NCBI GenBank assembly: GCA_903848465.1
Contig: CAINGK010000070.1
Location: 1 to 64,000 of the forward strand
Direction: 5' to 3'
From: an uncultured Verrucomicrobiota bacterium
GTDB taxonomy: Bacteria; Verrucomicrobiota; Verrucomicrobiia; Verrucomicrobiales; Verrucomicrobiaceae
DNA: 64,000 bases
Under the pieces are notes generated by a model. It was not told the DNA's origin. It worked only from the letters and a program-made list of their open reading frames with translations, and did no database searches. Position 1 is the first letter of the stretch, and each line of letters starts with the position of its first letter. Positions 1 through 64,000 of the stretch are shown here, piece after piece. The translations under genes were made by a program, and so were the position numbers.

Positions 1-23
1 ATGACCGGGTGGCCCTCGTGAGC

Positions 24-62
24 GCAGGCTTGTGGAATCACCACCTAGCCACCCAAGCCTGC
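24..62. repeat. Inverted repeat near window start
   Basis: GCAGGCTTG at 24-32 is matched by its reverse complement at 54-62, leaving a 21-base loop. No T-run follows, so it is not a typical intrinsic terminator. The first 114 bases otherwise hold no recognisable gene; all three forward frames are short. Confidence 0.3.
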
Positions 63-114
63 AACCCATCCTGAGCGCAGCGCCCCTGCCACTTTCTGCT
101 CGCGCTCATCCAGT

Positions 115-324
115 TTGTTATCCGAGAACAAGTCTATTGAGGCGATCTTGAAGGAGCAAAAGGCGGATGGCTCCTGGGCCGTGACCGATGAGGAACGCGG
201 CTGGATGAGAGATGCAGGCGGGAAGAAAACGCGGCCTGCGGGTGGTGTGATCTACAGCCTCGATTTTGTGCAGAATGTGAAGGCGCTGAGCACGTGGCTG
301 AAAGAAAAAGGAGGCTCACGATGA
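115..324 (+). pseudogene. 3' fragment of an unidentified secreted-enzyme-like gene
   Basis: The reading frame is open only from base 49, after stops at 19-21 and 46-48; the protein-like part starts around the TTG at 115. It reads as a C-terminus of about 70 residues (KEQKADGSW, then GVIYSLDFVQNVKALSTWL). The ending, a hydrophobic strand followed by F-x-x-N-V-x-x-L, resembles C-termini of planctomycete/verrucomicrobial pectate-lyase-like proteins, but I recall this only loosely. There is no ATG, no signal peptide and no upstream domain, so a truncated or frame-broken remnant is more likely than an intact small gene. The next gene lies directly downstream. Confidence 0.35.
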
Positions 325-338
325 ACGCGAGGATGTTT

Positions 339-409
339 TGGAGCTCTGCACAGGCCGTTGGACGTTCGAGAGCGCCGGAGGACCGGCGCACTCCAGGACG
401 CTGGCGCGT
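339..409. repeat. Dispersed palindromic (REP-like) element, family 1, copy 1
   Basis: The core at 371-391 is identical over 21 bases to 16521-16541. It contains GCGCCGG-AGGA-CCGGCGC, a 7-bp stem with a 4-base loop. Similarity extends on both sides (GGAGCT, GGACGT, then AGGACGCT). The copy lies in the gap before the DUF1549/1553 gene, and any reading frame through it gives a spurious Arg/Pro-rich peptide (APEDRRTPGRW), so it should not be used to extend the downstream gene. Confidence 0.75.
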
Positions 410-422
410 TTATTTCAGACCC

Positions 423-2348
423 ATGCACGACCTCCACGCCATTCTCTTCATTGCGGCGCTCTTCTGCTGCACTTCAACCTTTGCCGCTGAGAAATATGAA
501 AACGCCACGCCGTGGTCGTACCAACGCATTCTGCGTCCGGTGGTGCCGGTGGTGAAGGATGCGACGTGGCCGAAGGATGATATTGATCGTTTCATTCTCG
601 CGCGGCTGGAGAAGGACAGCCTGCATCCGATTGGGGATGCTTCGCGTCTCACGCTGATTCGGCGTGCGTCGTTTGACCTGCTGGGACTGCCGCCGACGCA
701 GGAGGAGGTGGAACGATTTGTGCATGACAGCGCGCCGGATGATGTGGCGTTTGCGAAGGTGGTGGAGGCGTTTCTCCAGAGCGAACGTTTTGGCGAACGG
801 TGGGCACGGCACTGGCTGGATGTGGTGCGCTATGCGGACAGTGTGGGACGGGTGTGGAATGCGCCGTTCCTGTATGCAGCACGTTATCGCGACTGGGTGA
901 TCGATTCTCTCAACGCCGACAAACCTTACAACCGCTTCGTCGCCGAACAGATCGCGGGTGATTTGCTGCCTGCAACCACGGTGCTGCAAAAGCGGGATCA
1001 AATTGTCGGCACGGGCATGCTCGCGCTCGGCAGCATGGATCTTCAGGAAGGCAGCTACGAGCAGTTTTTGCTGGATCAGGTGGATGATCAGATTGATGTG
1101 GTGTCGCGTGCTTTCATGGGGCTGACACTGAGCTGCGCGCGGTGCCATGACCACAAGACGGAACCTGTGAGCCAGAAGGACTACTATGCGCTGGCGGGCA
1201 TTTTTCACAGCAGCCGCACGCTCAGCGGCACGCCGAACCGCAATGATGAGGCGCGCGGTGGCTATGTGAGCGCGGAGGCGCTGGTGGATCTGCCCACCGC
1301 GCTTAACGAACGCGTCGGCCCACCCACGAAGCTGCCAGCGGGCGTGCATTCGATGGATGACATCCGAACGATGGGCAATCCGAAGGAAACCGTCCGCTAT
1401 GACCACGACCCGCATTTCTGCATGGGCGTGATCGAGGGCGAGATCAAGGACTGCGAACTCGCGGTGGGTGGCAAGGTGTCTGACCGCGAAGCCGCTCCGG
1501 AACGGGGCAAGTTCGGCATTCCCGCCCTGCCCCCGCTGCCGAAGATTCCGGCTCAGTCCTCCGGGAGGCTGGAGCTGGCGCAATGGATGACGCAGCCCAC
1601 GCATCCGCTGACTTCGCGGGTGGCGGTGAACCGCATCTGGCAGCATCTGTTTGGTGAAGGCATCGTGCGAACGGTGGATGATTTTGGCACCACAGGAAGT
1701 GATCCCACGCATCCTGAACTGCTGGATCATCTGGCGATTCGTTTCGTCGAGGGCGGGTGGTCGGTGAAGAAGATGATCCGCACGCTGATGCTCAGCCGCA
1801 CCTACCGCCTGGCGAGCACGGGAAATCCTGAACACCCGGATGCTGGGAACAAGCTGCGGTGGCGGATGAATCCGAAGCGACTGGAACTGGAACCGCTGCG
1901 GGACACGCTGCTGCAACTGGCGGGCAAGCTTGCGCTTGACCGACCTGAAGGCATTCAGGTGGTGGGAACCGGAGGCAAAGGGCGGCATGGAGTGACGCGC
2001 GGACTGCTCAGCATCGAAGATCCATACCGAACGATTTATCTGCCAGTGGTGCGGGACAATGTGCCGGAGCTTTTTAGTACTTTTGACTTTCCCGGACCGA
2101 CGCAGATCAAGGGGCAGCGCGATGTGACGACGGTGGCACCGCAAGCTTTGTTTTTTATGAACAACTCGATGGTGGATGAACTCTCAGCTGAGATCGCTGG
2201 CAAGACCGGGAAGGATGTCAAAGGTGTCTATCGACTTGTCCTTGGACGAGAGCCGTCCAGCGAGGAGGTGCGCGATGCGGGTGAATTGGATCTGCAGACA
2301 CTGGTGCAGGCGCTGCTGGGTACGGCGGAGTTCAGATATGTTTTTTAG
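423..2348 (+). CDS. DUF1549/DUF1553 secreted protein
   Basis: A secreted protein of 641 residues typical of Planctomycetes and Verrucomicrobia; biochemical role unproven. The frame is open from 294, but I choose the ATG at 423 because it begins a clear signal peptide (hydrophobic FIAALFCCTSTFAA) while the stretch before it is coded by a repeat. DUF1549 covers about residues 30-250 (WPKDDIDRFILARL, LDVVRYADS) and ends with CARCHDHK near residue 238, a CxxCH heme-type motif. DUF1553 covers about 375-620 (RVAVNRIWQHLFGEG). The N-terminal cytochrome module found in many relatives is absent. The DUF1501 gene downstream is its usual partner. Confidence 0.9.
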   Translation: MHDLHAILFIAALFCCTSTFAAEKYENATPWSYQRILRPVVPVVKDATWPKDDIDRFILARLEKDSLHPIGDASRLTLIRRASFDLLGLPPTQEEVERFVHDSAPDDVAFAKVVEAFLQSERFGERWARHWLDVVRYADSVGRVWNAPFLYAARYRDWVIDSLNADKPYNRFVAEQIAGDLLPATTVLQKRDQIVGTGMLALGSMDLQEGSYEQFLLDQVDDQIDVVSRAFMGLTLSCARCHDHKTEPVSQKDYYALAGIFHSSRTLSGTPNRNDEARGGYVSAEALVDLPTALNERVGPPTKLPAGVHSMDDIRTMGNPKETVRYDHDPHFCMGVIEGEIKDCELAVGGKVSDREAAPERGKFGIPALPPLPKIPAQSSGRLELAQWMTQPTHPLTSRVAVNRIWQHLFGEGIVRTVDDFGTTGSDPTHPELLDHLAIRFVEGGWSVKKMIRTLMLSRTYRLASTGNPEHPDAGNKLRWRMNPKRLELEPLRDTLLQLAGKLALDRPEGIQVVGTGGKGRHGVTRGLLSIEDPYRTIYLPVVRDNVPELFSTFDFPGPTQIKGQRDVTTVAPQALFFMNNSMVDELSAEIAGKTGKDVKGVYRLVLGREPSSEEVRDAGELDLQTLVQALLGTAEFRYVF

Positions 2349-2368
2349 ACTTAAAGCAATACTTCACT

Positions 2369-2683
2369 ATGCACTCTTCAAATGTTGCCGCGATCCAAGG
2401 TCTCGCCTTGCGAAGACTTGAAAAGCTTCCTTCCAACACCTTGCATTCATTGTCAGCCTGCTTGGAAGGAAAATCTCTTCATTTGAGGGCAGTGATTCAG
2501 CCTGGTCTACCGGCTTTACAACTCGACAAGCTTAACATCGTCTTATCTGTAATAGTCGAGGATCTCAAGTATGTCTTAGGCAAGCAGTGGAACGTGCGAT
2601 CTGAAAAGGTAGAAACCCCGGACTCACAAGTTCTCGAACCATTGCAGTTCGAAATCTTTAACTGCCAAAATAACACGCAATAG
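2369..2683 (+). CDS. Doubtful 104-residue ORF in the gap between the DUF1549 and DUF1501 genes
   Basis: The 343-base gap 2349-2691 is less GC-rich than its flanks and holds this single forward ORF with an ATG. The product (MHSSNVAAIQGLALRRLEKL...) has no signal peptide, membrane segment or motif I know, and no clear ribosome binding site precedes it. Partner DUF1549/1501 genes are often nearly adjacent, so the gap is unusual; it may hold regulatory sequence, a small gene or a decayed insertion. I do not recognise it. Confidence 0.2.
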   Translation: MHSSNVAAIQGLALRRLEKLPSNTLHSLSACLEGKSLHLRAVIQPGLPALQLDKLNIVLSVIVEDLKYVLGKQWNVRSEKVETPDSQVLEPLQFEIFNCQNNTQ

Positions 2684-2691
2684 TCTGAATT

Positions 2692-4038
2692 ATGCCGACC
2701 CGCCGCTCCATCCTCCAATCTACCAGCACCGGCTTTGGCTGGCTGGCGTTTAACGCGCTGCATCAGCAGTGGGCGAGTGCGGCGGCACCGCCGAAGACGA
2801 TCAATCCGCTGGCACCGAAGGTGCCGCACTTTGCGGCAAAGGCGAAGCGGGTGATTTTCATGTTCATGCAGGGCGGGCCGAGCCATCTGGACACGTTTGA
2901 TTACAAGCCGGAGCTTGCGAAAGCGGAGGCGGACAAGGTGCAGAAGTACATGGGGTCGGTGTTTGAATTTAAACCGCGCGGCAAAAGCGGCATCATGATT
3001 TCAGAGGCGTTTCCTGAGCTGGCCAAGCATGCGGATGATCTGTGCCTGCTGAACGGGATGCAGACGCGCACGAATGCGCACCAGATGGCGACGGTGGCGC
3101 TGCATATCGGCAGCGAGACGTTTGTGCGGCCTTCGATGGGGGCGTGGATCGTCTATGGTCTTGGCACGGAGGCGGAGGATCTGCCGGGCTTCGTCACCAT
3201 CAATCCCGTGGGCGACGGTGGTGCGATGAACTATGGCAGCGCCTTTTTACCCGCGTCCTTTCAAGGCACGCGCCTCGTCAGCGGTGGCGGTGGAGTACCC
3301 GACCTGAGCAACGGACGACTCAGCGATGCGCAGCAGCGCAAGCAGATCGAGTTCATTCAAAAGGCAAATCGCAAGCTGCTCAGCGGGGATCCCGGCAATC
3401 CCGAAATCGAGGGCATCATCCAGAGCTATGAACTGGCCTACAAGATGCAGACAAGCGTGCCTGAGATGCTGGATCTCGACAAAGAGCCGCAGCATATCCG
3501 TGACATGTATGGCCTCGATGAGTCAGAAACGGAGCGCTTCGGCACGCAATGTCTCATGGCGCGACGAATGGCGGAAAAGGGCGTACGCTTCATCCAGCTC
3601 GGCTCCCCCGGCTGGGATCATCATAACAACCTGCGAGAGAGTCTCGCGCGGCAGTGTACTTCCATTGACAAGCCTATTGCGGGATTGATCGCGGATCTGA
3701 AGCAGCGGGACATGCTCAAGGACACGCTCATTATCTGGGGCGGTGAATTCGGTCGTGGCAGCGGCTATGACAATGAACCGTACAATGGTCGTGGGCATAA
3801 CGGCGGCGGCTATACCATGTGGATGGCGGGTGGTGGTGTGAAAGGCGGCTTTACCTACGGCAGCACGAATGACCTGGGGAATACGGCGGAGACGGGGATC
3901 ATTGGCACGCATGATCTGCATGCAACGGTGCTGCATCTGCTGGGGATCAATCACGAGCGGCTGACGTATCGCTATGCGGGAAGAAATTTCCGGCTGACGG
4001 ATGTGAGCGGCGAGGTGGCGAAGGCGATCTTGGCGTGA
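2692..4038 (+). CDS. DUF1501 protein, Tat-exported
   Basis: DUF1501 proteins (448 residues here) are related to the alkaline phosphatase/sulfatase fold; their substrate is unknown. The N-terminus MPTRRSILQSTSTGFGWLAF is a twin-arginine signal. Family landmarks are FMQGGPSHLDTFDYKP near residue 65, a GGEFGRGSGY segment near 350, GRGHNGGG near 365, and the C-terminal GTHDLHATVLHLLGI. It follows the DUF1549/1553 gene, the standard pairing in PVC genomes; the two are thought to work on the same extracytoplasmic substrate, but this is context only. Normal length, no damage seen. Confidence 0.92.
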   Translation: MPTRRSILQSTSTGFGWLAFNALHQQWASAAAPPKTINPLAPKVPHFAAKAKRVIFMFMQGGPSHLDTFDYKPELAKAEADKVQKYMGSVFEFKPRGKSGIMISEAFPELAKHADDLCLLNGMQTRTNAHQMATVALHIGSETFVRPSMGAWIVYGLGTEAEDLPGFVTINPVGDGGAMNYGSAFLPASFQGTRLVSGGGGVPDLSNGRLSDAQQRKQIEFIQKANRKLLSGDPGNPEIEGIIQSYELAYKMQTSVPEMLDLDKEPQHIRDMYGLDESETERFGTQCLMARRMAEKGVRFIQLGSPGWDHHNNLRESLARQCTSIDKPIAGLIADLKQRDMLKDTLIIWGGEFGRGSGYDNEPYNGRGHNGGGYTMWMAGGGVKGGFTYGSTNDLGNTAETGIIGTHDLHATVLHLLGINHERLTYRYAGRNFRLTDVSGEVAKAILA

Positions 4039-4068
4039 GGGTGCGCATCCAGAAGACAGCCGGGACGG

Positions 4069-5493
4069 CTATCCTCCGATTGCTCGCTTCAGAAGATTTT
4101 CGGTGATGCGCTGGACGCGGGTGTCGGGGCCGTGGGGGCGGGAGTAGTGGCTCCAGACGGGCATGTGGCCGGGGGGCTTGCTCATGCCCTGGGCCCACCA
4201 GATGGTGGCGGCATTGAAGACGAAGTTGTTTTTTGGGCCGGGATAAATCGTGGCGGTCCACTGCTGGGGATTCACGCCACCCTGCCAGGCTGTGCCTCCG
4301 GCGACGACTTCGAGGCCATCGATCTTGGCGGGATCGCCATGGTACTCCCAGCCGACCATGCCGGGGATGGCATCGCCCTGCTGCATGCCGGTGCCTGCGA
4401 AGAGCCAGTGATTTGGCTGGGTGCAGATCCAGTCGCCGCCGCCGTTCACGGGGATGACATTGATCGCGCCCATGAGGAGGCCTTCATCGGGGCCGGTGGT
4501 GTGGCCGATGAATTTTTTCAGCTCGTCAAACTTGGTTTGCCGGGCAAGGCCGCCATAGGGGGCATCGCGTGTGAGGATGCGGTTTGGCACAGCGCTGGAG
4601 GAGTCGCGGAGGGGGCTGACCCAGCAGACGGAATTGCCGGAGAGAAAGAGGAGGTTTACCCCGGCATCTCGCATGGCCATGGCGCTGTGGTACTGGCGGA
4701 CGTCCCAGTATTCGTCGTGGCCGGCGCTGATCCAGGCTTTGCATTTCAAACCGCGCTCCGGGGTGAGCATGTCGCTGTTGGAGCAATAGCTGACATCGTA
4801 GCCGTGCTGCTCCAACCAGTAGGCGAGAGGAAACTCAAAGCAGAGCCATTCGCCGCTGCCGACGGACTGCGGGTTCTCATAGATCTGGCGATACTTGCCG
4901 TAAGGGCGGTCAAAGCTGATGTCGATGCCGGGCGGGCTGACCATGCCGGGGCTGGTGCCGTCGTCGTAGAGAGAGAAGGTGTCGGGCCAACGATTGTAGG
5001 CCTGCCAGGTGTTGTCGCTGCATTGCAGGAGGATGTCGGCTTTGCGGTCGTCTTTGACGATGAAGACGATGTAGCTCTGCCAGTAGGGCTCGTCCGGGGA
5101 TGTGGGCAGCGTCGTGAGCCTGCCGAGGTATACGCCGCTGAGCCAGTCGGGAGGGATCGTGATGGAGGTGGTCTTTTCCCAGCGGCATTCGCGAAGGCGG
5201 TTTGCGCCGATCTCGGGGACAGGTTGTTCTTTGCCTTCGAAGGGGCCGAGTTCAGTCATCAAGCGTGCGCCGCAGCCGCCGTAGTAGCCGGTGCGGAAGA
5301 TTTCGAGTTTGAAGCGAGCGGTTGGTTTTGTGCTGACGAAGATGTCCAAGGTCTCGCCCGCTTTGACCGACTGCCGCGAGCAGTAGCCTTCGATGAAGGA
5401 GGTGCGGATGCCCTCATTCTTGTCGAGGCGCATGCGGGTGAGCTGCCAGTCGCGCGAGCCGGGCTTGGAGTTTTCAGCAGTGATCAGGGACAT
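4069..5493 (-). CDS. N,N-dimethylformamidase beta-subunit-like protein (DUF6605-type)
   Basis: The 474-residue product matches the pattern of the large-subunit-like C-terminal domain of dimethylformamidase: IEGYCSRQSVKAGETLDIFVST, RTGYYGG, then LLQCSDNTWQAYNRW, a flavour of YSNADMLTPERGLKC and SAGHDEYW. The family has a beta-sandwich followed by a glutamine-amidotransferase-like domain. There is no signal peptide, so it appears cytoplasmic. The small subunit of the characterised enzyme is not next to it, so the true substrate is unlikely to be DMF; amide or glycan-related hydrolysis is open. It lies 32 bases downstream of the SDR gene on the same strand and may be its operon partner. Confidence 0.75.
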   Translation of the reverse strand: MSLITAENSKPGSRDWQLTRMRLDKNEGIRTSFIEGYCSRQSVKAGETLDIFVSTKPTARFKLEIFRTGYYGGCGARLMTELGPFEGKEQPVPEIGANRLRECRWEKTTSITIPPDWLSGVYLGRLTTLPTSPDEPYWQSYIVFIVKDDRKADILLQCSDNTWQAYNRWPDTFSLYDDGTSPGMVSPPGIDISFDRPYGKYRQIYENPQSVGSGEWLCFEFPLAYWLEQHGYDVSYCSNSDMLTPERGLKCKAWISAGHDEYWDVRQYHSAMAMRDAGVNLLFLSGNSVCWVSPLRDSSSAVPNRILTRDAPYGGLARQTKFDELKKFIGHTTGPDEGLLMGAINVIPVNGGGDWICTQPNHWLFAGTGMQQGDAIPGMVGWEYHGDPAKIDGLEVVAGGTAWQGGVNPQQWTATIYPGPKNNFVFNAATIWWAQGMSKPPGHMPVWSHYSRPHGPDTRVQRITENLLKRAIGG

Positions 5494-5525
5494 GCCCAGA
5501 TTACGCGAATTGAAGGCAAAAACGA

Positions 5526-6278
5526 TCAGTAGGTCGCTCTGCCGCCGGAGAGATCGAAGACGGCGCCGGTGGTGAAGGAGCAGTCTTCTGAGGAGAGCCA
5601 GGCCACGAGGGCGGCGGCCTCTTCCTTCTTGCCAAAGCGGTTCATCGGGATCTTTGAGAGCATGTAGTCAATGTGCTGCTGCGTCATCTGCTTGAGGATG
5701 TCGGTCTCGATCACTGCGGGCGTGATGGCGTTGACGATGATGTTACTGGTGGCGAGTTCTTTGCCGAGCGATTTTGTCAACGCGACGACCCCGGCCTTGG
5801 AGGCACTGTAGTGTGCGGCGTTGGGATTCCCCTCCTTGCCAGCGATGGAGGCGATATTCACGATGCGGCCATAGCCATTTTTCAGCATGTGTGGCACCAC
5901 TGCATGGCAGCAATGGAAGGGGCCGTTCAAATTGATCGCCATCACGCGCTGCCATTCGGCGGGGTCGGTTTCCCAGGTCTTCGCATTCGTGCCGGCGATA
6001 CCTGCGTTGTTCACGAGGATGTCGATCTTGCCGAAAGCACCGATGGTGGATGCGGTGGCGCTTTCCACGGAGGTGATGTTGGTGAGGTCCACTGTGGCGG
6101 CGTGAACTTTTCCTAGGGCAGAAAGTTCAGCTTTGGCAGACTCAAGTGCCGCAGCATCAATGTCCCACAGGCAGACGCCTGCACCTGAGCGCAAAAGGCG
6201 TTCTGCGATGGCGTAACCGATTCCACGTGCGCCACCGGTGATGATGGCAACTCTGTCCTTGAGGTCGATTTGATTCAT
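5526..6278 (-). CDS. SDR-family NAD(P)-dependent oxidoreductase
   Basis: A classical short-chain dehydrogenase of 250 residues. Start chosen at MNQIDLKDR; an in-frame ATG 12 bases upstream would add four residues. The cofactor motif is TGGARGIG (about residues 14-21), followed by NNAG near 89, the catalytic Ser in IASIAG and YSASK near 150. The C-terminus GAVFDLSGGRATY is typical of 3-oxoacyl-ACP-reductase-like and sugar-acid dehydrogenases (for example 2-keto-3-deoxy-fuconate dehydrogenase); the sequence does not separate these. The FKBP gene ends about 18 bases upstream on the same strand, so they are probably co-transcribed. Confidence 0.9.
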   Translation of the reverse strand: MNQIDLKDRVAIITGGARGIGYAIAERLLRSGAGVCLWDIDAAALESAKAELSALGKVHAATVDLTNITSVESATASTIGAFGKIDILVNNAGIAGTNAKTWETDPAEWQRVMAINLNGPFHCCHAVVPHMLKNGYGRIVNIASIAGKEGNPNAAHYSASKAGVVALTKSLGKELATSNIIVNAITPAVIETDILKQMTQQHIDYMLSKIPMNRFGKKEEAAALVAWLSSEDCSFTTGAVFDLSGGRATY

Positions 6279-6296
6279 GGGACAGAGCAATCGTAC

Positions 6297-6701
6297 TTAA
6301 TCCTCCCAGACTTTCAGCAGTTCCACTTCAAAGATCAGGGTTTCATTTGGCCCAATGTCGATTCCTGCGCCGCGTTTGCCATAGGCGAGCTCAGGCGGAA
6401 TGAAGAAGCGGAACTTAGCTCCCTCCTGCATGAGCTGTAGCCCCTCGGTCCAGCCTTTGATCACACGCTTGAGCGGAAACTCTGCCGGTTCGCGTCCGGC
6501 GAGGTAGGAGCTGTCGAACTCTACACCGCTGAGCAGGGTGCCGCGATAGTTCACCACGACAGTGTCCTTCGCCTTGGGGCTTTTGCCTGCGCCGGGAGTG
6601 ATCACTTCATATTGCAGGCCGCTGGCGGTGGTGGTGATGCCTTCTTTTGAGGCATTTTCGGCGAGGAAGGCTTTGCCGGTTTCGAGAGCAGATTGGGACA
6701 T
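6297..6701 (-). CDS. FKBP-type peptidyl-prolyl cis-trans isomerase
   Basis: A 134-residue protein with a short helical lead (SALETGKAFLAENASKEGI) typical of bacterial Mip/FkpA-like FKBPs, then a single FKBP domain: SGLQYEVITPGAG, VVVNYRGTLLSGVEFDSS, WTEGLQLMQEGAKFRFFIPPELAYG and NETLIFEVELLKV. Aromatic and Asp pocket residues (Y, F, D, W) are present. No export signal is visible, so it likely acts in the cytoplasm. It is the first gene of a reverse-strand group with the SDR gene, and is divergent from the cytochrome gene at 6848 across a 146-base gap with no feature I can name. Confidence 0.95.
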   Translation of the reverse strand: MSQSALETGKAFLAENASKEGITTTASGLQYEVITPGAGKSPKAKDTVVVNYRGTLLSGVEFDSSYLAGREPAEFPLKRVIKGWTEGLQLMQEGAKFRFFIPPELAYGKRGAGIDIGPNETLIFEVELLKVWED

Positions 6702-6847
6702 GGAAAAGAGGGGGTAAAACGGGCGCGCTCCATCAGCGCAAGCTTTGGCGCATGCAACCGCAAATCAGGCACAATGCGCCGTTGGTTTCGACGAAATCCC
6801 TGCCACCTTTCGTGCGTACCTAGAATACCCCCATTCTTCCCTTTTTC

Positions 6848-9562
6848 ATGCTTCGTCGCTTCATCTTCGCATCTCTTGCGATCCCTTCCCTGCTGGTCGC
6901 CGCCGAACGCGGCCAGGACGCCTACAATCAACGTATCCTGCCGCTGCTGCAAAAATTCTGCTACGACTGCCATGGCGATGGCTCAGACAAGGGTGACTTC
7001 GCGCTGGATGAATATCCGGAGTATTCCAAGCTCATCGGGGACAAGGTTCTGTGGGATCACGCACGCCAGCAGCTCGTCACGCACGTGATGCCGCCGGAAA
7101 AGAAGGACAAGCCGTCCCTTCCCGAGCGCGACGAGATTGTCGCGTGGATCGACAACACGGTGTTCTGGTTTGATCCGCAGAAGATTGATCCCGGCCACAT
7201 CACCTACCGCCGCCTCAACCGCACAGAGTACAACAACACCATCCGCGATCTGCTGCTGGTGGACATGAAGCCCGCGAACGACTTCCCGCCGGATGACACG
7301 GGCTACGGCTTCGACAACATTGGGGACGTGCTCAGTATCTCGCCGCTGCTGATGGAGAAATACATTCGCGCTGCCAATGCCGTGGCGGACAAGGCGCTGG
7401 ACACTTCCGACGTCCCACGACTGGACCTGGAACTGGGAGCCAAGAAGTTCTGGAATCAGAAGGGCGAGACCAAGGAGTGGGACAACGTCCGCTGGTTTCA
7501 CAGCAACGCCGATGCCGCCACCAAGTTCACCGCGCCCGCCTACGGCAACTACCTGCTGAAATTCCACCTCTCCGCGACCCAGGCCGGACCGGACGCCGCC
7601 AAGGTGGCCCTGCGAGTGGATGACAAGGAGCTCGGCACCTTCGACGTGACCGCGCCTTATCACGGCGACAAAGGTCCGTGGCAGGTCATCCAGCAGATAG
7701 TCCCGCTCAAGAGCGGCGAGCACAAGATCGTGGTGCGCTTTTTAAACGATTTCGCGGATCCGCAGAATCCGGACCCCGACAAGCGCGACCGCAACCTAGC
7801 GCTCGACAAGATCGAAATCGAAGGCCCCGACGGCCTGCTGCCGCCGCGTGGCACCCGCCTGGTACAGTGGCTGCTGGATGGCAAACCTGCGGGCCTGCCC
7901 TCGATCAGCCTGAGTGGTGAGGATTTCGAAAACGGCCAGGGCAATGCGTCCCGCGACACGGGCACGATTGAGCTCCCCTCGAATGGCTATGTGAAGCATC
8001 ACCTCGATCTCGCCACAGCCGGCAAGTACCGCCTCACCATCAAAGCGGGTGCGCAGCAGGCGGGCGGCGAACCGGCGAAGTTCGATTTGCGCATCGGCGG
8101 AAAAAATGCAGGCTCTTTCTCCATCACGGCCAAGGACCAGACGCCACAGTGGTTCAAAACCGAAGTCGAGCTCCCGGCGGGCAAACATGAAATCCAGGTG
8201 TGGTTTCTGAACGACTTCTACGACGAGAAGACTCACGAAGACCGCAACTTTTGGCTGCATCAGCTCACGGTGGAAGGTCCGCTCGGCCAACCCGGCGGCA
8301 TCGCTGCTGAAGACGTGCCCGCGCTGGTGGACAAACTCGGCCAGCGCCTGTTCCGCCGCCCTTTGCGCGAGGCTGAAAAGACCAAGTGGCACGGCATTGC
8401 AGAACTCGGTCTCAAGGAAAAACTGCCGCCGCTGGATGCCATGGGCTACGTGCTGCGTGGCATGCTCATGTCCCCCGGGTTTCTCTACCGCGGCTCACCG
8501 ACGCCCATCGGTGCGGTACAAAACGGTGTCGCTTTGATCGATGAATACAGCCTCGCTTCACGCCTCTCCTACTTCCTCTGGTCTGCGCCGCCGGATGACA
8601 AGCTGCTGCAACTCGCCGCCAAAGGTGAGCTGCGCAAAAACCTGACGGCAGAAGTGAAGCGCATGATTGGCGACTATCGCGCCTGGAGTCTCACCGAGGA
8701 CTTCGCTGGTCAGTGGCTGCAACTGCGTGACATGGACATCGTCGATGTGGATCAAAAACGCTTTCCTGAATGGAAGGGTGGCATCGCCTACGGAATGAAA
8801 AAGGAGTCTCAGACCTTCTTTGACAACATCTTGAGAAACAACCTCAGCGTGATCGAGTTTCTCAATGCCGACTACACTTTCCTGAATGACAAAATGGCCC
8901 GCTTCTACGGCATCCAAGGCGTCAAAGGTGACAAATACCAGAAGGTGTCGCTGCAAGGAACGCCACGTGGCGGCATCTTAACGCATGGTAGCATCCTAAC
9001 TCTCACTTCGACTCCGACACGCACCTCACCAGTGAAACGGGGCAAGTATCTGCTGGAAAACATCCTCGGTACTCCGCCACCGCCCGCTCCAGGTGGCGTG
9101 CCGCCGCTGGATGAAAAGAAGCAGCAGTTTGGCAAGCTCACCCTGCGCCAGCAGTTTGCCGAACACCGCAGCAATGCCTCCTGCGCAGGCTGCCACGCCT
9201 TTCTCGACCCCATGGGCTTCGCGTTTGAAAACTACGACGCCATCGGCCGCTGGCGAGACCAGGAAAAAAATCTTCCAATTGATGCCTCTGGCACCCTCGT
9301 ACGTGGCCAGACCTTTGCCAACCTTGCTGAACTTCGCACCATCCTCGTAAGGGACATGAGCGATCAGTTTGTCAAAAACCTGGCCGACAACCTCCTCATC
9401 TACGCGCTCGGTCGCGGCCTGGAATACTCCGACAAACCCACCACCGAGGAAATTCTGCGCAAGGCTAAGGCCTCCGGCGATCGCCTGCAGGACATCATCC
9501 TCGCAGTTTGTGAGAGTGTGCCGTTTCAGAAGATGCGGGTGACGCCCTCAGTGTCCAAATGA
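6848..9562 (+). CDS. DUF1592-type PVC cytochrome protein with two CBM-like modules
   Basis: A secreted 904-residue protein with a signal peptide (LRRFIFASLAIPSLLVAA). A heme-type CYDCH lies near residue 38. DUF1587 follows near 115-180 (YRRLNRTEYNNTIRDLL). Two repeated beta-sandwich modules at about 210-335 and 355-475 each end in EIQVWFLNDF- or RFLNDFADP-like strands and resemble Ca-dependent xylan-binding modules. DUF1595, DUF1592 (SYFLWSAPPDD), DUF1588 (RGKYLLENILGTPPPP) and DUF1585 follow, with a second CAGCH near residue 779. A role in extracytoplasmic polysaccharide oxidation is inferred. The usual DUF1552 partner gene is not downstream. Confidence 0.9.
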   Translation: MLRRFIFASLAIPSLLVAAERGQDAYNQRILPLLQKFCYDCHGDGSDKGDFALDEYPEYSKLIGDKVLWDHARQQLVTHVMPPEKKDKPSLPERDEIVAWIDNTVFWFDPQKIDPGHITYRRLNRTEYNNTIRDLLLVDMKPANDFPPDDTGYGFDNIGDVLSISPLLMEKYIRAANAVADKALDTSDVPRLDLELGAKKFWNQKGETKEWDNVRWFHSNADAATKFTAPAYGNYLLKFHLSATQAGPDAAKVALRVDDKELGTFDVTAPYHGDKGPWQVIQQIVPLKSGEHKIVVRFLNDFADPQNPDPDKRDRNLALDKIEIEGPDGLLPPRGTRLVQWLLDGKPAGLPSISLSGEDFENGQGNASRDTGTIELPSNGYVKHHLDLATAGKYRLTIKAGAQQAGGEPAKFDLRIGGKNAGSFSITAKDQTPQWFKTEVELPAGKHEIQVWFLNDFYDEKTHEDRNFWLHQLTVEGPLGQPGGIAAEDVPALVDKLGQRLFRRPLREAEKTKWHGIAELGLKEKLPPLDAMGYVLRGMLMSPGFLYRGSPTPIGAVQNGVALIDEYSLASRLSYFLWSAPPDDKLLQLAAKGELRKNLTAEVKRMIGDYRAWSLTEDFAGQWLQLRDMDIVDVDQKRFPEWKGGIAYGMKKESQTFFDNILRNNLSVIEFLNADYTFLNDKMARFYGIQGVKGDKYQKVSLQGTPRGGILTHGSILTLTSTPTRTSPVKRGKYLLENILGTPPPPAPGGVPPLDEKKQQFGKLTLRQQFAEHRSNASCAGCHAFLDPMGFAFENYDAIGRWRDQEKNLPIDASGTLVRGQTFANLAELRTILVRDMSDQFVKNLADNLLIYALGRGLEYSDKPTTEEILRKAKASGDRLQDIILAVCESVPFQKMRVTPSVSK

Positions 9563-9707
9563 AGACGAGGGATTGAGATTCGCCTGATAGGTCATGAATA
9601 CGATAAAGTGCAGGGTGTATTCCTTTGCATTCGATCAATCCAGCGCAGCCATAGGGATTCTCCCTCTTCCCGCCCCTGACACACCACAAGAACGCAAATT
9701 TCACTTC

Positions 9708-9774
9708 GGGGTGAGGGGATGTCGGGCACTCTTCGCCAGCAAGAAAGACCCTAGCCTTTGACTCACTGCGTTCG
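9708..9774 (+). repeat. Dispersed repeat family 2, forward copy
   Basis: The 305-base gap 9563-9867 holds no gene but contains this element. GGGGTGAGGGGA at 9708-9719 and a 21-base string at 9754-9774 both recur, in reverse orientation, at 16355-16366 and 16293-16313, with partial similarity between the two blocks. Both copies sit in gene-free gaps. Function unknown; a mobile or REP-derived element is possible. Confidence 0.7.
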
Positions 9775-9867
9775 ACCTTCGGGCTGCCTGCGCCGACTCC
9801 TCCCAGCGCCCACCCGCCGATTTGTTTTGCCACCTCCCGCCCTCAGGCTCACAGTCCCCCACCACTT

Positions 9868-10575
9868 ATGTTTGCATGGACCCAATGGCTTTTCGATGAC
9901 TGGCATGCTTTGATGCCCATCCCGCTCGCGAATACGCTGCTCGCGGGCATTGCCTCCCTGTGCGGTGCCATTGTCGGCACGGAGCGCGAGAAAAAGGAAA
10001 AGCCCACGGGCACGCGCACGCTCGCCTTGGTGAGCCTGGGGGCCAGCGTCTTCACCATGCTGTCAGAGCATCTGGGCAATCACGACGGCCACATCGCAGC
10101 CAACATCATCGTCGGCATCGGCTTTTTGGGCGCAGGGGTCATCATTCATGGACGCTACGGCATTACCGGCCTCACCAGCGCGGCCAATATCTGGACGATG
10201 GCAGCCATCGGCATGACGGTCGGTGCTGGGTATGCAGGCGCGGGGCTGGCGCTGAGTGTGTTTCTGCTGATCACGCTGAGCGCCGTCGGCACGCTGGAGC
10301 GGCGCTACATCGGCCCCTGTAAGTTCTCCACCTTGGAAGTCACCTACGATGCCGCTGGTGGCAAGACGCTGATCCGGCTGGAGGAACTGCTGGATGAATT
10401 TGGCTCGCCCGGCATGCAAGTCACCGAGCATCATGAAAACGGTGGCCTCGGCACCGCGACCATTCGCTACTGCTGCGTGCATCAGCACCACCGTGAACTG
10501 CTCGCGCGCTTCGCTGAAATGACCGAAGTGCAGACCATCGTGCGTGCTACTGGGCAGTCGCGCTGCGCGGCTTGA
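9868..10575 (+). CDS. MgtC/SapB-family membrane protein
   Basis: 235 residues with an N-terminal MgtC domain: GAIVGTEREKKEKPTGTRT near residue 35, then NIIVGIGFLGAGVI and GLTSAANIWTMAAIGM, the family signatures. Four to five membrane segments cover roughly residues 15-150; the remaining 85 residues form a soluble, ACT-like tail. MgtC proteins adapt cells to low magnesium or acid; in Salmonella MgtC affects the F1Fo ATPase. The specific role here cannot be read from sequence. It converges with the enolase-like gene across 36 bases. The conserved Arg/Asp-Glu residues of the first loop are intact. Confidence 0.92.
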   Translation: MFAWTQWLFDDWHALMPIPLANTLLAGIASLCGAIVGTEREKKEKPTGTRTLALVSLGASVFTMLSEHLGNHDGHIAANIIVGIGFLGAGVIIHGRYGITGLTSAANIWTMAAIGMTVGAGYAGAGLALSVFLLITLSAVGTLERRYIGPCKFSTLEVTYDAAGGKTLIRLEELLDEFGSPGMQVTEHHENGGLGTATIRYCCVHQHHRELLARFAEMTEVQTIVRATGQSRCAA

Positions 10576-10611
10576 GCACCGAATCATCTTGATGAAGGTC
10601 AGACACCCGAC

Positions 10612-11904
10612 TCACGGGAGCTGGATGCCCGCACTGGCAAAGATGCCTGCGCCGATGAAGCGGGCACGTGAGCCGAGCAGGCGCTGGATGCGCAGTACTT
10701 CGTTCCACTTGGCCATGCGCTCGCTGCGGCTGAAGGAGCCGACTTTGAGCTGACCGGCATTGGTGGCCACGGCTAGGTGGGCGATGAAGGCGTCCTCGGT
10801 TTCTCCCGAGCGTGCTGAGACCACGGGCAGCCAGCCCGCTGCCTGCGTGCGGTGAATGGCAGCGATGGTTTCGGTGACGGTGCCGATTTGATTGAGCTTG
10901 ATGAGCACGGCGTTGGCGGTGTTGGCCACGATGCCGCGCTCGATGCGCTCGATGTTCGTGGTGAAATGGTCGTCGCCAATGAGCTGGCAGCGCTGGCCGA
11001 TGGCCTCGCGCACGATCTTCCAGCCCGCCCAGTCGTCTTCGGCCATGGGATCTTCGATGGAAACGATGGGATACTTCGTGACCCACTCGATCATGAGCGC
11101 AGCAAACTGCTCGGAAGTGAAGCGGCGCTGTTCGAGTCCCAGCGTGTAGTGCCCCTCATGGAACAAATCGGTGGCGGCGATGTCGAGCGAGATGCCCACT
11201 TCATGCCCAGGCGTGTAGCCTGCGCGCTCGATGGAGGCCATGAGCGCATCGAAGACATCTTCATTGCGGTCAAACATGGGCCAGTAGCCGCCTTCATCCG
11301 CCACGCCTGCGAGTAGGCCGCGCTCGCGCATGACATCCGCAGCGGCATGGAAGACGTTGGCGGTGACTTCCAGCGTCTCCTCATAGGTCTGCGCGGTGAG
11401 CGCCATGATCATGAAGTCCTGGATGTCGATGCGCCCCTGCGCGTGCTTGCCACCGCCGAAGATCTGGATTTCGGGAAGCGGCAGCAGAGTCCCCTGCCCG
11501 CCGCCGAGGGATTCATAGAGAGGCACGCGCCTGGCGTTTGCCGCCGCCTGAGCCACGGCCATGCTAGTGCCGAGGATGGCATTGGCCCCCAGGCGTGATT
11601 TTCCTGGCGTGCCATCCAGCGCGATCAAGGCGGCATCCAGCCCGGCTTGATCAAACACATCCCGCCCGATGGCGGTGCGAGCGATTTCACCCGTCACATG
11701 CGAGACGGCTTTGAAGACTGATTTCCCTCGGAAGCGGCTCTTGTCGCCATCGCGCAGTTCCAGCGCTTCATGGTGTCCGGTAGAGGCACCCGAAGGCACC
11801 AGACCATGGCCGGTCGTGCCATCTTCAAGTGTGGCGATGACCTCGACAGTGGGATTGCCACGGCTGTCGAAGATTTGCAGAGCGTCGAGAGATTTGATTT
11901 TCAT
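10612..11904 (-). CDS. Enolase-like protein with His-to-Ala change in the active-site loop
   Basis: 430 residues colinear with enolase: DSRGNPTVEV, SGASTGHHEALELRDGD, GGGKHAQGR (catalytic-region His), ADEGGYWP (Glu), SIEDPMAEDDW, GDDHFTTN, LIKLNQIGTVTET (catalytic Lys) and GSFSRSER. The usual S-H-R-S-G-E-T-E-D loop reads SARSGETED, so the substrate-contacting His (yeast H373) is Ala364. Metal ligands and the catalytic Lys and Glu are kept. The ATG overlaps the stop of the upstream kinase gene (ATGA at 11901-11904), so translation is probably coupled. It could be a weak enolase or a paralog for a related phosphorylated acid; coordinates use the MKIKSLDAL start because the longer frame lies inside the kinase gene. 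Confidence 0.88.
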   Translation of the reverse strand: MKIKSLDALQIFDSRGNPTVEVIATLEDGTTGHGLVPSGASTGHHEALELRDGDKSRFRGKSVFKAVSHVTGEIARTAIGRDVFDQAGLDAALIALDGTPGKSRLGANAILGTSMAVAQAAANARRVPLYESLGGGQGTLLPLPEIQIFGGGKHAQGRIDIQDFMIMALTAQTYEETLEVTANVFHAAADVMRERGLLAGVADEGGYWPMFDRNEDVFDALMASIERAGYTPGHEVGISLDIAATDLFHEGHYTLGLEQRRFTSEQFAALMIEWVTKYPIVSIEDPMAEDDWAGWKIVREAIGQRCQLIGDDHFTTNIERIERGIVANTANAVLIKLNQIGTVTETIAAIHRTQAAGWLPVVSARSGETEDAFIAHLAVATNAGQLKVGSFSRSERMAKWNEVLRIQRLLGSRARFIGAGIFASAGIQLP

Positions 11905-12851
11905 GGGTGAGCAGCCCACGCCGCCGTGAGCACGACAAGCGCAGGCGGTTGGGGTAAATGGGAGAGAACAAAACGCGTGACCTGATCGCGTTGTGCGGCG
12001 GAAAGATACTCGGCGGGCGATTTTCCATGCACGCGGGCGAGCAGTAGGCAGAGCAGCAGCTTCACGGTGTTGCGCTCCAGATCGTGACCGCAGGCGGAGG
12101 TGTAGGCAGACCAAAACACCGGCACAAGCTGAATGGCCTGAGGATTCAACAACGCCTTCAGGTGCAGATGCGTGAGGAGAAAGGCGGCGTCGAAAGCGGG
12201 ATCGCCAAACCACGCGCACTCGGCGTCCAGCACGACGAGACGGTCAGGGCCGACAAGGAGGTTCTTGGGGCTGTAGTCTCCATGCACGAGGGCGAGTTTG
12301 GTTTCGGCCAGCCGTGCGGCCTCTGCGCGGAGCAGCTCGGCGGCGGCAGGCACGCGGTCTGCGGTGGTCAGCAGATAGGGGGCGATGCGCAGCGCCTGAA
12401 AATTCGGCAGGGTGTCAAAGCGTTCGCGTGCCACCGGATCGGCCCAGGAGGCGGCATGCAGACGGCCCAGGACCTCGCCGGCCAGCCGTGCGGTTTCGGC
12501 ATCGAAATGGCCTGCCAGCAGCGCGGACTTCCAGTTTTGCAACTCATCGCCGAGGTATTCCATGGCGAACCAGCCATCGCCGCCACCCAAAATACGCGGC
12601 ACGGAGGCGGGCAGGATGGGCGAGACGTATTCAAAGTAAGACTGCTCCACGCGATTGCGCGAGACATCGACAAACCAGTCGTCCTTCACCCGCAGTTTTT
12701 CCAGGGCCGCTTTGACCACAAGGCGGTGCGTGGAGGATTCCACGAGCACGATGTCGCTCGAAACGCCGCCGGTCAGCGGCGTCACGCGGATGTCGGTGTC
12801 GCCGATTAAACCGGCGGCTTGCAGGCTGGGAAGGATGTCTTGCGTGGTCAC
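11901..12851 (-). CDS. APH-family small-molecule kinase
   Basis: A 316-residue member of the aminoglycoside phosphotransferase (choline kinase-like) superfamily. ATP-site Lys lies in LVVKAALEKL near residue 47; the Brenner motif is LVHGDYSPKNLLV near 190 and the metal motif VLDAECAWFGDPAFD near 207. Such kinases phosphorylate alcohol groups of small metabolites; resistance is only one of many roles, and nothing here suggests an antibiotic. The stop overlaps the start of the enolase-like gene, so both products probably act in one pathway, the kinase perhaps making the phosphate substrate of the enolase-like enzyme (inference). Confidence 0.85.
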   Translation of the reverse strand: MTTQDILPSLQAAGLIGDTDIRVTPLTGGVSSDIVLVESSTHRLVVKAALEKLRVKDDWFVDVSRNRVEQSYFEYVSPILPASVPRILGGGDGWFAMEYLGDELQNWKSALLAGHFDAETARLAGEVLGRLHAASWADPVARERFDTLPNFQALRIAPYLLTTADRVPAAAELLRAEAARLAETKLALVHGDYSPKNLLVGPDRLVVLDAECAWFGDPAFDAAFLLTHLHLKALLNPQAIQLVPVFWSAYTSACGHDLERNTVKLLLCLLLARVHGKSPAEYLSAAQRDQVTRFVLSHLPQPPALVVLTAAWAAHP

Positions 12852-12987
12852 TCAGATGAAGCAGCGGGCAGTCCGGACTGGGATGCCGTTTGCATATTAG
12901 AGCGTCCACACCGGAGGCTGTCAAAGCCGACCACTGAACCACCGGGCGCTCCACGCTAAACTGGAGCGCCAAGGCGCGGTCTGCCGA

Positions 12988-13215
12988 TTATTTCGGCACG
13001 TCCTTCTTTTTCACCGTATAAGAACCGGGAGATTTGGCAAATTTCTGCATGCACTCGGTGCAGCAGAAGGACACAAAGCCTTCATCGGTCTTCACGCGAT
13101 AGATCGGACGCGAGGGCTTGTGGTCCACCGGGCATTCATCGTTGATGGGCCAGGCGGCGAACACGGTGGCGGTCATGGCAAGGCTGAGCAGCAGAGGAGC
13201 GAGAAGCGTTTTCAT
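12988..13215 (-). CDS. Small exported YHS/TRASH-like metal-binding protein
   Basis: 75 residues. The frame is open further upstream, but MKTLLAPLLLSLAMTATVFA is a clear signal peptide, fixing the start at 13215. The mature part has CPVDHKPSRPIYRV, then SFCCTECMQKFAKSPGSY, i.e. Cys, about 22 residues, Cys-Cys-x-x-Cys and a terminal F-x-x-x-P-x-x-Y, the YHS/TRASH layout that binds Cu, Zn or similar ions. It is upstream and divergent from the permease and His-rich genes across a repeat-filled gap, in line with a metal-handling locus. Confidence 0.78.
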   Translation of the reverse strand: MKTLLAPLLLSLAMTATVFAAWPINDECPVDHKPSRPIYRVKTDEGFVSFCCTECMQKFAKSPGSYTVKKKDVPK

Positions 13216-13404
13216 GGATGGAGTCGAGTTGGAGTTGGTGCGCGTTACCCCATCAACGCACATCAACGCCATCCTCATAGGCCATCGCAAATCCTGCTCA
13301 CGGATGCGCAAAGCAGGCACAATGCGGGGCTATTTTTCTTCGATGTCCCAGTAGGAGAGCTTCGCGATCTGCTCGGGGGATAGGGTGTCGATTCAGCTTT
13401 TGCC

Positions 13405-13547
13405 GTACGTTGGGTGTGTTTGGCGCGCTGCGGGGATTCAATACCCAGCGCTACTGCGCCAAACCGCCCGACTCTGGGGGAGGCACCGAGCCATGCGGCG
13501 TCTTCCCGCGCTCACAGACGGGCGGGCTGTCGCCACACCCATCCCAC
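13405..13547 (+). repeat. Dispersed three-way-junction element (family 3), copy 1
   Basis: The 614-base gap 13216-13829 has no supportable gene; 13216-13404 shows nothing else. This element recurs at 43296-43437 with identical blocks of about 28, 22 and 31 bases separated by unrelated sequence. Blocks pair: TGGGTGTG 13411-13418 with CACACCCA 13534-13541; TTTGGCGC 13419-13426 with GCGCCAAA 13456-13463; CCGCCCG 13464-13470 with CGGGCGG 13519-13525. Stems abut directly, so DNA or RNA could fold as a cloverleaf-like junction with a variable hairpin tip. Confidence 0.8.
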
Positions 13548-13651
13548 ATGCCGCCATATCCATGCATCTGCTTCGAGGCAATAGAATCGAGGACGAGGAC
13601 GATTCCGGTTAGCGGCGCGTTTTGGACCTGGGATGACGCTTGGCCCTTTGA

Positions 13652-13723
13652 CCACTCCACCACTCCACCACTCCACCGCACCACCGCACCACCGCACCAC
13701 CGCACCACCGCACCACCGCACGC
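13652..13723 (+). repeat. 8-bp tandem repeat
   Basis: Nine head-to-tail units: three CCACTCCA followed by five CCGCACCA and one CCGCACGC. The strand is nearly all C and A, giving a strong strand asymmetry. It lies about 107 bases before the permease gene. Reading frames through it produce low-complexity peptides and are not genes. Confidence 0.9.
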
Positions 13724-13731
13724 AATCCGCG

Positions 13732-13769
13732 TTCGACATTCGTCATTCTGCATTCGACATTGATCATTC
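13732..13769 (+). repeat. CATTCGTCATT-type dispersed repeat, copy 1
   Basis: A stretch built from CATTCG and TCATTC words. About 25 bases match 40107-40131 with two differences. Here it is non-coding, between the tandem repeat and the permease gene; the other copy lies inside a sulfatase signal sequence. Confidence 0.65.
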
Positions 13770-13829
13770 CTCCGCTTTCCCGCTTGAACCCGCCTTTTCG
13801 GCGCGTTTAGAAGTCTTCTCACCAACCCC

Positions 13830-14819
13830 ATGATTTTTCTCGCCGATCTGCCCGCACCCAGCCGCATGGGGGACATCCTCATGGCCTTCCTGAGCATTGT
13901 CTTCGAAGGCGCTCCCTACATCCTCATCGGCACGATCTTTTCCGGGGTCATCGACGCCTTCCTGCCGGCCAAGCTGCTGGACCGGGTGCTGCCGAAGAAC
14001 AAGATTCTAGCGACGCTGATGGCGGGTTTCCTCGGTCTGGTGTTTCCGGTGTGCGAGTGCGCGGTGGTGCCGGTGATCCGGCGGCTAGTGCAGAAGGGGC
14101 TGCCGCTTTCCTGTGCGGTGACGTACATGCTTTCCGCGCCGATCATGAACCCCATCGTGGCGATCAGCACGCTGACGGCGTTCAAGGAGTTCCAGGGCCT
14201 ATCCTGGGCCACGGCGGGCAATGCGACGATGACCATCGCGCGTTTGTCGCTCGGCTACTTGGTGGCGGTGATCGTGGGCCTCATCGTGCTGCGCTTCAAG
14301 CCCGGCCAGGTGCTGCGGGCCAGCATCGCCAACAAGATCGCCCAGGCGGAAGCGGCGGATGCTGACGACCACGTGCATGCGCCTGCCGTCAGTTTCAATG
14401 GCAAGCTGGTGCATGCCATGCGTAGCTCCATGCGCGACTTCCTCGACACCGCGATGTATTTTGCCATCGGCGTTGTCATCACCTCCGCGTTCAACACGCA
14501 GATCAACCAGTCCCTGCTCAACGCCGTGGCGGGTAACGACTGGCTGGCCGTCCCTTCCCTGATGGGTCTGGCCATCGTACTCTCCCTGTGCAGCACCTCG
14601 GACGCCTTCATCGCCGCGCCGATGACCGCCTTCTCCATGGCGGCCAAGCTGGCCTTCCTGGTCTTCGGCCCGATGATGGACATCAAGCTGCTGTTCATGT
14701 ACTCCAGCGTCTTCCAGCGCAAGGTGGTCGTCTCTTTCCTGATCGGTCTTTTCATCCTCATCGGTCTGCTCTCTGGGCCGTGGATGAGCCTGGTCCAACA
14801 TCTCTCCATCAAACCCTAA
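13830..14819 (+). CDS. PF03773-family permease (YcgR/ArsP-like)
   Basis: A 329-residue inner-membrane permease with about eight membrane segments and a central hydrophilic, His-containing loop (ADADDHVHAP near residue 180). The family signature FPVCECAVVPVIRRLVQKGLPLS lies near residues 70-92 (a conserved Cys pair) and its internal-repeat counterpart LCSTSDAFIAA near 253. The start at 13830 follows MIFLADLP; an internal Met at residue 13 is possible. It is 6 bases before a DUF1980 gene, the standard partner of this permease. Related pairs have been linked to metal limitation or metalloid export; the His-rich partner favours a transition-metal role here. Confidence 0.88.
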   Translation: MIFLADLPAPSRMGDILMAFLSIVFEGAPYILIGTIFSGVIDAFLPAKLLDRVLPKNKILATLMAGFLGLVFPVCECAVVPVIRRLVQKGLPLSCAVTYMLSAPIMNPIVAISTLTAFKEFQGLSWATAGNATMTIARLSLGYLVAVIVGLIVLRFKPGQVLRASIANKIAQAEAADADDHVHAPAVSFNGKLVHAMRSSMRDFLDTAMYFAIGVVITSAFNTQINQSLLNAVAGNDWLAVPSLMGLAIVLSLCSTSDAFIAAPMTAFSMAAKLAFLVFGPMMDIKLLFMYSSVFQRKVVVSFLIGLFILIGLLSGPWMSLVQHLSIKP

Positions 14820-14825
14820 ACTGCC

Positions 14826-16157
14826 ATGAGTGGAACCCGCACCCTCGTTCATCTCCTTAGTGTCGCCATGCTCCTGCTCTGGGGCGGCGTGCTGCTGTAC
14901 TTTTACATCAGCGGTCGTCTGGCCAATTACCTGCCACCGGACGGCATCTTCCGCCCCATGGTGCTGGTGTCCGGCATCGGCCTCGTGGTGCTGGGCCTCT
15001 TCAACCTCCTGACGATGGGTACCGAGGACGCTGGCTGCGAAGGCCATGACCACGGCCACTCCCACGATGACCATGATCATGACCACGATCACAAGGATTG
15101 CGGTCACGACCATGCGCACAAGCATGGCGACTGCGGGCATGATCACAGCCATGACCATGAGCACAAAGACGGTGCATGCGGTCACGATCACAGCCACGAT
15201 CACGACCATGACCACGGCACCTGCGATCATGATCATGACCACAAGGACTGCGGTCACGACCACTCGCACGATCACGCCAAGAAAGCCGGATGCTGCGGCC
15301 ATGACCACGGGCACCACCACGCCCACAGTCACGAGGGCCACGCGCACGGCATTCTCGAAGAAAGCTCCTGGGGGGGGCGCATCGCCGTGTTGCTCATTCT
15401 TGCCGCACCGCTCTCCTGGGCCGCGCTTTCCACGCCAGACCGCTACAGCGCGAATGCCATCGTGAACAAGGGCCTCTACGACCCCAATTACACGGACACC
15501 TCGCGTGCTGAGCAGTTCTCGCTGCAAAACAAGCCCAAGACTGCCGTGAAGGCCGCAGCCACCACGACGGCGGTGGTCACCGCTGAAAAGGTGGCGGATC
15601 TCCCGCCTGCCAAGGCGACCCCTGCGGCGCCCGCAAAGCCCGCTTCACCACCGCCTGCAGGCGTCGCCGCAGCCTCAGCGGCCAATGCGGAAACCAAGAC
15701 GCCGCCGAAGAACATCCCGCCGCCCGCGCAGGCTTCCAAGAGCTACGGCACTTTCTCCCTCGCCGACCTCAAAGCCCAGGTGCCGATGAGTAAGGACGGC
15801 AACTTCATCCTCGAAGTGCCTGAGCTCTACTACACCGGCGGTGATGTCGAAGTGCAGAAGGTACTGACCGGTCAGATGGTCGAGACCGTGGCGCAGATCC
15901 TGCCGGAGAAAGTGAACAACGCCGACGGGCACAGGCTGCGCATCTTCCGCATGCTGGTCCAATGTTGCGCCGCCGACGCCCGCCCGTATTCCGTGCCCGT
16001 CGATTTCGGCAAGAAAGCCCCCGAGTTCAAAGACATGACCTGGGTCAAAGTCGTCGGCAAAATGGGGTATAAAAAAGAAGGCACCCAAACCGTCCCCATC
16101 ATTGAGGCCACCAAGGTGGAGGAAACGACTGCGCCGGATAATGCGATGATTTACTGA
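14826..16157 (+). CDS. DUF1980 membrane protein with a 105-residue His-rich insert
   Basis: 443 residues. Two N-terminal membrane segments (about 8-28 and 45-64) are followed by residues 71-175 with 39 His and 8 Cys, mostly HDH and CGHDH units. A third membrane segment (RIAVLLILAAPLSWAAL) follows, then an Ala/Pro-rich linker (about 230-300) and a conserved C-terminal DUF1980 domain (FILEVPELYYTGGDVEVQKVLTGQMVETV, RMLVQCCAADARPYSVPVDF). Most relatives have a far shorter loop, as I recall the family. The insert should bind many divalent ions. It is the second gene of a two-gene operon with the permease, which it may feed or sense for. Confidence 0.88.
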   Translation: MSGTRTLVHLLSVAMLLLWGGVLLYFYISGRLANYLPPDGIFRPMVLVSGIGLVVLGLFNLLTMGTEDAGCEGHDHGHSHDDHDHDHDHKDCGHDHAHKHGDCGHDHSHDHEHKDGACGHDHSHDHDHDHGTCDHDHDHKDCGHDHSHDHAKKAGCCGHDHGHHHAHSHEGHAHGILEESSWGGRIAVLLILAAPLSWAALSTPDRYSANAIVNKGLYDPNYTDTSRAEQFSLQNKPKTAVKAAATTTAVVTAEKVADLPPAKATPAAPAKPASPPPAGVAAASAANAETKTPPKNIPPPAQASKSYGTFSLADLKAQVPMSKDGNFILEVPELYYTGGDVEVQKVLTGQMVETVAQILPEKVNNADGHRLRIFRMLVQCCAADARPYSVPVDFGKKAPEFKDMTWVKVVGKMGYKKEGTQTVPIIEATKVEETTAPDNAMIY

Positions 16158-16292
16158 GTGGGGGGGGGCTGGGTGGCGCTCGATAGATATAGCACTTTGT
16201 GCGATTTGATTGCCTGCTTGGCTCATCACATCGTGCAGACCAAAGTGTATCCCCTCTCCCCGCCAATGAAGCGAAGATAGACTGCCGCAGGG

Positions 16293-16366
16293 CGAACGCA
16301 GTGAGTCAAAGGCCGGATGAGGGGGCATCCCATGCTAGCGAAGGGTTCCCGTCGTCCCCTCACCCC
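16293..16366 (-). repeat. Dispersed repeat family 2, reverse copy
   Basis: Inverted copy of the element at 9708-9774: a 21-base block at 16293-16313 and TCCCCTCACCCC at 16355-16366 match exactly. It occupies the 444-base gap 16158-16601, which contains no supportable gene. Confidence 0.7.
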
Positions 16367-16489
16367 AACCCTCTCCCCGGAGAAAATATTTGCTGGCGTC
16401 GTGAGTCTGGGCGGGGAGAGGGAGAGCCGCTTTAGCTGCCCTGGATTGATTGGATGCACAGTCCATAAACCAAGCACGCGTGAGTGTTC

Positions 16490-16558
16490 TGGAGCTTTCG
16501 TGTGCCTGGGGACGTACGAAAGCGCCGGAGGACCGGCGCACGGCAAGACGCTTTCGCG
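16490..16558. repeat. Dispersed palindromic (REP-like) element, family 1, copy 2
   Basis: Shares an identical 21-base core (16521-16541) with 371-391. GCGCCGG 16522-16528 and CCGGCGC 16533-16539 form a stem with loop AGGA; an outer arm CGAAAGCG 16517-16524 / CGCTTTCG 16549-16556 gives an alternative or extended hairpin. It sits just downstream of two convergent genes, a usual place for REP elements. Confidence 0.75.
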
Positions 16559-16601
16559 CCTGCCCCCCCCCTGCGCAAATGGCGCGCGCTGGCAAATTCC
16601 A

Positions 16602-19600
16602 TCACTTCTTCTCCGCGCTCTCAGGCTTGGGCACGATCTGCACCTTGAGTTTGTCACGGGTGTTCTTGAGCCAACTGGCTTGGAACTCGGCGGCCTTCTG
16701 TTTCTTGAGCTCGGCCACCACTTCATCCTTGATCTGCGAGGCAGGTTTCGACTGCTGACGCTCTCCGTCAAATTTCAGGATGAACCAGAGTGTGCCCAGA
16801 TCTAGCACCGCGCTCAGCTCTCCTGGCTTTAGCTTTGCCAGGGGTTCGGCAAGAGCGGGGCTGAGAATGGCGGTGCTCGCCCAGTCCATTTTTCCACCGT
16901 CAGCCGCACGACCGTCTGCGGAGAATTTCTTGGCCAGCGCACCAAAGTCCTGCCCCGCCTTGAGCTTGGCGTGAATGTCTTGGGCGAGCTTGTACTGGGT
17001 GTCGTTTTCCCGGTTCGCGTCATACTTCGGGATGGAGAGTGTTCTTATCTGCACCTGCCGCACCGGTGCCTCGGCAGTCCTGAGCTCCAGCGCATGCTGA
17101 ATTTCCGCCTCGGTGGGTGGCGGGGCCAGCTCGTTGAGCTTTTTCATTATGAGTTGCACGATGAGCGTCCTTTCGCGCTTTTTGCGGTATTCTTCCATGG
17201 TGGCCCCCTCCATGAGCACCGCCCGTTCAAAGCGTGCCTTATCACCTTTATAATCCCGCTTGGCGGTCTGGCGTAAGTCGGCATCCACTGCCGACCTGGG
17301 AAGTGTGTTGCCCATAGCCTTGAAGGCGGCCACGTAGATCTCCAACTCGATTGTGTCCTTCAGCGCCGCCTGCTCGGTCTCAGCCAGTTGGGCATTCCGC
17401 TCTGCCGTCGTGGCATCTGGCTTGAGAGGATTGGCTTTGATTCGCGCTGCCACGGACTTCTCCAGTTCCTCCCGGCTGATCTCCGTGCCGCCAACCAGCG
17501 CCGCCACTTTGGCAGGGTCCACCGCTTTGCCATCCTTGCCTTTGGGCATCAGCTTGTCCTTGAGCCAGGCGGATAAGGCATCATCCCAGAGCCGGTCCAT
17601 GGCGGATGCCAGGGCCTCAGCCAGCGGCCGACCCGGATCGCGCCGGAGTTCCGTGACAAAGGTTTGGATGCTGGGATTGACCTTCCCGTTGCTCTTTGAT
17701 TCGAACTTCCCGAAGACCTCTTCGAACAGCTCCACTTCCTCCTGCGCGCCGGAGCGGATTTTTTCCAACAGGGCGGTGATTTCGCCACGCTGACGCTCGG
17801 AGACATTGTGCGCCAGCAGCCCCCAGTCCTTGCGGAAATCCTGTGCCGCCAGCTTCGCCTGCGCCAATTGCCTGAATTTACCGGCGGCGGCAGGCAGTGT
17901 CATGTCCAGCAGTACCGAGGCCAGGTAGCAGCCGACCGGGCCGAGCTGCGGATCTGCGAGCACATGGTTCAGAATGCTGCCCGCATATTCCGTGCGGCCA
18001 TTCATGCTGTAAAATACCTCCCGCGCCAGCAGCCAGGGCCAAGTGTCATCCCCTGCCAGAGCGTCAGTGAGGAACAAAGCGTATTGGGAGATAATGGAGC
18101 CGGAGAGCTTGGTTTCCACGGGCTTGTCAGGAGCGTTCGGCACAAAATAGTCACTCTCAGACGAGGAAAAGATGGCGTTGTACACTTGCGCCCCGCCTAC
18201 GCTCAGACTGCGCGCGAGTTCATACGCTGCGTGGGAACGCGGGGGGATGGTCTCCGGCTTGGCGGGGGGCGACATGCCAAAGCCTCCTTGGAGAAAGCCT
18301 GCCGTCAGGAAGCCGGCCCACGAGGCCAGCGCCTCTTTCCCTTCATAGGCATTCACCAAACCAGCCGACTCCGCCTCCATCTCCCGTGTAGCGCGGTCCA
18401 AGGCCCCAACTGCTGTGGTGACGGTGAAACGGGAAAATCCTGTGTGACCCTTCCCCCACGTGCCAATCGTGATCTCCCTCACGCGACCCGTGGCAGTGTC
18501 AATGACCACGGAGGATTCATTACCTCCGGGAGTCGGCGGACTTTGCATGAGGAAGCGCCCATCTCGGTTCTGCTGCAGGGCCGCATACTTTAGGCTGATC
18601 AACAGCGCTGCCGCTGGTGTCATGGTCAGGGCCAGCTTGGAGGTGGCGTTCTCAACCGCTGGTTTGAAACTGCCCCCAAAATTGGTGTTGCCAAGAGTAA
18701 CACCGTCCTTGGGTTCATTCGTTTCGAATTTCACAAAGTAATCCCACGCCAAGCCCTTGCCCGCTGGCGTATGCATCCACTGCTTCACACGCCCCTCCTG
18801 CATTGAAAATAATCCAGTCATGGCTTCCTGAGCATAATGCAGGGCCAGCCGACGTGGATTTAGCTTACCAGCGGCATCGTCGGTCACAGTCACCGTCAGG
18901 TGTGCCCCATGCTGCGAATTGTAGATCAGTTCCAGATCCTGCCTGCCGCCTTCCTTGGGTAAGTTGCTCAGCTTCAGCAGCAGATCCTCACTGCCCGTGC
19001 TGAAGATCTCATTGGCCCATGCCGAGGCCTGCAGCAGGGCTTTTTGGTTGTCATTGAGCGCCACCGCGAGCTTGGGGGCCTCCGGCATTTCCACCAGGTC
19101 GATCTTGAGATTCATCTCCGGTTGGTCCGCTTGGCGTGGCGTCGCTGCCGCTTTGTAAGAAGTGTAGCGCGCGCTCTGCAGCAGCAGGTTTTCGATCTCC
19201 TTCAACCGCCCGGACAGGAAGGGCTGCCCCGGTACCAGCCCCAGGTATTGCATCACCTCGGCATCGGAGTCGCGCTTCAAACCGGTGAATTCGACTTTGT
19301 CGAGAATCGCAGTCGGCCCCTCGGACAGAATCTTGACCAGCAACGCGGCGGTGCGTGCGGAGTCGTCACGCACAATATCGGACTGCACCTTCGCCTGCAT
19401 CAATCCATGCTGCTCCATGATCTTGAGCACGGCCCGTTTCAACTCACCGGGCCTAGTGGCATCCAGCGGCGCGGGCTTGCCCTGCTGCCATTCGATTTTC
19501 GGTTTTTTGGAAGAGTTCGTTTTCTGTTTGTCCTGGTCGGTGGCTGTTTTCTCCGCCGTGGTGAGTTTCTGGATGATCAGCTCAGGCTTGATGGATTTGG

Positions 19601-20018
19601 CACCGCTGACGGTCACGGTGCCCGCAGTGTAGCGCGGCCCCTCCACAATCTCATAGACGAGGCGGTCCGGGTTGGCTTCCAGACGGCCCTCCTTCACCAC
19701 GACGCTGGGAAACCCTGCGCGCTGGTAGCCACGCTCCAAGGATATGCGAGTGACATTCAGAAAGTCCGCCAAGGGCGCAGCGGGGTGCGCCGCCAGCAAC
19801 CAGTCCCCGTGAGCGCGCAGCGCATGGCTGAGTTCGTCAGCCGAAAAGGTTTGGTTTCCTTCAAACATCAGTCGCTTGGTACTGCCAAGCTGGCCCACCT
19901 TGCGCCCTGCGGGTTCGGCACTCGCCATCGACTTTGGAAAAGGCACGACATCGCAGAATGCCTCAGCGGGAAGCATGAAGAGAAAGAGGCCGAGGGGCAG
20001 TGCCCGAAGGGTTGTCAT
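16602..20018 (-). CDS. POTRA-domain protein fused to SurA-like parvulin isomerase
   Basis: A secreted 1138-residue protein (signal FLFMLPAEAFC). Residues about 45-290 contain POTRA-like repeats (STKRLMFEGNQTFSADEL, AGTVTVSGAKSIKPELI, ILDKVEFTGLKRDSDAEV) as in BamA and TamA. The middle 300-830 is unrecognised, with no evident beta-barrel. From about 845 a SurA-type chaperone region begins (LVGGTEISREELEKSVAARI), followed by a parvulin domain at about 985-1085 (QVQIRTLSIPKYD, AKKFSADGRAADGGKMDW, LKPGELSAVLDLGTLWFILK). A role in folding or insertion of outer-membrane proteins is inferred. It is divergent from the Gfo/Idh/MocA gene. Confidence 0.82.
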   Translation of the reverse strand: MTTLRALPLGLFLFMLPAEAFCDVVPFPKSMASAEPAGRKVGQLGSTKRLMFEGNQTFSADELSHALRAHGDWLLAAHPAAPLADFLNVTRISLERGYQRAGFPSVVVKEGRLEANPDRLVYEIVEGPRYTAGTVTVSGAKSIKPELIIQKLTTAEKTATDQDKQKTNSSKKPKIEWQQGKPAPLDATRPGELKRAVLKIMEQHGLMQAKVQSDIVRDDSARTAALLVKILSEGPTAILDKVEFTGLKRDSDAEVMQYLGLVPGQPFLSGRLKEIENLLLQSARYTSYKAAATPRQADQPEMNLKIDLVEMPEAPKLAVALNDNQKALLQASAWANEIFSTGSEDLLLKLSNLPKEGGRQDLELIYNSQHGAHLTVTVTDDAAGKLNPRRLALHYAQEAMTGLFSMQEGRVKQWMHTPAGKGLAWDYFVKFETNEPKDGVTLGNTNFGGSFKPAVENATSKLALTMTPAAALLISLKYAALQQNRDGRFLMQSPPTPGGNESSVVIDTATGRVREITIGTWGKGHTGFSRFTVTTAVGALDRATREMEAESAGLVNAYEGKEALASWAGFLTAGFLQGGFGMSPPAKPETIPPRSHAAYELARSLSVGGAQVYNAIFSSSESDYFVPNAPDKPVETKLSGSIISQYALFLTDALAGDDTWPWLLAREVFYSMNGRTEYAGSILNHVLADPQLGPVGCYLASVLLDMTLPAAAGKFRQLAQAKLAAQDFRKDWGLLAHNVSERQRGEITALLEKIRSGAQEEVELFEEVFGKFESKSNGKVNPSIQTFVTELRRDPGRPLAEALASAMDRLWDDALSAWLKDKLMPKGKDGKAVDPAKVAALVGGTEISREELEKSVAARIKANPLKPDATTAERNAQLAETEQAALKDTIELEIYVAAFKAMGNTLPRSAVDADLRQTAKRDYKGDKARFERAVLMEGATMEEYRKKRERTLIVQLIMKKLNELAPPPTEAEIQHALELRTAEAPVRQVQIRTLSIPKYDANRENDTQYKLAQDIHAKLKAGQDFGALAKKFSADGRAADGGKMDWASTAILSPALAEPLAKLKPGELSAVLDLGTLWFILKFDGERQQSKPASQIKDEVVAELKKQKAAEFQASWLKNTRDKLKVQIVPKPESAEKK

Positions 20019-20315
20019 AATGGGAAGCGCTTGAAGAATGCTGAACTGCTACTGCGGCACGATAATAGGCAGGCAGCAACTCAGCCTGCAAGGCTGCGAA
20101 TCGTTCCACGGACTTTTTCTTCTTATAGTTGTTGGTTGTGAGAATGAGGACAGGCCACCCTCTTGATTTCATGGCAGCAAGCAGACGATCCAACGGTGTC
20201 CAAACATCCAAACCAAAAAAGTACGCCCAGCGGCATGCCACAAACGGAGCATTCCGCGTAAAGCCGCTTGAACGGCTGGCGTTATTGGTCAGGCATGCTT
20301 TCATCGCCGCCAACC
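20019..20315. other. Divergent intergenic region
   Basis: Separates the POTRA-parvulin gene (reverse) from a Tat-exported oxidoreductase (forward), so it should carry both promoters. I see an A-rich tract (CCAAACCAAAAAAG) near 20210 and a short hairpin AGCCG/CGGCT near 20262-20276. A reverse 116-residue ORF overlaps it but looks like chance. Confidence 0.4.
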
Positions 20316-21626
20316 ATGACCTCCCGCCGCCATTTTCTCTCCGCCAGTACCGCCGCGTTTGCCGCTTCGTCGTTTCACATCTTCGGCGCTGATCCGGCGA
20401 AGAAGTACCGCACGGCTTTGATCGGGACTGGGTGGTGGGGCATGAACATCCTGAAGGAGGCGCTGGCTTCCGGCCGCATCAAGGTCTGCGCCTTGTGCGA
20501 TGTACATGAAGACGTGGCTTCCAACGCCGCTGACACGATCAACGGCCTCTCTGGCGACGACCCGAAGACCTACAAGGACTACCGCGAACTTCTTGAGAAA
20601 GAGAAGCCGGAGATCGTCATCATCGCTACGCCGGACCACTGGCATGCGCTGCAGACGATTGCTGCGTGCAAAGCGGGCGCTCACATCTACGTCGAAAAGC
20701 CCACCGGGCACACCATCAACGAAAGCAAGGCGATGGTGAAAGCTGCGCGTGAGGCTGGCGTCGTCGTGCAGGTCGGTCTGCACCGCCGCATCGGCCCGCA
20801 TCACGTCGAGGCGATGAATTTCCTCAAATCCGGTGCCGTGGGCAAGGTCGGCATGGTGCGAGCCTTTGCCGACAGCCGAGGTGGCCCCGAGCAGCCAAAG
20901 CCGAACAGCCAGGTGCCCGAAGGCATGGACTGGGACATGTGGTGCGGCCCGGCGCCGATGCGCCCGTTCAACTCCAAGCTGCACCCCGGCGGCTGGCGCA
21001 ATTTTCTCGACTACGCCAATGGCACCATGGCCGACTGGGGGGTACACTGGCTGGACCAGATCATGCTCTGGAGCGGCGAGAAAGGGCCGAAGAAAATCTT
21101 CTGCACCGGCGGGCGGCCCATTGCCGGACCCGCGGTGCTCAATGACAAGGAGCAGACCACCGATGCCCCGGATCATCAGGTGGCCACGTTTGAATTTGAG
21201 CAGTTTACCGCCGTGTGGGAGCACCGCAAGTTCGCCGAGAACAACAACGAGAAGCACAAGATCGGCTGCTACTTCTACGGTGAGAAGGGCGTGCTGCACA
21301 TCGGCTGGCGCGACGGCTGGACCTTCTACCCCGTGAATCCTAAAGACGGCGAAAAGCACGGTAACCACCAGCTTCAGGAACCCGATGGTCATAACATCGC
21401 CCTGCTCTGGGCCGACTTCATCGACGCCATCGAAAAGAAAAAGCAGCCCATCGCTGACGTCGAGAGCGCCCACCGGTCCACCTGCCTACCCCTGCTCGGC
21501 ATGCTCAGCTACAAAGCGGGCCGCAGTATCCAGTGGGACCCGGAGAAGGAACTCATCATCGGGGATGAGGAAGCCAGCAAGCTGATGCAGCGGGAGTACC
21601 GCAAGCCGTGGCTTTATCCGGTTTAA
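20316..21626 (+). CDS. Gfo/Idh/MocA oxidoreductase, Tat-exported
   Basis: 436 residues from MTSRRHFLSAS; this start is preferred to the upstream TTG because it begins a twin-arginine signal peptide. The Rossmann motif is LIGTGWWGMNILKEA near residue 35, then IIATPDHWHALQTI and the family lysine in IYVEKPTGHT near 130. The C-terminal domain has DWDMWCGPAPMRPFN and ADWGVHWLDQI, typical of the exported planctomycete/verrucomicrobial subgroup. Such proteins oxidise or rearrange sugars with tightly bound NAD(P); substrate unknown. It stands alone, about 110 bases ahead of the PEP carboxylase gene. Confidence 0.92.
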   Translation: MTSRRHFLSASTAAFAASSFHIFGADPAKKYRTALIGTGWWGMNILKEALASGRIKVCALCDVHEDVASNAADTINGLSGDDPKTYKDYRELLEKEKPEIVIIATPDHWHALQTIAACKAGAHIYVEKPTGHTINESKAMVKAAREAGVVVQVGLHRRIGPHHVEAMNFLKSGAVGKVGMVRAFADSRGGPEQPKPNSQVPEGMDWDMWCGPAPMRPFNSKLHPGGWRNFLDYANGTMADWGVHWLDQIMLWSGEKGPKKIFCTGGRPIAGPAVLNDKEQTTDAPDHQVATFEFEQFTAVWEHRKFAENNNEKHKIGCYFYGEKGVLHIGWRDGWTFYPVNPKDGEKHGNHQLQEPDGHNIALLWADFIDAIEKKKQPIADVESAHRSTCLPLLGMLSYKAGRSIQWDPEKELIIGDEEASKLMQREYRKPWLYPV

Positions 21627-21738
21627 AAGCGGACAATCAGGCGATTGGTGCTTGATCTTGTCATTTCCTGCGGCTTTCAACACGGCTCTTGGTGAATCAG
21701 GCATCCTTCCTGCTTTATTCCCCAAGCTACCCCCAGCC

Positions 21739-24492
21739 ATGTCCGAAACTCCTCCGCAAAACCTCCGCAACCACGGCTTTCAGCTTCTCGAAGACGACCT
21801 ACGCTACCTCATGGAGGCCTTCTCCGCTGTGCTGCAGCAGCTTGGCGAACCCGAATTGGCCGCCAGCCTCCCATGGATCGGCACCGGTGTGCCGCAAAAA
21901 ACCAATCGCTCCCTTGGGCAGGCGTACTCCATCGCTTTTCAGTTGCTCAATGTCGTCGAGGAGCGCGCCGCTTCGCAAATCCGCCGTCTGCGCGAGAAAA
22001 AAAGTGGACCCGAGGCCGAGAAGGGCCTGTGGGCGGACAATCTGAAGCAACTGCGCACCCTCGGCCTGAATGAGGCCGACATCCTCGCGGCGCTGCGCGA
22101 TGTGTGCGTGGAGCCTGTGCTGACCGCGCACCCCACGGAGGCGAAACGCGAGACGGTGCGCGAGCTGCACCGCGAGATTTACAGTCTCATGAACCGGCAT
22201 GAGAACCCTGCTTTCACGCCGCGCGAGCAGGCACGCCTGCAAAGCCAGCTCCGCACCCAGCTCGAAAACCTCTGGCGTACGGGGGAAATCCACGTCACGC
22301 GCCCGAGCATTGAGGCCGAGCTGCAAAACGCGCTGCACTATCTGCGCGATGTGTTTCCCGAGGCGCTCACTCGTGCGCACGTTCATCTGCGTGAGGCCTG
22401 GCAGGCCGCTGGGTATGACGTGGAAAAAATTGATTCCCTGCCCTCCTTGATCCGCTTCGGATCCTGGATCGGCGGAGACCGCGATGGGCATCCCTTCGTC
22501 ACGGCAGATGTCACCCGCCATGCTCTGAAGGTCATGCGCAAGAACGCCCTGCGGGTGCAGCGCCGTGCGCTCGAAGCTCTCGCCTTCCATTTACCGCTTA
22601 GCTCGCTGTTCCAGATCACTCCACCTCAACTCACGGAACTGATAGCAACCCTCAGCACTCAGCTCAAAACCGAGCCGGACGTTGATCTCGCCAACATCCT
22701 GGAACGCAACAAAGAGGAGCCTTGGCGCGCCGCTGTCTATCTTATGCACGCGAAGGTCGTTCTCGCCAGTGGGAAGCCTTCCTCGCCTGTCGCTTATGTG
22801 CAGCCAGAGGAACTGCGTGCCGACATTGACGTCCTCGCGCAAACCTTGCTCGATGTCGGGTCCAAGGCCGTCGTCGAAGAGCAGATCGTGCCCTTCCGGC
22901 GCAATCTCACCGCATTCGGTTTCCACTCCGCCTTGCTCGATGTGCGGCAGAATTCGGCCTTCCATGAAAAGGCGCTCGATCAGCTCCTGCGTGCCGCCGG
23001 TCTGCTTGACGGCGGTTCATTCATCGACTGGAGCATCGAGAAAAAGCGTGCCCTGCTTGACCGTGAGCTCATTTCTCCGCGCCCTTTCCTCTCTCCTGGC
23101 ATCTCCGCCGGACCAGAAGCAGACACCGTGCTCGACTGCTACCGCGTCCTGGCCGACCACCGCGCCAAGTATGGCAATGCGGGTCTCGGTTCCCTCATCA
23201 TCTCAATGACTCGCTGCGTCGAGGACATGCTCGTTGTCTTTATTCTTGCCCGTGAAGCGGGGCTCATGGCGTGGAGTGAGGAAGGACTGGTGTGCCCCCT
23301 GCCCGTCGTGCCTTTGTTTGAAACCATGGGCGATCTCGAATCCGGCCCAGGCATCGTCGAAGCCTTCCTTTCTCATCCCGTCGCCAAGCGCAGCCTCCTT
23401 GCCCAGAGCAAGGGTGGTACACCCGTATTCCAGATGATGGTCGGCTACTCCGACTCCAACAAGGACTGCGGCATCGTGGCTAGTCAGTGTGCTCTGCATC
23501 GTGCGCAACGTGAGCTTTCCAGCACCATACAGAGTCATGGCGTGCGCCCGATCTTCTTCCATGGACGTGGCGGCACCGTCGGACGTGGAGCGGGTCCCAC
23601 GCATTGGTTCATGGAGGCGCTGCCACACGGCTCCCTCAGCGGCGGCATGCGCATGACCGAGCAGGGCGAGACCATCGCGCAAAAATACGCGCACATTGGC
23701 TCTGCTGTTTACAATGCCGAGCTGCTCATGGCCTCCACCACAGCAGCCACCGCCCGCCATCGCAGCACCGAATCCAGCGCGCATCCTGCGCTGGAGCCAC
23801 TCTTTGACAAACTCGCCGCCGACAGCCGTGATGCCTATCGTGCCTTCCTGCACGCACCTGACTTCATGAAGTTCTACCGTCAGGCCACGCCGATCGATGC
23901 TCTAGAAAACTCCCGTATCGGCTCCCGCCCAGCCCGCCGTACCGGCCAGGCCTCGCTTGACGATCTGCGCGCCATTCCCTGGGTCTTTTCGTGGACGCAG
24001 TCACGCTTCTATCTCCCCGGCTGGTTCGGTGCAGGCAGCGCTTTGACAAAACTCAAGACCGACGATCCGAAGAGCTACGAGACACTGGCCGCCGCCATCC
24101 CCGGCTCTGCATTCCTGCGCTACGTCCTGACCAACATCGAAAGTTCCCTCGTCAGCGCCAACACCGACCTCATGCGTGCCTACGCCGATCTGGTCGAAGA
24201 CACCGCCGTGCGCGACCGCTTCCTCGGCACCATCCTCAGTGAGTATGAGGCCACCCGTGCCATCATCGACGACCTCTTCCATGGCACCTTCGAAGTGCGT
24301 CGCCCGCGCCTTGCCTACACCCTGAACATTCGTGAAGAACCTCTCAAGGTGCTGCACCTTCAGCAGATCGCCCTGCTGCGTGAATGGCGTGGACTCACGG
24401 CTGCTGGTAAGACGGAGGCTGCGGATGCGATGGTTTCGGATTTGCTGATTTCGATCAATGCGATTGCGTCGGGGCTGCGGACGACGGGCTAA
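21739..24492 (+). CDS. ppc: Phosphoenolpyruvate carboxylase
   Basis: Converts PEP and bicarbonate to oxaloacetate to refill the citric acid cycle. 917 residues from MSETPPQNLRNHG; the frame is open 87 bases further upstream but that part lacks similarity. Signatures are VLTAHPTEAKRE (catalytic His) near residue 141, GSWIGGDRDGHPFVT near 240, MMVGYSDSNKD near 572, FFHGRGGTVGRG near 620 and MTEQGETI. The C-terminus ends LRTTG instead of the usual QNTG-type end, a mild departure. Length is normal for bacterial PEPC. Convergent with the propeller gene across 33 bases. Confidence 0.96.
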   Translation: MSETPPQNLRNHGFQLLEDDLRYLMEAFSAVLQQLGEPELAASLPWIGTGVPQKTNRSLGQAYSIAFQLLNVVEERAASQIRRLREKKSGPEAEKGLWADNLKQLRTLGLNEADILAALRDVCVEPVLTAHPTEAKRETVRELHREIYSLMNRHENPAFTPREQARLQSQLRTQLENLWRTGEIHVTRPSIEAELQNALHYLRDVFPEALTRAHVHLREAWQAAGYDVEKIDSLPSLIRFGSWIGGDRDGHPFVTADVTRHALKVMRKNALRVQRRALEALAFHLPLSSLFQITPPQLTELIATLSTQLKTEPDVDLANILERNKEEPWRAAVYLMHAKVVLASGKPSSPVAYVQPEELRADIDVLAQTLLDVGSKAVVEEQIVPFRRNLTAFGFHSALLDVRQNSAFHEKALDQLLRAAGLLDGGSFIDWSIEKKRALLDRELISPRPFLSPGISAGPEADTVLDCYRVLADHRAKYGNAGLGSLIISMTRCVEDMLVVFILAREAGLMAWSEEGLVCPLPVVPLFETMGDLESGPGIVEAFLSHPVAKRSLLAQSKGGTPVFQMMVGYSDSNKDCGIVASQCALHRAQRELSSTIQSHGVRPIFFHGRGGTVGRGAGPTHWFMEALPHGSLSGGMRMTEQGETIAQKYAHIGSAVYNAELLMASTTAATARHRSTESSAHPALEPLFDKLAADSRDAYRAFLHAPDFMKFYRQATPIDALENSRIGSRPARRTGQASLDDLRAIPWVFSWTQSRFYLPGWFGAGSALTKLKTDDPKSYETLAAAIPGSAFLRYVLTNIESSLVSANTDLMRAYADLVEDTAVRDRFLGTILSEYEATRAIIDDLFHGTFEVRRPRLAYTLNIREEPLKVLHLQQIALLREWRGLTAAGKTEAADAMVSDLLISINAIASGLRTTG

Positions 24493-24525
24493 AACATGGT
24501 CGGATTTCCAAGCTTTGCGCCGAGG

Positions 24526-25908
24526 TCATTTGGACCCGGCGTTGGGGGTGGTGAGTTCCGGAATGTCCAGAGCGTGCAGTTCACGCCCAAACTGTTCACT
24601 ATCCGAGTCTAGGAGAATCATGCCATTGAGCACCGCAACGACGTCGGTCCACCGTTTGAGAGAGGCCAGCCTCCGACTTCCGTCCTCCGTGCCATCGGAG
24701 ATCCACAAGTCCGTGTCCGAGGTTGCGTTCTTGCGTTCGACCAACACGCGTCCATCGGCCATCGGGATCAGTTTGAAAATCTCCGCATCTTCATCTCCAA
24801 GGGCAATGTCGGTCACGAGGTGAGTGCCGCTCTTGGTGCCGTCAGAGCACCAAAGCTCAAGTCCATGCTTGCCGTCATCCATGACAAAAAAGAGCCGTTC
24901 CCCAGCGACCACTGGGCGGGGTTGAGGAGCTCTTGGAAAAGAGAAGGAGGCTTCCTTGTACGGATCGCTGTCCAAGATGTTCTTGGTTCCTGCGACAGTA
25001 CCATCACTCGTCCACAAACCGCAGCGTCGGGTGCGATCATGGGCGAGTATCATTCCATTGTCTCCCACACGATCGAACCAGAGTTCAGAGGTAAAATTAT
25101 CGGGCCACCACGACGCCACTTTAGCAACGGATTTCCCATCTGTATTCCACAGTTCCAGAGGTGGCTTCAGTTGCCCATTGGGTAACATCAAAACTCCATT
25201 GGGCAGGGAAACGAACTGATTGATTCCATCATCATTGTCAAAGGTCGGCAGTCCCGGCAACGCCAGCTTTTTCAATCCTGAGCGCGTTCCATCGATGCTC
25301 CAAAGAACCCTGCCATACAAATCCAGCTTCAACATGGCCCCTTTCAGCATCGCACCATCGGTGTAATCATCCCAGCCATCGAATGGCACCGCGAGGATTT
25401 CAGTCACGCCAGTGTGGAGATTGAGGGACACCAATCCATGCCTTTCGTAGTCGCCATGAAGTGAAAGCACCAGACGATCTTTGATTAAAAAAGGCAGGGC
25501 ATGTTTGCAGACATCCTTGCCGTCTTCTGAAATGGGCCGCGTTCCAGCCTCGGTGCCGTCCGTCACCCAGACTCGGCTGCCTTTCCCAAGGGCAGCGTTA
25601 GGTCCTTGGAAGTACAAGCGGTTCTCAAACACAAAAGGGTTGTCGAAAATCGATCCATGCTCCTGCAGCGGAAAATCTTTGATGCGTCGCGTTCCTGCCG
25701 TGCTGCCATCTGAGCAATAGAGCGACCACTTCGTTTCGCCGCCCTGATTGGAGGCAGCCTTGAACCAGGCCTTGCCATCCCATACAAAAAAAACTGAATG
25801 GCTGGAGCCGTCTCGCCCTGGATACAGGTCGGCGACCAAACGCAGTTTGGCGGGTTCCGCGACAGCGGTGGCCAGCATGACCCCAAAGCAAAGAAATGAA
25901 CGCCACAT
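24526..25908 (-). CDS. Exported ELWxSDGT-repeat beta-propeller protein
   Basis: 460 residues with a signal peptide (FLCFGVMLATAVA). At least seven repeats end in variants of LWxSDGTxxGT: SLYCSDGSTAGT, RVWVTDGTEAGT, VLWSIDGTRSG, ELWNTDGKS, GLWTSDGTVAGT, ELWCSDGTKSGT and DLWISDGTEDGS, so a seven-bladed propeller is likely. In other bacteria this repeat occurs in secreted or surface proteins; a biochemical activity is not established. No anchor or sorting motif is seen at the C-terminus. It is transcribed on its own, in the same direction as the AraC gene upstream but with no visible functional tie. Confidence 0.85.
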   Translation of the reverse strand: MWRSFLCFGVMLATAVAEPAKLRLVADLYPGRDGSSHSVFFVWDGKAWFKAASNQGGETKWSLYCSDGSTAGTRRIKDFPLQEHGSIFDNPFVFENRLYFQGPNAALGKGSRVWVTDGTEAGTRPISEDGKDVCKHALPFLIKDRLVLSLHGDYERHGLVSLNLHTGVTEILAVPFDGWDDYTDGAMLKGAMLKLDLYGRVLWSIDGTRSGLKKLALPGLPTFDNDDGINQFVSLPNGVLMLPNGQLKPPLELWNTDGKSVAKVASWWPDNFTSELWFDRVGDNGMILAHDRTRRCGLWTSDGTVAGTKNILDSDPYKEASFSFPRAPQPRPVVAGERLFFVMDDGKHGLELWCSDGTKSGTHLVTDIALGDEDAEIFKLIPMADGRVLVERKNATSDTDLWISDGTEDGSRRLASLKRWTDVVAVLNGMILLDSDSEQFGRELHALDIPELTTPNAGSK

Positions 25909-25958
25909 ATTTGTCAGCTTAATGAACTGAGCTTGTGATCGTCAAGGCTGGATTCAAT

Positions 25959-26792
25959 TCACACTCTCCCTCGATATTCCCCCGGTGCCACGCCGACCCA
26001 GCGCTTGAAAACGCGTGAAAAGATCGCAGCATTCGCATAGCCGACGTTTGAAGCCACGACTTCGAGCTTGTCGTTCCCGGCTTCGAGAAACCGGCGGGCC
26101 TGTTCCATGCGCAGGCAAGTGAGATGCTGCATGGGGCTGCGGCCCAGCTCTTTCATGCACAGGCGCCGCAGGTGCTCAGGGCTGCAGTGGCTGCGATGCG
26201 CCAGTTCGGCCAGAGTCCAGTCGCGCATCAGGTCCTGCTCCACATCGGCCCACAGCTTTGCCACTCGAGGTTCGCGGCTGCGCCAGGGCTGGGCAATGCG
26301 GCGGATGGTAGCATGCAGCAGCTCCAGCCAATGATGCAGCAGACGCTGCTCGCGCTCGCCCTCCCATTCGGCACGCACGCCATGGATGATGCGTACGATT
26401 TCATCCGCATGCGCTGTTGGCATCACTGGCGATGCCGCACCGACCACCGGCGTGACGAAATTCGGCTCGTCATAACGCACCCAGGCAAAACACCAGCGCT
26501 CGCGTCCCTTCGCTTCAAAGGCATTCAGCACCCGAGGTGGTGCCAGACATACCATGCCCGGCTTCACTCGCTGCCAGCGACCGTCGAGCAAAATGGAACC
26601 CTCGCCACTCACACAGGCCAGCACAAAACTACCCGTCGGACTCATGCGCACCCTTCGATATGGCGGCAGCGCTTCATCCAAGCCAAAGCGCGCGATGCGG
26701 TGCGTCGTCATCTCCACACATTCCCGCGCCTCCACCACCCAGCGCCGCGTGCGGGGGCCGTCGAGGGTGGTTTCGGTGAGGTCGTGGCTCAT
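25959..26792 (-). CDS. AraC-family transcription regulator
   Basis: 277 residues from MSHDLTETTL (frame open 42 bases further). An N-terminal cupin-like sensing domain (about 20-130, GSFVLACVSGEGSILLDGRW, VKPGMVCLAPP) is followed by two helix-turn-helix motifs: WTLAELAHRSHCSPEHLRRL near 190 and KLEVVASNVGYANAAIFSRV near 240, ending in the family's FKRWVGVAPGEYR. It lies divergent from the large DUF1080/cytochrome gene with a 115-base shared promoter region, so it is the natural candidate to control that gene in response to a sugar. Confidence 0.92.
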   Translation of the reverse strand: MSHDLTETTLDGPRTRRWVVEARECVEMTTHRIARFGLDEALPPYRRVRMSPTGSFVLACVSGEGSILLDGRWQRVKPGMVCLAPPRVLNAFEAKGRERWCFAWVRYDEPNFVTPVVGAASPVMPTAHADEIVRIIHGVRAEWEGEREQRLLHHWLELLHATIRRIAQPWRSREPRVAKLWADVEQDLMRDWTLAELAHRSHCSPEHLRRLCMKELGRSPMQHLTCLRMEQARRFLEAGNDKLEVVASNVGYANAAIFSRVFKRWVGVAPGEYRGRV

Positions 26793-26907
26793 ACAGTCGG
26801 CACTTAACCTCGGAAGCCTGGCAATGTCACGCACAGGTGCATTTCAGGCATGACACCGTGCATGTCATCCTGCTAGGCTGCGTTTATCCAACCCGTTATT
26901 CCAACTC

Positions 26908-29900
26908 ATGAAGCACATCTTCTCTCTGCTCCTTCTTACCACGGCTCTCCACGCGGAGCCGATTTCCCTCTTTGACGGCAAGACGCTCGACGGCTGGGAC
27001 TTTGATCCCAAGATCTGGCGCGTTGAAGACGGCATGATCACTGGCGGCTCCACGACAGAAAAGATCAAAGAGAACCACTTCATCTGCACGAAGAAGAACT
27101 ATCAGAATTTCGATCTGAAGCTCAAGATCAAGGTCAGCGGCGATCCCAAGACCGGCATGCTCAACAGCGGCATCCAGATTCGCAGCCTGCGCGTTCCCGG
27201 CGGCGCTCACATGACCGGCTATCAGGTCGATTGCGGTGCAGGATGGTTTGGCAAGATCTATGATGAGTTCCGCCGCAACAAGGTCATTTGGGCACCCACG
27301 CCGGAGCAGCAGGCCGCGCTGGACAAGGCCATCGATGTCTTCGGCTGGAATGAGTACCGCATCCGCGCGGAGGGGCCGCGCATCCAGACATGGATCAATG
27401 GCGTCCACTGCATCGACTACACGGAGACGGACAAGAACATCGCGCTGGATGGCCTCATTGGCCCGCAGGTGCATAGCGGTGGCGTCTGCCTCGTGCAGGT
27501 CAAAGACGTGACGATTGAAGAACTGCCGCCGACGCCTGGCGCGCCGACTTGGGAATCACTCGGCGGCATTGATGCCGCACGCAAACTCGTCGCCCCGCCG
27601 CCGAAGCCGCAGGCCGATGCCGCAGCCGCACCGAAGCGTGACATCAGCTACAACAACGTCCAGGGCACCGCCTTGAGCGCCGAGGAGCAAATGAAGAAGT
27701 TCCACCTGCCCGAAGGCTATGAGATCGAACTCGTCGTCAAAGAAAGCGAAGGGCTCGGCAAATTCGTCAGTGTTTATTTTGATCAACGAGGGCGAATGTG
27801 GACGCAGACTGCACTGGAGTATCCCGTGGATGCGAATGAAAACCCCGCCGCCGCCGAGGCGGTGTATGCGGCCCATGGCAAGGACAAGGTGCTCGTCTAT
27901 CCACGGGAGTCGGTCAATGGGCCGATTCCCGCGGGTGGACTCACCCATCCCACCGTCTTCGCCGATGGCCTCGCCATCCCGACCGGCATGCTACCTTGGG
28001 GCAATGGCGACACCTGCTACGTGCAGCATGGTCACGATCTGAAGCTCTACAAAGACACCAATGGCGATGGCAAGGCCGACAAGTTCGACGTCATCCTCAC
28101 CGGCTTCGGCGTGCAGGACTCGCACCTGTTTCCACATCAGTTCACCCGAGCCCCCGGCGGCTGGATCTGGATGGCGCAGGGCCTCTTCAACAATAGCAAG
28201 GTTCACAAGCCCGGCAGCGATGTCGTCGTAGAGTACCCCAAGTGCGGCATGGCCCGCTTCCGTCCGGATGGCAGCGAGTTTGAAATGACCAGCGTCGGCC
28301 CCAACAACATCTGGGGTCTCGTCATCACCGGCGAAGGCGAGACCTTCATTCAGGAGGCCAATGACTATGGCTACCCGATCATGCCCTTCCACGAGTACGC
28401 CTACTACCCCGGCGGCATGGAGGCCCTCAAGAAGAGCTACCAGCCCGACTTCCCTCCGCAGGCCGAGTTTCGCATGGGCGGCACCGGATTGAGCGGCCTT
28501 GCTCTGATCGAAAGCGGTGCTCTTCGCGACCCCAAAGCGGCACACACCATGGCCGTCGCCAATCCCATCACCTCAAAGATTCAAACCCTCGGCATGCATC
28601 GCGACGGTGCGTATTGGAAACTTGAACAACTCCCCGACCTCATCACCTGCGACGATCCCTTTTTCCGCCCCGTGGGCCTGACCAACGGTCCCGACGGCTG
28701 CATCTATATCATCGACTGGTATAACAAAATCATCTCTCACAATGAGGTGCCGCGCACGCATCCAGACCGAGATAAGACAAGGGGTCGCATCTGGCGCGTG
28801 AAGCCGAAGGGCGCGAAGACGGAAGTGGCGGACTTCACGAAGTTGAGCGGTGATGAACTCAACGCCGCACTCAAGGATGGCCCTGTTGGCAAATCTCAAA
28901 TTGTTTGGCAAACTCTCAGCGACAGAAAGCAGCTTGCCGCGAGTTATTGGGCTGCATCAGAGTATGCCTACCCCAGAGAGAGCGTTCAACTCCGCGCCAT
29001 TGGTCGCAATCTCGCCGCTCAAAACATCGGTGAACTGCTCGCCTTCGCCAAGCCTTCCCTTCCCGGCCCCACGATCCAGTCATCGCGCGGCCCGAAGCAA
29101 ATCCCTGTGCGTGAGGCCTATGACCGTGAGTTCGAGCGTTTCCTCGTGCGCATGTTTCTGGAGCGTCACCCGGATGTTGTCGCTAAGTTCCTCGACACCA
29201 AAGCTGCGGCTAAGCTGCCGCTAGAAGCCCGCGTGCTTGCCTCGCTCGCTTTGGAGCCGAAAGCCAGTGCCTCGCGTGTGGCCAAGTTGCTGCCGCAGCT
29301 TGATCGCGCCCCGAATGACGAAGAACTACTGCGTCTCGCGCAGTTCCCGACTGAACCCGGCGTTGGCGACGCCCTGAAGGCGCTCCTAACGAATGAGAAA
29401 TCGCGAGTCGTTGTTGCCGAGAAGCTACTCGCGCAGCGCACCAAGCTCGATGCAAAACAGATCGCGCCGCTGCTGACTGAGACAGCTAGAGAGATTCTGC
29501 AAAATGATGCAGGCACTCCTGCCCGCATTACTTTGGCGCTGCAACTCATCGGCGGTTTCCAGCTCACCGCACTTGAAAGCAATATCGTCGCACTCGTGAA
29601 GAAGCAGAGTTCCGTGGCGATGCTCAACACCCTGCGTGATCTCCACAGCGACGCGGCCGATCTCTTCGCCTCCCTTGCCAAATCCGATCCCGATCCCTTC
29701 ACCCGCGATGCCGCACTCGAAGCCCTCGCGGCCTCTCGTGCGCACGATGCCGCTACCAAGCTCCTCGGTTTGTATCCTTCGCTCCAGCCAGCGCAGCGCC
29801 GTGCAGCGCTAAACGCTCTCGCCAGCACCAAGGCAGGAGCGCAGACCATCGTCGCCGCCTTGCTCGACAAAATCCTGCCGCAGGCGGACCTCGATGGCCC

Positions 29901-31008
29901 CACGGTCGAACGTCTCGCCACCGTGCTCGGCAATGACCCTGCGCTCGAAAAACTCCAGCAGCAGCTCGGCGGCATCTTCCGCGAGGTCTTGTTGCTCGAT
30001 GGTGAGGACAATGCCTGGGTGGACTCCAAGATCACGCTCGACGGCCCCTTCACCATCGAGACCTGGGTGCGGCTTGCACCGAACATTGGCAATCAGGACG
30101 ACATCCTCGGCGCGCCCGGCGGACCTGAGATGAATTTCTTCGGTTCCAAGTTCCGCGTCTATGCCGGTTCGGAGTTGAAAGATGTTGCAACATCTACCAA
30201 ACCGATGACGCCCGATCTGTGGACGCACATTGCCGTGACACGCGACGCCCAAGGCATCATTCGCATCTACCAAAACGGTGAACTCGACGCCACTGGCACC
30301 AAACCCGCACCCGCCAAGTGGGAAAACTGCCGTATCGGCTGGAGCGGCCCGAAAGGCGGCACCGAGGGCGTGATGACCGAGTTCCGCATCTGGAACTGCG
30401 CACGGACCGCAGCGGAGATCCGCGCCAATTTTGACCGCATCCTTGAATCCGCCGAAGGCATGAAACGCTACGACCATGCCTGGGGCAAGCTTGAAAAGGG
30501 AGCCCGCGTCGCCAAGACCATCGACACCCCACCGCTGCTCACCGAGGAGCAGGCCAAGACGCTCGACACCAAGTTCGCCAAATACTCCGCGCTCGCCCCG
30601 AAAGGCAACGCAGCAAACGGCAAAGCCCTCAGCGCTCTCTGCATGGCCTGCCATCAGATCGGCAGTGCGGGCGGGCAGATCGGCCCAAACCTAAGTGGCG
30701 TTGGCGCGATGGGCTTGGAAGCCGTGCTCCGCAACATCCTAACTCCGAACGCCGCCATGGAGCCGGGCTACCGCATCTACCGCGTCGAAATGAAAAATGG
30801 TGATCTCATCGACGCCTTCTTTGTCAGTGAAGACAAGAACGCCACCGTCATCCGCATGCCCGGATTACCAGACCGCCGCCTCGACAAGAAGGACATTCGG
30901 AGCACGAAGTTCATTCGGCGTTCCTTGATGCCCGAGGGTTTGCTCGATGCACTTCAGGAGCAGCAGGTGGCCGATCTGCTGGCTTATTTGATGACTTTGA
31001 GGGGCTAG
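26908..31008 (+). CDS. DUF1080 / PVC dehydrogenase / LamG / cytochrome c multidomain protein
   Basis: 1366 residues, secreted (signal HIFSLLLLTTALHA). Residues about 20-205 are DUF1080, the 3-keto-disaccharide hydrolase-type fold (ISLFDGKTLDGWD, NSGIQIRSLRVPGG). About 255-620 is the PVC membrane-bound-dehydrogenase propeller (FHLPEGYEIELVV, TNGPDGCIYIIDWYNKI). HEAT-like helices fill about 640-1015, a LamG-like sandwich about 1025-1180 (FTIETWVRL, DLWTHIAVTRD), and a C-terminal heme domain carries LCMACHQIGSAGGQIGPNL near residue 1243. It may bind a glycan, cleave an oxidised glycoside and pass electrons to heme. AraC regulator is divergent. Confidence 0.9.
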   Translation: MKHIFSLLLLTTALHAEPISLFDGKTLDGWDFDPKIWRVEDGMITGGSTTEKIKENHFICTKKNYQNFDLKLKIKVSGDPKTGMLNSGIQIRSLRVPGGAHMTGYQVDCGAGWFGKIYDEFRRNKVIWAPTPEQQAALDKAIDVFGWNEYRIRAEGPRIQTWINGVHCIDYTETDKNIALDGLIGPQVHSGGVCLVQVKDVTIEELPPTPGAPTWESLGGIDAARKLVAPPPKPQADAAAAPKRDISYNNVQGTALSAEEQMKKFHLPEGYEIELVVKESEGLGKFVSVYFDQRGRMWTQTALEYPVDANENPAAAEAVYAAHGKDKVLVYPRESVNGPIPAGGLTHPTVFADGLAIPTGMLPWGNGDTCYVQHGHDLKLYKDTNGDGKADKFDVILTGFGVQDSHLFPHQFTRAPGGWIWMAQGLFNNSKVHKPGSDVVVEYPKCGMARFRPDGSEFEMTSVGPNNIWGLVITGEGETFIQEANDYGYPIMPFHEYAYYPGGMEALKKSYQPDFPPQAEFRMGGTGLSGLALIESGALRDPKAAHTMAVANPITSKIQTLGMHRDGAYWKLEQLPDLITCDDPFFRPVGLTNGPDGCIYIIDWYNKIISHNEVPRTHPDRDKTRGRIWRVKPKGAKTEVADFTKLSGDELNAALKDGPVGKSQIVWQTLSDRKQLAASYWAASEYAYPRESVQLRAIGRNLAAQNIGELLAFAKPSLPGPTIQSSRGPKQIPVREAYDREFERFLVRMFLERHPDVVAKFLDTKAAAKLPLEARVLASLALEPKASASRVAKLLPQLDRAPNDEELLRLAQFPTEPGVGDALKALLTNEKSRVVVAEKLLAQRTKLDAKQIAPLLTETAREILQNDAGTPARITLALQLIGGFQLTALESNIVALVKKQSSVAMLNTLRDLHSDAADLFASLAKSDPDPFTRDAALEALAASRAHDAATKLLGLYPSLQPAQRRAALNALASTKAGAQTIVAALLDKILPQADLDGPTVERLATVLGNDPALEKLQQQLGGIFREVLLLDGEDNAWVDSKITLDGPFTIETWVRLAPNIGNQDDILGAPGGPEMNFFGSKFRVYAGSELKDVATSTKPMTPDLWTHIAVTRDAQGIIRIYQNGELDATGTKPAPAKWENCRIGWSGPKGGTEGVMTEFRIWNCARTAAEIRANFDRILESAEGMKRYDHAWGKLEKGARVAKTIDTPPLLTEEQAKTLDTKFAKYSALAPKGNAANGKALSALCMACHQIGSAGGQIGPNLSGVGAMGLEAVLRNILTPNAAMEPGYRIYRVEMKNGDLIDAFFVSEDKNATVIRMPGLPDRRLDKKDIRSTKFIRRSLMPEGLLDALQEQQVADLLAYLMTLRG

Positions 31009-31011
31009 GCT

Positions 31012-31122
31012 CAAGGAGAGGGACTTGCAAAGTCCCGGATTGGTTATTTGGAGGGCATCTCTCAAAACCAAGCCAGGACTTAGCAAGTCCTGCTCCTTGT
31101 ACTTGGCAAGCGCCTCTCCTTG
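31012..31122 (+). other. Structured intergenic element with nested hairpins
   Basis: CAAGGAGAGG 31012-31021 pairs with CCTCTCCTTG 31113-31122. Inside lie GGGACTT-GCA-AAGTCCC (31020-31036) and CAGGACTT-AGC-AAGTCCTG (31074-31092). The two inner hairpins share GGACTT/AAGTCC stems. It begins 4 bases after the cytochrome gene stop and ends 14 bases before the next start. It could be an mRNA processing or leader structure, or a repeat element; no poly-T run, so not a standard terminator. Confidence 0.65.
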
Positions 31123-31136
31123 GAATAAGCCCAGCA

Positions 31137-32357
31137 ATGCCGTCCGCCACCAACGAACCCGCCACCAAACCTGCCGCGCCGGCAGATCTGGAAATCAAAG
31201 ATGCCCAGCTCATCTTCAACCACGTCTGGAAACAGCTCGAAGAAGACTATGGCCGCGAGAAGCTGCGGTTCCCGAAAGAGCTGATCCTTCTCGGTGGCGC
31301 ACCAGGTGCGGGCAAGGGCACCAACACAGATTTCATTCGCAGTGTGCGTGGCATCACGGCCCAGCCGATTGTGGTCAGCGCGCTGCTCGACAGCCCGGAA
31401 GCACAAAAGCTCAAAGCCCAGGGCGGCATGGTGGGTGACCGCGAAGTGGTGGGCATTCTCATCCGCAAACTCCTCGAACCCGAGCAGCAAAACGGCGCGA
31501 TCCTTGATGGCTTCCCCCGCACCAAGGTGCAGGTGGAGTGTTTGAAGATGCTCTTTGACGAGATGATCCGCCTTCGTCGAGATTTTTCGGAGACACCCGA
31601 TGCAGCGCATTTCAAGCAGCCCATCTTCCACATCATGGTGCTGTTTGTCGATGAGGCGGAAAGCATCGCCCGGCAGCTCAAGCGCGGCCAGGAGGTGCTG
31701 GCGCACAATGCGGAAGTCCGCAGCTCGGGCCTCGGAGAGCTGTGGGAGGAACGCGCCACGGACTTCGATCCTGCTCTGGCGCGCAATCGCTACAAGGTCT
31801 TCAAAGAGAAGACCTACGATGCACTCGTCTCACTGAAGGAGATCTTCCACTACCACTTCATCAATGCGCAGGCACCGCTGGAACTGGTGCAGGACAACAT
31901 CATCCGCGAGCTGGAGTACCAAAGTTCCCTCGAACTCGACCCGCGCACCTTCGACCAACTGCGCGATCTGCCGCTGGCCAGCGAGATCGTGCGGCATGCG
32001 CGGCAGGATCTCGTGCGTCGTCTCGACAGTTACAAGGTGGAGAAGCCGGAGCTTATGCAGGCGGTGGTCACCTTCATCGAGGAGAAAATGATGCCCATCA
32101 TTGTGCGTCATGCCATCTCCGGGCGCGCTGACATCAATAGCGAGGACAAGCTTTTCCATGATCCCGAAGCTCTGGCGATGCTCATCGACATCTTCTCCGA
32201 ACGCGGCTACCACGCCACGGCTGACCTGCACCGTATTGAGATCCCGGAACGCTTTGATCTGCAAACCGGCCTGATTCACTGCCGCAAGAAAAAAGTCTTC
32301 CGCTTCCGCATCATCTTCAAAGGCTCCGAAATTCGGCGCGGACAGTTCATGCCATAA
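31137..32357 (+). CDS. Adenylate-kinase-like nucleotide kinase with a C-terminal extension
   Basis: 406 residues. Residues about 45-260 resemble an adenylate kinase: P-loop ILLGGAPGAGKGTNTDF near 50, NMP-binding region, GAILDGFPRTKVQVE near 120, and a long helical insert. The last 150 residues (HAISGRADINSEDKLFHDPEALAML...) are not part of normal adenylate kinase, which has about 215 residues, and I do not recognise them. No signal peptide, so cytoplasmic. The role may be nucleotide phosphorylation or phosphate sensing rather than housekeeping. The HslV-like gene starts 55 bases downstream, probably the same transcript. Confidence 0.75.
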   Translation: MPSATNEPATKPAAPADLEIKDAQLIFNHVWKQLEEDYGREKLRFPKELILLGGAPGAGKGTNTDFIRSVRGITAQPIVVSALLDSPEAQKLKAQGGMVGDREVVGILIRKLLEPEQQNGAILDGFPRTKVQVECLKMLFDEMIRLRRDFSETPDAAHFKQPIFHIMVLFVDEAESIARQLKRGQEVLAHNAEVRSSGLGELWEERATDFDPALARNRYKVFKEKTYDALVSLKEIFHYHFINAQAPLELVQDNIIRELEYQSSLELDPRTFDQLRDLPLASEIVRHARQDLVRRLDSYKVEKPELMQAVVTFIEEKMMPIIVRHAISGRADINSEDKLFHDPEALAMLIDIFSERGYHATADLHRIEIPERFDLQTGLIHCRKKKVFRFRIIFKGSEIRRGQFMP

Positions 32358-32412
32358 AGCGTGCTGTTTGAGGGTTGCGGTATCCCCGCGCTCCCACTAC
32401 ACATCACGTCTC

Positions 32413-33015
32413 ATGTCAACCATCGTAGTTACTCAGAAGAATGGCGTCGCTTGCATCGGCGCAGACACACTCAGTTGTCTCGGCTCCTTGCGCCAAAAGG
32501 CGCAGCACGTCGTCAACAAGACCAAGATCACCAAGATCAGCGACACCTTCATCGGTCTCACCGGCACCTCGGCAAGTCTGGTGGTGATGAATAGCTACTT
32601 TTCCAATGCGGACCGCCCGCGTGACTTTTCTTCCTGTGAGGCCATTTTTGAAACCTTCCGTCACTCGCACGCCTGGCTGAAGGCCGAGTACTTCATGGCC
32701 GCCATGCCGGACAAAGGCGAGGAGTACGAGACTACGCAGTTCTACGGCCTGCTGGCAAACCCGCACGGCATCTTCGCCATCTACTCCTACCGCTCCGCTC
32801 AGCAGTTTCACAAATTTTGGGCCGCAGGCTCCGGCCGTGACTACGCCCTCGGTGCCATGCAAACGGCGTATGACAAGTGCAAGACCGCTGAGGAAATCGC
32901 GCGAGCCGGCCTCGAAGCCGCCGCTGAGTTCGACAGCGCCACCAGCGCGCCCTTTGAAATTCACAACGTCCCGCTGATCTCGGCGGTGAAACCGAAAACC
33001 TCCCGCAAGAAATAG
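32413..33015 (+). CDS. HslV/proteasome-beta-like Ntn hydrolase with Ser in place of Thr1
   Basis: 200 residues from MSTIVVTQKNG; the longer frame from 32368 would bury the nucleophile. After Met removal the sequence begins S-T-I-V, where HslV has T-T-I-V. Asp17 is in ACIGADTLS and a Lys in NKTKITKISD takes the place of Lys33 with a four-residue shift; AAGSGRDYALGAM matches the HslV GSGG region. So a Ser-Asp-Lys active site appears complete. Bacillus CodW (ClpQ) is a known Ser-type HslV relative. No HslU ATPase gene is next to it; the partner may be the adenylate-kinase-like protein or be elsewhere. Confidence 0.72.
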   Translation: MSTIVVTQKNGVACIGADTLSCLGSLRQKAQHVVNKTKITKISDTFIGLTGTSASLVVMNSYFSNADRPRDFSSCEAIFETFRHSHAWLKAEYFMAAMPDKGEEYETTQFYGLLANPHGIFAIYSYRSAQQFHKFWAAGSGRDYALGAMQTAYDKCKTAEEIARAGLEAAAEFDSATSAPFEIHNVPLISAVKPKTSRKK

Positions 33016-33045
33016 CTTCTTGGGTCTTTCTTCTCTCCTCCAACC

Positions 33046-35064
33046 ATGAAGCGTCTCCTCCTCCCCTTCCTCGCCCTCAGCGCCGCCCTGGCCGATGGCC
33101 TCAAGGACAACCAAGCCGCAGACGTGCGCCCTGTGCCACCTCCTGGCGTGGCAGTGCCTGATGCAGATCGTGCCCGCCTCACTGAAGGATTGAAGAAACT
33201 CCGCACGGCTATTGATGACGCCGCCAAGGCGCAGTCAAAGAATCCGCAGCTCGCAGATCTGCTGCCAGACATTGAGATCTACCACAAGGCGGTTGATTGG
33301 GCGCTCCGCTACAATGAGGTTCACAAGCTGGGCGAACTCAAAAACGCCGACGAACTCATTGCCGAAGGTCTGCAACGTGCCGAGCAGTTCAAAACCGGCC
33401 AGGCTCCGTGGACGAAGCAGAAGGGCCTCGTGGTGCGCGCCTATCGCTCCAAGATCGATGGCTCGGTGCAGCCCTACGGCATGATCATTCCTGAGAGCTA
33501 TTCCGGTGCTCCGACGCGTCTCGATGCTTGGTGCCATGGCCGTGGTGAGACGCTTAGCGAACTCGCCTTCCTCGATCAGCGCCGCAAGCAGGCCGGGCAG
33601 ATCACGCCCAAAGGAGTCCTCGTGCTGCATCCCTACGGCCGCTACTGCTGCGCAAACAAGTTCGCCGGTGAGATCGACTTGATCGAAGCCATCGACCACG
33701 CCTCCAAGTTTTATGCCATTGATGAAGACCGCATCATCGTGCGTGGCTTCAGCATGGGCGGAGCGGCAGCGTGGCAGTTCGCGGTGAATTACGCTGACAA
33801 GTGGTGCGGTGCCAATCCCGGTGCCGGCTTTGCCGAGACCCCCGAATTCCTCGGCGGCTACCAGAGTGAAGATGTGAGCGGCGCTCCCTGGTATCAGCAG
33901 AAGCTCTGGCACTGGTACAACTCCACCGACAACGCCCTGAACCTGGAAAACTGCCCCACCGTGGCTTATAGCGGTGAGATCGACAAACAGAAGCAGGCTG
34001 CCGACATGATGGAGAAAGCACTGCGTGGAGAAAACGTCGATCTCCTGCACATCATCGGTCCGCAGACCGCTCACAAGATTCATCCCGACTCGCTCATCGA
34101 AATCGAGAAGCGCCTCGCCAGCATCGCGGCCATCGGTCGCAATCGCGCGCCAAAGGAGATTCATCTGTCCACCTGGTTCCTGCGCTACAATCACATGTTC
34201 TGGGTCACGGTGGATGCACTTGAAGAACACTGGGTGCGCGGCCGCATTCATGCCCGTATCACCGGTCCGTCCGAGATCACCATCAAGCTGCAGAACATCA
34301 GCGCCTTCACGCTCGACATGCCCTCAGGCCACTGCCCGCTGCCCCTACTCTACAAGCCCGTCGTCAGCATCGACGGCCAGTTGCTTGAAGTTACCCGCCC
34401 AAAGCTGGACCGCTCCTGGCTGGTGCATTTCCAACTGAAGAACGGCAAGTGGACGCAAACGCTCGACAATGAAGGCGACGGCAAACTGGTGAAGAAGCAC
34501 GGCCTCGAAGGTCCGATCGATGACGCCTTCATGGACAAGTTTCTCTTCGTGAAACCCACCAAGGCTGGAGCCAGCGAGAAGGTGGATGCTTGGGCCAAGG
34601 CCGAACTCGAACGCGCCCAGTTTGAATGGCGCCGCCAGTTCCGTGGCGATGCCCCGACCAAAGACGACACCGCCGTCAGCGATGCCGACATCGCCGCCAA
34701 CAACCTCGTGCTCTGGGGCGACCCGCAGAGCAATGCCGTGCTCGCCAAGATCGCCGACAAGCTACCGATCCAGTGGTCCAAGGACAAGCTCGTGGCCAAT
34801 GGCAAGACCTACGATGCCGCCACCAGTGCGCCCGTGCTCATCTATCCGAACCCGCTCAATCCGACGAAGTATGTCGTGATCAATAGCGGCTTCACCTATC
34901 GCGAATACGATTACCTCAACAACGCCCGTCAGGTGGCCAAGCTGCCAGACTGGGCGGTGATCGATCTTACCAAGCCCAAGACCAGCCAGGCCCCCGGCGG
35001 CATCAGCGATGCCGGTTTCTTCGGCGAGAGCTGGGAGTGGAAGGCCGCCCCCGTGAAGAAGTAG
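33046..35064 (+). CDS. Exported prolyl-oligopeptidase-like serine hydrolase
   Basis: 672 residues with a short signal peptide (KRLLLPFLALSAALA). The catalytic domain is central (about 130-340): GMIIPESY, the oxyanion region DAWCHGRGETLSE, and the nucleophile elbow GFSMGGAAAW near residue 230. A likely His lies in GPQTAHKIHPDS near 348, fitting an alpha/beta-hydrolase triad. The C-terminal half holds a beta-rich region and a segment resembling DUF-type tails (GDPQSNAVLAKIAD, FTYREYDYLNNA) seen in PVC peptidase/esterase proteins. Substrate could be a peptide or ester on a glycan. It precedes the FGE-like gene by 3 bases, so co-translation is likely. Confidence 0.83.
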   Translation: MKRLLLPFLALSAALADGLKDNQAADVRPVPPPGVAVPDADRARLTEGLKKLRTAIDDAAKAQSKNPQLADLLPDIEIYHKAVDWALRYNEVHKLGELKNADELIAEGLQRAEQFKTGQAPWTKQKGLVVRAYRSKIDGSVQPYGMIIPESYSGAPTRLDAWCHGRGETLSELAFLDQRRKQAGQITPKGVLVLHPYGRYCCANKFAGEIDLIEAIDHASKFYAIDEDRIIVRGFSMGGAAAWQFAVNYADKWCGANPGAGFAETPEFLGGYQSEDVSGAPWYQQKLWHWYNSTDNALNLENCPTVAYSGEIDKQKQAADMMEKALRGENVDLLHIIGPQTAHKIHPDSLIEIEKRLASIAAIGRNRAPKEIHLSTWFLRYNHMFWVTVDALEEHWVRGRIHARITGPSEITIKLQNISAFTLDMPSGHCPLPLLYKPVVSIDGQLLEVTRPKLDRSWLVHFQLKNGKWTQTLDNEGDGKLVKKHGLEGPIDDAFMDKFLFVKPTKAGASEKVDAWAKAELERAQFEWRRQFRGDAPTKDDTAVSDADIAANNLVLWGDPQSNAVLAKIADKLPIQWSKDKLVANGKTYDAATSAPVLIYPNPLNPTKYVVINSGFTYREYDYLNNARQVAKLPDWAVIDLTKPKTSQAPGGISDAGFFGESWEWKAAPVKK

Positions 35065-35067
35065 GCC

Positions 35068-35829
35068 ATGCAGCGCTTGCTCCCTGCCCTTTTCCTCTTG
35101 CTGCTGACTTACTACGCCAGCGCTCAGACGGCCAAGATCGAAACGGCATTCTCCAACAGCCTGGAGATGCCATTCGTTCGCGTCGCGAGCATCGGTGTGC
35201 TGGTCTGCCGCTATGAGACGCGGGTGAAAGACTACCAGCCATTCGCTGCCGCCACGAGTGTCGAATGGAAGAAGCCTGACTTCCCGCAAACGCCCGATCA
35301 TCCCGCCATCAATGTCAGCTTTACCGACACACTGGCCTTCTGCGAATGGCTGGGCAAAAAAGAAGGCCGCAAGTACCGCCTGCTTACCGATCAGGAATGG
35401 AGCGTGCTGGCAGGCTTGCAGGAGAAGCCTGAAATTGCCCCCAATCAGCAACCGCCCAGCACGGGTATCCATCACTGGGGCAAAGCTCCCCTCTCCAAGA
35501 CCGTCGGCAATTTCTGCGACGAGGCCTTCGGCAAAAAGTATCACAACAGCTACGATGCCAAATGGCTGGAGATGGACGACGGCTATCCTGACACCGCTCC
35601 TGTCGGCAGCTACCCTGCCGATGCCAACGGCCTCTACGACTTCGCCGGCAACGTCTGGGAATGGGTCGATGGCTGGTACGACCCACCCAACAACACCCTG
35701 CGCATCGTCCGTGGCGGCTCCTTCCGCGCTGGAAGTGAAAAACGCCTGCTGGCTTCATTCCGCGGACCAGACCCGCACAACGTCCACCTCGACAGCGTGG
35801 GGTTTCGGATTGTGTGTGAGAAGGAGTGA
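35068..35829 (+). CDS. FGE-sulfatase-domain (SUMF1-like) exported protein
   Basis: 253 residues, signal peptide LLPALFLLLLTYYASA. The formylglycine-generating-enzyme fold is clear: HPAINVSFTDTLAFCEWLG, YRLLTDQEWSVLAG, NGLYDFAGNVWEWVDGWY, RGGSFRAGS, GFRIV. The two Cys that bind copper and act in true FGE (GGSxxC and the Cys five residues on) are absent: GGSFRAGSEKR. It is therefore unlikely to activate the four Cys-type sulfatases of this window and may be a binding or other modification domain. It forms an operon with the hydrolase upstream. Confidence 0.82.
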   Translation: MQRLLPALFLLLLTYYASAQTAKIETAFSNSLEMPFVRVASIGVLVCRYETRVKDYQPFAAATSVEWKKPDFPQTPDHPAINVSFTDTLAFCEWLGKKEGRKYRLLTDQEWSVLAGLQEKPEIAPNQQPPSTGIHHWGKAPLSKTVGNFCDEAFGKKYHNSYDAKWLEMDDGYPDTAPVGSYPADANGLYDFAGNVWEWVDGWYDPPNNTLRIVRGGSFRAGSEKRLLASFRGPDPHNVHLDSVGFRIVCEKE

Positions 35830-35830
35830 T

Positions 35831-36211
35831 TCACCCCATCAACGGCGGATGCATCTCAATCGGCGGAATTCGCGTGCAGACGCGCCGCCCATCCGGCGTC
35901 GTTCCAAAGAAGGACCCCGTGGCGGTGCTTTCGGTCTTGATGACGTGGTATGAGTTGTAGCTGAAGGTTTCCCCCGGCGAGAGATTGGGGAACTGGCCGA
36001 CGACGCCGTCGCCTTCGACAACCATGGTGTCGCCGTCCGTGTCACGCACGATCCATTTGCGGCCGAAAATGCGCACGATGTCGTCTGAGTCGTTGTGGAT
36101 CGAGAGATGATACACAAACGGGTGCGGACGATCTGGCGGAGCAGGCCTGGTGGGGTCGTAGGCGATGCTGTCCACCGTGACCGTGAGTCCTGGCAACGGA
36201 TCGAAATTCAT
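35831..36211 (-). CDS. apaG: ApaG-domain protein
   Basis: 126 residues from MNFDPLPGLTVTV. Longer in-frame starts run into the divergent kinase gene and are not needed. The ApaG/FBA-like beta-sandwich is shown by FVYHLSIHNDSDDIVRIFGRKWIVRDTDG and EGVVGQFPNLSPGETFSYNSY-type strands. In Salmonella ApaG (CorD) is tied to cobalt resistance and magnesium efflux, but molecular function is unproved. It converges with the FGE-like gene, the stops being one base apart, and is divergent from thiD with 85 bases between. Confidence 0.85.
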   Translation of the reverse strand: MNFDPLPGLTVTVDSIAYDPTRPAPPDRPHPFVYHLSIHNDSDDIVRIFGRKWIVRDTDGDTMVVEGDGVVGQFPNLSPGETFSYNSYHVIKTESTATGSFFGTTPDGRRVCTRIPPIEMHPPLMG

Positions 36212-36296
36212 GGCGTAAGTTAGTTCATACGCCGGATGCCACAAGCCGGGGTTTGCAAAAAGCAGCCGGACTCGTACCATCCCGCCAGCCGCCACC

Positions 36297-37109
36297 ATGA
36301 CTTCCCCTCCCGTCGTTCTCTCCATCGCAGGTTCAGATTCTTCCTGTGGAGCGGGGGTGCAGGCGGATTTGAAGGCCATTTCAGCCCTCGGTGGCTACGG
36401 CCTGAATGCACTGACCAGTGTGGTGTCAGAGACGCCCGGCCTCGTCTCACAGGTGCGCCTGCTGGATGCGGACTTCATTGTGGATCAGATGAGTGTGCTG
36501 TTTGGCGGTTTCCCCATTGCCGCCGCGAAGACCGGCATGCTCGGCGGGCGGGATCAGGTGCATGCGGTGGCGGAAACTTGGCGGCAGCTTGGCCATGGGC
36601 GCATCCCGCTGGTCGTTGACCCCGTCATGATCGCCACCAGCGGCGGCAGGCTGCTCGAAGATGCCGCCGTGCGCACTTTGATCGACGAACTGCTGCCGCT
36701 GGCCTCGCTCATCACGCCGAATCTGGACGAGGCCCGCGTGCTGTGGGATCGCGAGGTTCCAGATATTGAGGCCATGGAGGCCTGCGCTCTTGAACTGAGC
36801 GCTCGTTTCGATGCCGCCGTGCTGGTCAAAGGTGGTCACCTAAAGGGTGACGCCGCCGATGTCCTCTGCCTGGATGGCGAACTTTTCTGGCACACCGCAC
36901 CGCGCACGCCCAGCGTGCGCACCCATGGTACCGGTTGCACCTTTTCCGCTGCCATCGCCACCGGTCTGGCACTGGAAATGGGCCTGAATGAAGCCGTTGC
37001 AGTCGCCAAGGAGTTCGTCAGCCGCGCCATCGCCCAGCATTTCATGTGGCAAAGTGCTGGCGCAGCGCCCGTACATGCTCTCAATCATCTGCAGCAGACC
37101 AACGCATGA
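36297..37109 (+). CDS. thiD: Hydroxymethylpyrimidine/phosphomethylpyrimidine kinase
   Basis: Phosphorylates HMP and HMP-phosphate in thiamine synthesis. 270 residues, ribokinase-like fold: LSIAGSDSSCGAGVQADLKAIS at the N-terminus (the ThiD signature), VVDPVMIATSGGRLL near 100, ITPNLDEARVL near 140, VLVKGGHLKGDAADVL near 180 and THGTGCTFSAAIATGLA near 205 with the anion-hole Gly-Thr-Gly-Cys. It is the first gene of a tight operon with the S41-like and IF-1-like genes: its TGA overlaps the ATG of the next gene (ATGA at 37106-37109). No thiamine riboswitch was seen before it. Confidence 0.94.
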   Translation: MTSPPVVLSIAGSDSSCGAGVQADLKAISALGGYGLNALTSVVSETPGLVSQVRLLDADFIVDQMSVLFGGFPIAAAKTGMLGGRDQVHAVAETWRQLGHGRIPLVVDPVMIATSGGRLLEDAAVRTLIDELLPLASLITPNLDEARVLWDREVPDIEAMEACALELSARFDAAVLVKGGHLKGDAADVLCLDGELFWHTAPRTPSVRTHGTGCTFSAAIATGLALEMGLNEAVAVAKEFVSRAIAQHFMWQSAGAAPVHALNHLQQTNA

Positions 37110-38203
37110 GACGACTCGCCTTCATTTTGACTTTTACCTCTTCCGTATTCGCCGCCAGTGGCACGGAGCCGAAGGACGTCAGCCAGGCAGGCATCCAGAC
37201 GGCGTTTCGCATCCTGCAGAAGGAATACATCCGCAGCAGTGATCTGACCTTTGATGTGCTGAACCGTGCCGCACTCTCAGGTCTGCTCCAGCGACTTGAT
37301 TTCGGTGCGGAGCTGGTGCCCCGCACTAGCGAGGCCAAATCCGGCGCGCTCTCCGGTGTGCAGGCAGAACTGCTCACGCCGCAGATTGGCTACCTGCGCC
37401 CCCGCGAATTTACGCCGCGCGAAACGAAGGAACTTGAGCAGCAGATGTGTGAGTTTGTGAGCAAAAAGGTCGGCCATCTCATCCTCGACCTCCGCAGTCC
37501 AGCCCCACCAGGGGATTTCAATGATGCGGCGGACATGTTGGGCCTGTTCATCCCCAAAGGCGAAGTGCTGTTCAAAATGAAGCAAATGGGACAGACGGTC
37601 TCCGAAGTTGAAACGAATACCCGCGAGCCGATATGGTCAAAGCAACTGCTCGTCCTCGTCGATGATGAGACCAACAACCTGGGTGAAACCATGGCCGCCG
37701 TACTGCGCCAGCGGAAGCAGGCGCTCTTGATAGGCACCCCCACTCGCGGTGGAGCCGTGCGCTATGAAACGGTACCGGTGGATGCCGGGTGGTCCCTGCG
37801 CTTTGCCCGTGCCGAGGTGCTGCTCACTGACGACAGCTCGGTATACAAAAAGGGCCTCCAGCCAGATTTCCCGATCTCCATGCCGACCACCATCAAGCGC
37901 CAGGTGTTTCACGCCACCGATGCCACGGACGTCAAAAGCGCCATCACTGACAAGCCTCGCGCACGATTCAACGAAGCCGCACTCGTCGCCAATACCAATC
38001 CCGAGCTCGACTCCTACCTCAAGCGCTCCGCTGGTCAGGCCCTGCCCGAGGATGCGCCACGTCCCTCTGACGTCGTGCTGCAGCGTGCGGTGGATCTCAT
38101 CACTGCCCGCACTTTGTTTCAATCAGCCAAGATCGACTGGAATCGAAAGGCTCCTGTCAGCAATGAACCTCCGGCACGCCGTGCCATTCCCGTGACGAAG
38201 TGA
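37106..38203 (+). CDS. Exported S41-peptidase-like protein lacking the catalytic dyad
   Basis: 365 residues from MRRLAFILTFTSSVFA, a signal peptide. The core follows the C-terminal processing protease layout: LQAELLTPQIGYLRP-like strand, GHLILDLRSPAPPGDFNDAADMLGLFI, then LLVLVDDETNNLGETMAAVL, QALLIGTPTRGGAV and KKGLQPDFPI. In active enzymes the third block carries S-A-S-E with the nucleophile Ser and the fourth carries a Lys; here they read NNLGE and TRGG, so Ser and Lys are both missing. A PDZ domain is also absent. A non-catalytic scaffold or inhibitor role is possible. Start overlaps thiD. Confidence 0.75.
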   Translation: MRRLAFILTFTSSVFAASGTEPKDVSQAGIQTAFRILQKEYIRSSDLTFDVLNRAALSGLLQRLDFGAELVPRTSEAKSGALSGVQAELLTPQIGYLRPREFTPRETKELEQQMCEFVSKKVGHLILDLRSPAPPGDFNDAADMLGLFIPKGEVLFKMKQMGQTVSEVETNTREPIWSKQLLVLVDDETNNLGETMAAVLRQRKQALLIGTPTRGGAVRYETVPVDAGWSLRFARAEVLLTDDSSVYKKGLQPDFPISMPTTIKRQVFHATDATDVKSAITDKPRARFNEAALVANTNPELDSYLKRSAGQALPEDAPRPSDVVLQRAVDLITARTLFQSAKIDWNRKAPVSNEPPARRAIPVTK

Positions 38204-38412
38204 TGGAGATCCCCCACCGACTTGAAACCGTGGCCACGATCCGTCGTGTGCTCAGTCCACGCACCTGCCACGCCGTGTTGCCGAATGGGAAAGAGATTTT
38301 CGGCACCATCCAGAAACAACTGCCAGAGTTTCCTCTCCAAGAGGGCGCAGCCGTACGCGTGCGCCTCTACGTCAGCGACTTCTCGTATGGCGAGATGCTG
38401 GGTGCAGCTTGA
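38203..38412 (+). CDS. IF-1-like small OB-fold protein
   Basis: 69 residues (ATG at 38203; a GTG codon directly before could also serve). The stretch TVATIRRVLSPRTCHAVLPNGKEIFG, a gap, then LQEGAAVRVRLYVSDFSYGEML follows the S1/OB-fold order of translation initiation factor 1, including a basic strand, the (Q/A)-V-x-L-x-N-G turn and the V-x-V-x-L-x-x-x-D pattern. It is the third gene of the thiD operon, its start overlapping the stop of the S41-like gene. It may be a second IF-1 or an unrelated RNA-binding paralog; the normal infA would be elsewhere. Confidence 0.75.
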   Translation: MEIPHRLETVATIRRVLSPRTCHAVLPNGKEIFGTIQKQLPEFPLQEGAAVRVRLYVSDFSYGEMLGAA

Positions 38413-38474
38413 GTACGATGGGCACTCCTGCCCGTCGATCAGCGGCACCGCAGACACACTCGCCCTCTCCAACC

Positions 38475-39995
38475 TCACACCTCATCCGGCACGACAAACG
38501 GTGCGCGATACTTGTCTTTGAGCATCGCGTTCGCAGCGTCTTGATCAATGAAGCGCTCGGTCTTGCCGTCCATCTTGAGCACGGGGCCGAGAGTGAGCAT
38601 GTCCTTGGTGAGATCGATCTCGTTCTTGCCCAGGTGATCCTGCATGCGCTCAAAGCTTTCCGTGGCGAAGCGATCGCCTTTGATCTGTTCAAGGATGGCT
38701 GCGGGCTTCTCTTTCTGGCCGAGACGATGACTGATATTCGCCGTGTGGCAGAGGGCGCTGGAGAGATGGCCTTCGAGGATGTCAGCGTGCAGATCATCCA
38801 CGCGGCGGCTGCGGCAGGCATTGATGAAGTTTTTGAAGTGGTCTTCACTGCCTTCGAACTTCTTCATCTCCTTGCCTTCTTTGTCAAAGACAACACAGCC
38901 CGAGTAGCTCGGGACAACGATGGTACCGCCCTCACATTCGATGATGACACCGACACCCGCGCCTTCGACGCCGGGTTCAGTCTTGCCGTCTTTGCCGACT
39001 TTAGGAATGGGCTGAAACTTCACGCCCTTGGTGGTCTGCATGAGCTTGTCCATATTCTTGCCGTCCTTCGCGTCCGGTAGGCCGCGCACTTCAAAGATGA
39101 GCGGTGCCTTTTCGTAACCGTGGTAAATGATCTGCGTGTTGGCCGTTTCACCGTCATCCACATAACCGAGACGGCCACCAATGCTCCAGACGCTGGGGGA
39201 CAATTCCATCTCGCCGAGGAACCAACGGGCGATGTCCATCTGGTGGATGCCTTGATTGCCGAGATCGCCGTTGCCGTAGGCCCAGGTCCAGTGCCAGTCG
39301 TACTTCAGCTTCGCGCGCATGAGCGGGCCTTTCGGACCGGGGCCGCACCAGAGATCGTAGTCGATGGTTTCAGGAACTGGCTGCTCTTTCTCGATCTTGC
39401 CAATGCTGGGGCGGCGTTTGTAGCAAAGTCCGCGTGCGAGCAGGATCTTCCCCAGATTGCCTTCCTGCACATACTTCACCGCTTCAGCGATGCCTTTGCG
39501 GCTGGAGCGCGACTGCGTGCCCGTTTGCACGATCTTGCTGTACTTGCGTGCGGCCTTCACCATCTGCCGGCCTTCCCACACGCAGTGTGATACCGGCTTT
39601 TCGACATACACGTCCTTGCCAGCCTGCACGGCCCAGATCGTGGCAAGTGCATGCCATTGGTTTGGGGTGGCGATGCTCACGGCATCGATGTCCTTGTTTT
39701 CCAAAAGCTTCCGCAGATCGGAGTAGCCAGTAACTTTGATTTTTTCTTTGTCGTAGGACTGCAGTCCTTTGTCGAGAGTCTTGCTGTCCACGTCACACAG
39801 AGCCGCGACGCGCACGCCATCATTGTTGAGCTTGTTGTAGCCGCTGATGTGCGAGCCTCCGCGCCCGCCGAAGCCGATGACGGCCACATTCATGGTGTCG
39901 CCGGGGCTTTTCTGTGCCCAGGAGGTTTTGGCGATGTAAAACACGCCAGCAGAAGCGGCGACAGATTGTTTGAGGAAGGAGCGGCGGTGGGTCAT
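38475..39995 (-). CDS. Gfo/Idh/MocA oxidoreductase, Tat-exported
   Basis: 506 residues from MTHRRSFLKQSVAASAG, a twin-arginine signal; eight residues of open frame before it are ignored. Rossmann motif VAVIGFGGRGGSHISGYN near residue 38; ATPNQWHALATIWA near 110 and the Lys in DVYVEKPVSHCVWEG near 125. The C-terminal half carries YDLWCGPGPKGPLMR, WHWTWAYGNGDLGNQGIHQMDI, and the family tail. It is of the larger exported subgroup common in Verrucomicrobia. It is divergent from the sulfatase at 40077 with 81 bases between, so both may answer the same signal. Substrate unknown; a sugar or cyclitol is likely. Confidence 0.92.
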   Translation of the reverse strand: MTHRRSFLKQSVAASAGVFYIAKTSWAQKSPGDTMNVAVIGFGGRGGSHISGYNKLNNDGVRVAALCDVDSKTLDKGLQSYDKEKIKVTGYSDLRKLLENKDIDAVSIATPNQWHALATIWAVQAGKDVYVEKPVSHCVWEGRQMVKAARKYSKIVQTGTQSRSSRKGIAEAVKYVQEGNLGKILLARGLCYKRRPSIGKIEKEQPVPETIDYDLWCGPGPKGPLMRAKLKYDWHWTWAYGNGDLGNQGIHQMDIARWFLGEMELSPSVWSIGGRLGYVDDGETANTQIIYHGYEKAPLIFEVRGLPDAKDGKNMDKLMQTTKGVKFQPIPKVGKDGKTEPGVEGAGVGVIIECEGGTIVVPSYSGCVVFDKEGKEMKKFEGSEDHFKNFINACRSRRVDDLHADILEGHLSSALCHTANISHRLGQKEKPAAILEQIKGDRFATESFERMQDHLGKNEIDLTKDMLTLGPVLKMDGKTERFIDQDAANAMLKDKYRAPFVVPDEV

Positions 39996-40076
39996 GGCGT
40001 GTAGGAAAACGTCACGCACAGCGCAGCCTTTCCTTTTTGACAGACACGGCAGCCTTTCTTCGTTAGCGCCACCACC

Positions 40077-41552
<1,476 letters not shown>

Positions 41553-41583
41553 AAGCACATCTGCTCTTGTAATTGAATCCAAG

Positions 41584-41600
41584 ATGAGACAGTGTCTCAT
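41584..41600. promoter_or_regulatory. 17-bp perfect palindrome, likely operator
   Basis: ATGAGACA-G-TGTCTCAT lies in the 70-base gap between two sulfatase genes, ending 22 bases before the downstream ATG at 41623. Perfect eight-base arms around a single central base are typical of a dimeric repressor site. A short hairpin in the 5' leader is the alternative. I do not recognise the regulator. Confidence 0.55.
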
Positions 41601-41622
41601 TTCATCTCCCAGCCGACCTTTC

Positions 41623-43215
41623 ATGCACCGCTTTCTCGCTACCTTTTTATGCCTGACGAGTCTTTTGACCGCTCAATCTCCTTCGGCATCCCCTACCCCA
41701 GTGACTGCTGCGGCAGATGCTGAGAATACGTCCACCGTCGTTAAAACAGCAACCTCCACAGTTCCAACGCCCCCCATCCAGCCGCCGTTGGTGAAAGTCC
41801 CCGTTCCACCAGCGCTACCAACCGGATCTCCGCCCAACATCATCGTCATGCTCATCGATGATATGGGCTGGACCGACCTCGGTTGCTACGGCTCCAAATA
41901 TTACGAGACACCGCACATCGATCAGCTTGCAAAGGACGGCATGCGCTTCACGCAGGCGTATTCCGCATGCACGGTCTGCTCGCCCACGCGTGCGGCCATG
42001 ATGACGGGGAAATCCCCCGCCCGTTTGCACATCACCGACTGGATCGCAGGCCATGTGCCTAGCAATGGACGTCTGCTCATTCCCAATTGGACGATGCAAC
42101 TGCCGCTGGAGGAAGAAACCATTGCCGAACGCCTCAAAACACGCGGCTATGCCACCGCCAGCATTGGCAAATGGCATCTCGGCAATGAAGAATTTTATCC
42201 CACCAAGCACGGCTTCGATGTGAACATCGGTGGCACAAGCGGCGGCTCGCCACCGAGCTACTTCTCGCCTTACAAGATCGCCACCCTGCCCGATGGACCC
42301 AAGGATGAATTCCTGAGCGACCGGCTCACGGATGAAGCCGTGAAGTTCATCGACAAGCACAAGGAGAAACCGTTCTACATCTATCTCCCGCACTACGGCG
42401 TCCACACGCCAATCATGGGCAAGCCGGAAGTCATCGCCAAGTATCAGGCCAAGAAAGCTGTCGGTGGCCACAGCAATCCCGTGTATGCCGCGCTGGTGGA
42501 GAGCATCGACGACAGCGTGGGCAAACTGCGCGCCAAATTGAATGAACTGAAGCTCAGCGAAAACACCATTTTCATCTTCACCAGCGACAACGGCGGTCTC
42601 AGTCACATGGTCAATCCAAACGGCTGGTCGCGCGGCCCCACTGACAACAGCCCGGCACGACTTGGCAAAGGCAGCGCGTATGAGGGCGGCGTGCATATCC
42701 CGCTCATCGTCGCTTGGCCCGGCCTGGTGAAACCCGGCAGCACTTGCGATGTGCCCGTGATCACTTACGACCACGTCCCCACCTTGCTCGCCGCCACGCA
42801 GACACCGCTCAAGAAAGATCAAGTCGTCGATGGTGAGTCCCTGCTGCCATTGCTCGGCGGCACAGACACCCTCGCCCGTGAGGCCATCTACTGGCACTAC
42901 CCGCACTACCACCCCGGCAGCGCCACGCCCTACAGCGCCATCCGCGAAGGCGACTGGAAGCTCATTCTCTTCCATGAGGACAACCACGTCGAACTCTACA
43001 ATCTGAAACTCGACGCAGGTGAAGTGGACAACCGCGCCCCCTTTGACTCCGTACGCGCGCTGCAACTGCGCGACAAACTCATGGCCTGGCTCAAAGACAC
43101 CGGAGCCCAGATTCCCGAACGGAATCCGAAGTACGATCCTGACAAGCCGGTCAATGAGCCGAGGAAGCCTGGAGCAGGCGGGAACAACAACAAGAAGAAG
43201 GAAAGCAAAGAGTAA
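41623..43215 (+). CDS. Sulfatase (type I, formylglycine) with Pro-rich N-terminal linker
   Basis: 530 residues, exported (RFLATFLCLTSLLTAQS). A Ser/Thr/Pro-rich linker of about 45 residues (about 20-68) separates the signal from the catalytic domain. Metal motif IVMLIDDMGWTDLGCYGS near 75; modification site C119-S-P-T-R-A; IGKWHLG near 178 and TSDNGGLSH near 327. The C-terminus is rich in Lys and Asn (AGGNNNKKKESKE). The linker suggests attachment to a surface or complex. Start chosen at the signal peptide; the open frame upstream crosses the preceding sulfatase end. A palindromic operator candidate lies just upstream. Confidence 0.92.
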   Translation: MHRFLATFLCLTSLLTAQSPSASPTPVTAAADAENTSTVVKTATSTVPTPPIQPPLVKVPVPPALPTGSPPNIIVMLIDDMGWTDLGCYGSKYYETPHIDQLAKDGMRFTQAYSACTVCSPTRAAMMTGKSPARLHITDWIAGHVPSNGRLLIPNWTMQLPLEEETIAERLKTRGYATASIGKWHLGNEEFYPTKHGFDVNIGGTSGGSPPSYFSPYKIATLPDGPKDEFLSDRLTDEAVKFIDKHKEKPFYIYLPHYGVHTPIMGKPEVIAKYQAKKAVGGHSNPVYAALVESIDDSVGKLRAKLNELKLSENTIFIFTSDNGGLSHMVNPNGWSRGPTDNSPARLGKGSAYEGGVHIPLIVAWPGLVKPGSTCDVPVITYDHVPTLLAATQTPLKKDQVVDGESLLPLLGGTDTLAREAIYWHYPHYHPGSATPYSAIREGDWKLILFHEDNHVELYNLKLDAGEVDNRAPFDSVRALQLRDKLMAWLKDTGAQIPERNPKYDPDKPVNEPRKPGAGGNNNKKKESKE

Positions 43216-43256
43216 GGTGGGAAATCCAAAGCTTTCTCGGGACGTCTCTTCAGGCA

Positions 43257-43314
43257 CGTTGGGTGTGTCTGGCACGGCAGAGCACGCCTCCGACCGTACG
43301 TTGGGTGTGTTTGG
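43257..43314 (+). repeat. Partial direct repeat leading into the three-way element
   Basis: A block at 43258-43277 is repeated at 43298-43317 with two base changes, 40 bases apart, so a truncated copy of the element's left end precedes the full copy. CGGCAGAGCAC also occurs twice, at 43275-43285 and 43437-43447, bracketing the element. Confidence 0.55.
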
Positions 43315-43437
43315 CGCGCTGCGTTTGTTCATCACTGAGCCCCCCTTCGCCAAACCGCCCGACTCTGGGAAGGGCACCGAGTCATGGGCGATGCCATGCG
43401 CTGATGGACGGGCGGGCTGTCGCCACACCCATCCCAC
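43296..43437 (+). repeat. Dispersed three-way-junction element (family 3), copy 2
   Basis: Same layout as 13405-13547: TGGGTGTG 43302-43309 pairs with CACACCCA 43424-43431; TTTGGCG 43310-43316 with CGCCAAA 43348-43354; CCGCCCG 43355-43361 with CGGGCGG 43409-43415. The tips between pairs differ from the first copy, while the pairing blocks are identical. It fills the 306-base gap between a sulfatase and an oxidoreductase gene; no gene is supportable there. Confidence 0.8.
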
Positions 43438-43521
43438 GGCAGAGCACTGCTCTGATTATTCCGGCATTCTATCTCATCAGTGGTTAGAGCTTCTGGCTCA
43501 CCCACGTATTCGCTGACAACC

Positions 43522-44955
43522 ATGAGTGCCAGCCAACCTGTCTCGTCCCGTCGTCAGTTCCTTTCCCGCAGTGCCACCGCCGCTGCCGCCCTGGGATTCC
43601 CTGCCATCGTCAGTTCGCGTTCGCCGAACGATAAGATGAATCTCGTCTTCATCGGGGTCGGTGGACGCGGTGCGGCAAACATCAAGGAACTCACTGGGGT
43701 CGCACTGTACACGCCGCCGCGCGGTAAGGACGCCAAGCCCGATGCTGGCGCGCAGCCACCTCCGCCCATCGAGCCGCGTGAAAACGTCGTCGCTCTCTGC
43801 GATGTGAATGGAGAGAACCTCGACCGCGCAGGCACAGCGTTTCCCAAGGCGCAGAAGTTCCGCGACTTTCGCAAGCTGTACGATTCCGTCAGCGCTGGCG
43901 AGATCGACGCTGTCGTTATCAGCACCACCGAGCACACGCACGCCTATGCCACTCTTCCAGCGCTGCTGATGAAGAAGCCGGTGTACTGCGAGAAGCCTCT
44001 CTCCCACAATGTCGCCGAAGCACGCCTCATCACCGAGGCTGTAGCCAAAGCCGGTGTCGTCACACAGATGGGCACCCAAATCCACGGCATGCCAAACTAC
44101 CGCCGCGTGGTCGAATTGATTCAAAGCGGCGCGATCGGCAAAGTGACCGAGGCCCATGTGTGCGTTTCTCGCGCCTGGGGGCTGCAGAGCGAGGAAGACG
44201 CGAAGAAGAATGGTGACATCGTCCATGTTACTGCGCGCCCAGCATTGGGCGAGACACCACCACCGTATCTGGATTGGGATCTGTGGATCGGCCCTGCGCC
44301 GATGCGTCCTTACAACAGTGTCTATTTCCCCGGTCCAAAATGGTATCGCTGGTGGGACTTCGGCAATGGCACTATGTCCGACCTCGGCAGCCACTGGAAC
44401 GACCTCCCCTTCTGGGCGCTGAAACTCGATGCCCCGCTCAGCATCGAGGCCTTTGGCCCGCCACCGCATCCCGAGATCGCCCCGGCTTCGATGCACGCCG
44501 TTTATGAGTACGGTCCCCGTGGCGACATGCCTGCCTGCAAAATCCACTGGCATCAGGGGGCGGATAAACCCGACGTGTGGAAGAGCGATCCCTTCATCAG
44601 CAAGTGGAGCAGCGGTGTCCTCTTCATTGGCGACAAGGGCATGCTGCTCTCAGATTATGGCAAGCACGTCCTGCTCCCAGATACCACATTCAAAGACTTC
44701 CAGGCACCCAAGCCCTTCATCGCCGACTCACCCGGCCAGCACGCCGAATTCTTGGCCGCCATCCGCAATGGCACGCCCACCGGCAGCCCCTTTAGCTACG
44801 CTGGTCCACTCACCGAAGCCAACCACCTCGGCAACGTCGCCCACCGCGCTGGCGGCAAAATTCTCTGGGATGCGAAAGCCATGCGCATCACCAACAACGA
44901 GGACGCGAATCGTTTCCTGAGTCGTGTGCCGAGGGATGGTTGGAAGCTGGGTTGA
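43522..44955 (+). CDS. Gfo/Idh/MocA oxidoreductase, Tat-exported
   Basis: 477 residues from [21 protein letters not shown], with a twin-arginine motif. Rossmann motif [16 protein letters not shown] near residue 40; [17 protein letters not shown] near 133; Lys in [14 protein letters not shown] near 155. Unlike the other two copies there is an insert after the first strand ([20 protein letters not shown]). The C-terminal domain has [18 protein letters not shown] and [19 protein letters not shown]. The family is usually soluble and cytoplasmic; the exported version is typical of PVC bacteria. It follows the sulfatase across a repeat-filled gap. Confidence 0.92.
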
Positions 44956-44970
44956 GCACTCAATGCGTTT

Positions 44971-46227
44971 CTACGCAGCCGCCATCTCTTCGCGTTGCTT
45001 CCAACGCTGTTCGTGATTGAGCAGGGTGCGGAAGAAGTCTTCTTCCTTCTTGGGTTCCAAGGTGGTTTCGACCGGCAGGCTGAATTCGAGTTCTAGTCCG
45101 CGTGGTTCCAGATGACGTGCCTCGGCGGTGCCGCCATGCAGGTGCATGGTGACGTAGCAGGCCATCATGTTCACGCCAAAGTCATCCGGCTTGCGGCTAC
45201 GGGTGTAGAAGGGGTCAAACAGATTCACCGGCTTGTCCGCGCCTACCCAGACGCCAGTGTCACGTACAAACATCACCATGTGCTTCTGACCTTTCGCGTC
45301 TTGCCTGACACTCGCGCTGATGTGGATGCTGTCTCCCGGGCTGAGGTGCGTGAGTTCCTCCATGAAGATCAAACGCCACATCTGGCGGAAGCGCGCCCCA
45401 TGCACCGAGACTGGCGGCAGGCTGGGATCAATCGAGACTTCCACCTTGAGGTTCTTTTCCTTCATCTGCCCAGCAAACATTTCCAGCATTTCGTTGATCA
45501 CGCTGTGGAGATGGCATTGATCGTTGCGCTCCAACCGCTTGGAGTGCGAGGCTTCGGCCAGCCGCGCCAGCATGGACTGAATGCGTTCGAGCTGCGACTG
45601 CGCTTGATTCTGCACATCGATCCAAAATGAGGGGTCACGCGGGTGCGCACCGCCAATCTCTTCCATCAATTTCATCGGTGCCAGATCAATGAAAGCGCGC
45701 ACGACCGTGAGCGCATTGCGCAGATGATGGTTCAAACCTTCTGCTAGAATGCCCAGGCCAGAGACCTTGTCTGCGGAGAGCATGTTGCGCACAGATTCCG
45801 CTTTCTCTACCAGCAGCCGCTCGCGCTCAATAAGTGCGTGGTAATAGTCCAGCCCGTGCTTGATCACCGCGCTCAGTTCATCTGGATCCCAGGGCTTGTG
45901 CAGGTAGCGAAAGCAGCGCCCGGAGTTCACCGCGTCAACTGCGGCCTGATAATCCGTGTAGGCTGTGACGAGAATGCGAACGAGGTTGGGGTTGAGCTTG
46001 CGCGCATGCTCCATCAATTCAACACCGCTCGGCCCCGGCATGCGCTGGTCCGTGAGGAGTAGGCCAATCTGCGGACCGTAGTTTTGAAGAATGCGGTAGC
46101 CGTCCAGCGCATTGTTGGCGACGTGGATCGTGTACTCGTCACCAAAGATCTCTTTGAAGTAATGCAACGCCTTCTCCTCGTCATCGACGTAGAGAATGTG
46201 GTAGGGCGATAGCAGCGGACTCAGCAT
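44971..46227 (-). CDS. Response regulator with degenerate histidine-kinase output
   Basis: 418 residues. A receiver domain (about 10-125) has the acidic pair in YVDDEE, the phospho-acceptor Asp in LLLTDQRMPG and the Lys in YLHKPWD. After a linker comes a dimerisation-like helix with LAEGLNHHLRNALTVVRAF (a possible phospho-His near 165) and a HATPase-like domain to about 390. The ATP-binding boxes are poor: the N-box Asn is not kept (LIFMEELTH), the G1 box reads DTGVWV and the G2 box GVNMMA. It probably relays or modulates rather than phosphorylates. It follows the sensor kinase by 5 bases. Confidence 0.85.
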   Translation of the reverse strand: MLSPLLSPYHILYVDDEEKALHYFKEIFGDEYTIHVANNALDGYRILQNYGPQIGLLLTDQRMPGPSGVELMEHARKLNPNLVRILVTAYTDYQAAVDAVNSGRCFRYLHKPWDPDELSAVIKHGLDYYHALIERERLLVEKAESVRNMLSADKVSGLGILAEGLNHHLRNALTVVRAFIDLAPMKLMEEIGGAHPRDPSFWIDVQNQAQSQLERIQSMLARLAEASHSKRLERNDQCHLHSVINEMLEMFAGQMKEKNLKVEVSIDPSLPPVSVHGARFRQMWRLIFMEELTHLSPGDSIHISASVRQDAKGQKHMVMFVRDTGVWVGADKPVNLFDPFYTRSRKPDDFGVNMMACYVTMHLHGGTAEARHLEPRGLELEFSLPVETTLEPKKEEDFFRTLLNHEQRWKQREEMAAA

Positions 46228-46232
46228 CAGAT

Positions 46233-47678
46233 TCAGGTGTTTTCAGGTTTCTTCAGGCTCAGTGTGAACTGCGTATGACTGTCCGGCGCAGTGTCTATCT
46301 TCACTTCCCCGCCCATCTGCTGGATCATGCGGAAGCAAATGCTCAGGCCCAGGCCCATCCCCTGCCCCACCTGCTTGGTGGTGAAGAAGGGATCAAAGAT
46401 CTTCGAGAGATTCTCCTTGGGAATACCCATGCCATTGTCCCGCACGATCAAATCGACGCCGTTCTCGGTTTCACAGGCTTTGAGCCAGATGGTCGGCGTT
46501 GGTCGCCCTGCCAATGCGTCCAGGCTGTTCTGCACCAAATTGAGCAAAATCTGAATGAGGTAGTTTTCATCCCCCTGCGCGATGACGCTCGCCGGAATCT
46601 CATCCACCAGCAGCACTCCACGGTCTCCGACCTCTTTGGCCAGCAGACGCAGCGCCTTGCGTGCCGTTTCCTGCAAATGAATGGGTCGCGCACCACGGTT
46701 TTCTGGGTGCGCAAAGGTGCGCAGATCCGAAACAATGGCAGCCACACGGTCGATGCCCTCGCCGATGTCTTCAGCAATGCTGGTGAATGTTTCAGCGATT
46801 TCGGGCGGCAGCACTTTGCCCTTTTTCTTCAGCAGATAGATAGCCGATTTCACGTAGTTCAACGGATTGTTGATCTCATGCACGATCCCAGCGCTGAGTC
46901 GGCCGATGGAAGCCAGCTTTTCACTTTGATCGAGCTGCGCCTCGGTTTCGCGCAAGCGCTTCAGCGTGGCGGTGAGTTCTTCATTGCGTGCGGCCAGTTC
47001 TTCGCGCTGATCCTCCACTTTGCAGCGATTGGCGAACTCGCGCAGGCGGATCGCATGGTGCTGGCGGCTGCCGACATAGAGCACCACGCAATGCAGCAGG
47101 AGAAAGCCGGTGTTGTTCACGAAAATGCCCAGCGCCCGTGAATCGTCAGTGGTGTGCAGATTGGGCAGTGTGGCAGCAAAATAGGCAAGCACCACCAGAC
47201 CAAGCGTGATGCCGATCTCACGGAACGTCCAATGGAACACGAACGCCGTCGCCACGATGCATAACAACAGTCCCGCATAGTAGCCCGAGCCAGGATCGCC
47301 GCTCAGGTAGATCATGAAGCAGATCATGAGCGCTGGCAGCAGCGGCAGGATGATCGGGTAGGCGCGGCAGTATTTCCGCCCAAGTGATCCGTTCAACGCC
47401 AGCAGCAACGGAATGCAACTGGCCGCGCAGGCCAGACGTAGCACCAAGAACTGCCAGTAATCGGCTGGATACGCCATCCAGTCGAGGAAACTGCAGAGCG
47501 GCACGAGGATCATCACGAACCAAGCCCCCATCCGTGCATTGCGCAGGTTGAGCTCCATCTGCTCCTGCTCGAACCGGTTGGGTGCAGGCACAATTCCCTC
47601 TCCCCGTCCCAAGTTGGAACGGTCGGTGCTGGATGCAATCAGGGGCGAGCTGATCTCTGCCAGAGCGGCGAATGACAT
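46233..47678 (-). CDS. Membrane sensor histidine kinase
   Basis: 481 residues from MSFAALAEIS; an ATG 39 bases upstream is equally possible. Six membrane segments fill about 50-230 without a large periplasmic loop, so it may sense within the membrane. A coiled-coil (CKVEDQREELAARNEELTATLKRL) leads to the H-box AGIVHEINNPLN near 265, N-box LLNLVQNSLDAL, G1 DNGMGI, F-box FDPFFTTK and G2 GMGLGLSI, all intact. It resembles HWE/NtrB-like kinases in the H-box. It is the first gene of an operon with the response regulator, and divergent from glycerate kinase across an AT-rich gap. Confidence 0.92.
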   Translation of the reverse strand: MSFAALAEISSPLIASSTDRSNLGRGEGIVPAPNRFEQEQMELNLRNARMGAWFVMILVPLCSFLDWMAYPADYWQFLVLRLACAASCIPLLLALNGSLGRKYCRAYPIILPLLPALMICFMIYLSGDPGSGYYAGLLLCIVATAFVFHWTFREIGITLGLVVLAYFAATLPNLHTTDDSRALGIFVNNTGFLLLHCVVLYVGSRQHHAIRLREFANRCKVEDQREELAARNEELTATLKRLRETEAQLDQSEKLASIGRLSAGIVHEINNPLNYVKSAIYLLKKKGKVLPPEIAETFTSIAEDIGEGIDRVAAIVSDLRTFAHPENRGARPIHLQETARKALRLLAKEVGDRGVLLVDEIPASVIAQGDENYLIQILLNLVQNSLDALAGRPTPTIWLKACETENGVDLIVRDNGMGIPKENLSKIFDPFFTTKQVGQGMGLGLSICFRMIQQMGGEVKIDTAPDSHTQFTLSLKKPENT

Positions 47679-47829
47679 AATTACTATAAAATAATAATAA
47701 TTACGTCGATAAAGCAAGGTCTATTCAATGTTTTTTACAAATCTCTGACAGACTCAGACAGCCACCATTTGCGATTCAGAATGCACCCCAGCTTGGCAGT
47801 TCGCCACGTCTCGGCATCTTCCACGGCTC
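47679..47829. promoter_or_regulatory. AT-rich divergent promoter region
   Basis: A 151-base region between the sensor kinase and glycerate kinase genes. The part at 47680-47705 is built of TAATAATAATAATTAC-like words and is far richer in A/T than the rest of the window, suiting a promoter or nucleoid-protein site. If the longer kinase start at 47717 is used, part of it is coding. Confidence 0.4.
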
Positions 47830-48969
47830 ATGCGCATTCTCATCGCCATCGACAAGTTCAAAGGTTCCATCCCGGCTACCGTCGCTGCTCAAGCCATCGC
47901 CACGGCTCTTCAGCAAACCCTGCCGGAGGCCACCTGTGACCTGTGCCCCATCGCTGACGGGGGAGAAGGAACCGCTGAGGCCGTCGTCACCGCCTTGAAC
48001 GGCGAGTGGTGTGAAGCCGCCACTTTTGATGCGCAAAACCGCCCGGTCACCGCGCGCTACGGGCTCGTCCGCGCAGCGGGCCACCTAGAGGCCATCATGG
48101 AAATGAGCGCCGCTTCCGGCCTCGCCATGGTCAGCGATCTTCCGCTCAATCCGACCACCGCCAGCACCCACGGCACAGGTTTGATGTTGGAGGATGCCAT
48201 CGAACGCGGGGCGCAGCGCATCGTCATCGGCATCGGCGGGAGTGCCACCAATGATGCAGGCATTGGCATGGCGGCGGCACTGGGCTTCCGCTTTCTGGAT
48301 GCTGCGGGAGTGCCGCTGACCCCAATCATCGCCAACATGGATCGATTGGCAAAGATCGAAAAGCCTGCCCTTTCCTGCCCTGAAATCCTCGTTGCATGCG
48401 ACGTGAACAACCCGCTGCTCGGCCCTCACGGCTGCACCCGCATTTATGGCCCACAGAAAGGCGTGACGGACTTCGAGTTCTTTGAGAATCGACTGCAACA
48501 CCTCGCAGAAATCGCGAAACGGGATCTTGGTGTCGATCATCGCGACGTTCCCGGAGCAGGAGCCGCCGGAGGTCTCGGCTTTGGTCTTATGACTTTCTGC
48601 GGAGCCAAGCTCACCAGCGGCTTCGATTTGATCGCCGATCTGGTCCATCTGCGTGAACGCATCACCGCCGCCGATCTCGTCATCACTGGCGAAGGCCGGC
48701 TGGATGCCCAAACCCTCCATGGCAAAGGTCCCATGGGAGTTGCCGACATGGCCCGCGAACTCGGCAAACCCGTCGCCGCCTTCGCTGGAGCCATCGAAGC
48801 CGAAGACCAACTCCGCACCCGCTTCGACCTCCTTTGCGCCATCAAACCCCAGGAAATGCCCCTGGCCGAAGCCATGCAGCGCGGCCCCGAACTGCTGGCA
48901 GCAGCAGTCATCGCCCAAAGCCCCGCCATTCGCGACCTCTTGACCGGCCCCGTTGACCGTGCTCAGTGA
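47830..48969 (+). CDS. Glycerate kinase
   Basis: 379 residues of the GarK/GlxK family (glycerate 2-kinase type), which phosphorylates D-glycerate with ATP. Signatures are MRILIAIDKFKGSIPATVAAQAI, CPIADGGEGTAEAVV, STHGTGLMLEDA near 117, IGIGGSATNDAGIGMAAALGF near 137, CDVNNPLLGP near 195, GAGAAGGLGFGLM and ITGEGRLDAQTLHGKGPMGVA near 285. Glycerate arises from serine, glyoxylate or sugar-acid breakdown. Normal length, intact motifs. It precedes fabD by 48 bases in the same direction. Confidence 0.94.
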   Translation: MRILIAIDKFKGSIPATVAAQAIATALQQTLPEATCDLCPIADGGEGTAEAVVTALNGEWCEAATFDAQNRPVTARYGLVRAAGHLEAIMEMSAASGLAMVSDLPLNPTTASTHGTGLMLEDAIERGAQRIVIGIGGSATNDAGIGMAAALGFRFLDAAGVPLTPIIANMDRLAKIEKPALSCPEILVACDVNNPLLGPHGCTRIYGPQKGVTDFEFFENRLQHLAEIAKRDLGVDHRDVPGAGAAGGLGFGLMTFCGAKLTSGFDLIADLVHLRERITAADLVITGEGRLDAQTLHGKGPMGVADMARELGKPVAAFAGAIEAEDQLRTRFDLLCAIKPQEMPLAEAMQRGPELLAAAVIAQSPAIRDLLTGPVDRAQ

Positions 48970-49017
48970 TCCTTCCCACTCATTGAACAACCAGTCTCCC
49001 GTATCCAGCACCCTAGA

Positions 49018-49941
49018 ATGAACGCAGTCCTCCTCTTCGCCGGTCAAGGCGCACAAAAAGTCGGCATGGGCAAAGATCTTGCCGAAAGCTATCCCACCGT
49101 CCGCGCCCTCTTTGACCGGGCCGATGCCACCCTCGGCTACTCGCTTTCCAACATCATGTTTGAAGGCCCCATGGAGGAGCTGACCAAGACTTCCCGCTGC
49201 CAACCTGCCCTTTACGCCCACGGTCTGGCCATCCTCGAAGTGCTGAAGAGCAAGGTTCCCGCGCTCAACATCACCGCCACCGCCGGTCTTTCCCTTGGCG
49301 AATTCACCGCGCACGCCGCCGCTGGCACCTTCGACTTCGCCACTGGCCTCAACCTCGTTTTTCAACGTGGCAGCTTCATGGAAGAAGCCTGCAAAAACAC
49401 CAAGGGCTCTATGCTCGCCCTGCTCGGTGGTGAGGAATCTGCCATCCGCGAACTCGCCCAGGAATGCGATGTCGATGTCGCCAATCTCAATGCTCCCGGC
49501 CAGATCGTCCTCAGCGGCAGCGCCGAAGGTATTGCCGATGCAGCCGCCAAATCGAAGGACAAAGGCATCAAACGCGCCATTCCCCTGCCAGTCGCCGGAG
49601 CGTATCACAGCCGCCTGATGAAGTCCGCGCAAGACAAGCTCGCCGTAGCCCTCGCCGCCGCATCCATCCAAAGCCCCAAAGTTCCCGTCGTCTGCAATTT
49701 CGAAGCCCGACCCGTTTCCACTCCCGAGGAAATTCGCTCCACACTCACCAGCCAGGTCACCGGCAGCGTCCGTTGGGTCGAAAGCATGCAGCACCTCATC
49801 GCCGCAGGTCACACGACTTTCATCGAACTCGGCCCTGACGCCACCCTCGCCGGACTCATGGGCAAGATCGACAAATCCGTGAAGGTCATCAGCATCAAAG
49901 ATGCAGCCTCGCTGGATGCTGCCGTCGCCCAACTGCAATAA
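49018..49941 (+). CDS. fabD: Malonyl-CoA:ACP transacylase
   Basis: Moves malonyl from CoA to acyl carrier protein for fatty-acid synthesis; cytoplasmic. 307 residues: LLFAGQGAQKVGMGKDL at the start, catalytic Ser in AGLSLGEFTAH near residue 94, Arg in VFQRGSFMEEAC, the His in GAYHSRLM near 201, and the C-terminal ELGPDATLAGLM. The canonical GHSxGE reads GLSLGE; this Leu form occurs in other FabDs, so I do not treat it as loss of function. Other fab genes are not adjacent. The exported redoxin gene begins 4 bases after the stop. Confidence 0.94.
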   Translation: MNAVLLFAGQGAQKVGMGKDLAESYPTVRALFDRADATLGYSLSNIMFEGPMEELTKTSRCQPALYAHGLAILEVLKSKVPALNITATAGLSLGEFTAHAAAGTFDFATGLNLVFQRGSFMEEACKNTKGSMLALLGGEESAIRELAQECDVDVANLNAPGQIVLSGSAEGIADAAAKSKDKGIKRAIPLPVAGAYHSRLMKSAQDKLAVALAAASIQSPKVPVVCNFEARPVSTPEEIRSTLTSQVTGSVRWVESMQHLIAAGHTTFIELGPDATLAGLMGKIDKSVKVISIKDAASLDAAVAQLQ

Positions 49942-49945
49942 GACC

Positions 49946-50491
49946 ATGAAACACCTGCTTTGCGCGCTGCTGCTTCTCACCAGCATCGCCTCCGCACTCG
50001 AACTGCCTGCCACCGACGGTAAGAGCTACGATCCCACCGCTGCGGGTGAGAAGAAAGCCGTCGTGCTCTTCTTCGTCTCGCCGTTCTGCTCGACCACCAA
50101 GTCGTTCATGAAGGAGATCAACCAGATCACCGCCGATTACAGCGACCGCGTCGTCATTTACCTCGTGCACTCCGATCCCGAGATCACCAATGAAGTGGCG
50201 ATGGAGCATGCCATTCTCTCCGAGGTCAAAGCCACCGTGCTCCTCGACAAACAGCAAGCACTCGCAAAGCAGGTGCAGGCCAGAATCACACCTGAAGTCG
50301 TTGTCCTTTCTCCCAAGTCAGAGACACTTTACAAAGGCCGTATCAACGACCTCTACCTCGGCCCCACCAAGCGTCAGCGCGCCGCCACGAAGAAGGATCT
50401 GCGCGATGCACTCGATGCCGTCCTTGCAGGAAAGCCCGTTGCAACTCCACAACCTGAAGCGCAGGGCTGCAAGATCGGCGGCATGAAGTGA
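49946..50491 (+). CDS. Exported thioredoxin-fold protein lacking CxxC
   Basis: 181 residues with signal KHLLCALLLLTSIASA; the upstream in-frame part overlaps fabD. The redoxin fold shows AVVLFFVSPFCSTTKSFMKEI, where the usual CxxC reads CSTT, and later VKATVLLDKQQALAKQVQARITPEVVVLSPK. A C-terminal Cys (QGCKIGG) matches the tail of verrucomicrobial/planctomycete redoxin proteins. With one N-terminal Cys it could form a mixed disulfide or act as a peroxiredoxin-like enzyme. Convergent with the sulfatase gene, six bases apart. Confidence 0.75.
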   Translation: MKHLLCALLLLTSIASALELPATDGKSYDPTAAGEKKAVVLFFVSPFCSTTKSFMKEINQITADYSDRVVIYLVHSDPEITNEVAMEHAILSEVKATVLLDKQQALAKQVQARITPEVVVLSPKSETLYKGRINDLYLGPTKRQRAATKKDLRDALDAVLAGKPVATPQPEAQGCKIGGMK

Positions 50492-50497
50492 CCTGCG

Positions 50498-52099
50498 TCA
50501 CTCCTCCGCCTTCTTCCCTTTCCCTTTCTTTTTCGGTTCCGGCTTGGGTCCAGCCTGGGCAACGTATTCCTTCTCCAGTTTCTCCCAGCGTTCCGCCATC
50601 GCCTTCACTCGCTTCGGTTCTTTCGCAGCGAGATCATTCGACTCCGCACGATCCGTGGTCAGATCGTAAAGCTCCCAGGCATTGCCGTTGTCAGCAGCGC
50701 TGACGATCTTACAGTCTCCCTCACGCAGCGCACGATTACCAGAGTGGTGCCAGAACAAGAAGTCACGGCTGATCGTCTCATCCTTCGCAAATGCAGGCAC
50801 CAAGCTGCGTCCAGGAAGCGGCGGCGCGTTCTCCGGCATCACCGGCTTCTCTTCACCAGCCAGCGCGAGCAGCGTCGGCACCACGTCAATGACATGCCCC
50901 GGCGTGTGACGCAGTTCGCCCTTCGCTCGGATTCCCTGCGGCCAATGGGCGATGAACGGCGTGCTGATGCCGCCTTCATGGACCCAGATTTTGTGACGAC
51001 GGAACGGCGTGTTGGATACCGTCGATCCTCCCGGCCCGAGGCACAGATAAGACGCCGCCGCACCCATGGGCGCGTTTTTATCATGCCCGAGTCCGCGCAC
51101 CATGATCTCCGCACTCGCGCCGTTGTCAGAGAGAAAAAGAATGAGCGTGTCCTCATAGACATTCATCGCCTTCAACTGCGCCAGCACCCTTCCCACTTCC
51201 TGATCTAGACGATCAATCATCGCCGCATGGATGGCCTCCTTCGTGGCTTGAAAATCCTTCTGCTCCGATGTCAGGCTCTCCCACGGCACCGCATGCCGCG
51301 TCTCACCAGAACCAAGGATTTCTAGATCGCTCTCCTTGCCGCTCGGTGCGGTGATTTGCGATTCGGGATCGGACAAAGTCGTCGCGACCAGCCCCAGTTT
51401 CTTCTGCTGTTCAAATCGCGCTGCCCGGGTCTTAGGCCAACCTTGAGTGTAGGTGTCCTTGTATTTGGCAATGTCTTCCGGCAGCGCTTGAATCGGAAAG
51501 TGCGGTGCCGTGAATGCCACATAGCTGAAGAACGGTGTGCCCGCATGCTGCTGCGCGTGTTCCTTGAGAAAGTCGATCGCATGATCTGCAATCGCGATGC
51601 TCGAATACCACTGCCCTTCCGGCTCTGGCAGCGGCTTGTCATCCAATTCATGCCTTTGCGGATGGAAATGATTGTCCTGCCTCACCACATGATAGGAGTG
51701 GTTGAATCCAGCATCCGTCACGACACGCGGCGCATTGCCCACATGCCACTTGCCGGAGTGGTAGCTACGATACCCCAATGTCGCTAGCCGCTGCGGCAGC
51801 GTCCTCACCCACCCCGGAAACTTGCCATACTGCGGGTCCATCCCAATCTGCTGCGCATAATGCCCGGTCATGAGCACACTGCGCGTGGGCCAGCAGCGTG
51901 CTGTATTGTAAAACTGCGTGAAGCGCAACCCACCCGCCGCCAGTTTATCCAGATTCGGCGTCGCGATCTCACTTCCATAACAACCGAGATCCGAGTAGCC
52001 AAGGTCATCTGCGAGGATGATGACGAAATTGGGTTTCGACGGTGCAGCACTGAGCGTGACGCAGAAGAGAAGCAGGAAGAAAACAGACAGGCGGATCAT
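50498..52099 (-). CDS. Arylsulfatase-like sulfatase (type I)
   Basis: 533 residues from MIRLSVFFLLLFCVTLSAAP, a signal peptide; a 15-residue open frame lies before it. Metal motif IILADDLGYSDLGCYGSE near residue 27; modification site C69-W-P-T-R, the CWPTR variant seen in AtsA-like enzymes; SGKWHVG near 113; SDNGASAE near 343. The C-terminus is Lys-rich. It resembles Pseudomonas-type arylsulfatases (long form) more than the other three here. Formylglycine activation is required. It lies next to gyrA but on its own transcript as far as can be seen. Confidence 0.93.
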   Translation of the reverse strand: MIRLSVFFLLLFCVTLSAAPSKPNFVIILADDLGYSDLGCYGSEIATPNLDKLAAGGLRFTQFYNTARCWPTRSVLMTGHYAQQIGMDPQYGKFPGWVRTLPQRLATLGYRSYHSGKWHVGNAPRVVTDAGFNHSYHVVRQDNHFHPQRHELDDKPLPEPEGQWYSSIAIADHAIDFLKEHAQQHAGTPFFSYVAFTAPHFPIQALPEDIAKYKDTYTQGWPKTRAARFEQQKKLGLVATTLSDPESQITAPSGKESDLEILGSGETRHAVPWESLTSEQKDFQATKEAIHAAMIDRLDQEVGRVLAQLKAMNVYEDTLILFLSDNGASAEIMVRGLGHDKNAPMGAAASYLCLGPGGSTVSNTPFRRHKIWVHEGGISTPFIAHWPQGIRAKGELRHTPGHVIDVVPTLLALAGEEKPVMPENAPPLPGRSLVPAFAKDETISRDFLFWHHSGNRALREGDCKIVSAADNGNAWELYDLTTDRAESNDLAAKEPKRVKAMAERWEKLEKEYVAQAGPKPEPKKKGKGKKAEE

Positions 52100-52152
52100 G
52101 CAGCATCCAAACGGAGTGCATGATGACTTCCTACCTAAAATCAACCAATGGT

Positions 52153-54855
52153 CTATTCTGTCGCTGGCGCATCTTCCGCAGTTGCATCTTGAGTTGGTTC
52201 GGCAACAGCAATTTCCTCCACGGAAGCGGCTTCCACCAATGGTTCCGCATCGTCGGCGACCACGGTGGCCACGTCCTGGATGGTTTCGCCTTCCTTGAGT
52301 CCCATGAGTTTAACACCTTGGGCATTGCGGCCGGTTTCGCGAATGTCGCAAATGCGGATGCGCACGCTCTGGCCTTTGGTGGTCATGAGCATGAGCTCGT
52401 CTTTGTCATGCACTGCTTTGGCAGCGACGACCTTGCCAGTCTTCTCCGTGACATTCATCGTGGTCACACCTTTGCCGCCACGATTGGCGAGGAGGCGGTA
52501 CTCATCGAAAGGCGTGCGCTTGCCGAGTCCGTTCTCGGATACCACCAGCACCATGGTATCGGGCTCGTTGGTGAGACAACTGACGAGGAAATCGCCGTCA
52601 TCGAGCGTGATGCCACGTACGCCAGCAGTGTTACGACCGATAGGACGCAGGGTGGGTGAGGAAGGATCGTCTCCGGTTTCATGGAAGCGGGCGAACATGC
52701 CTTCGTGGGTGACGAGGCAGATTTCTTTATTGCCGTCGGTGAGCACCACATCGACGAGGTCGTTGCCTTCATCGAGGTTGATGGCGGCGAGGCCATCCTT
52801 GCGGTAGTTTTTGAACTCTTCGAGGGCGGTCTTTTTCACCGTGCCATCCTTGGTGGCAAAGACGACGTACTTGTCAGCGGCCCACATGGCCTCGTCTTCA
52901 GGACCTTGAGCTACGAGAGTAAGCACGGCAGCGATTTTCTCCGCCGGAAAGCTCACTGAGTATTCTTTTCCGTCTTTGGTCCGCGTCACTGTGTGCGCAG
53001 GCTTCAGATTGAGCATGTTTTTGATGCTGCGGCCTTTGCCTGTGCGAGCGGCTTCGGGAAGTTGATACACACGCTCCACATACATGCGGCCTGTATTGGT
53101 GAAGAAGAGCAAGAAGTCGTGCAGATGCGCGCTGAAGAGATGTTCGACAAAGTCGGTGGCTTCTTCCTCGCCCTGCGCCTCGCGGGTCTCCATACCTTTC
53201 AAGCCTTTGCCACCGCGGTTTTGCACTCGGTACTCAGCGGTCGATGTCCGCTTGATGCTGCCCATGTGCGTCATGGTGACGACGGCTGGGTCGTTCGGGA
53301 TGAGATCGATATTTTCGATCTCGCCCTCGGCGGCTTCGATGCGTGTCAGACGCGGAGTCGCGTGCTTGAGGCGGATGGCCTGTAGTTCGTCCTTGATGAT
53401 CTGAAGCACGCGGGATTCACGGGCCAGGATGTCCATGAAATCACGGATGCTGACGAGCACCTCATCGTAATCAGCTTTGATCTTGTCGCGCTCAAGTCCA
53501 ACGAGCTGGTAGAGACGGAGTTCCAAGATGTCTTCGACCTGCTTGTCAGTGAAGATGTAGTTATCCCCCACGATGCTGGCCTGACCGCGAATCATGATAC
53601 CGAGTTGCTCGGCGGTGCTGATGGAAAAATTGTAAGCCTTGAGGCGCTCGCGGGCTTCGTCACGGTTGCGGCTGTCGCGGATGATCTTGATGAAGTCATC
53701 CAAGTGGCCGAGCGCAAGGAGTTGGGCTTCCAGTTTTTCAGCTTTGAATTCGGCCTGCTTCAACAGGAAGCGAGTGCGGCGGATGATGACCTCACGGCGA
53801 TGCTCGATGTAGCATGCAATCGCATCCTTCATGCTCAACACACGAGGCTTGCCACCGTCGATGGCAAGCATGTGGATCGAGAAGCTGGACTCCAGCGCCG
53901 TATGTTTGTACAGATTGTTCAGGACGATCTGGCCGCGCGCATCACGCTTGAGATCGATAACGACGCGAGTGTTTTCGTCTGACTCGTCACGCACACCGCT
54001 GATGTCGGTGATGATTTTTTCGTTCGCCAGTTCGGCGATGCGTTTCACCAGCTCAGCACGGTTCACGTTGAACGGAATCTCGGTGATGATGATCTGCTCG
54101 CGGTTGCCGTTTTCGACAATCTCGGCCTGTCCGCGTGTGCGCACACTGCCATGCCCGGTCTCGATGTATTCGCGGATGCCATTGGTGCCGAGGATGACGC
54201 AGCCCGTCGGGAAATCGGGTCCTTTGATGTAGGCCTGCAGTTCCGTGCTGGTGATCTGCGGATTGTCAATCTGGGCGCACACTGCATCGACGACTTCGCC
54301 AAGATTGTGCGGTGGCATGTTGGTGGCCATGCCCACGGCAATGCCAGTACCACCATTGACGATGAGATTGGGGAACGCTGCCGGGAACACGGTCGGCTCG
54401 GTGAGACGTTCATCGTAGTTCGGCACGAAATCGACGGTCTCCTTCTCCATGTCCGACATCAAAGTACCACCCAGGTGCGTCATGCGGGCTTCCGTATAAC
54501 GCATGGCTGCCGGAGGGTCGCCTTCCACGGAACCGAAGTTCCCTTGCGGATCGATCAACGGCTCACGAATGGCCCAGGGTTGCCCCATGTGAACGAGCGT
54601 GGGGTAAATAACCGCTTCACCGTGCGGATGGTAGTTACCGGAGGTGTCACCGCAGATCTTCGCACACTTCATGTGCTTCTTTGGCGGATAGAGCGACAGC
54701 TCATGCATCGCATAAAGGATGCGGCGTTGGGAGGGCTTCAGACCATCTCGGACATCCGGCAGCGCACGGGCGATGATGACGGACATCGAATAGTCGAGGA
54801 AGGAGTTCTTCACTTCTTCAGCGACAGAGATGGGGCGAATGTTGGGGTCTTGCAT
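52153..54855 (-). CDS. gyrA: DNA gyrase subunit A
   Basis: 900 residues. Breaks and rejoins DNA in supercoiling with GyrB. The N-terminal domain has [25 protein letters not shown] near residue 74, and the active-site Tyr120 in [10 protein letters not shown]. The GyrA box [13 protein letters not shown] supports gyrase rather than topoisomerase IV. The C-terminal propeller is followed by an acidic tail. At the quinolone site, E. coli HGDSAVYD reads HGEAVIYP: Ser83 is Ala81 and Asp87 is Pro85. It is the last gene of a gyrB / S23-like / gyrA operon, 44 bases after the S23-like gene. Confidence 0.97.
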
Positions 54856-54899
54856 GAGATGGGAAAGGTCAGGGCTGGCGGCAGAGCGCCATCAAAAGG

Positions 54900-55358
54900 T
54901 CAAGTATTCCAGGCAGGTGGGCGTGGGTGGAAGTACTCTTCGAGAGGCAGTAGGTGAATTGATGCGGCTCTGGAAGTTGCGTGAACTGCGTTGGCTTGAA
55001 TGGGAGCGAAAGTGTCGATGTAGTTGTCGAGCTGACGGTGGAGGGTGTCGAGTTTCAGAGAGAGGTCTCTGGCCACAGAGTCGATCAAGAGACCTCGACT
55101 TACGGCCTTTTCCAACCACGTTTGCGTCTGACAGAGCGCTCCCAACGCTTGGCGACAAAAACTGGCATTCTCTTGGGCGGAGCAGCGCCCATAGCCTTCG
55201 GAGATATTGGCGGCAATGGAATCGGCAGAGCGGATCCAATGCACTCCGACGGTCTGCTTCGCCATCCAGTCCCAGCCAGCAGTCAATGACCAAATGTCCT
55301 CACCAACTCGCATCGCGAGTTGATAGACTTTAAGTTCATGTAAGTTGACCGTGGCCAT
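54900..55358 (-). CDS. Four-helix-bundle protein (S23/IVP-like)
   Basis: 152 residues. The pattern LKVYQLAMRVGEDIWSLT, then HWIRSADSIAANISEGYGR, FCRQALGALCQTQTWLEKA and RDLSLKLDTLHRQLDNYI is that of the four-helix-bundle family first found in 23S rRNA intervening sequences; members pentamerise. Its biochemical role is unknown. Here it is chromosomal and lies between gyrB and gyrA, 37 and 44 bases from them, so it is probably transcribed with gyrase. A C-terminal 30-residue tail rich in His and Pro (HLLPLEEYFHPRPP) is unusual. No rRNA is nearby. Confidence 0.85.
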   Translation of the reverse strand: MATVNLHELKVYQLAMRVGEDIWSLTAGWDWMAKQTVGVHWIRSADSIAANISEGYGRCSAQENASFCRQALGALCQTQTWLEKAVSRGLLIDSVARDLSLKLDTLHRQLDNYIDTFAPIQANAVHATSRAASIHLLPLEEYFHPRPPAWNT

Positions 55359-55395
55359 ACCGACTTCTAAACGATTCTTGAATACGGCTTACCCT

Positions 55396-58005
<2,610 letters not shown>

Positions 58006-58114
58006 CTACCGGAAACGTGCTCGATGATGACCCATTTAGACTAGCAAGATGAAGGGGGGGAGCAAAGGGAATTTTTGCGCCAAATCGAAGTCTTTTTGAC
58101 CTCCATATCCAGGC

Positions 58115-58771
58115 CTATATCACTTCTTGCAACCCCAGCTTCTCAATGATCTCCGGCAAAACCCCGGGATAGGGGCCGCCGACGCTGATGTTGCCCACGT
58201 AGCCGAGGCTTTTCCAGGTCTGACTATGGCTGTAATAACCACCGACACAGAGCTGGCGGAAGCGTTTGAAAAAAGCCGCCCCGACATGGTGTTCAGGCTT
58301 GGCTTTTGCCGCATCGCAGACGTCATCGGCGATCTGCGACTGCTGCTCGGCACCCAGTTCCTCAAAACGCTTCGAAAAGCGCTTAAAACTCTCCGTGTTG
58401 AGCCATCCCAGCCCCCCACGAATCACCTCCCGGTCCTCCTGATGCGCGGGATAATCGGCACTGACCCATTCATTGATAAATTCTGGAACGCCGACCTCCG
58501 AGGCGGCGGGGGAGGCTTCATCCTTCGGCAGGATCAAATCAGCCAGGGCCTGGGTGGTAGCCAGTTCTTCAGCAGACAGCAGCTTTTCCCACGGAAATTT
58601 CAGTGGTTGCATGAAGTCGGGGTCATGGAAGACAAACCGCGAAGGATGCGCCGGTGGTGCGGGTTCGGTTTCACGCGGTGCCGCGATGGTAGGCACGGCT
58701 GCCGCTCCAGCGGCACCGCCGAGCAGGCCTTTCAACGCATGGCGGCGGGAGATAGGAGAGGAGTCAGACAT
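58115..58771 (-). CDS. Gluconate 2-dehydrogenase subunit 3-like protein, Tat signal
   Basis: 218 residues. The N-terminus MSDSSPISRRHALKGLLGGA is a strong twin-arginine signal. The rest is the small-subunit family of FAD sugar dehydrogenases: ELATTQALADLILPKDEASPAA, VGVPEFINEW, FKRFRQLCVGGYYSHSQTWKSLGYVG. In studied enzymes this subunit carries the flavoprotein across the membrane by Tat. It starts 12 bases after the stop of the GMC gene, so they form an operon; a cytochrome subunit is not adjacent. Confidence 0.9.
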   Translation of the reverse strand: MSDSSPISRRHALKGLLGGAAGAAAVPTIAAPRETEPAPPAHPSRFVFHDPDFMQPLKFPWEKLLSAEELATTQALADLILPKDEASPAASEVGVPEFINEWVSADYPAHQEDREVIRGGLGWLNTESFKRFSKRFEELGAEQQSQIADDVCDAAKAKPEHHVGAAFFKRFRQLCVGGYYSHSQTWKSLGYVGNISVGGPYPGVLPEIIEKLGLQEVI

Positions 58772-58783
58772 GGCGCAGATCGG

Positions 58784-60562
58784 TTAAAGATTCCCCCGTT
58801 TCATCTCCTCCATCAGCCATTCACTGGAACGCCAGGCGAGAGCGAGGATGGTGAGGGTGGGGTTTTTGTCAGGGTTGCTTGGTAGGACGGCACCGTCCAT
58901 GAGGAAAAGGTTCTTCACATCCCACGTCTGGCAGTATTGATTGGTGACGCTCTCTTCCGCCTTTCCCCCCATGCGGGCGGTGCCGACTTCATGAATGATC
59001 TCGCCGGGCCGCTGGATGGCCTCCGCACCGCTCTGCGGCTTGGCCTTGCCTCCCATGCCTTCGAGCATCGCTGCAAAGGTCTGCTGCATGTGCTCCGCCT
59101 GTTTGATCTCATGATCGCTCCACTTCCAGTGGAAACGCAGCACGGGGATGCCCCATTGATCCACGACGTTGGGGTCAAGTTCGCTGTAGCAGTCATTGTT
59201 CGGCAGCATCTCGCCGCGCCCCGAAAAGCCAAACTGCGCACCATAGTAGCGCCGCGCGTCCTCCTTGAGCTTGCGGCCGTACACGCCCGGCGAAGTTGCA
59301 TCGAGAAATCCAAAGCTCTTCACCTCCGGCATCTGCCGACCACCACCCATCTCAATATGATAGCCACGGGCAAAGCCAAGCTTGGCGTGCTCATTCACCA
59401 GCCACCACGGTACATAAGTGTGCAGTCCTCCTGCACCGTCCTCATTCATCGGCGGCAGATCCTCCATGGCGGGAATGTGTGCCCCTAGGCGCGTACCCAC
59501 GCTGTCCATGAGATTGCGCCCCACCTGTCCTGAGGAGTTGGCCAGCCCTGCTTTGTCGCGTGATTTCGAGTTCAGCAGGATGCGCGAGGTTTCACAAGTG
59601 CTTGCCGCCAGAATGACCACGCGGGCTTTCGCGATCGCATCCCGGCGCGTGACCTTGTCGATGTAATGCACGCCCGTGGCCTTGCCACTGTCATCCAGCA
59701 CCACTTCACGCACCATCGCATCCGTGATGATGTCCAAATTCCCCGTGGCCAGTGCAGGCGGCAACAGCACCGTCGTGCTTTGGAAGTTCGCACGGATGCT
59801 GCAGCCCCGGATGCAGTTCGTCGCCCAAAAGCAGGCGGCGCGCGACATCATGTCCTTGCCCAGAATCTCCTGCGCCTTGGGATTGTTCGGGAACAGCACC
59901 TTCGGCAGGTTTTTCCAATCCATTGGCTGACTAAGCACGGCACGATGCGCCGCGACAACGGGCACGCCGAGTTTACGCCCAGCTTTCTTTGCGAGCAGTT
60001 CCCCGACCCTTGGCTTTGGCGGTGGCAGTAGCACTCCGGGCGATGAATTCGGTGCGTTCGCGATGCCGTCGTTCTCGCCATAGACGCCGATCAATTGCTC
60101 TACTCGATCATACCAAGGGGCCAAGTCAGCATAGCTCATGGGCCAATCAACGCCGAGGCCATCGCGAGATTTTGGTTTAAAGTCGAATTCACCAAACCGC
60201 AGAGAAATGCGGCCCCAGTGATTGGTGCGGCCGCCGAGCATGCGCGCACGCCACCACCAAAAGTCGCCTTCCGTGCCCTGCTTATTCGTGTAGGGTTCTC
60301 CCGGCACTTGCCAGCCGCCGATGTTCGAATCATAAAATCCGAAATATCGATCCGGCGTGGCCGCACCACGAAGCGGTGCCATCTCCGGTGTATTGAACAT
60401 CGGCGTCTCCTTCACCGGTTCATAATTTCGCCCGGCCTCGATCATGAGCACCTTCACACCGTTCAAAGCCAGAATCATCGCCGCCATGCCGCCGCCAGCT
60501 CCAGAGCCCACGACAATGACATCATACTGGGGCTGCGTTTTGCGTTCGGTGAGGACGGGCAT
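58784..60562 (-). CDS. GMC-family FAD oxidoreductase (sugar dehydrogenase type)
   Basis: 592 residues. FAD motif VIVVGSGAGGGMAAMILALNG near residue 15 and the family's GGRTNHWGRISLRF near 112; the C-terminus holds EVGTARMGGKAEESV and the active-site region NPDKNPTLTILALAWR. It belongs to the glucose/gluconate/glucoside 3-dehydrogenase branch and has no signal of its own, in keeping with co-export on the Tat-bearing subunit 3 downstream. Probable reaction: oxidation of a sugar hydroxyl to a ketone or lactone with electrons to a cytochrome. Substrate unknown. Confidence 0.92.
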   Translation of the reverse strand: MPVLTERKTQPQYDVIVVGSGAGGGMAAMILALNGVKVLMIEAGRNYEPVKETPMFNTPEMAPLRGAATPDRYFGFYDSNIGGWQVPGEPYTNKQGTEGDFWWWRARMLGGRTNHWGRISLRFGEFDFKPKSRDGLGVDWPMSYADLAPWYDRVEQLIGVYGENDGIANAPNSSPGVLLPPPKPRVGELLAKKAGRKLGVPVVAAHRAVLSQPMDWKNLPKVLFPNNPKAQEILGKDMMSRAACFWATNCIRGCSIRANFQSTTVLLPPALATGNLDIITDAMVREVVLDDSGKATGVHYIDKVTRRDAIAKARVVILAASTCETSRILLNSKSRDKAGLANSSGQVGRNLMDSVGTRLGAHIPAMEDLPPMNEDGAGGLHTYVPWWLVNEHAKLGFARGYHIEMGGGRQMPEVKSFGFLDATSPGVYGRKLKEDARRYYGAQFGFSGRGEMLPNNDCYSELDPNVVDQWGIPVLRFHWKWSDHEIKQAEHMQQTFAAMLEGMGGKAKPQSGAEAIQRPGEIIHEVGTARMGGKAEESVTNQYCQTWDVKNLFLMDGAVLPSNPDKNPTLTILALAWRSSEWLMEEMKRGNL

Positions 60563-60664
60563 GGCGTGTGAATTTTACGCACTATAGCCATGACTAAACG
60601 CCGACAAGTCCTGATCCAACGCAGATGCACTCACGCTGCACGCTACTGCCGTAAGCACTTTCCA

Positions 60665-61030
60665 TCAAAACTCGCCGCGAAACACACACCGGGCGTTGGG
60701 TGTTTCGTGGATCACGATTTCGCAGAGACCTGGCAGTTGCGGGGCCAGCTTTTTCCAGAGCCAGGCGGCCATGTATTCGATGGTGGGATTTTCCAGACCT
60801 TCGATCTCATTGAGATAGGAATGATCCAGCCGGTCCATGAGCGGCTTCATCGCCTTGGATATTTCCGCGTGGTCATAGACCCAGCCAATCTTCGGATCCA
60901 CCTCGCCCTCAACGGCAATCTCCAGCTTGAAGGAATGGCCATGCATCTTGGTGCATTTGTGATCGCCAGGCAGATTGGGCAGCGTCTGGGCGGCCTCGAA
61001 ACGGAAGTCTTTGATGATGCGTGCGCGCAT
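60665..61030 (-). CDS. queD: 6-carboxy-5,6,7,8-tetrahydropterin synthase
   Basis: 121 residues of the PTPS/QueD family, which makes carboxytetrahydropterin for queuosine and other 7-deazapurines. Zinc ligands and the catalytic Cys are in DFRFEAAQTL and HKCTKMHGHSFKLEI; the catalytic Asp-His are in MDRLDHSYLNE and the C-terminal Glu in IVIHETPNARCVFRGEF. Length is standard. It stands alone here between 100-base gaps that show no feature; queC, queE and queF are not in the window. Confidence 0.94.
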   Translation of the reverse strand: MRARIIKDFRFEAAQTLPNLPGDHKCTKMHGHSFKLEIAVEGEVDPKIGWVYDHAEISKAMKPLMDRLDHSYLNEIEGLENPTIEYMAAWLWKKLAPQLPGLCEIVIHETPNARCVFRGEF

Positions 61031-61131
61031 GAATTTGGGTGGGAGAGTCTTTAGAACCGCTTGTGTGAACTGACCAGCACAAATGATGCGCGGATTCTGC
61101 GAATAGGAACATTGGCGGACATTCGAACAAA

Positions 61132-63141
61132 TCAGGGGTTCTTGTTTTCTTCTGGCTTGGCTGGACGGTGGGGAGGCAGGATCGTCAGGTTCAAGCGATA
61201 AACCACGCCGTCAAACGGTGTGCTGTTGGGATATTGGGCGGCTTTCAAGATGCCGAAACTTTGTCCGGCGGCGATGCCTGATTGCGGTTCCTTGGGAAAT
61301 CCTTGTTCAAACGGGGCCACTCCCAGTACTTCGCTGTGACCTGGAACGGCCAGCGTGATGACGCCCCCGGTGTCAATCTGAGCACGAATATTGAAGCGGC
61401 CTTTCTCAAGCGCCGCGCCGCTGATGATCGTGCTCTGGCCGCTGGCAAACACGGTCAAAGTGGGCTGGGACGCCACGAGATGCAACGCGTAGCCGGACTG
61501 TTCGTCCCCTTGTGCCAGCAGGGTGCTGTCCTGATCCACCTGGGGATCGAACTCAAAGGCGGCATCAATGAAAACTCCCCTGCCCTGCAATTTGGGTGCC
61601 TCCTCAGCGCTAAGAACATCGCCAATGTTCAACACCAAGTCGGCCGAACCCGACGGACTGGCGGCACCAATGATTTCCGCAGCCGGGCGTGAGGCACTCT
61701 TGAACTCCTTGGGGAAAAAGGCCGCCAGCGAGGATTTCAAAGACGCGTGCTCAGGCTTCGAGGCGAGATTCGTCCACTCATGCGGATCGGCTTGATGATC
61801 GTACAGCTCCTCGCTGCCGTCCGCATAGCGGATGTAGCGCCAGCGTTCATCGCGCGCGGCATATCCCACACTTTTGCCGCCTCCCATGCAGGTGACGGCT
61901 GGGCGGTCGCGTTTGGCCGTTGGGGCTAGCAGCAGCGGCTTCAGACTACTGCCATCCAGGTGCTCAGGCAGTGGCAGTTTGGTGAGATCGCACAGCGTGG
62001 GATAAAGGTCCACCAGCGCCACCGGCTGCGACGAGGTGCTGTCCGGCTGGGTGACGCCCGGGGCGTAAATGGAGAGCGGCACGCGGGTCGTTGGCTCCCA
62101 CAGCTTGCCCTTGTGCCACATCTGCTTTTCCCCGAGATACCAGCCGTGATCGGAGGTGAAGACGATGATCGTGTTTTTCGCGTTCGGCCCTTTTTCCACA
62201 GCTTCCAGAATGCGCCCCAGCATGGCATCGCAAAACGCCACGTTGGCCAGGTAGGCACGCACGGCCTCCTTCCAGAGATTTTTTTCCACGATCAGTTGGT
62301 GATAGCCGTCCTTGAGATGCGTCTTCGCGATGGCAGGTACATCCTCCAGGTCATCCGCCTTCACTTCCGGCAGCTTGATCGAATCGAGCGGGAAGGCGTC
62401 GAAATACTTCTGCGGCACATACCAGGGCGAATGCGGACGATAAAGGCCCAGAGCGAGAAAGAACGGCTGCTTCTGCTTTTGCGCGAGAAAATCTGCCGCA
62501 AAAGCGGCGACCAGGCCATCATCCGTCTTGTCTTCAGTAACAGAAATGCCGCCCCAGTCCCAGTGCCAGATGTTGAGGCCGTTGAAGTTTTGCCCCGTGT
62601 GAACGGGTAAATCAGGAATCTGCACACCGGGCTGTGGAAAGCGCTGGTCCCAGGCCGAATCCTGCTCAAACCCACGCCGACCGCCATGCCATCCGGCGAG
62701 TCGCCCCTGTGGCCCGCCGTGATTGGCGTGGAAGATTTTTCCTGCCGCCGCCGTCGTGTAACCTTGGGCTTTGAAATGCTCCGGCAGTGTCGGTTTGCCG
62801 ACGATCTGCACGCTACGCCGCCAGTCCTGCTCATTGCCAAACACCCCGCTGGAGGACGGCAGCATGCCCGTGAGCAAGGAGGTGCGCGAAGGATTGCACA
62901 GCGCGTAGTTGCAGTGAGCATTGGTGAAACGCATGCCCATCTTCGCTAGGCGATCTATGTTTGGCGTCACCGATTGCGGGTGCCCGCCCATCCAGCCCAC
63001 GTAGTCACGCAGATCATCTGCGATGATGAACAGGACATTGGGCTTCTCGTCCGTGGAAATAGGCCTCGATTTAGGCGCTGCGCCGAGGGAGGACGTCAGC
63101 GCAAACAGGGCAAAAAGAGTGAAGCGGCGGGCGGTCAGCAT
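61132..63141 (-). CDS. Iduronate-2-sulfatase-like sulfatase with extra C-terminal domain
   Basis: 669 residues from MLTARRFTLFALFALTSSLG, a signal peptide. Metal motif LFIIADDLRDYVGWMGGH near 37; modification site C82-N-P-S-R; AGKIFHANHGG near 130 and TSDHGWYLGEKQMWHKG near 345, the H-G-W-x-L-G-E pattern of iduronate-2-sulfatase relatives. After about residue 520 a beta-rich tail (IDAAFEFDPQVDQDSTLLAQGDEQ-type strands) of about 150 residues resembles a LamG-like module and may bind glycan. It is divergent from the ATP synthase operon; the gap carries the Rex/CRP-like operator. Confidence 0.92.
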   Translation of the reverse strand: MLTARRFTLFALFALTSSLGAAPKSRPISTDEKPNVLFIIADDLRDYVGWMGGHPQSVTPNIDRLAKMGMRFTNAHCNYALCNPSRTSLLTGMLPSSSGVFGNEQDWRRSVQIVGKPTLPEHFKAQGYTTAAAGKIFHANHGGPQGRLAGWHGGRRGFEQDSAWDQRFPQPGVQIPDLPVHTGQNFNGLNIWHWDWGGISVTEDKTDDGLVAAFAADFLAQKQKQPFFLALGLYRPHSPWYVPQKYFDAFPLDSIKLPEVKADDLEDVPAIAKTHLKDGYHQLIVEKNLWKEAVRAYLANVAFCDAMLGRILEAVEKGPNAKNTIIVFTSDHGWYLGEKQMWHKGKLWEPTTRVPLSIYAPGVTQPDSTSSQPVALVDLYPTLCDLTKLPLPEHLDGSSLKPLLLAPTAKRDRPAVTCMGGGKSVGYAARDERWRYIRYADGSEELYDHQADPHEWTNLASKPEHASLKSSLAAFFPKEFKSASRPAAEIIGAASPSGSADLVLNIGDVLSAEEAPKLQGRGVFIDAAFEFDPQVDQDSTLLAQGDEQSGYALHLVASQPTLTVFASGQSTIISGAALEKGRFNIRAQIDTGGVITLAVPGHSEVLGVAPFEQGFPKEPQSGIAAGQSFGILKAAQYPNSTPFDGVVYRLNLTILPPHRPAKPEENKNP

Positions 63142-63288
63142 CGCTGGCAAAGCTCGCACGTTGCAGTGGACCTGTCGAGCCAGTGTGTCCGGTATTGCTC
63201 CACCGGGTGCTGAGCGACACGACGAAAGTGCCGACAAGCTGTCCCGACCAGAGTCAAAGTCGTCGTAAAAAACGCAGCATTTGGCGAC

Positions 63289-63308
63289 TTTGTGAAATTT
63301 TTCACAAA
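63289..63308. promoter_or_regulatory. Perfect 20-bp dyad, Rex- or CRP-type operator
   Basis: TTTGTGAAATTTTTCACAAA, nine-base perfect arms with a TT centre, 92 bases before the atpB ATG and 148 before the sulfatase start. It fits the Rex consensus TTGTGAA-N4-TTCACAA at all 14 fixed positions and also the CRP core TGTGA-N6-TCACA. A TTGGCG at 63281-63286 could be a -35 box, which would place the dyad over the promoter (tentative). Confidence 0.75.
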
Positions 63309-63400
63309 TAGGGCTTGCGACCCCCTCTCATGTGGCTAAAAAAAAGGCCGCCATCCCGACCAGACCCTACACTGGCCCTCCCCGGAAGCCCCTACCCCTC

Positions 63401-64000
63401 ATGTTGCCCTCGTTTCTCCAACCAATCTCCTTCTCACCGCTGCTCGCGAACGTGCACAGCTATGCGTCGGAGCTTCAAAAAGAGAGCAGCAATCTGGGCT
63501 TTCTGACCAATTCCCTGGTGGTTGCCGCAGTTGTCGTCGGCATCATTCTTTGGTTCGCTGGCAAGGCGACCAAGAACATGACGCTGATCCCGCATAAGGC
63601 GCAGAACTTCTTCGAGTTTGTGGTCGAGTTCCTTTATGGTCAGGTGGAAGGCATTGTCGGTGCCAAGATCGCCCCGCGCGTATTCCCGCTGCTTGCCACC
63701 ATTTTCATTTACATTCTGGTCTCCAACTGGTTTGGCCTGCTTCCAGGCATCGGCACCATTGGCTGGGGAGAAGGCACCGGCTTCATGAGCGTCAAGGAAG
63801 TGCATGATCCCCTGCTGCGCCCGCCGACGGCTGACCTCAACATGACCTTTGGCCTCTCGGTTTCCATGTTCCTGGTGTGGCTTTACATTACCATCAAAGA
63901 GGTGGGCGTCTGGGGCTTCCTGGTTCATACCTTTGGCCCCAAGGGCGGATTGAAAGGTCTTATGGGTGCCATGGTTGCCGCCGTCTTCCTATTCGTCGGC
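63401..64000 (+). CDS. atpB: ATP synthase F0 subunit a, 5' part (cut by window end)
   Basis: Proton channel subunit of F0. The frame is open from ATG 63401 to the last base, 200 codons, with no stop. Membrane segments: FLTNSLVVAAVVVGIILWF near 34-52, VFPLLATIFIYILVSNWFGLLPG near 95-117, and LSVSMFLVWLYITI near 150. RPPTADLNMTFGLS near 138-151 is the family block before the essential Arg helix, which would lie beyond the window. A start at the ATG, preceded by CCTACCCCTC, gives no strong ribosome binding site. No AtpI-type gene precedes it on this strand, so it may head the operon. Confidence 0.95.
   Translation, partial: MLPSFLQPISFSPLLANVHSYASELQKESSNLGFLTNSLVVAAVVVGIILWFAGKATKNMTLIPHKAQNFFEFVVEFLYGQVEGIVGAKIAPRVFPLLATIFIYILVSNWFGLLPGIGTIGWGEGTGFMSVKEVHDPLLRPPTADLNMTFGLSVSMFLVWLYITIKEVGVWGFLVHTFGPKGGLKGLMGAMVAAVFLFVG

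Follow-up and report, generated by a model that had tools for sequence, protein, structure and literature searches.

The repeat found twice in the window (the whole 64,000-nucleotide stretch analysed here, from an uncultured Verrucomicrobiota bacterium) consists of two inverted units of one kind, REP-A and REP-B, and is thus a REP doublet of the REPIN/BIME type. With a probability of about 0.93, it is a short non-autonomous mobile element, most likely moved by a RAYT (REP-associated tyrosine transposase) encoded elsewhere. A non-autonomous mobile element was one of two possibilities raised in the original prediction, and it is now supported by dozens of copies in this Prosthecobacter-like genome, by a RAYT gene flanked by the element in sister genomes and by relatives with empty sites. 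Each REP starts at its 5′ end with a tag, GTAG in the ancestral form, and continues as an imperfect hairpin that pairs better on the tag strand. In the proposed mechanism, a RAYT of the HUH/Y1 family would recognise the tag and the folded hairpin in single-stranded DNA, nick beside the hairpin via its tyrosine, and move or copy the doublet. Stems and tags would be kept because only copies recognised by the RAYT propagate, while tips and linker drift. The cleavage and transposition steps are modelled on the biochemistry of other RAYTs.

Organization of the element and its copies in the window

Read 5′ to 3′ on the + strand, the element comprises a tag (GTAC, GTAG or GGAG), the arm GTTGGGTGTGTTTGGCG, a variable tip, the arm CGCCAAACCGCCCGAC and a middle region, followed by GACGGGCGGGC-TGTC-GCCACACCCATC and a tail that corresponds to a GTAG or GTGG tag on the − strand. 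On the + strand, REP-A is a tagged 16-bp hairpin whose tip measures about 36 nt. REP-B, on the − strand, is a tagged 11-bp hairpin closed by a tetraloop, with a bulged T and wobbles placed as in REP-A.

Copy 1 (13405–13547, + strand) occupies an intergenic gap. On one side is a small divergent gene that starts near 13215 on the − strand, on the other a permease-like gene at 13830 (+ strand). Its REP-A tag is GTAC (13405–13408, + strand; GTAG in most relatives) and its REP-A hairpin covers 13409–13472 (+ strand), the arm 13409–13425 pairing with 13457–13472 in a stem of 16 bp with one bulged T and two T·G wobbles, around a variable tip at 13426–13456. The REP-B hairpin lies at 13517–13543 (− strand), where it reads GATGGGTGTGGC-gaca-GCCCGCCCGTC, and its tag, GTGG in the − strand reading, at 13544–13547. 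Copy 2 (43296–43437, + strand) is also intergenic, and neighbours a sulfatase-like gene (ending at 43215) and an oxidoreductase-like gene. Its REP-A hairpin occupies 43300–43363 (+ strand; arms 43300–43316 and 43348–43363), and its REP-B hairpin, with the same core as in copy 1, occupies 43407–43433 (− strand), with the tag GTGG at 43434–43437. Ahead of copy 2, the leftover of an additional tandem copy (43254–43292, + strand) retains the REP-A left arm GCACGTTGGGTGTG and the linker CACGGCAGAGCAC; the same linker is read again in the sequence after copy 2.

The two copies had been described as sharing blocks of about 28, 22 and 31 bases, and these are indeed present: a 28-nt block (13405–13432, identical to 43296–43323), a 22-nt block, CGCCAAACCGCCCGACTCTGGG, and a terminal block of about 31 nt ending in CACACCCATCCCAC. 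A weaker middle block (CACCGAG.CATG) is also found in both copies. Between the common blocks the two sequences are unrelated.

A repeat family with conserved stems and free tips

The window's own genome (6.05 Mb in 237 contigs) contains at least 50 matches to the repeat at E ≤ 0.001 (BLAST), and the 27-nt REP-B core has 32 matches with up to three mismatches, 18 of them exact, where a reversed-pattern control gave none, an abundance well above what chance would produce; these counts from BLAST and pattern searches are lower bounds. Some own-genome copies stand in tandem arrays, and REP-B (the last 40 nt) is often found alone, at 90–97% identity. Both window copies were checked and lie between genes. 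Fifty-nine full copies, of which 18 belong to the own genome and the others to several further genomes, were aligned; 41 of the 59 have GTAG as left tag, and GTAC, GGAG and GTGG are common in the own genome.

In the 18 own-genome copies, mean pairwise identity reaches 92% and 97% in the two REP-A arms and 92% in the last 27-nt unit, but only 46% for the tip and 55% for the middle region. The original prediction, according to which pairing blocks are kept and tips are free, named two findings that would count against it, namely no further copies in the genome, or tips kept rather than stems; the 50 own-genome matches and the identities over the 18 full copies go the other way in both respects.

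The RAYT of sister genomes

In three sister genomes, a gene of 232–237 codons sits between arrays of the element, which flank it on both sides: L112 (genome G022, 2452–3159), L113 (G012, 2606–3316, − strand) and L114 (G001, 1982–2677). The encoded proteins of L113 and L114 are 78% and 71% identical to that of L112. This protein of about 236 amino acids matches Pfam Y1_Tnp above the cut-off and scores 77.2 and 78.7 bits against NCBIfam REP_Tyr_transpos (NF047646), for which the equivalog cut-off is 80. By sequence it matches PDB 4er8, a RAYT in complex with a REP hairpin (PMC8266576), at E = 7e-4, and its predicted structure (mean pLDDT 85) has the same entry as best Foldseek match (E = 1.3e-6). 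An HxH motif (H146, H148) and Y206 are invariant in 16 relatives, and Y206 is aligned with position 115 of the 4er8 chain (counted along the alignment); Y115 is the catalytic tyrosine of the E. coli RAYT (PMC8266576). An HUH/Y1 gene with a tyrosine at the catalytic position adjoins its REP copies in these three genomes, a situation not encountered in the own assembly. The RAYT of genome G020, which also adjoins a copy, was considered as cognate and rejected as belonging to another clade.

Related RAYTs of the same genus score 290–350 bits, versus 491–518 for the cognate enzymes. On one or both sides they adjoin elements that keep this plan but differ in their stems, and whose ends include GTAGGCCGGATGT, GTAGGGCGGGTGT and GTAGGTTGGGAAG among others. 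These elements are mostly 135–190 nt long and have 13-nt inverted ends with 0–2 mismatches; each subfamily RAYT with scanned flanks has its own type of element, bounded by matching GTAG...CTAC ends. RAYT clade and element ends co-vary. Several such elements have long tips in both REPs, an indication that the present family acquired its short REP-B secondarily.

Copies without a detected enzyme in the own genome

In the own assembly the cognate RAYT was not found, the best RAYT scoring 180 bits against 491–518 for the cognate; more broadly, it was found in only three of ten high-copy genomes. The own-genome copies have probably been left without their RAYT, unless its gene falls into a gap of the assembly. 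Such a gap is plausible because several contigs of this draft (237 contigs, about 95% complete) end in repeats of the family. The full copies are old, as judged by their divergence (best pair 82.5% identical, median 68.5%), and their tags have moved to GTAC, GGAG and GTGG, where GTAG dominates in other genomes.

These features could be read as those of the same repeat, now immobile in this genome and kept for a host role such as transcription termination, mRNA 3′ protection or binding of a chromosomal protein. The missing enzyme is compatible with this explanation, as are copies that are old and yet have stems 92–97% identical, a state of preservation which suggests recent mobilisation or another constraint. 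However, the missing RAYT may simply fall in a gap, no sign of a host factor was seen, and well-kept stems are also expected after a recent stop of mobilisation, so that a host role is considered unlikely, although it is the most serious of the competing explanations. In a related and equally speculative extension, the REP doublets would have outlived their own RAYT here. Their preservation, with stems at 92–97% identity and subfamilies that differ in their tags (GTAC, GGAG, GTGG), would then be due to a second RAYT that prefers another tag, or to a host function, and REP-A with its long tip would represent a distinct RAYT substrate class.

Two groups of own-genome genes were examined as possible movers of the element and rejected. 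The first is a Y1 (IS200-like) gene that encodes about 391 amino acids and exists in multiple copies, whose 11 examined loci (L038, L040, L042–L049, L051) have their own ends; its copies are very similar, with a kept upstream end ATGCCAGGCATTTAGTTGTTG, and form an element distinct from the one studied here. The second comprises seven short RAYTs (L035, L036, L037, L039, L041, L050, L053), several of which visibly lie between inverted REP-like repeats specific to them, and none between repeats of the present type.

Compensatory changes favour two separate hairpins over a three-way junction

The original prediction proposed a three-way junction in which the common blocks pair with one another, and saw in it selection on a fold rather than on a coding sequence. 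Selection on a fold is borne out, and the pairing between blocks is real; it is also wider than described, since 16 bp can additionally form between the 5′ block and the 22-nt block, and the 3′ block folds on itself. As for the junction, it can form, and on the + strand each whole copy has it as minimum-energy DNA fold. Compensatory changes, however, preserve the pairs of two separate hairpins. Over the 59 copies, 98.3% of cells are paired in the REP-A hairpin, six of its 16 pairs show changes on both sides and none of 500 shuffles was as good; in the REP-B hairpin, on the − strand, 96.5% are paired, with double changes in two pairs. The junction stems are paired in 87.1% of cells, the inner (second) stem has no double change, and the junction positions T·T (outer, column 6:153) and A·A (inner, 72:129) are unpaired in 55 and 57 of the 59 copies, respectively. 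Individual copies illustrate the point: G–C is replaced by A–T within REP-A in L006 and L019, one pair is changed within REP-B in L015 and L013, and in L065 both hairpins are changed separately, in a way that would weaken or break the junction. Joint changes do occur at two outer positions, 7:152 and 11:148, a sign that both REPs of an element may evolve in concert. The resemblance between the arms makes the junction possible; most likely it merely follows from the inverted arrangement of two similar REPs, though it may form transiently.

The two hairpins favour opposite strands. For REP-A, DNA folding energies on the tag strand versus the opposite strand are −20.6 versus −16.1 and −12.0 versus −8.9 kcal/mol, and for REP-B −7.8 versus −4.5 and −9.6 versus −5.1 kcal/mol, so that the tag strand is favoured in both copies. 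Each hairpin pairs better on the strand that carries its tag because the wobbles turn into A·C mismatches on the opposite strand; together with the matching bulged T, these imperfections confer strand specificity on the stems.

This asymmetry bears on the second possibility of the original prediction, a structured RNA, considered here as a non-coding or cis-regulatory RNA folded as a three-way junction and kept for an RNA function. As RNA, both copies give stable folds (z = −2.7 and −1.5), with the first hairpin separate in the minimum-energy fold of each, and stems kept around variable tips would suit an RNA. Nevertheless, the hairpins prefer opposite strands, a search of the window against Rfam at gathering thresholds returned no match, the junction pairs are kept less well than those of the separate hairpins, and the copies occur in tandem arrays and at unrelated loci, with arrays that flank a RAYT. 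The RNA explanation is accordingly very improbable. Descent from a conventional DDE insertion sequence, as a MITE whose terminal inverted repeats would be the outer 14-nt arms, can be set aside with similar assurance, despite inverted ends of about 14 nt (13 nt with 0–2 mismatches in relatives), high copy number and intergenic location, since the arrays enclose a gene for a Y1/HUH RAYT and not for a DDE transposase, the internal hairpins co-vary, DDE transposition acts on double-stranded DNA and would make no use of pairing that differs between strands, and no target duplication was seen, although the insertion points could not be fixed.

Relation to described REP systems

As a doublet most likely moved by a RAYT, the element belongs to a known kind of bacterial repeat. 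It shares with the REPINs of Pseudomonas fluorescens SBW25 (Bertels and Rainey 2011, PMC3116915) the inverted REP doublet, the variable spacer, the tandem clusters, a cluster adjoining its own RAYT, compensatory changes and presumed movement by the RAYT in trans (PMC3116915). It differs from them in having two dissimilar REPs (a long-tipped A and a short B) in a total of 143 nt, and in that no cognate RAYT was found in the genome of the window. Similarly, the E. coli REP/BIME and TnpA_REP system offers a tag with an imperfect, bulged hairpin that is recognised on one strand, pairs of REP and inverted REP, and an HUH tyrosine enzyme (4er8; PMC8266576), but the present enzyme has about 236 amino acids versus a 165-residue chain (17% identity in the structural alignment), and the present hairpin, unlike the E. 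coli REP, combines a 16-bp stem with a tip about 36 nt long.

A precedent within the phylum is provided by the GTAG families described from Opitutus terrae and other bacteria, which include verrucomicrobial GTAG-tagged REPs that form dimers and even show the change from GTAG to GTGG (PMC3733652). In that 2013 study of GTAG- and CGTC-tagged repeats, GTAG stems range from 5 to 13 bp and loops from 2 to 20 nt (PMC3733652); the stem (16 bp) and tip (about 36 nt) of REP-A exceed both ranges, and the doublet is asymmetric. The novelty of the element is this long-tipped REP-A, outside the described stem and loop ranges. Prosthecobacter is not mentioned in the study (PMC3733652), and a literature search found no paper naming both repetitive extragenic palindromic sequences and Prosthecobacter.

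One verrucomicrobial genus thus offers a natural series of RAYT clades and REP doublets built on a common plan, in which the stems change with the enzyme, a series useful for understanding how RAYTs read tag and hairpin. It also documents a doublet made asymmetric by the pairing of a long-tipped REP with a short one. Its element-rich genomes in which no cognate RAYT was detected are a test case for how long populations of repeats last without their enzyme.

Distribution, insertion sites and neighbouring repeats

The element is present in 17 of the 56 genomes searched. The genus contributes 16 of these, out of 35 and counting the own genome; the remaining one, from another family, has a weak match. 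The copy 2 locus is syntenic in relatives, ten of which (L188–L193, L195–L198) have no element in the gap, and one (L194) a different insertion in the gap matching the copy 2 site. The intergenic DNA is too diverged for the exact insertion point and a target duplication at copy 2 to be fixed.

The element is itself a target. An insertion sequence with ends CTGGTCTTTATACAC is found in the REP-B tip, at GGCTGTCGCC, in 15 of 15 distinct junctions (L152–L163, L007, L016, L020), in either orientation and with an apparent 10-bp duplication as deduced from junctions of different insertions. Its interior was not recovered, a search with its inner end returning the same contig ends. The own genome has 19 matches to one of its ends, at which contigs break. 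REP-targeting insertion sequences are already known (PMC1525189).

Other repeats are found in the window. The intergenic gap that holds copy 1 also contains a tandem array of 8-bp units (ACCACTCC / ACCGCACC) at 13651–13722. At 38413–38428 lies another REP-like repeat, GTACGATGGGCACTCC, whose relatives also adjoin several copies of the element (e.g. L007, L014, L029 and L049). A further palindromic repeat, with core GCGCCGGAGGACCGGCGC, is present in two copies (360–408 and 16510–16558) that are 86% identical.
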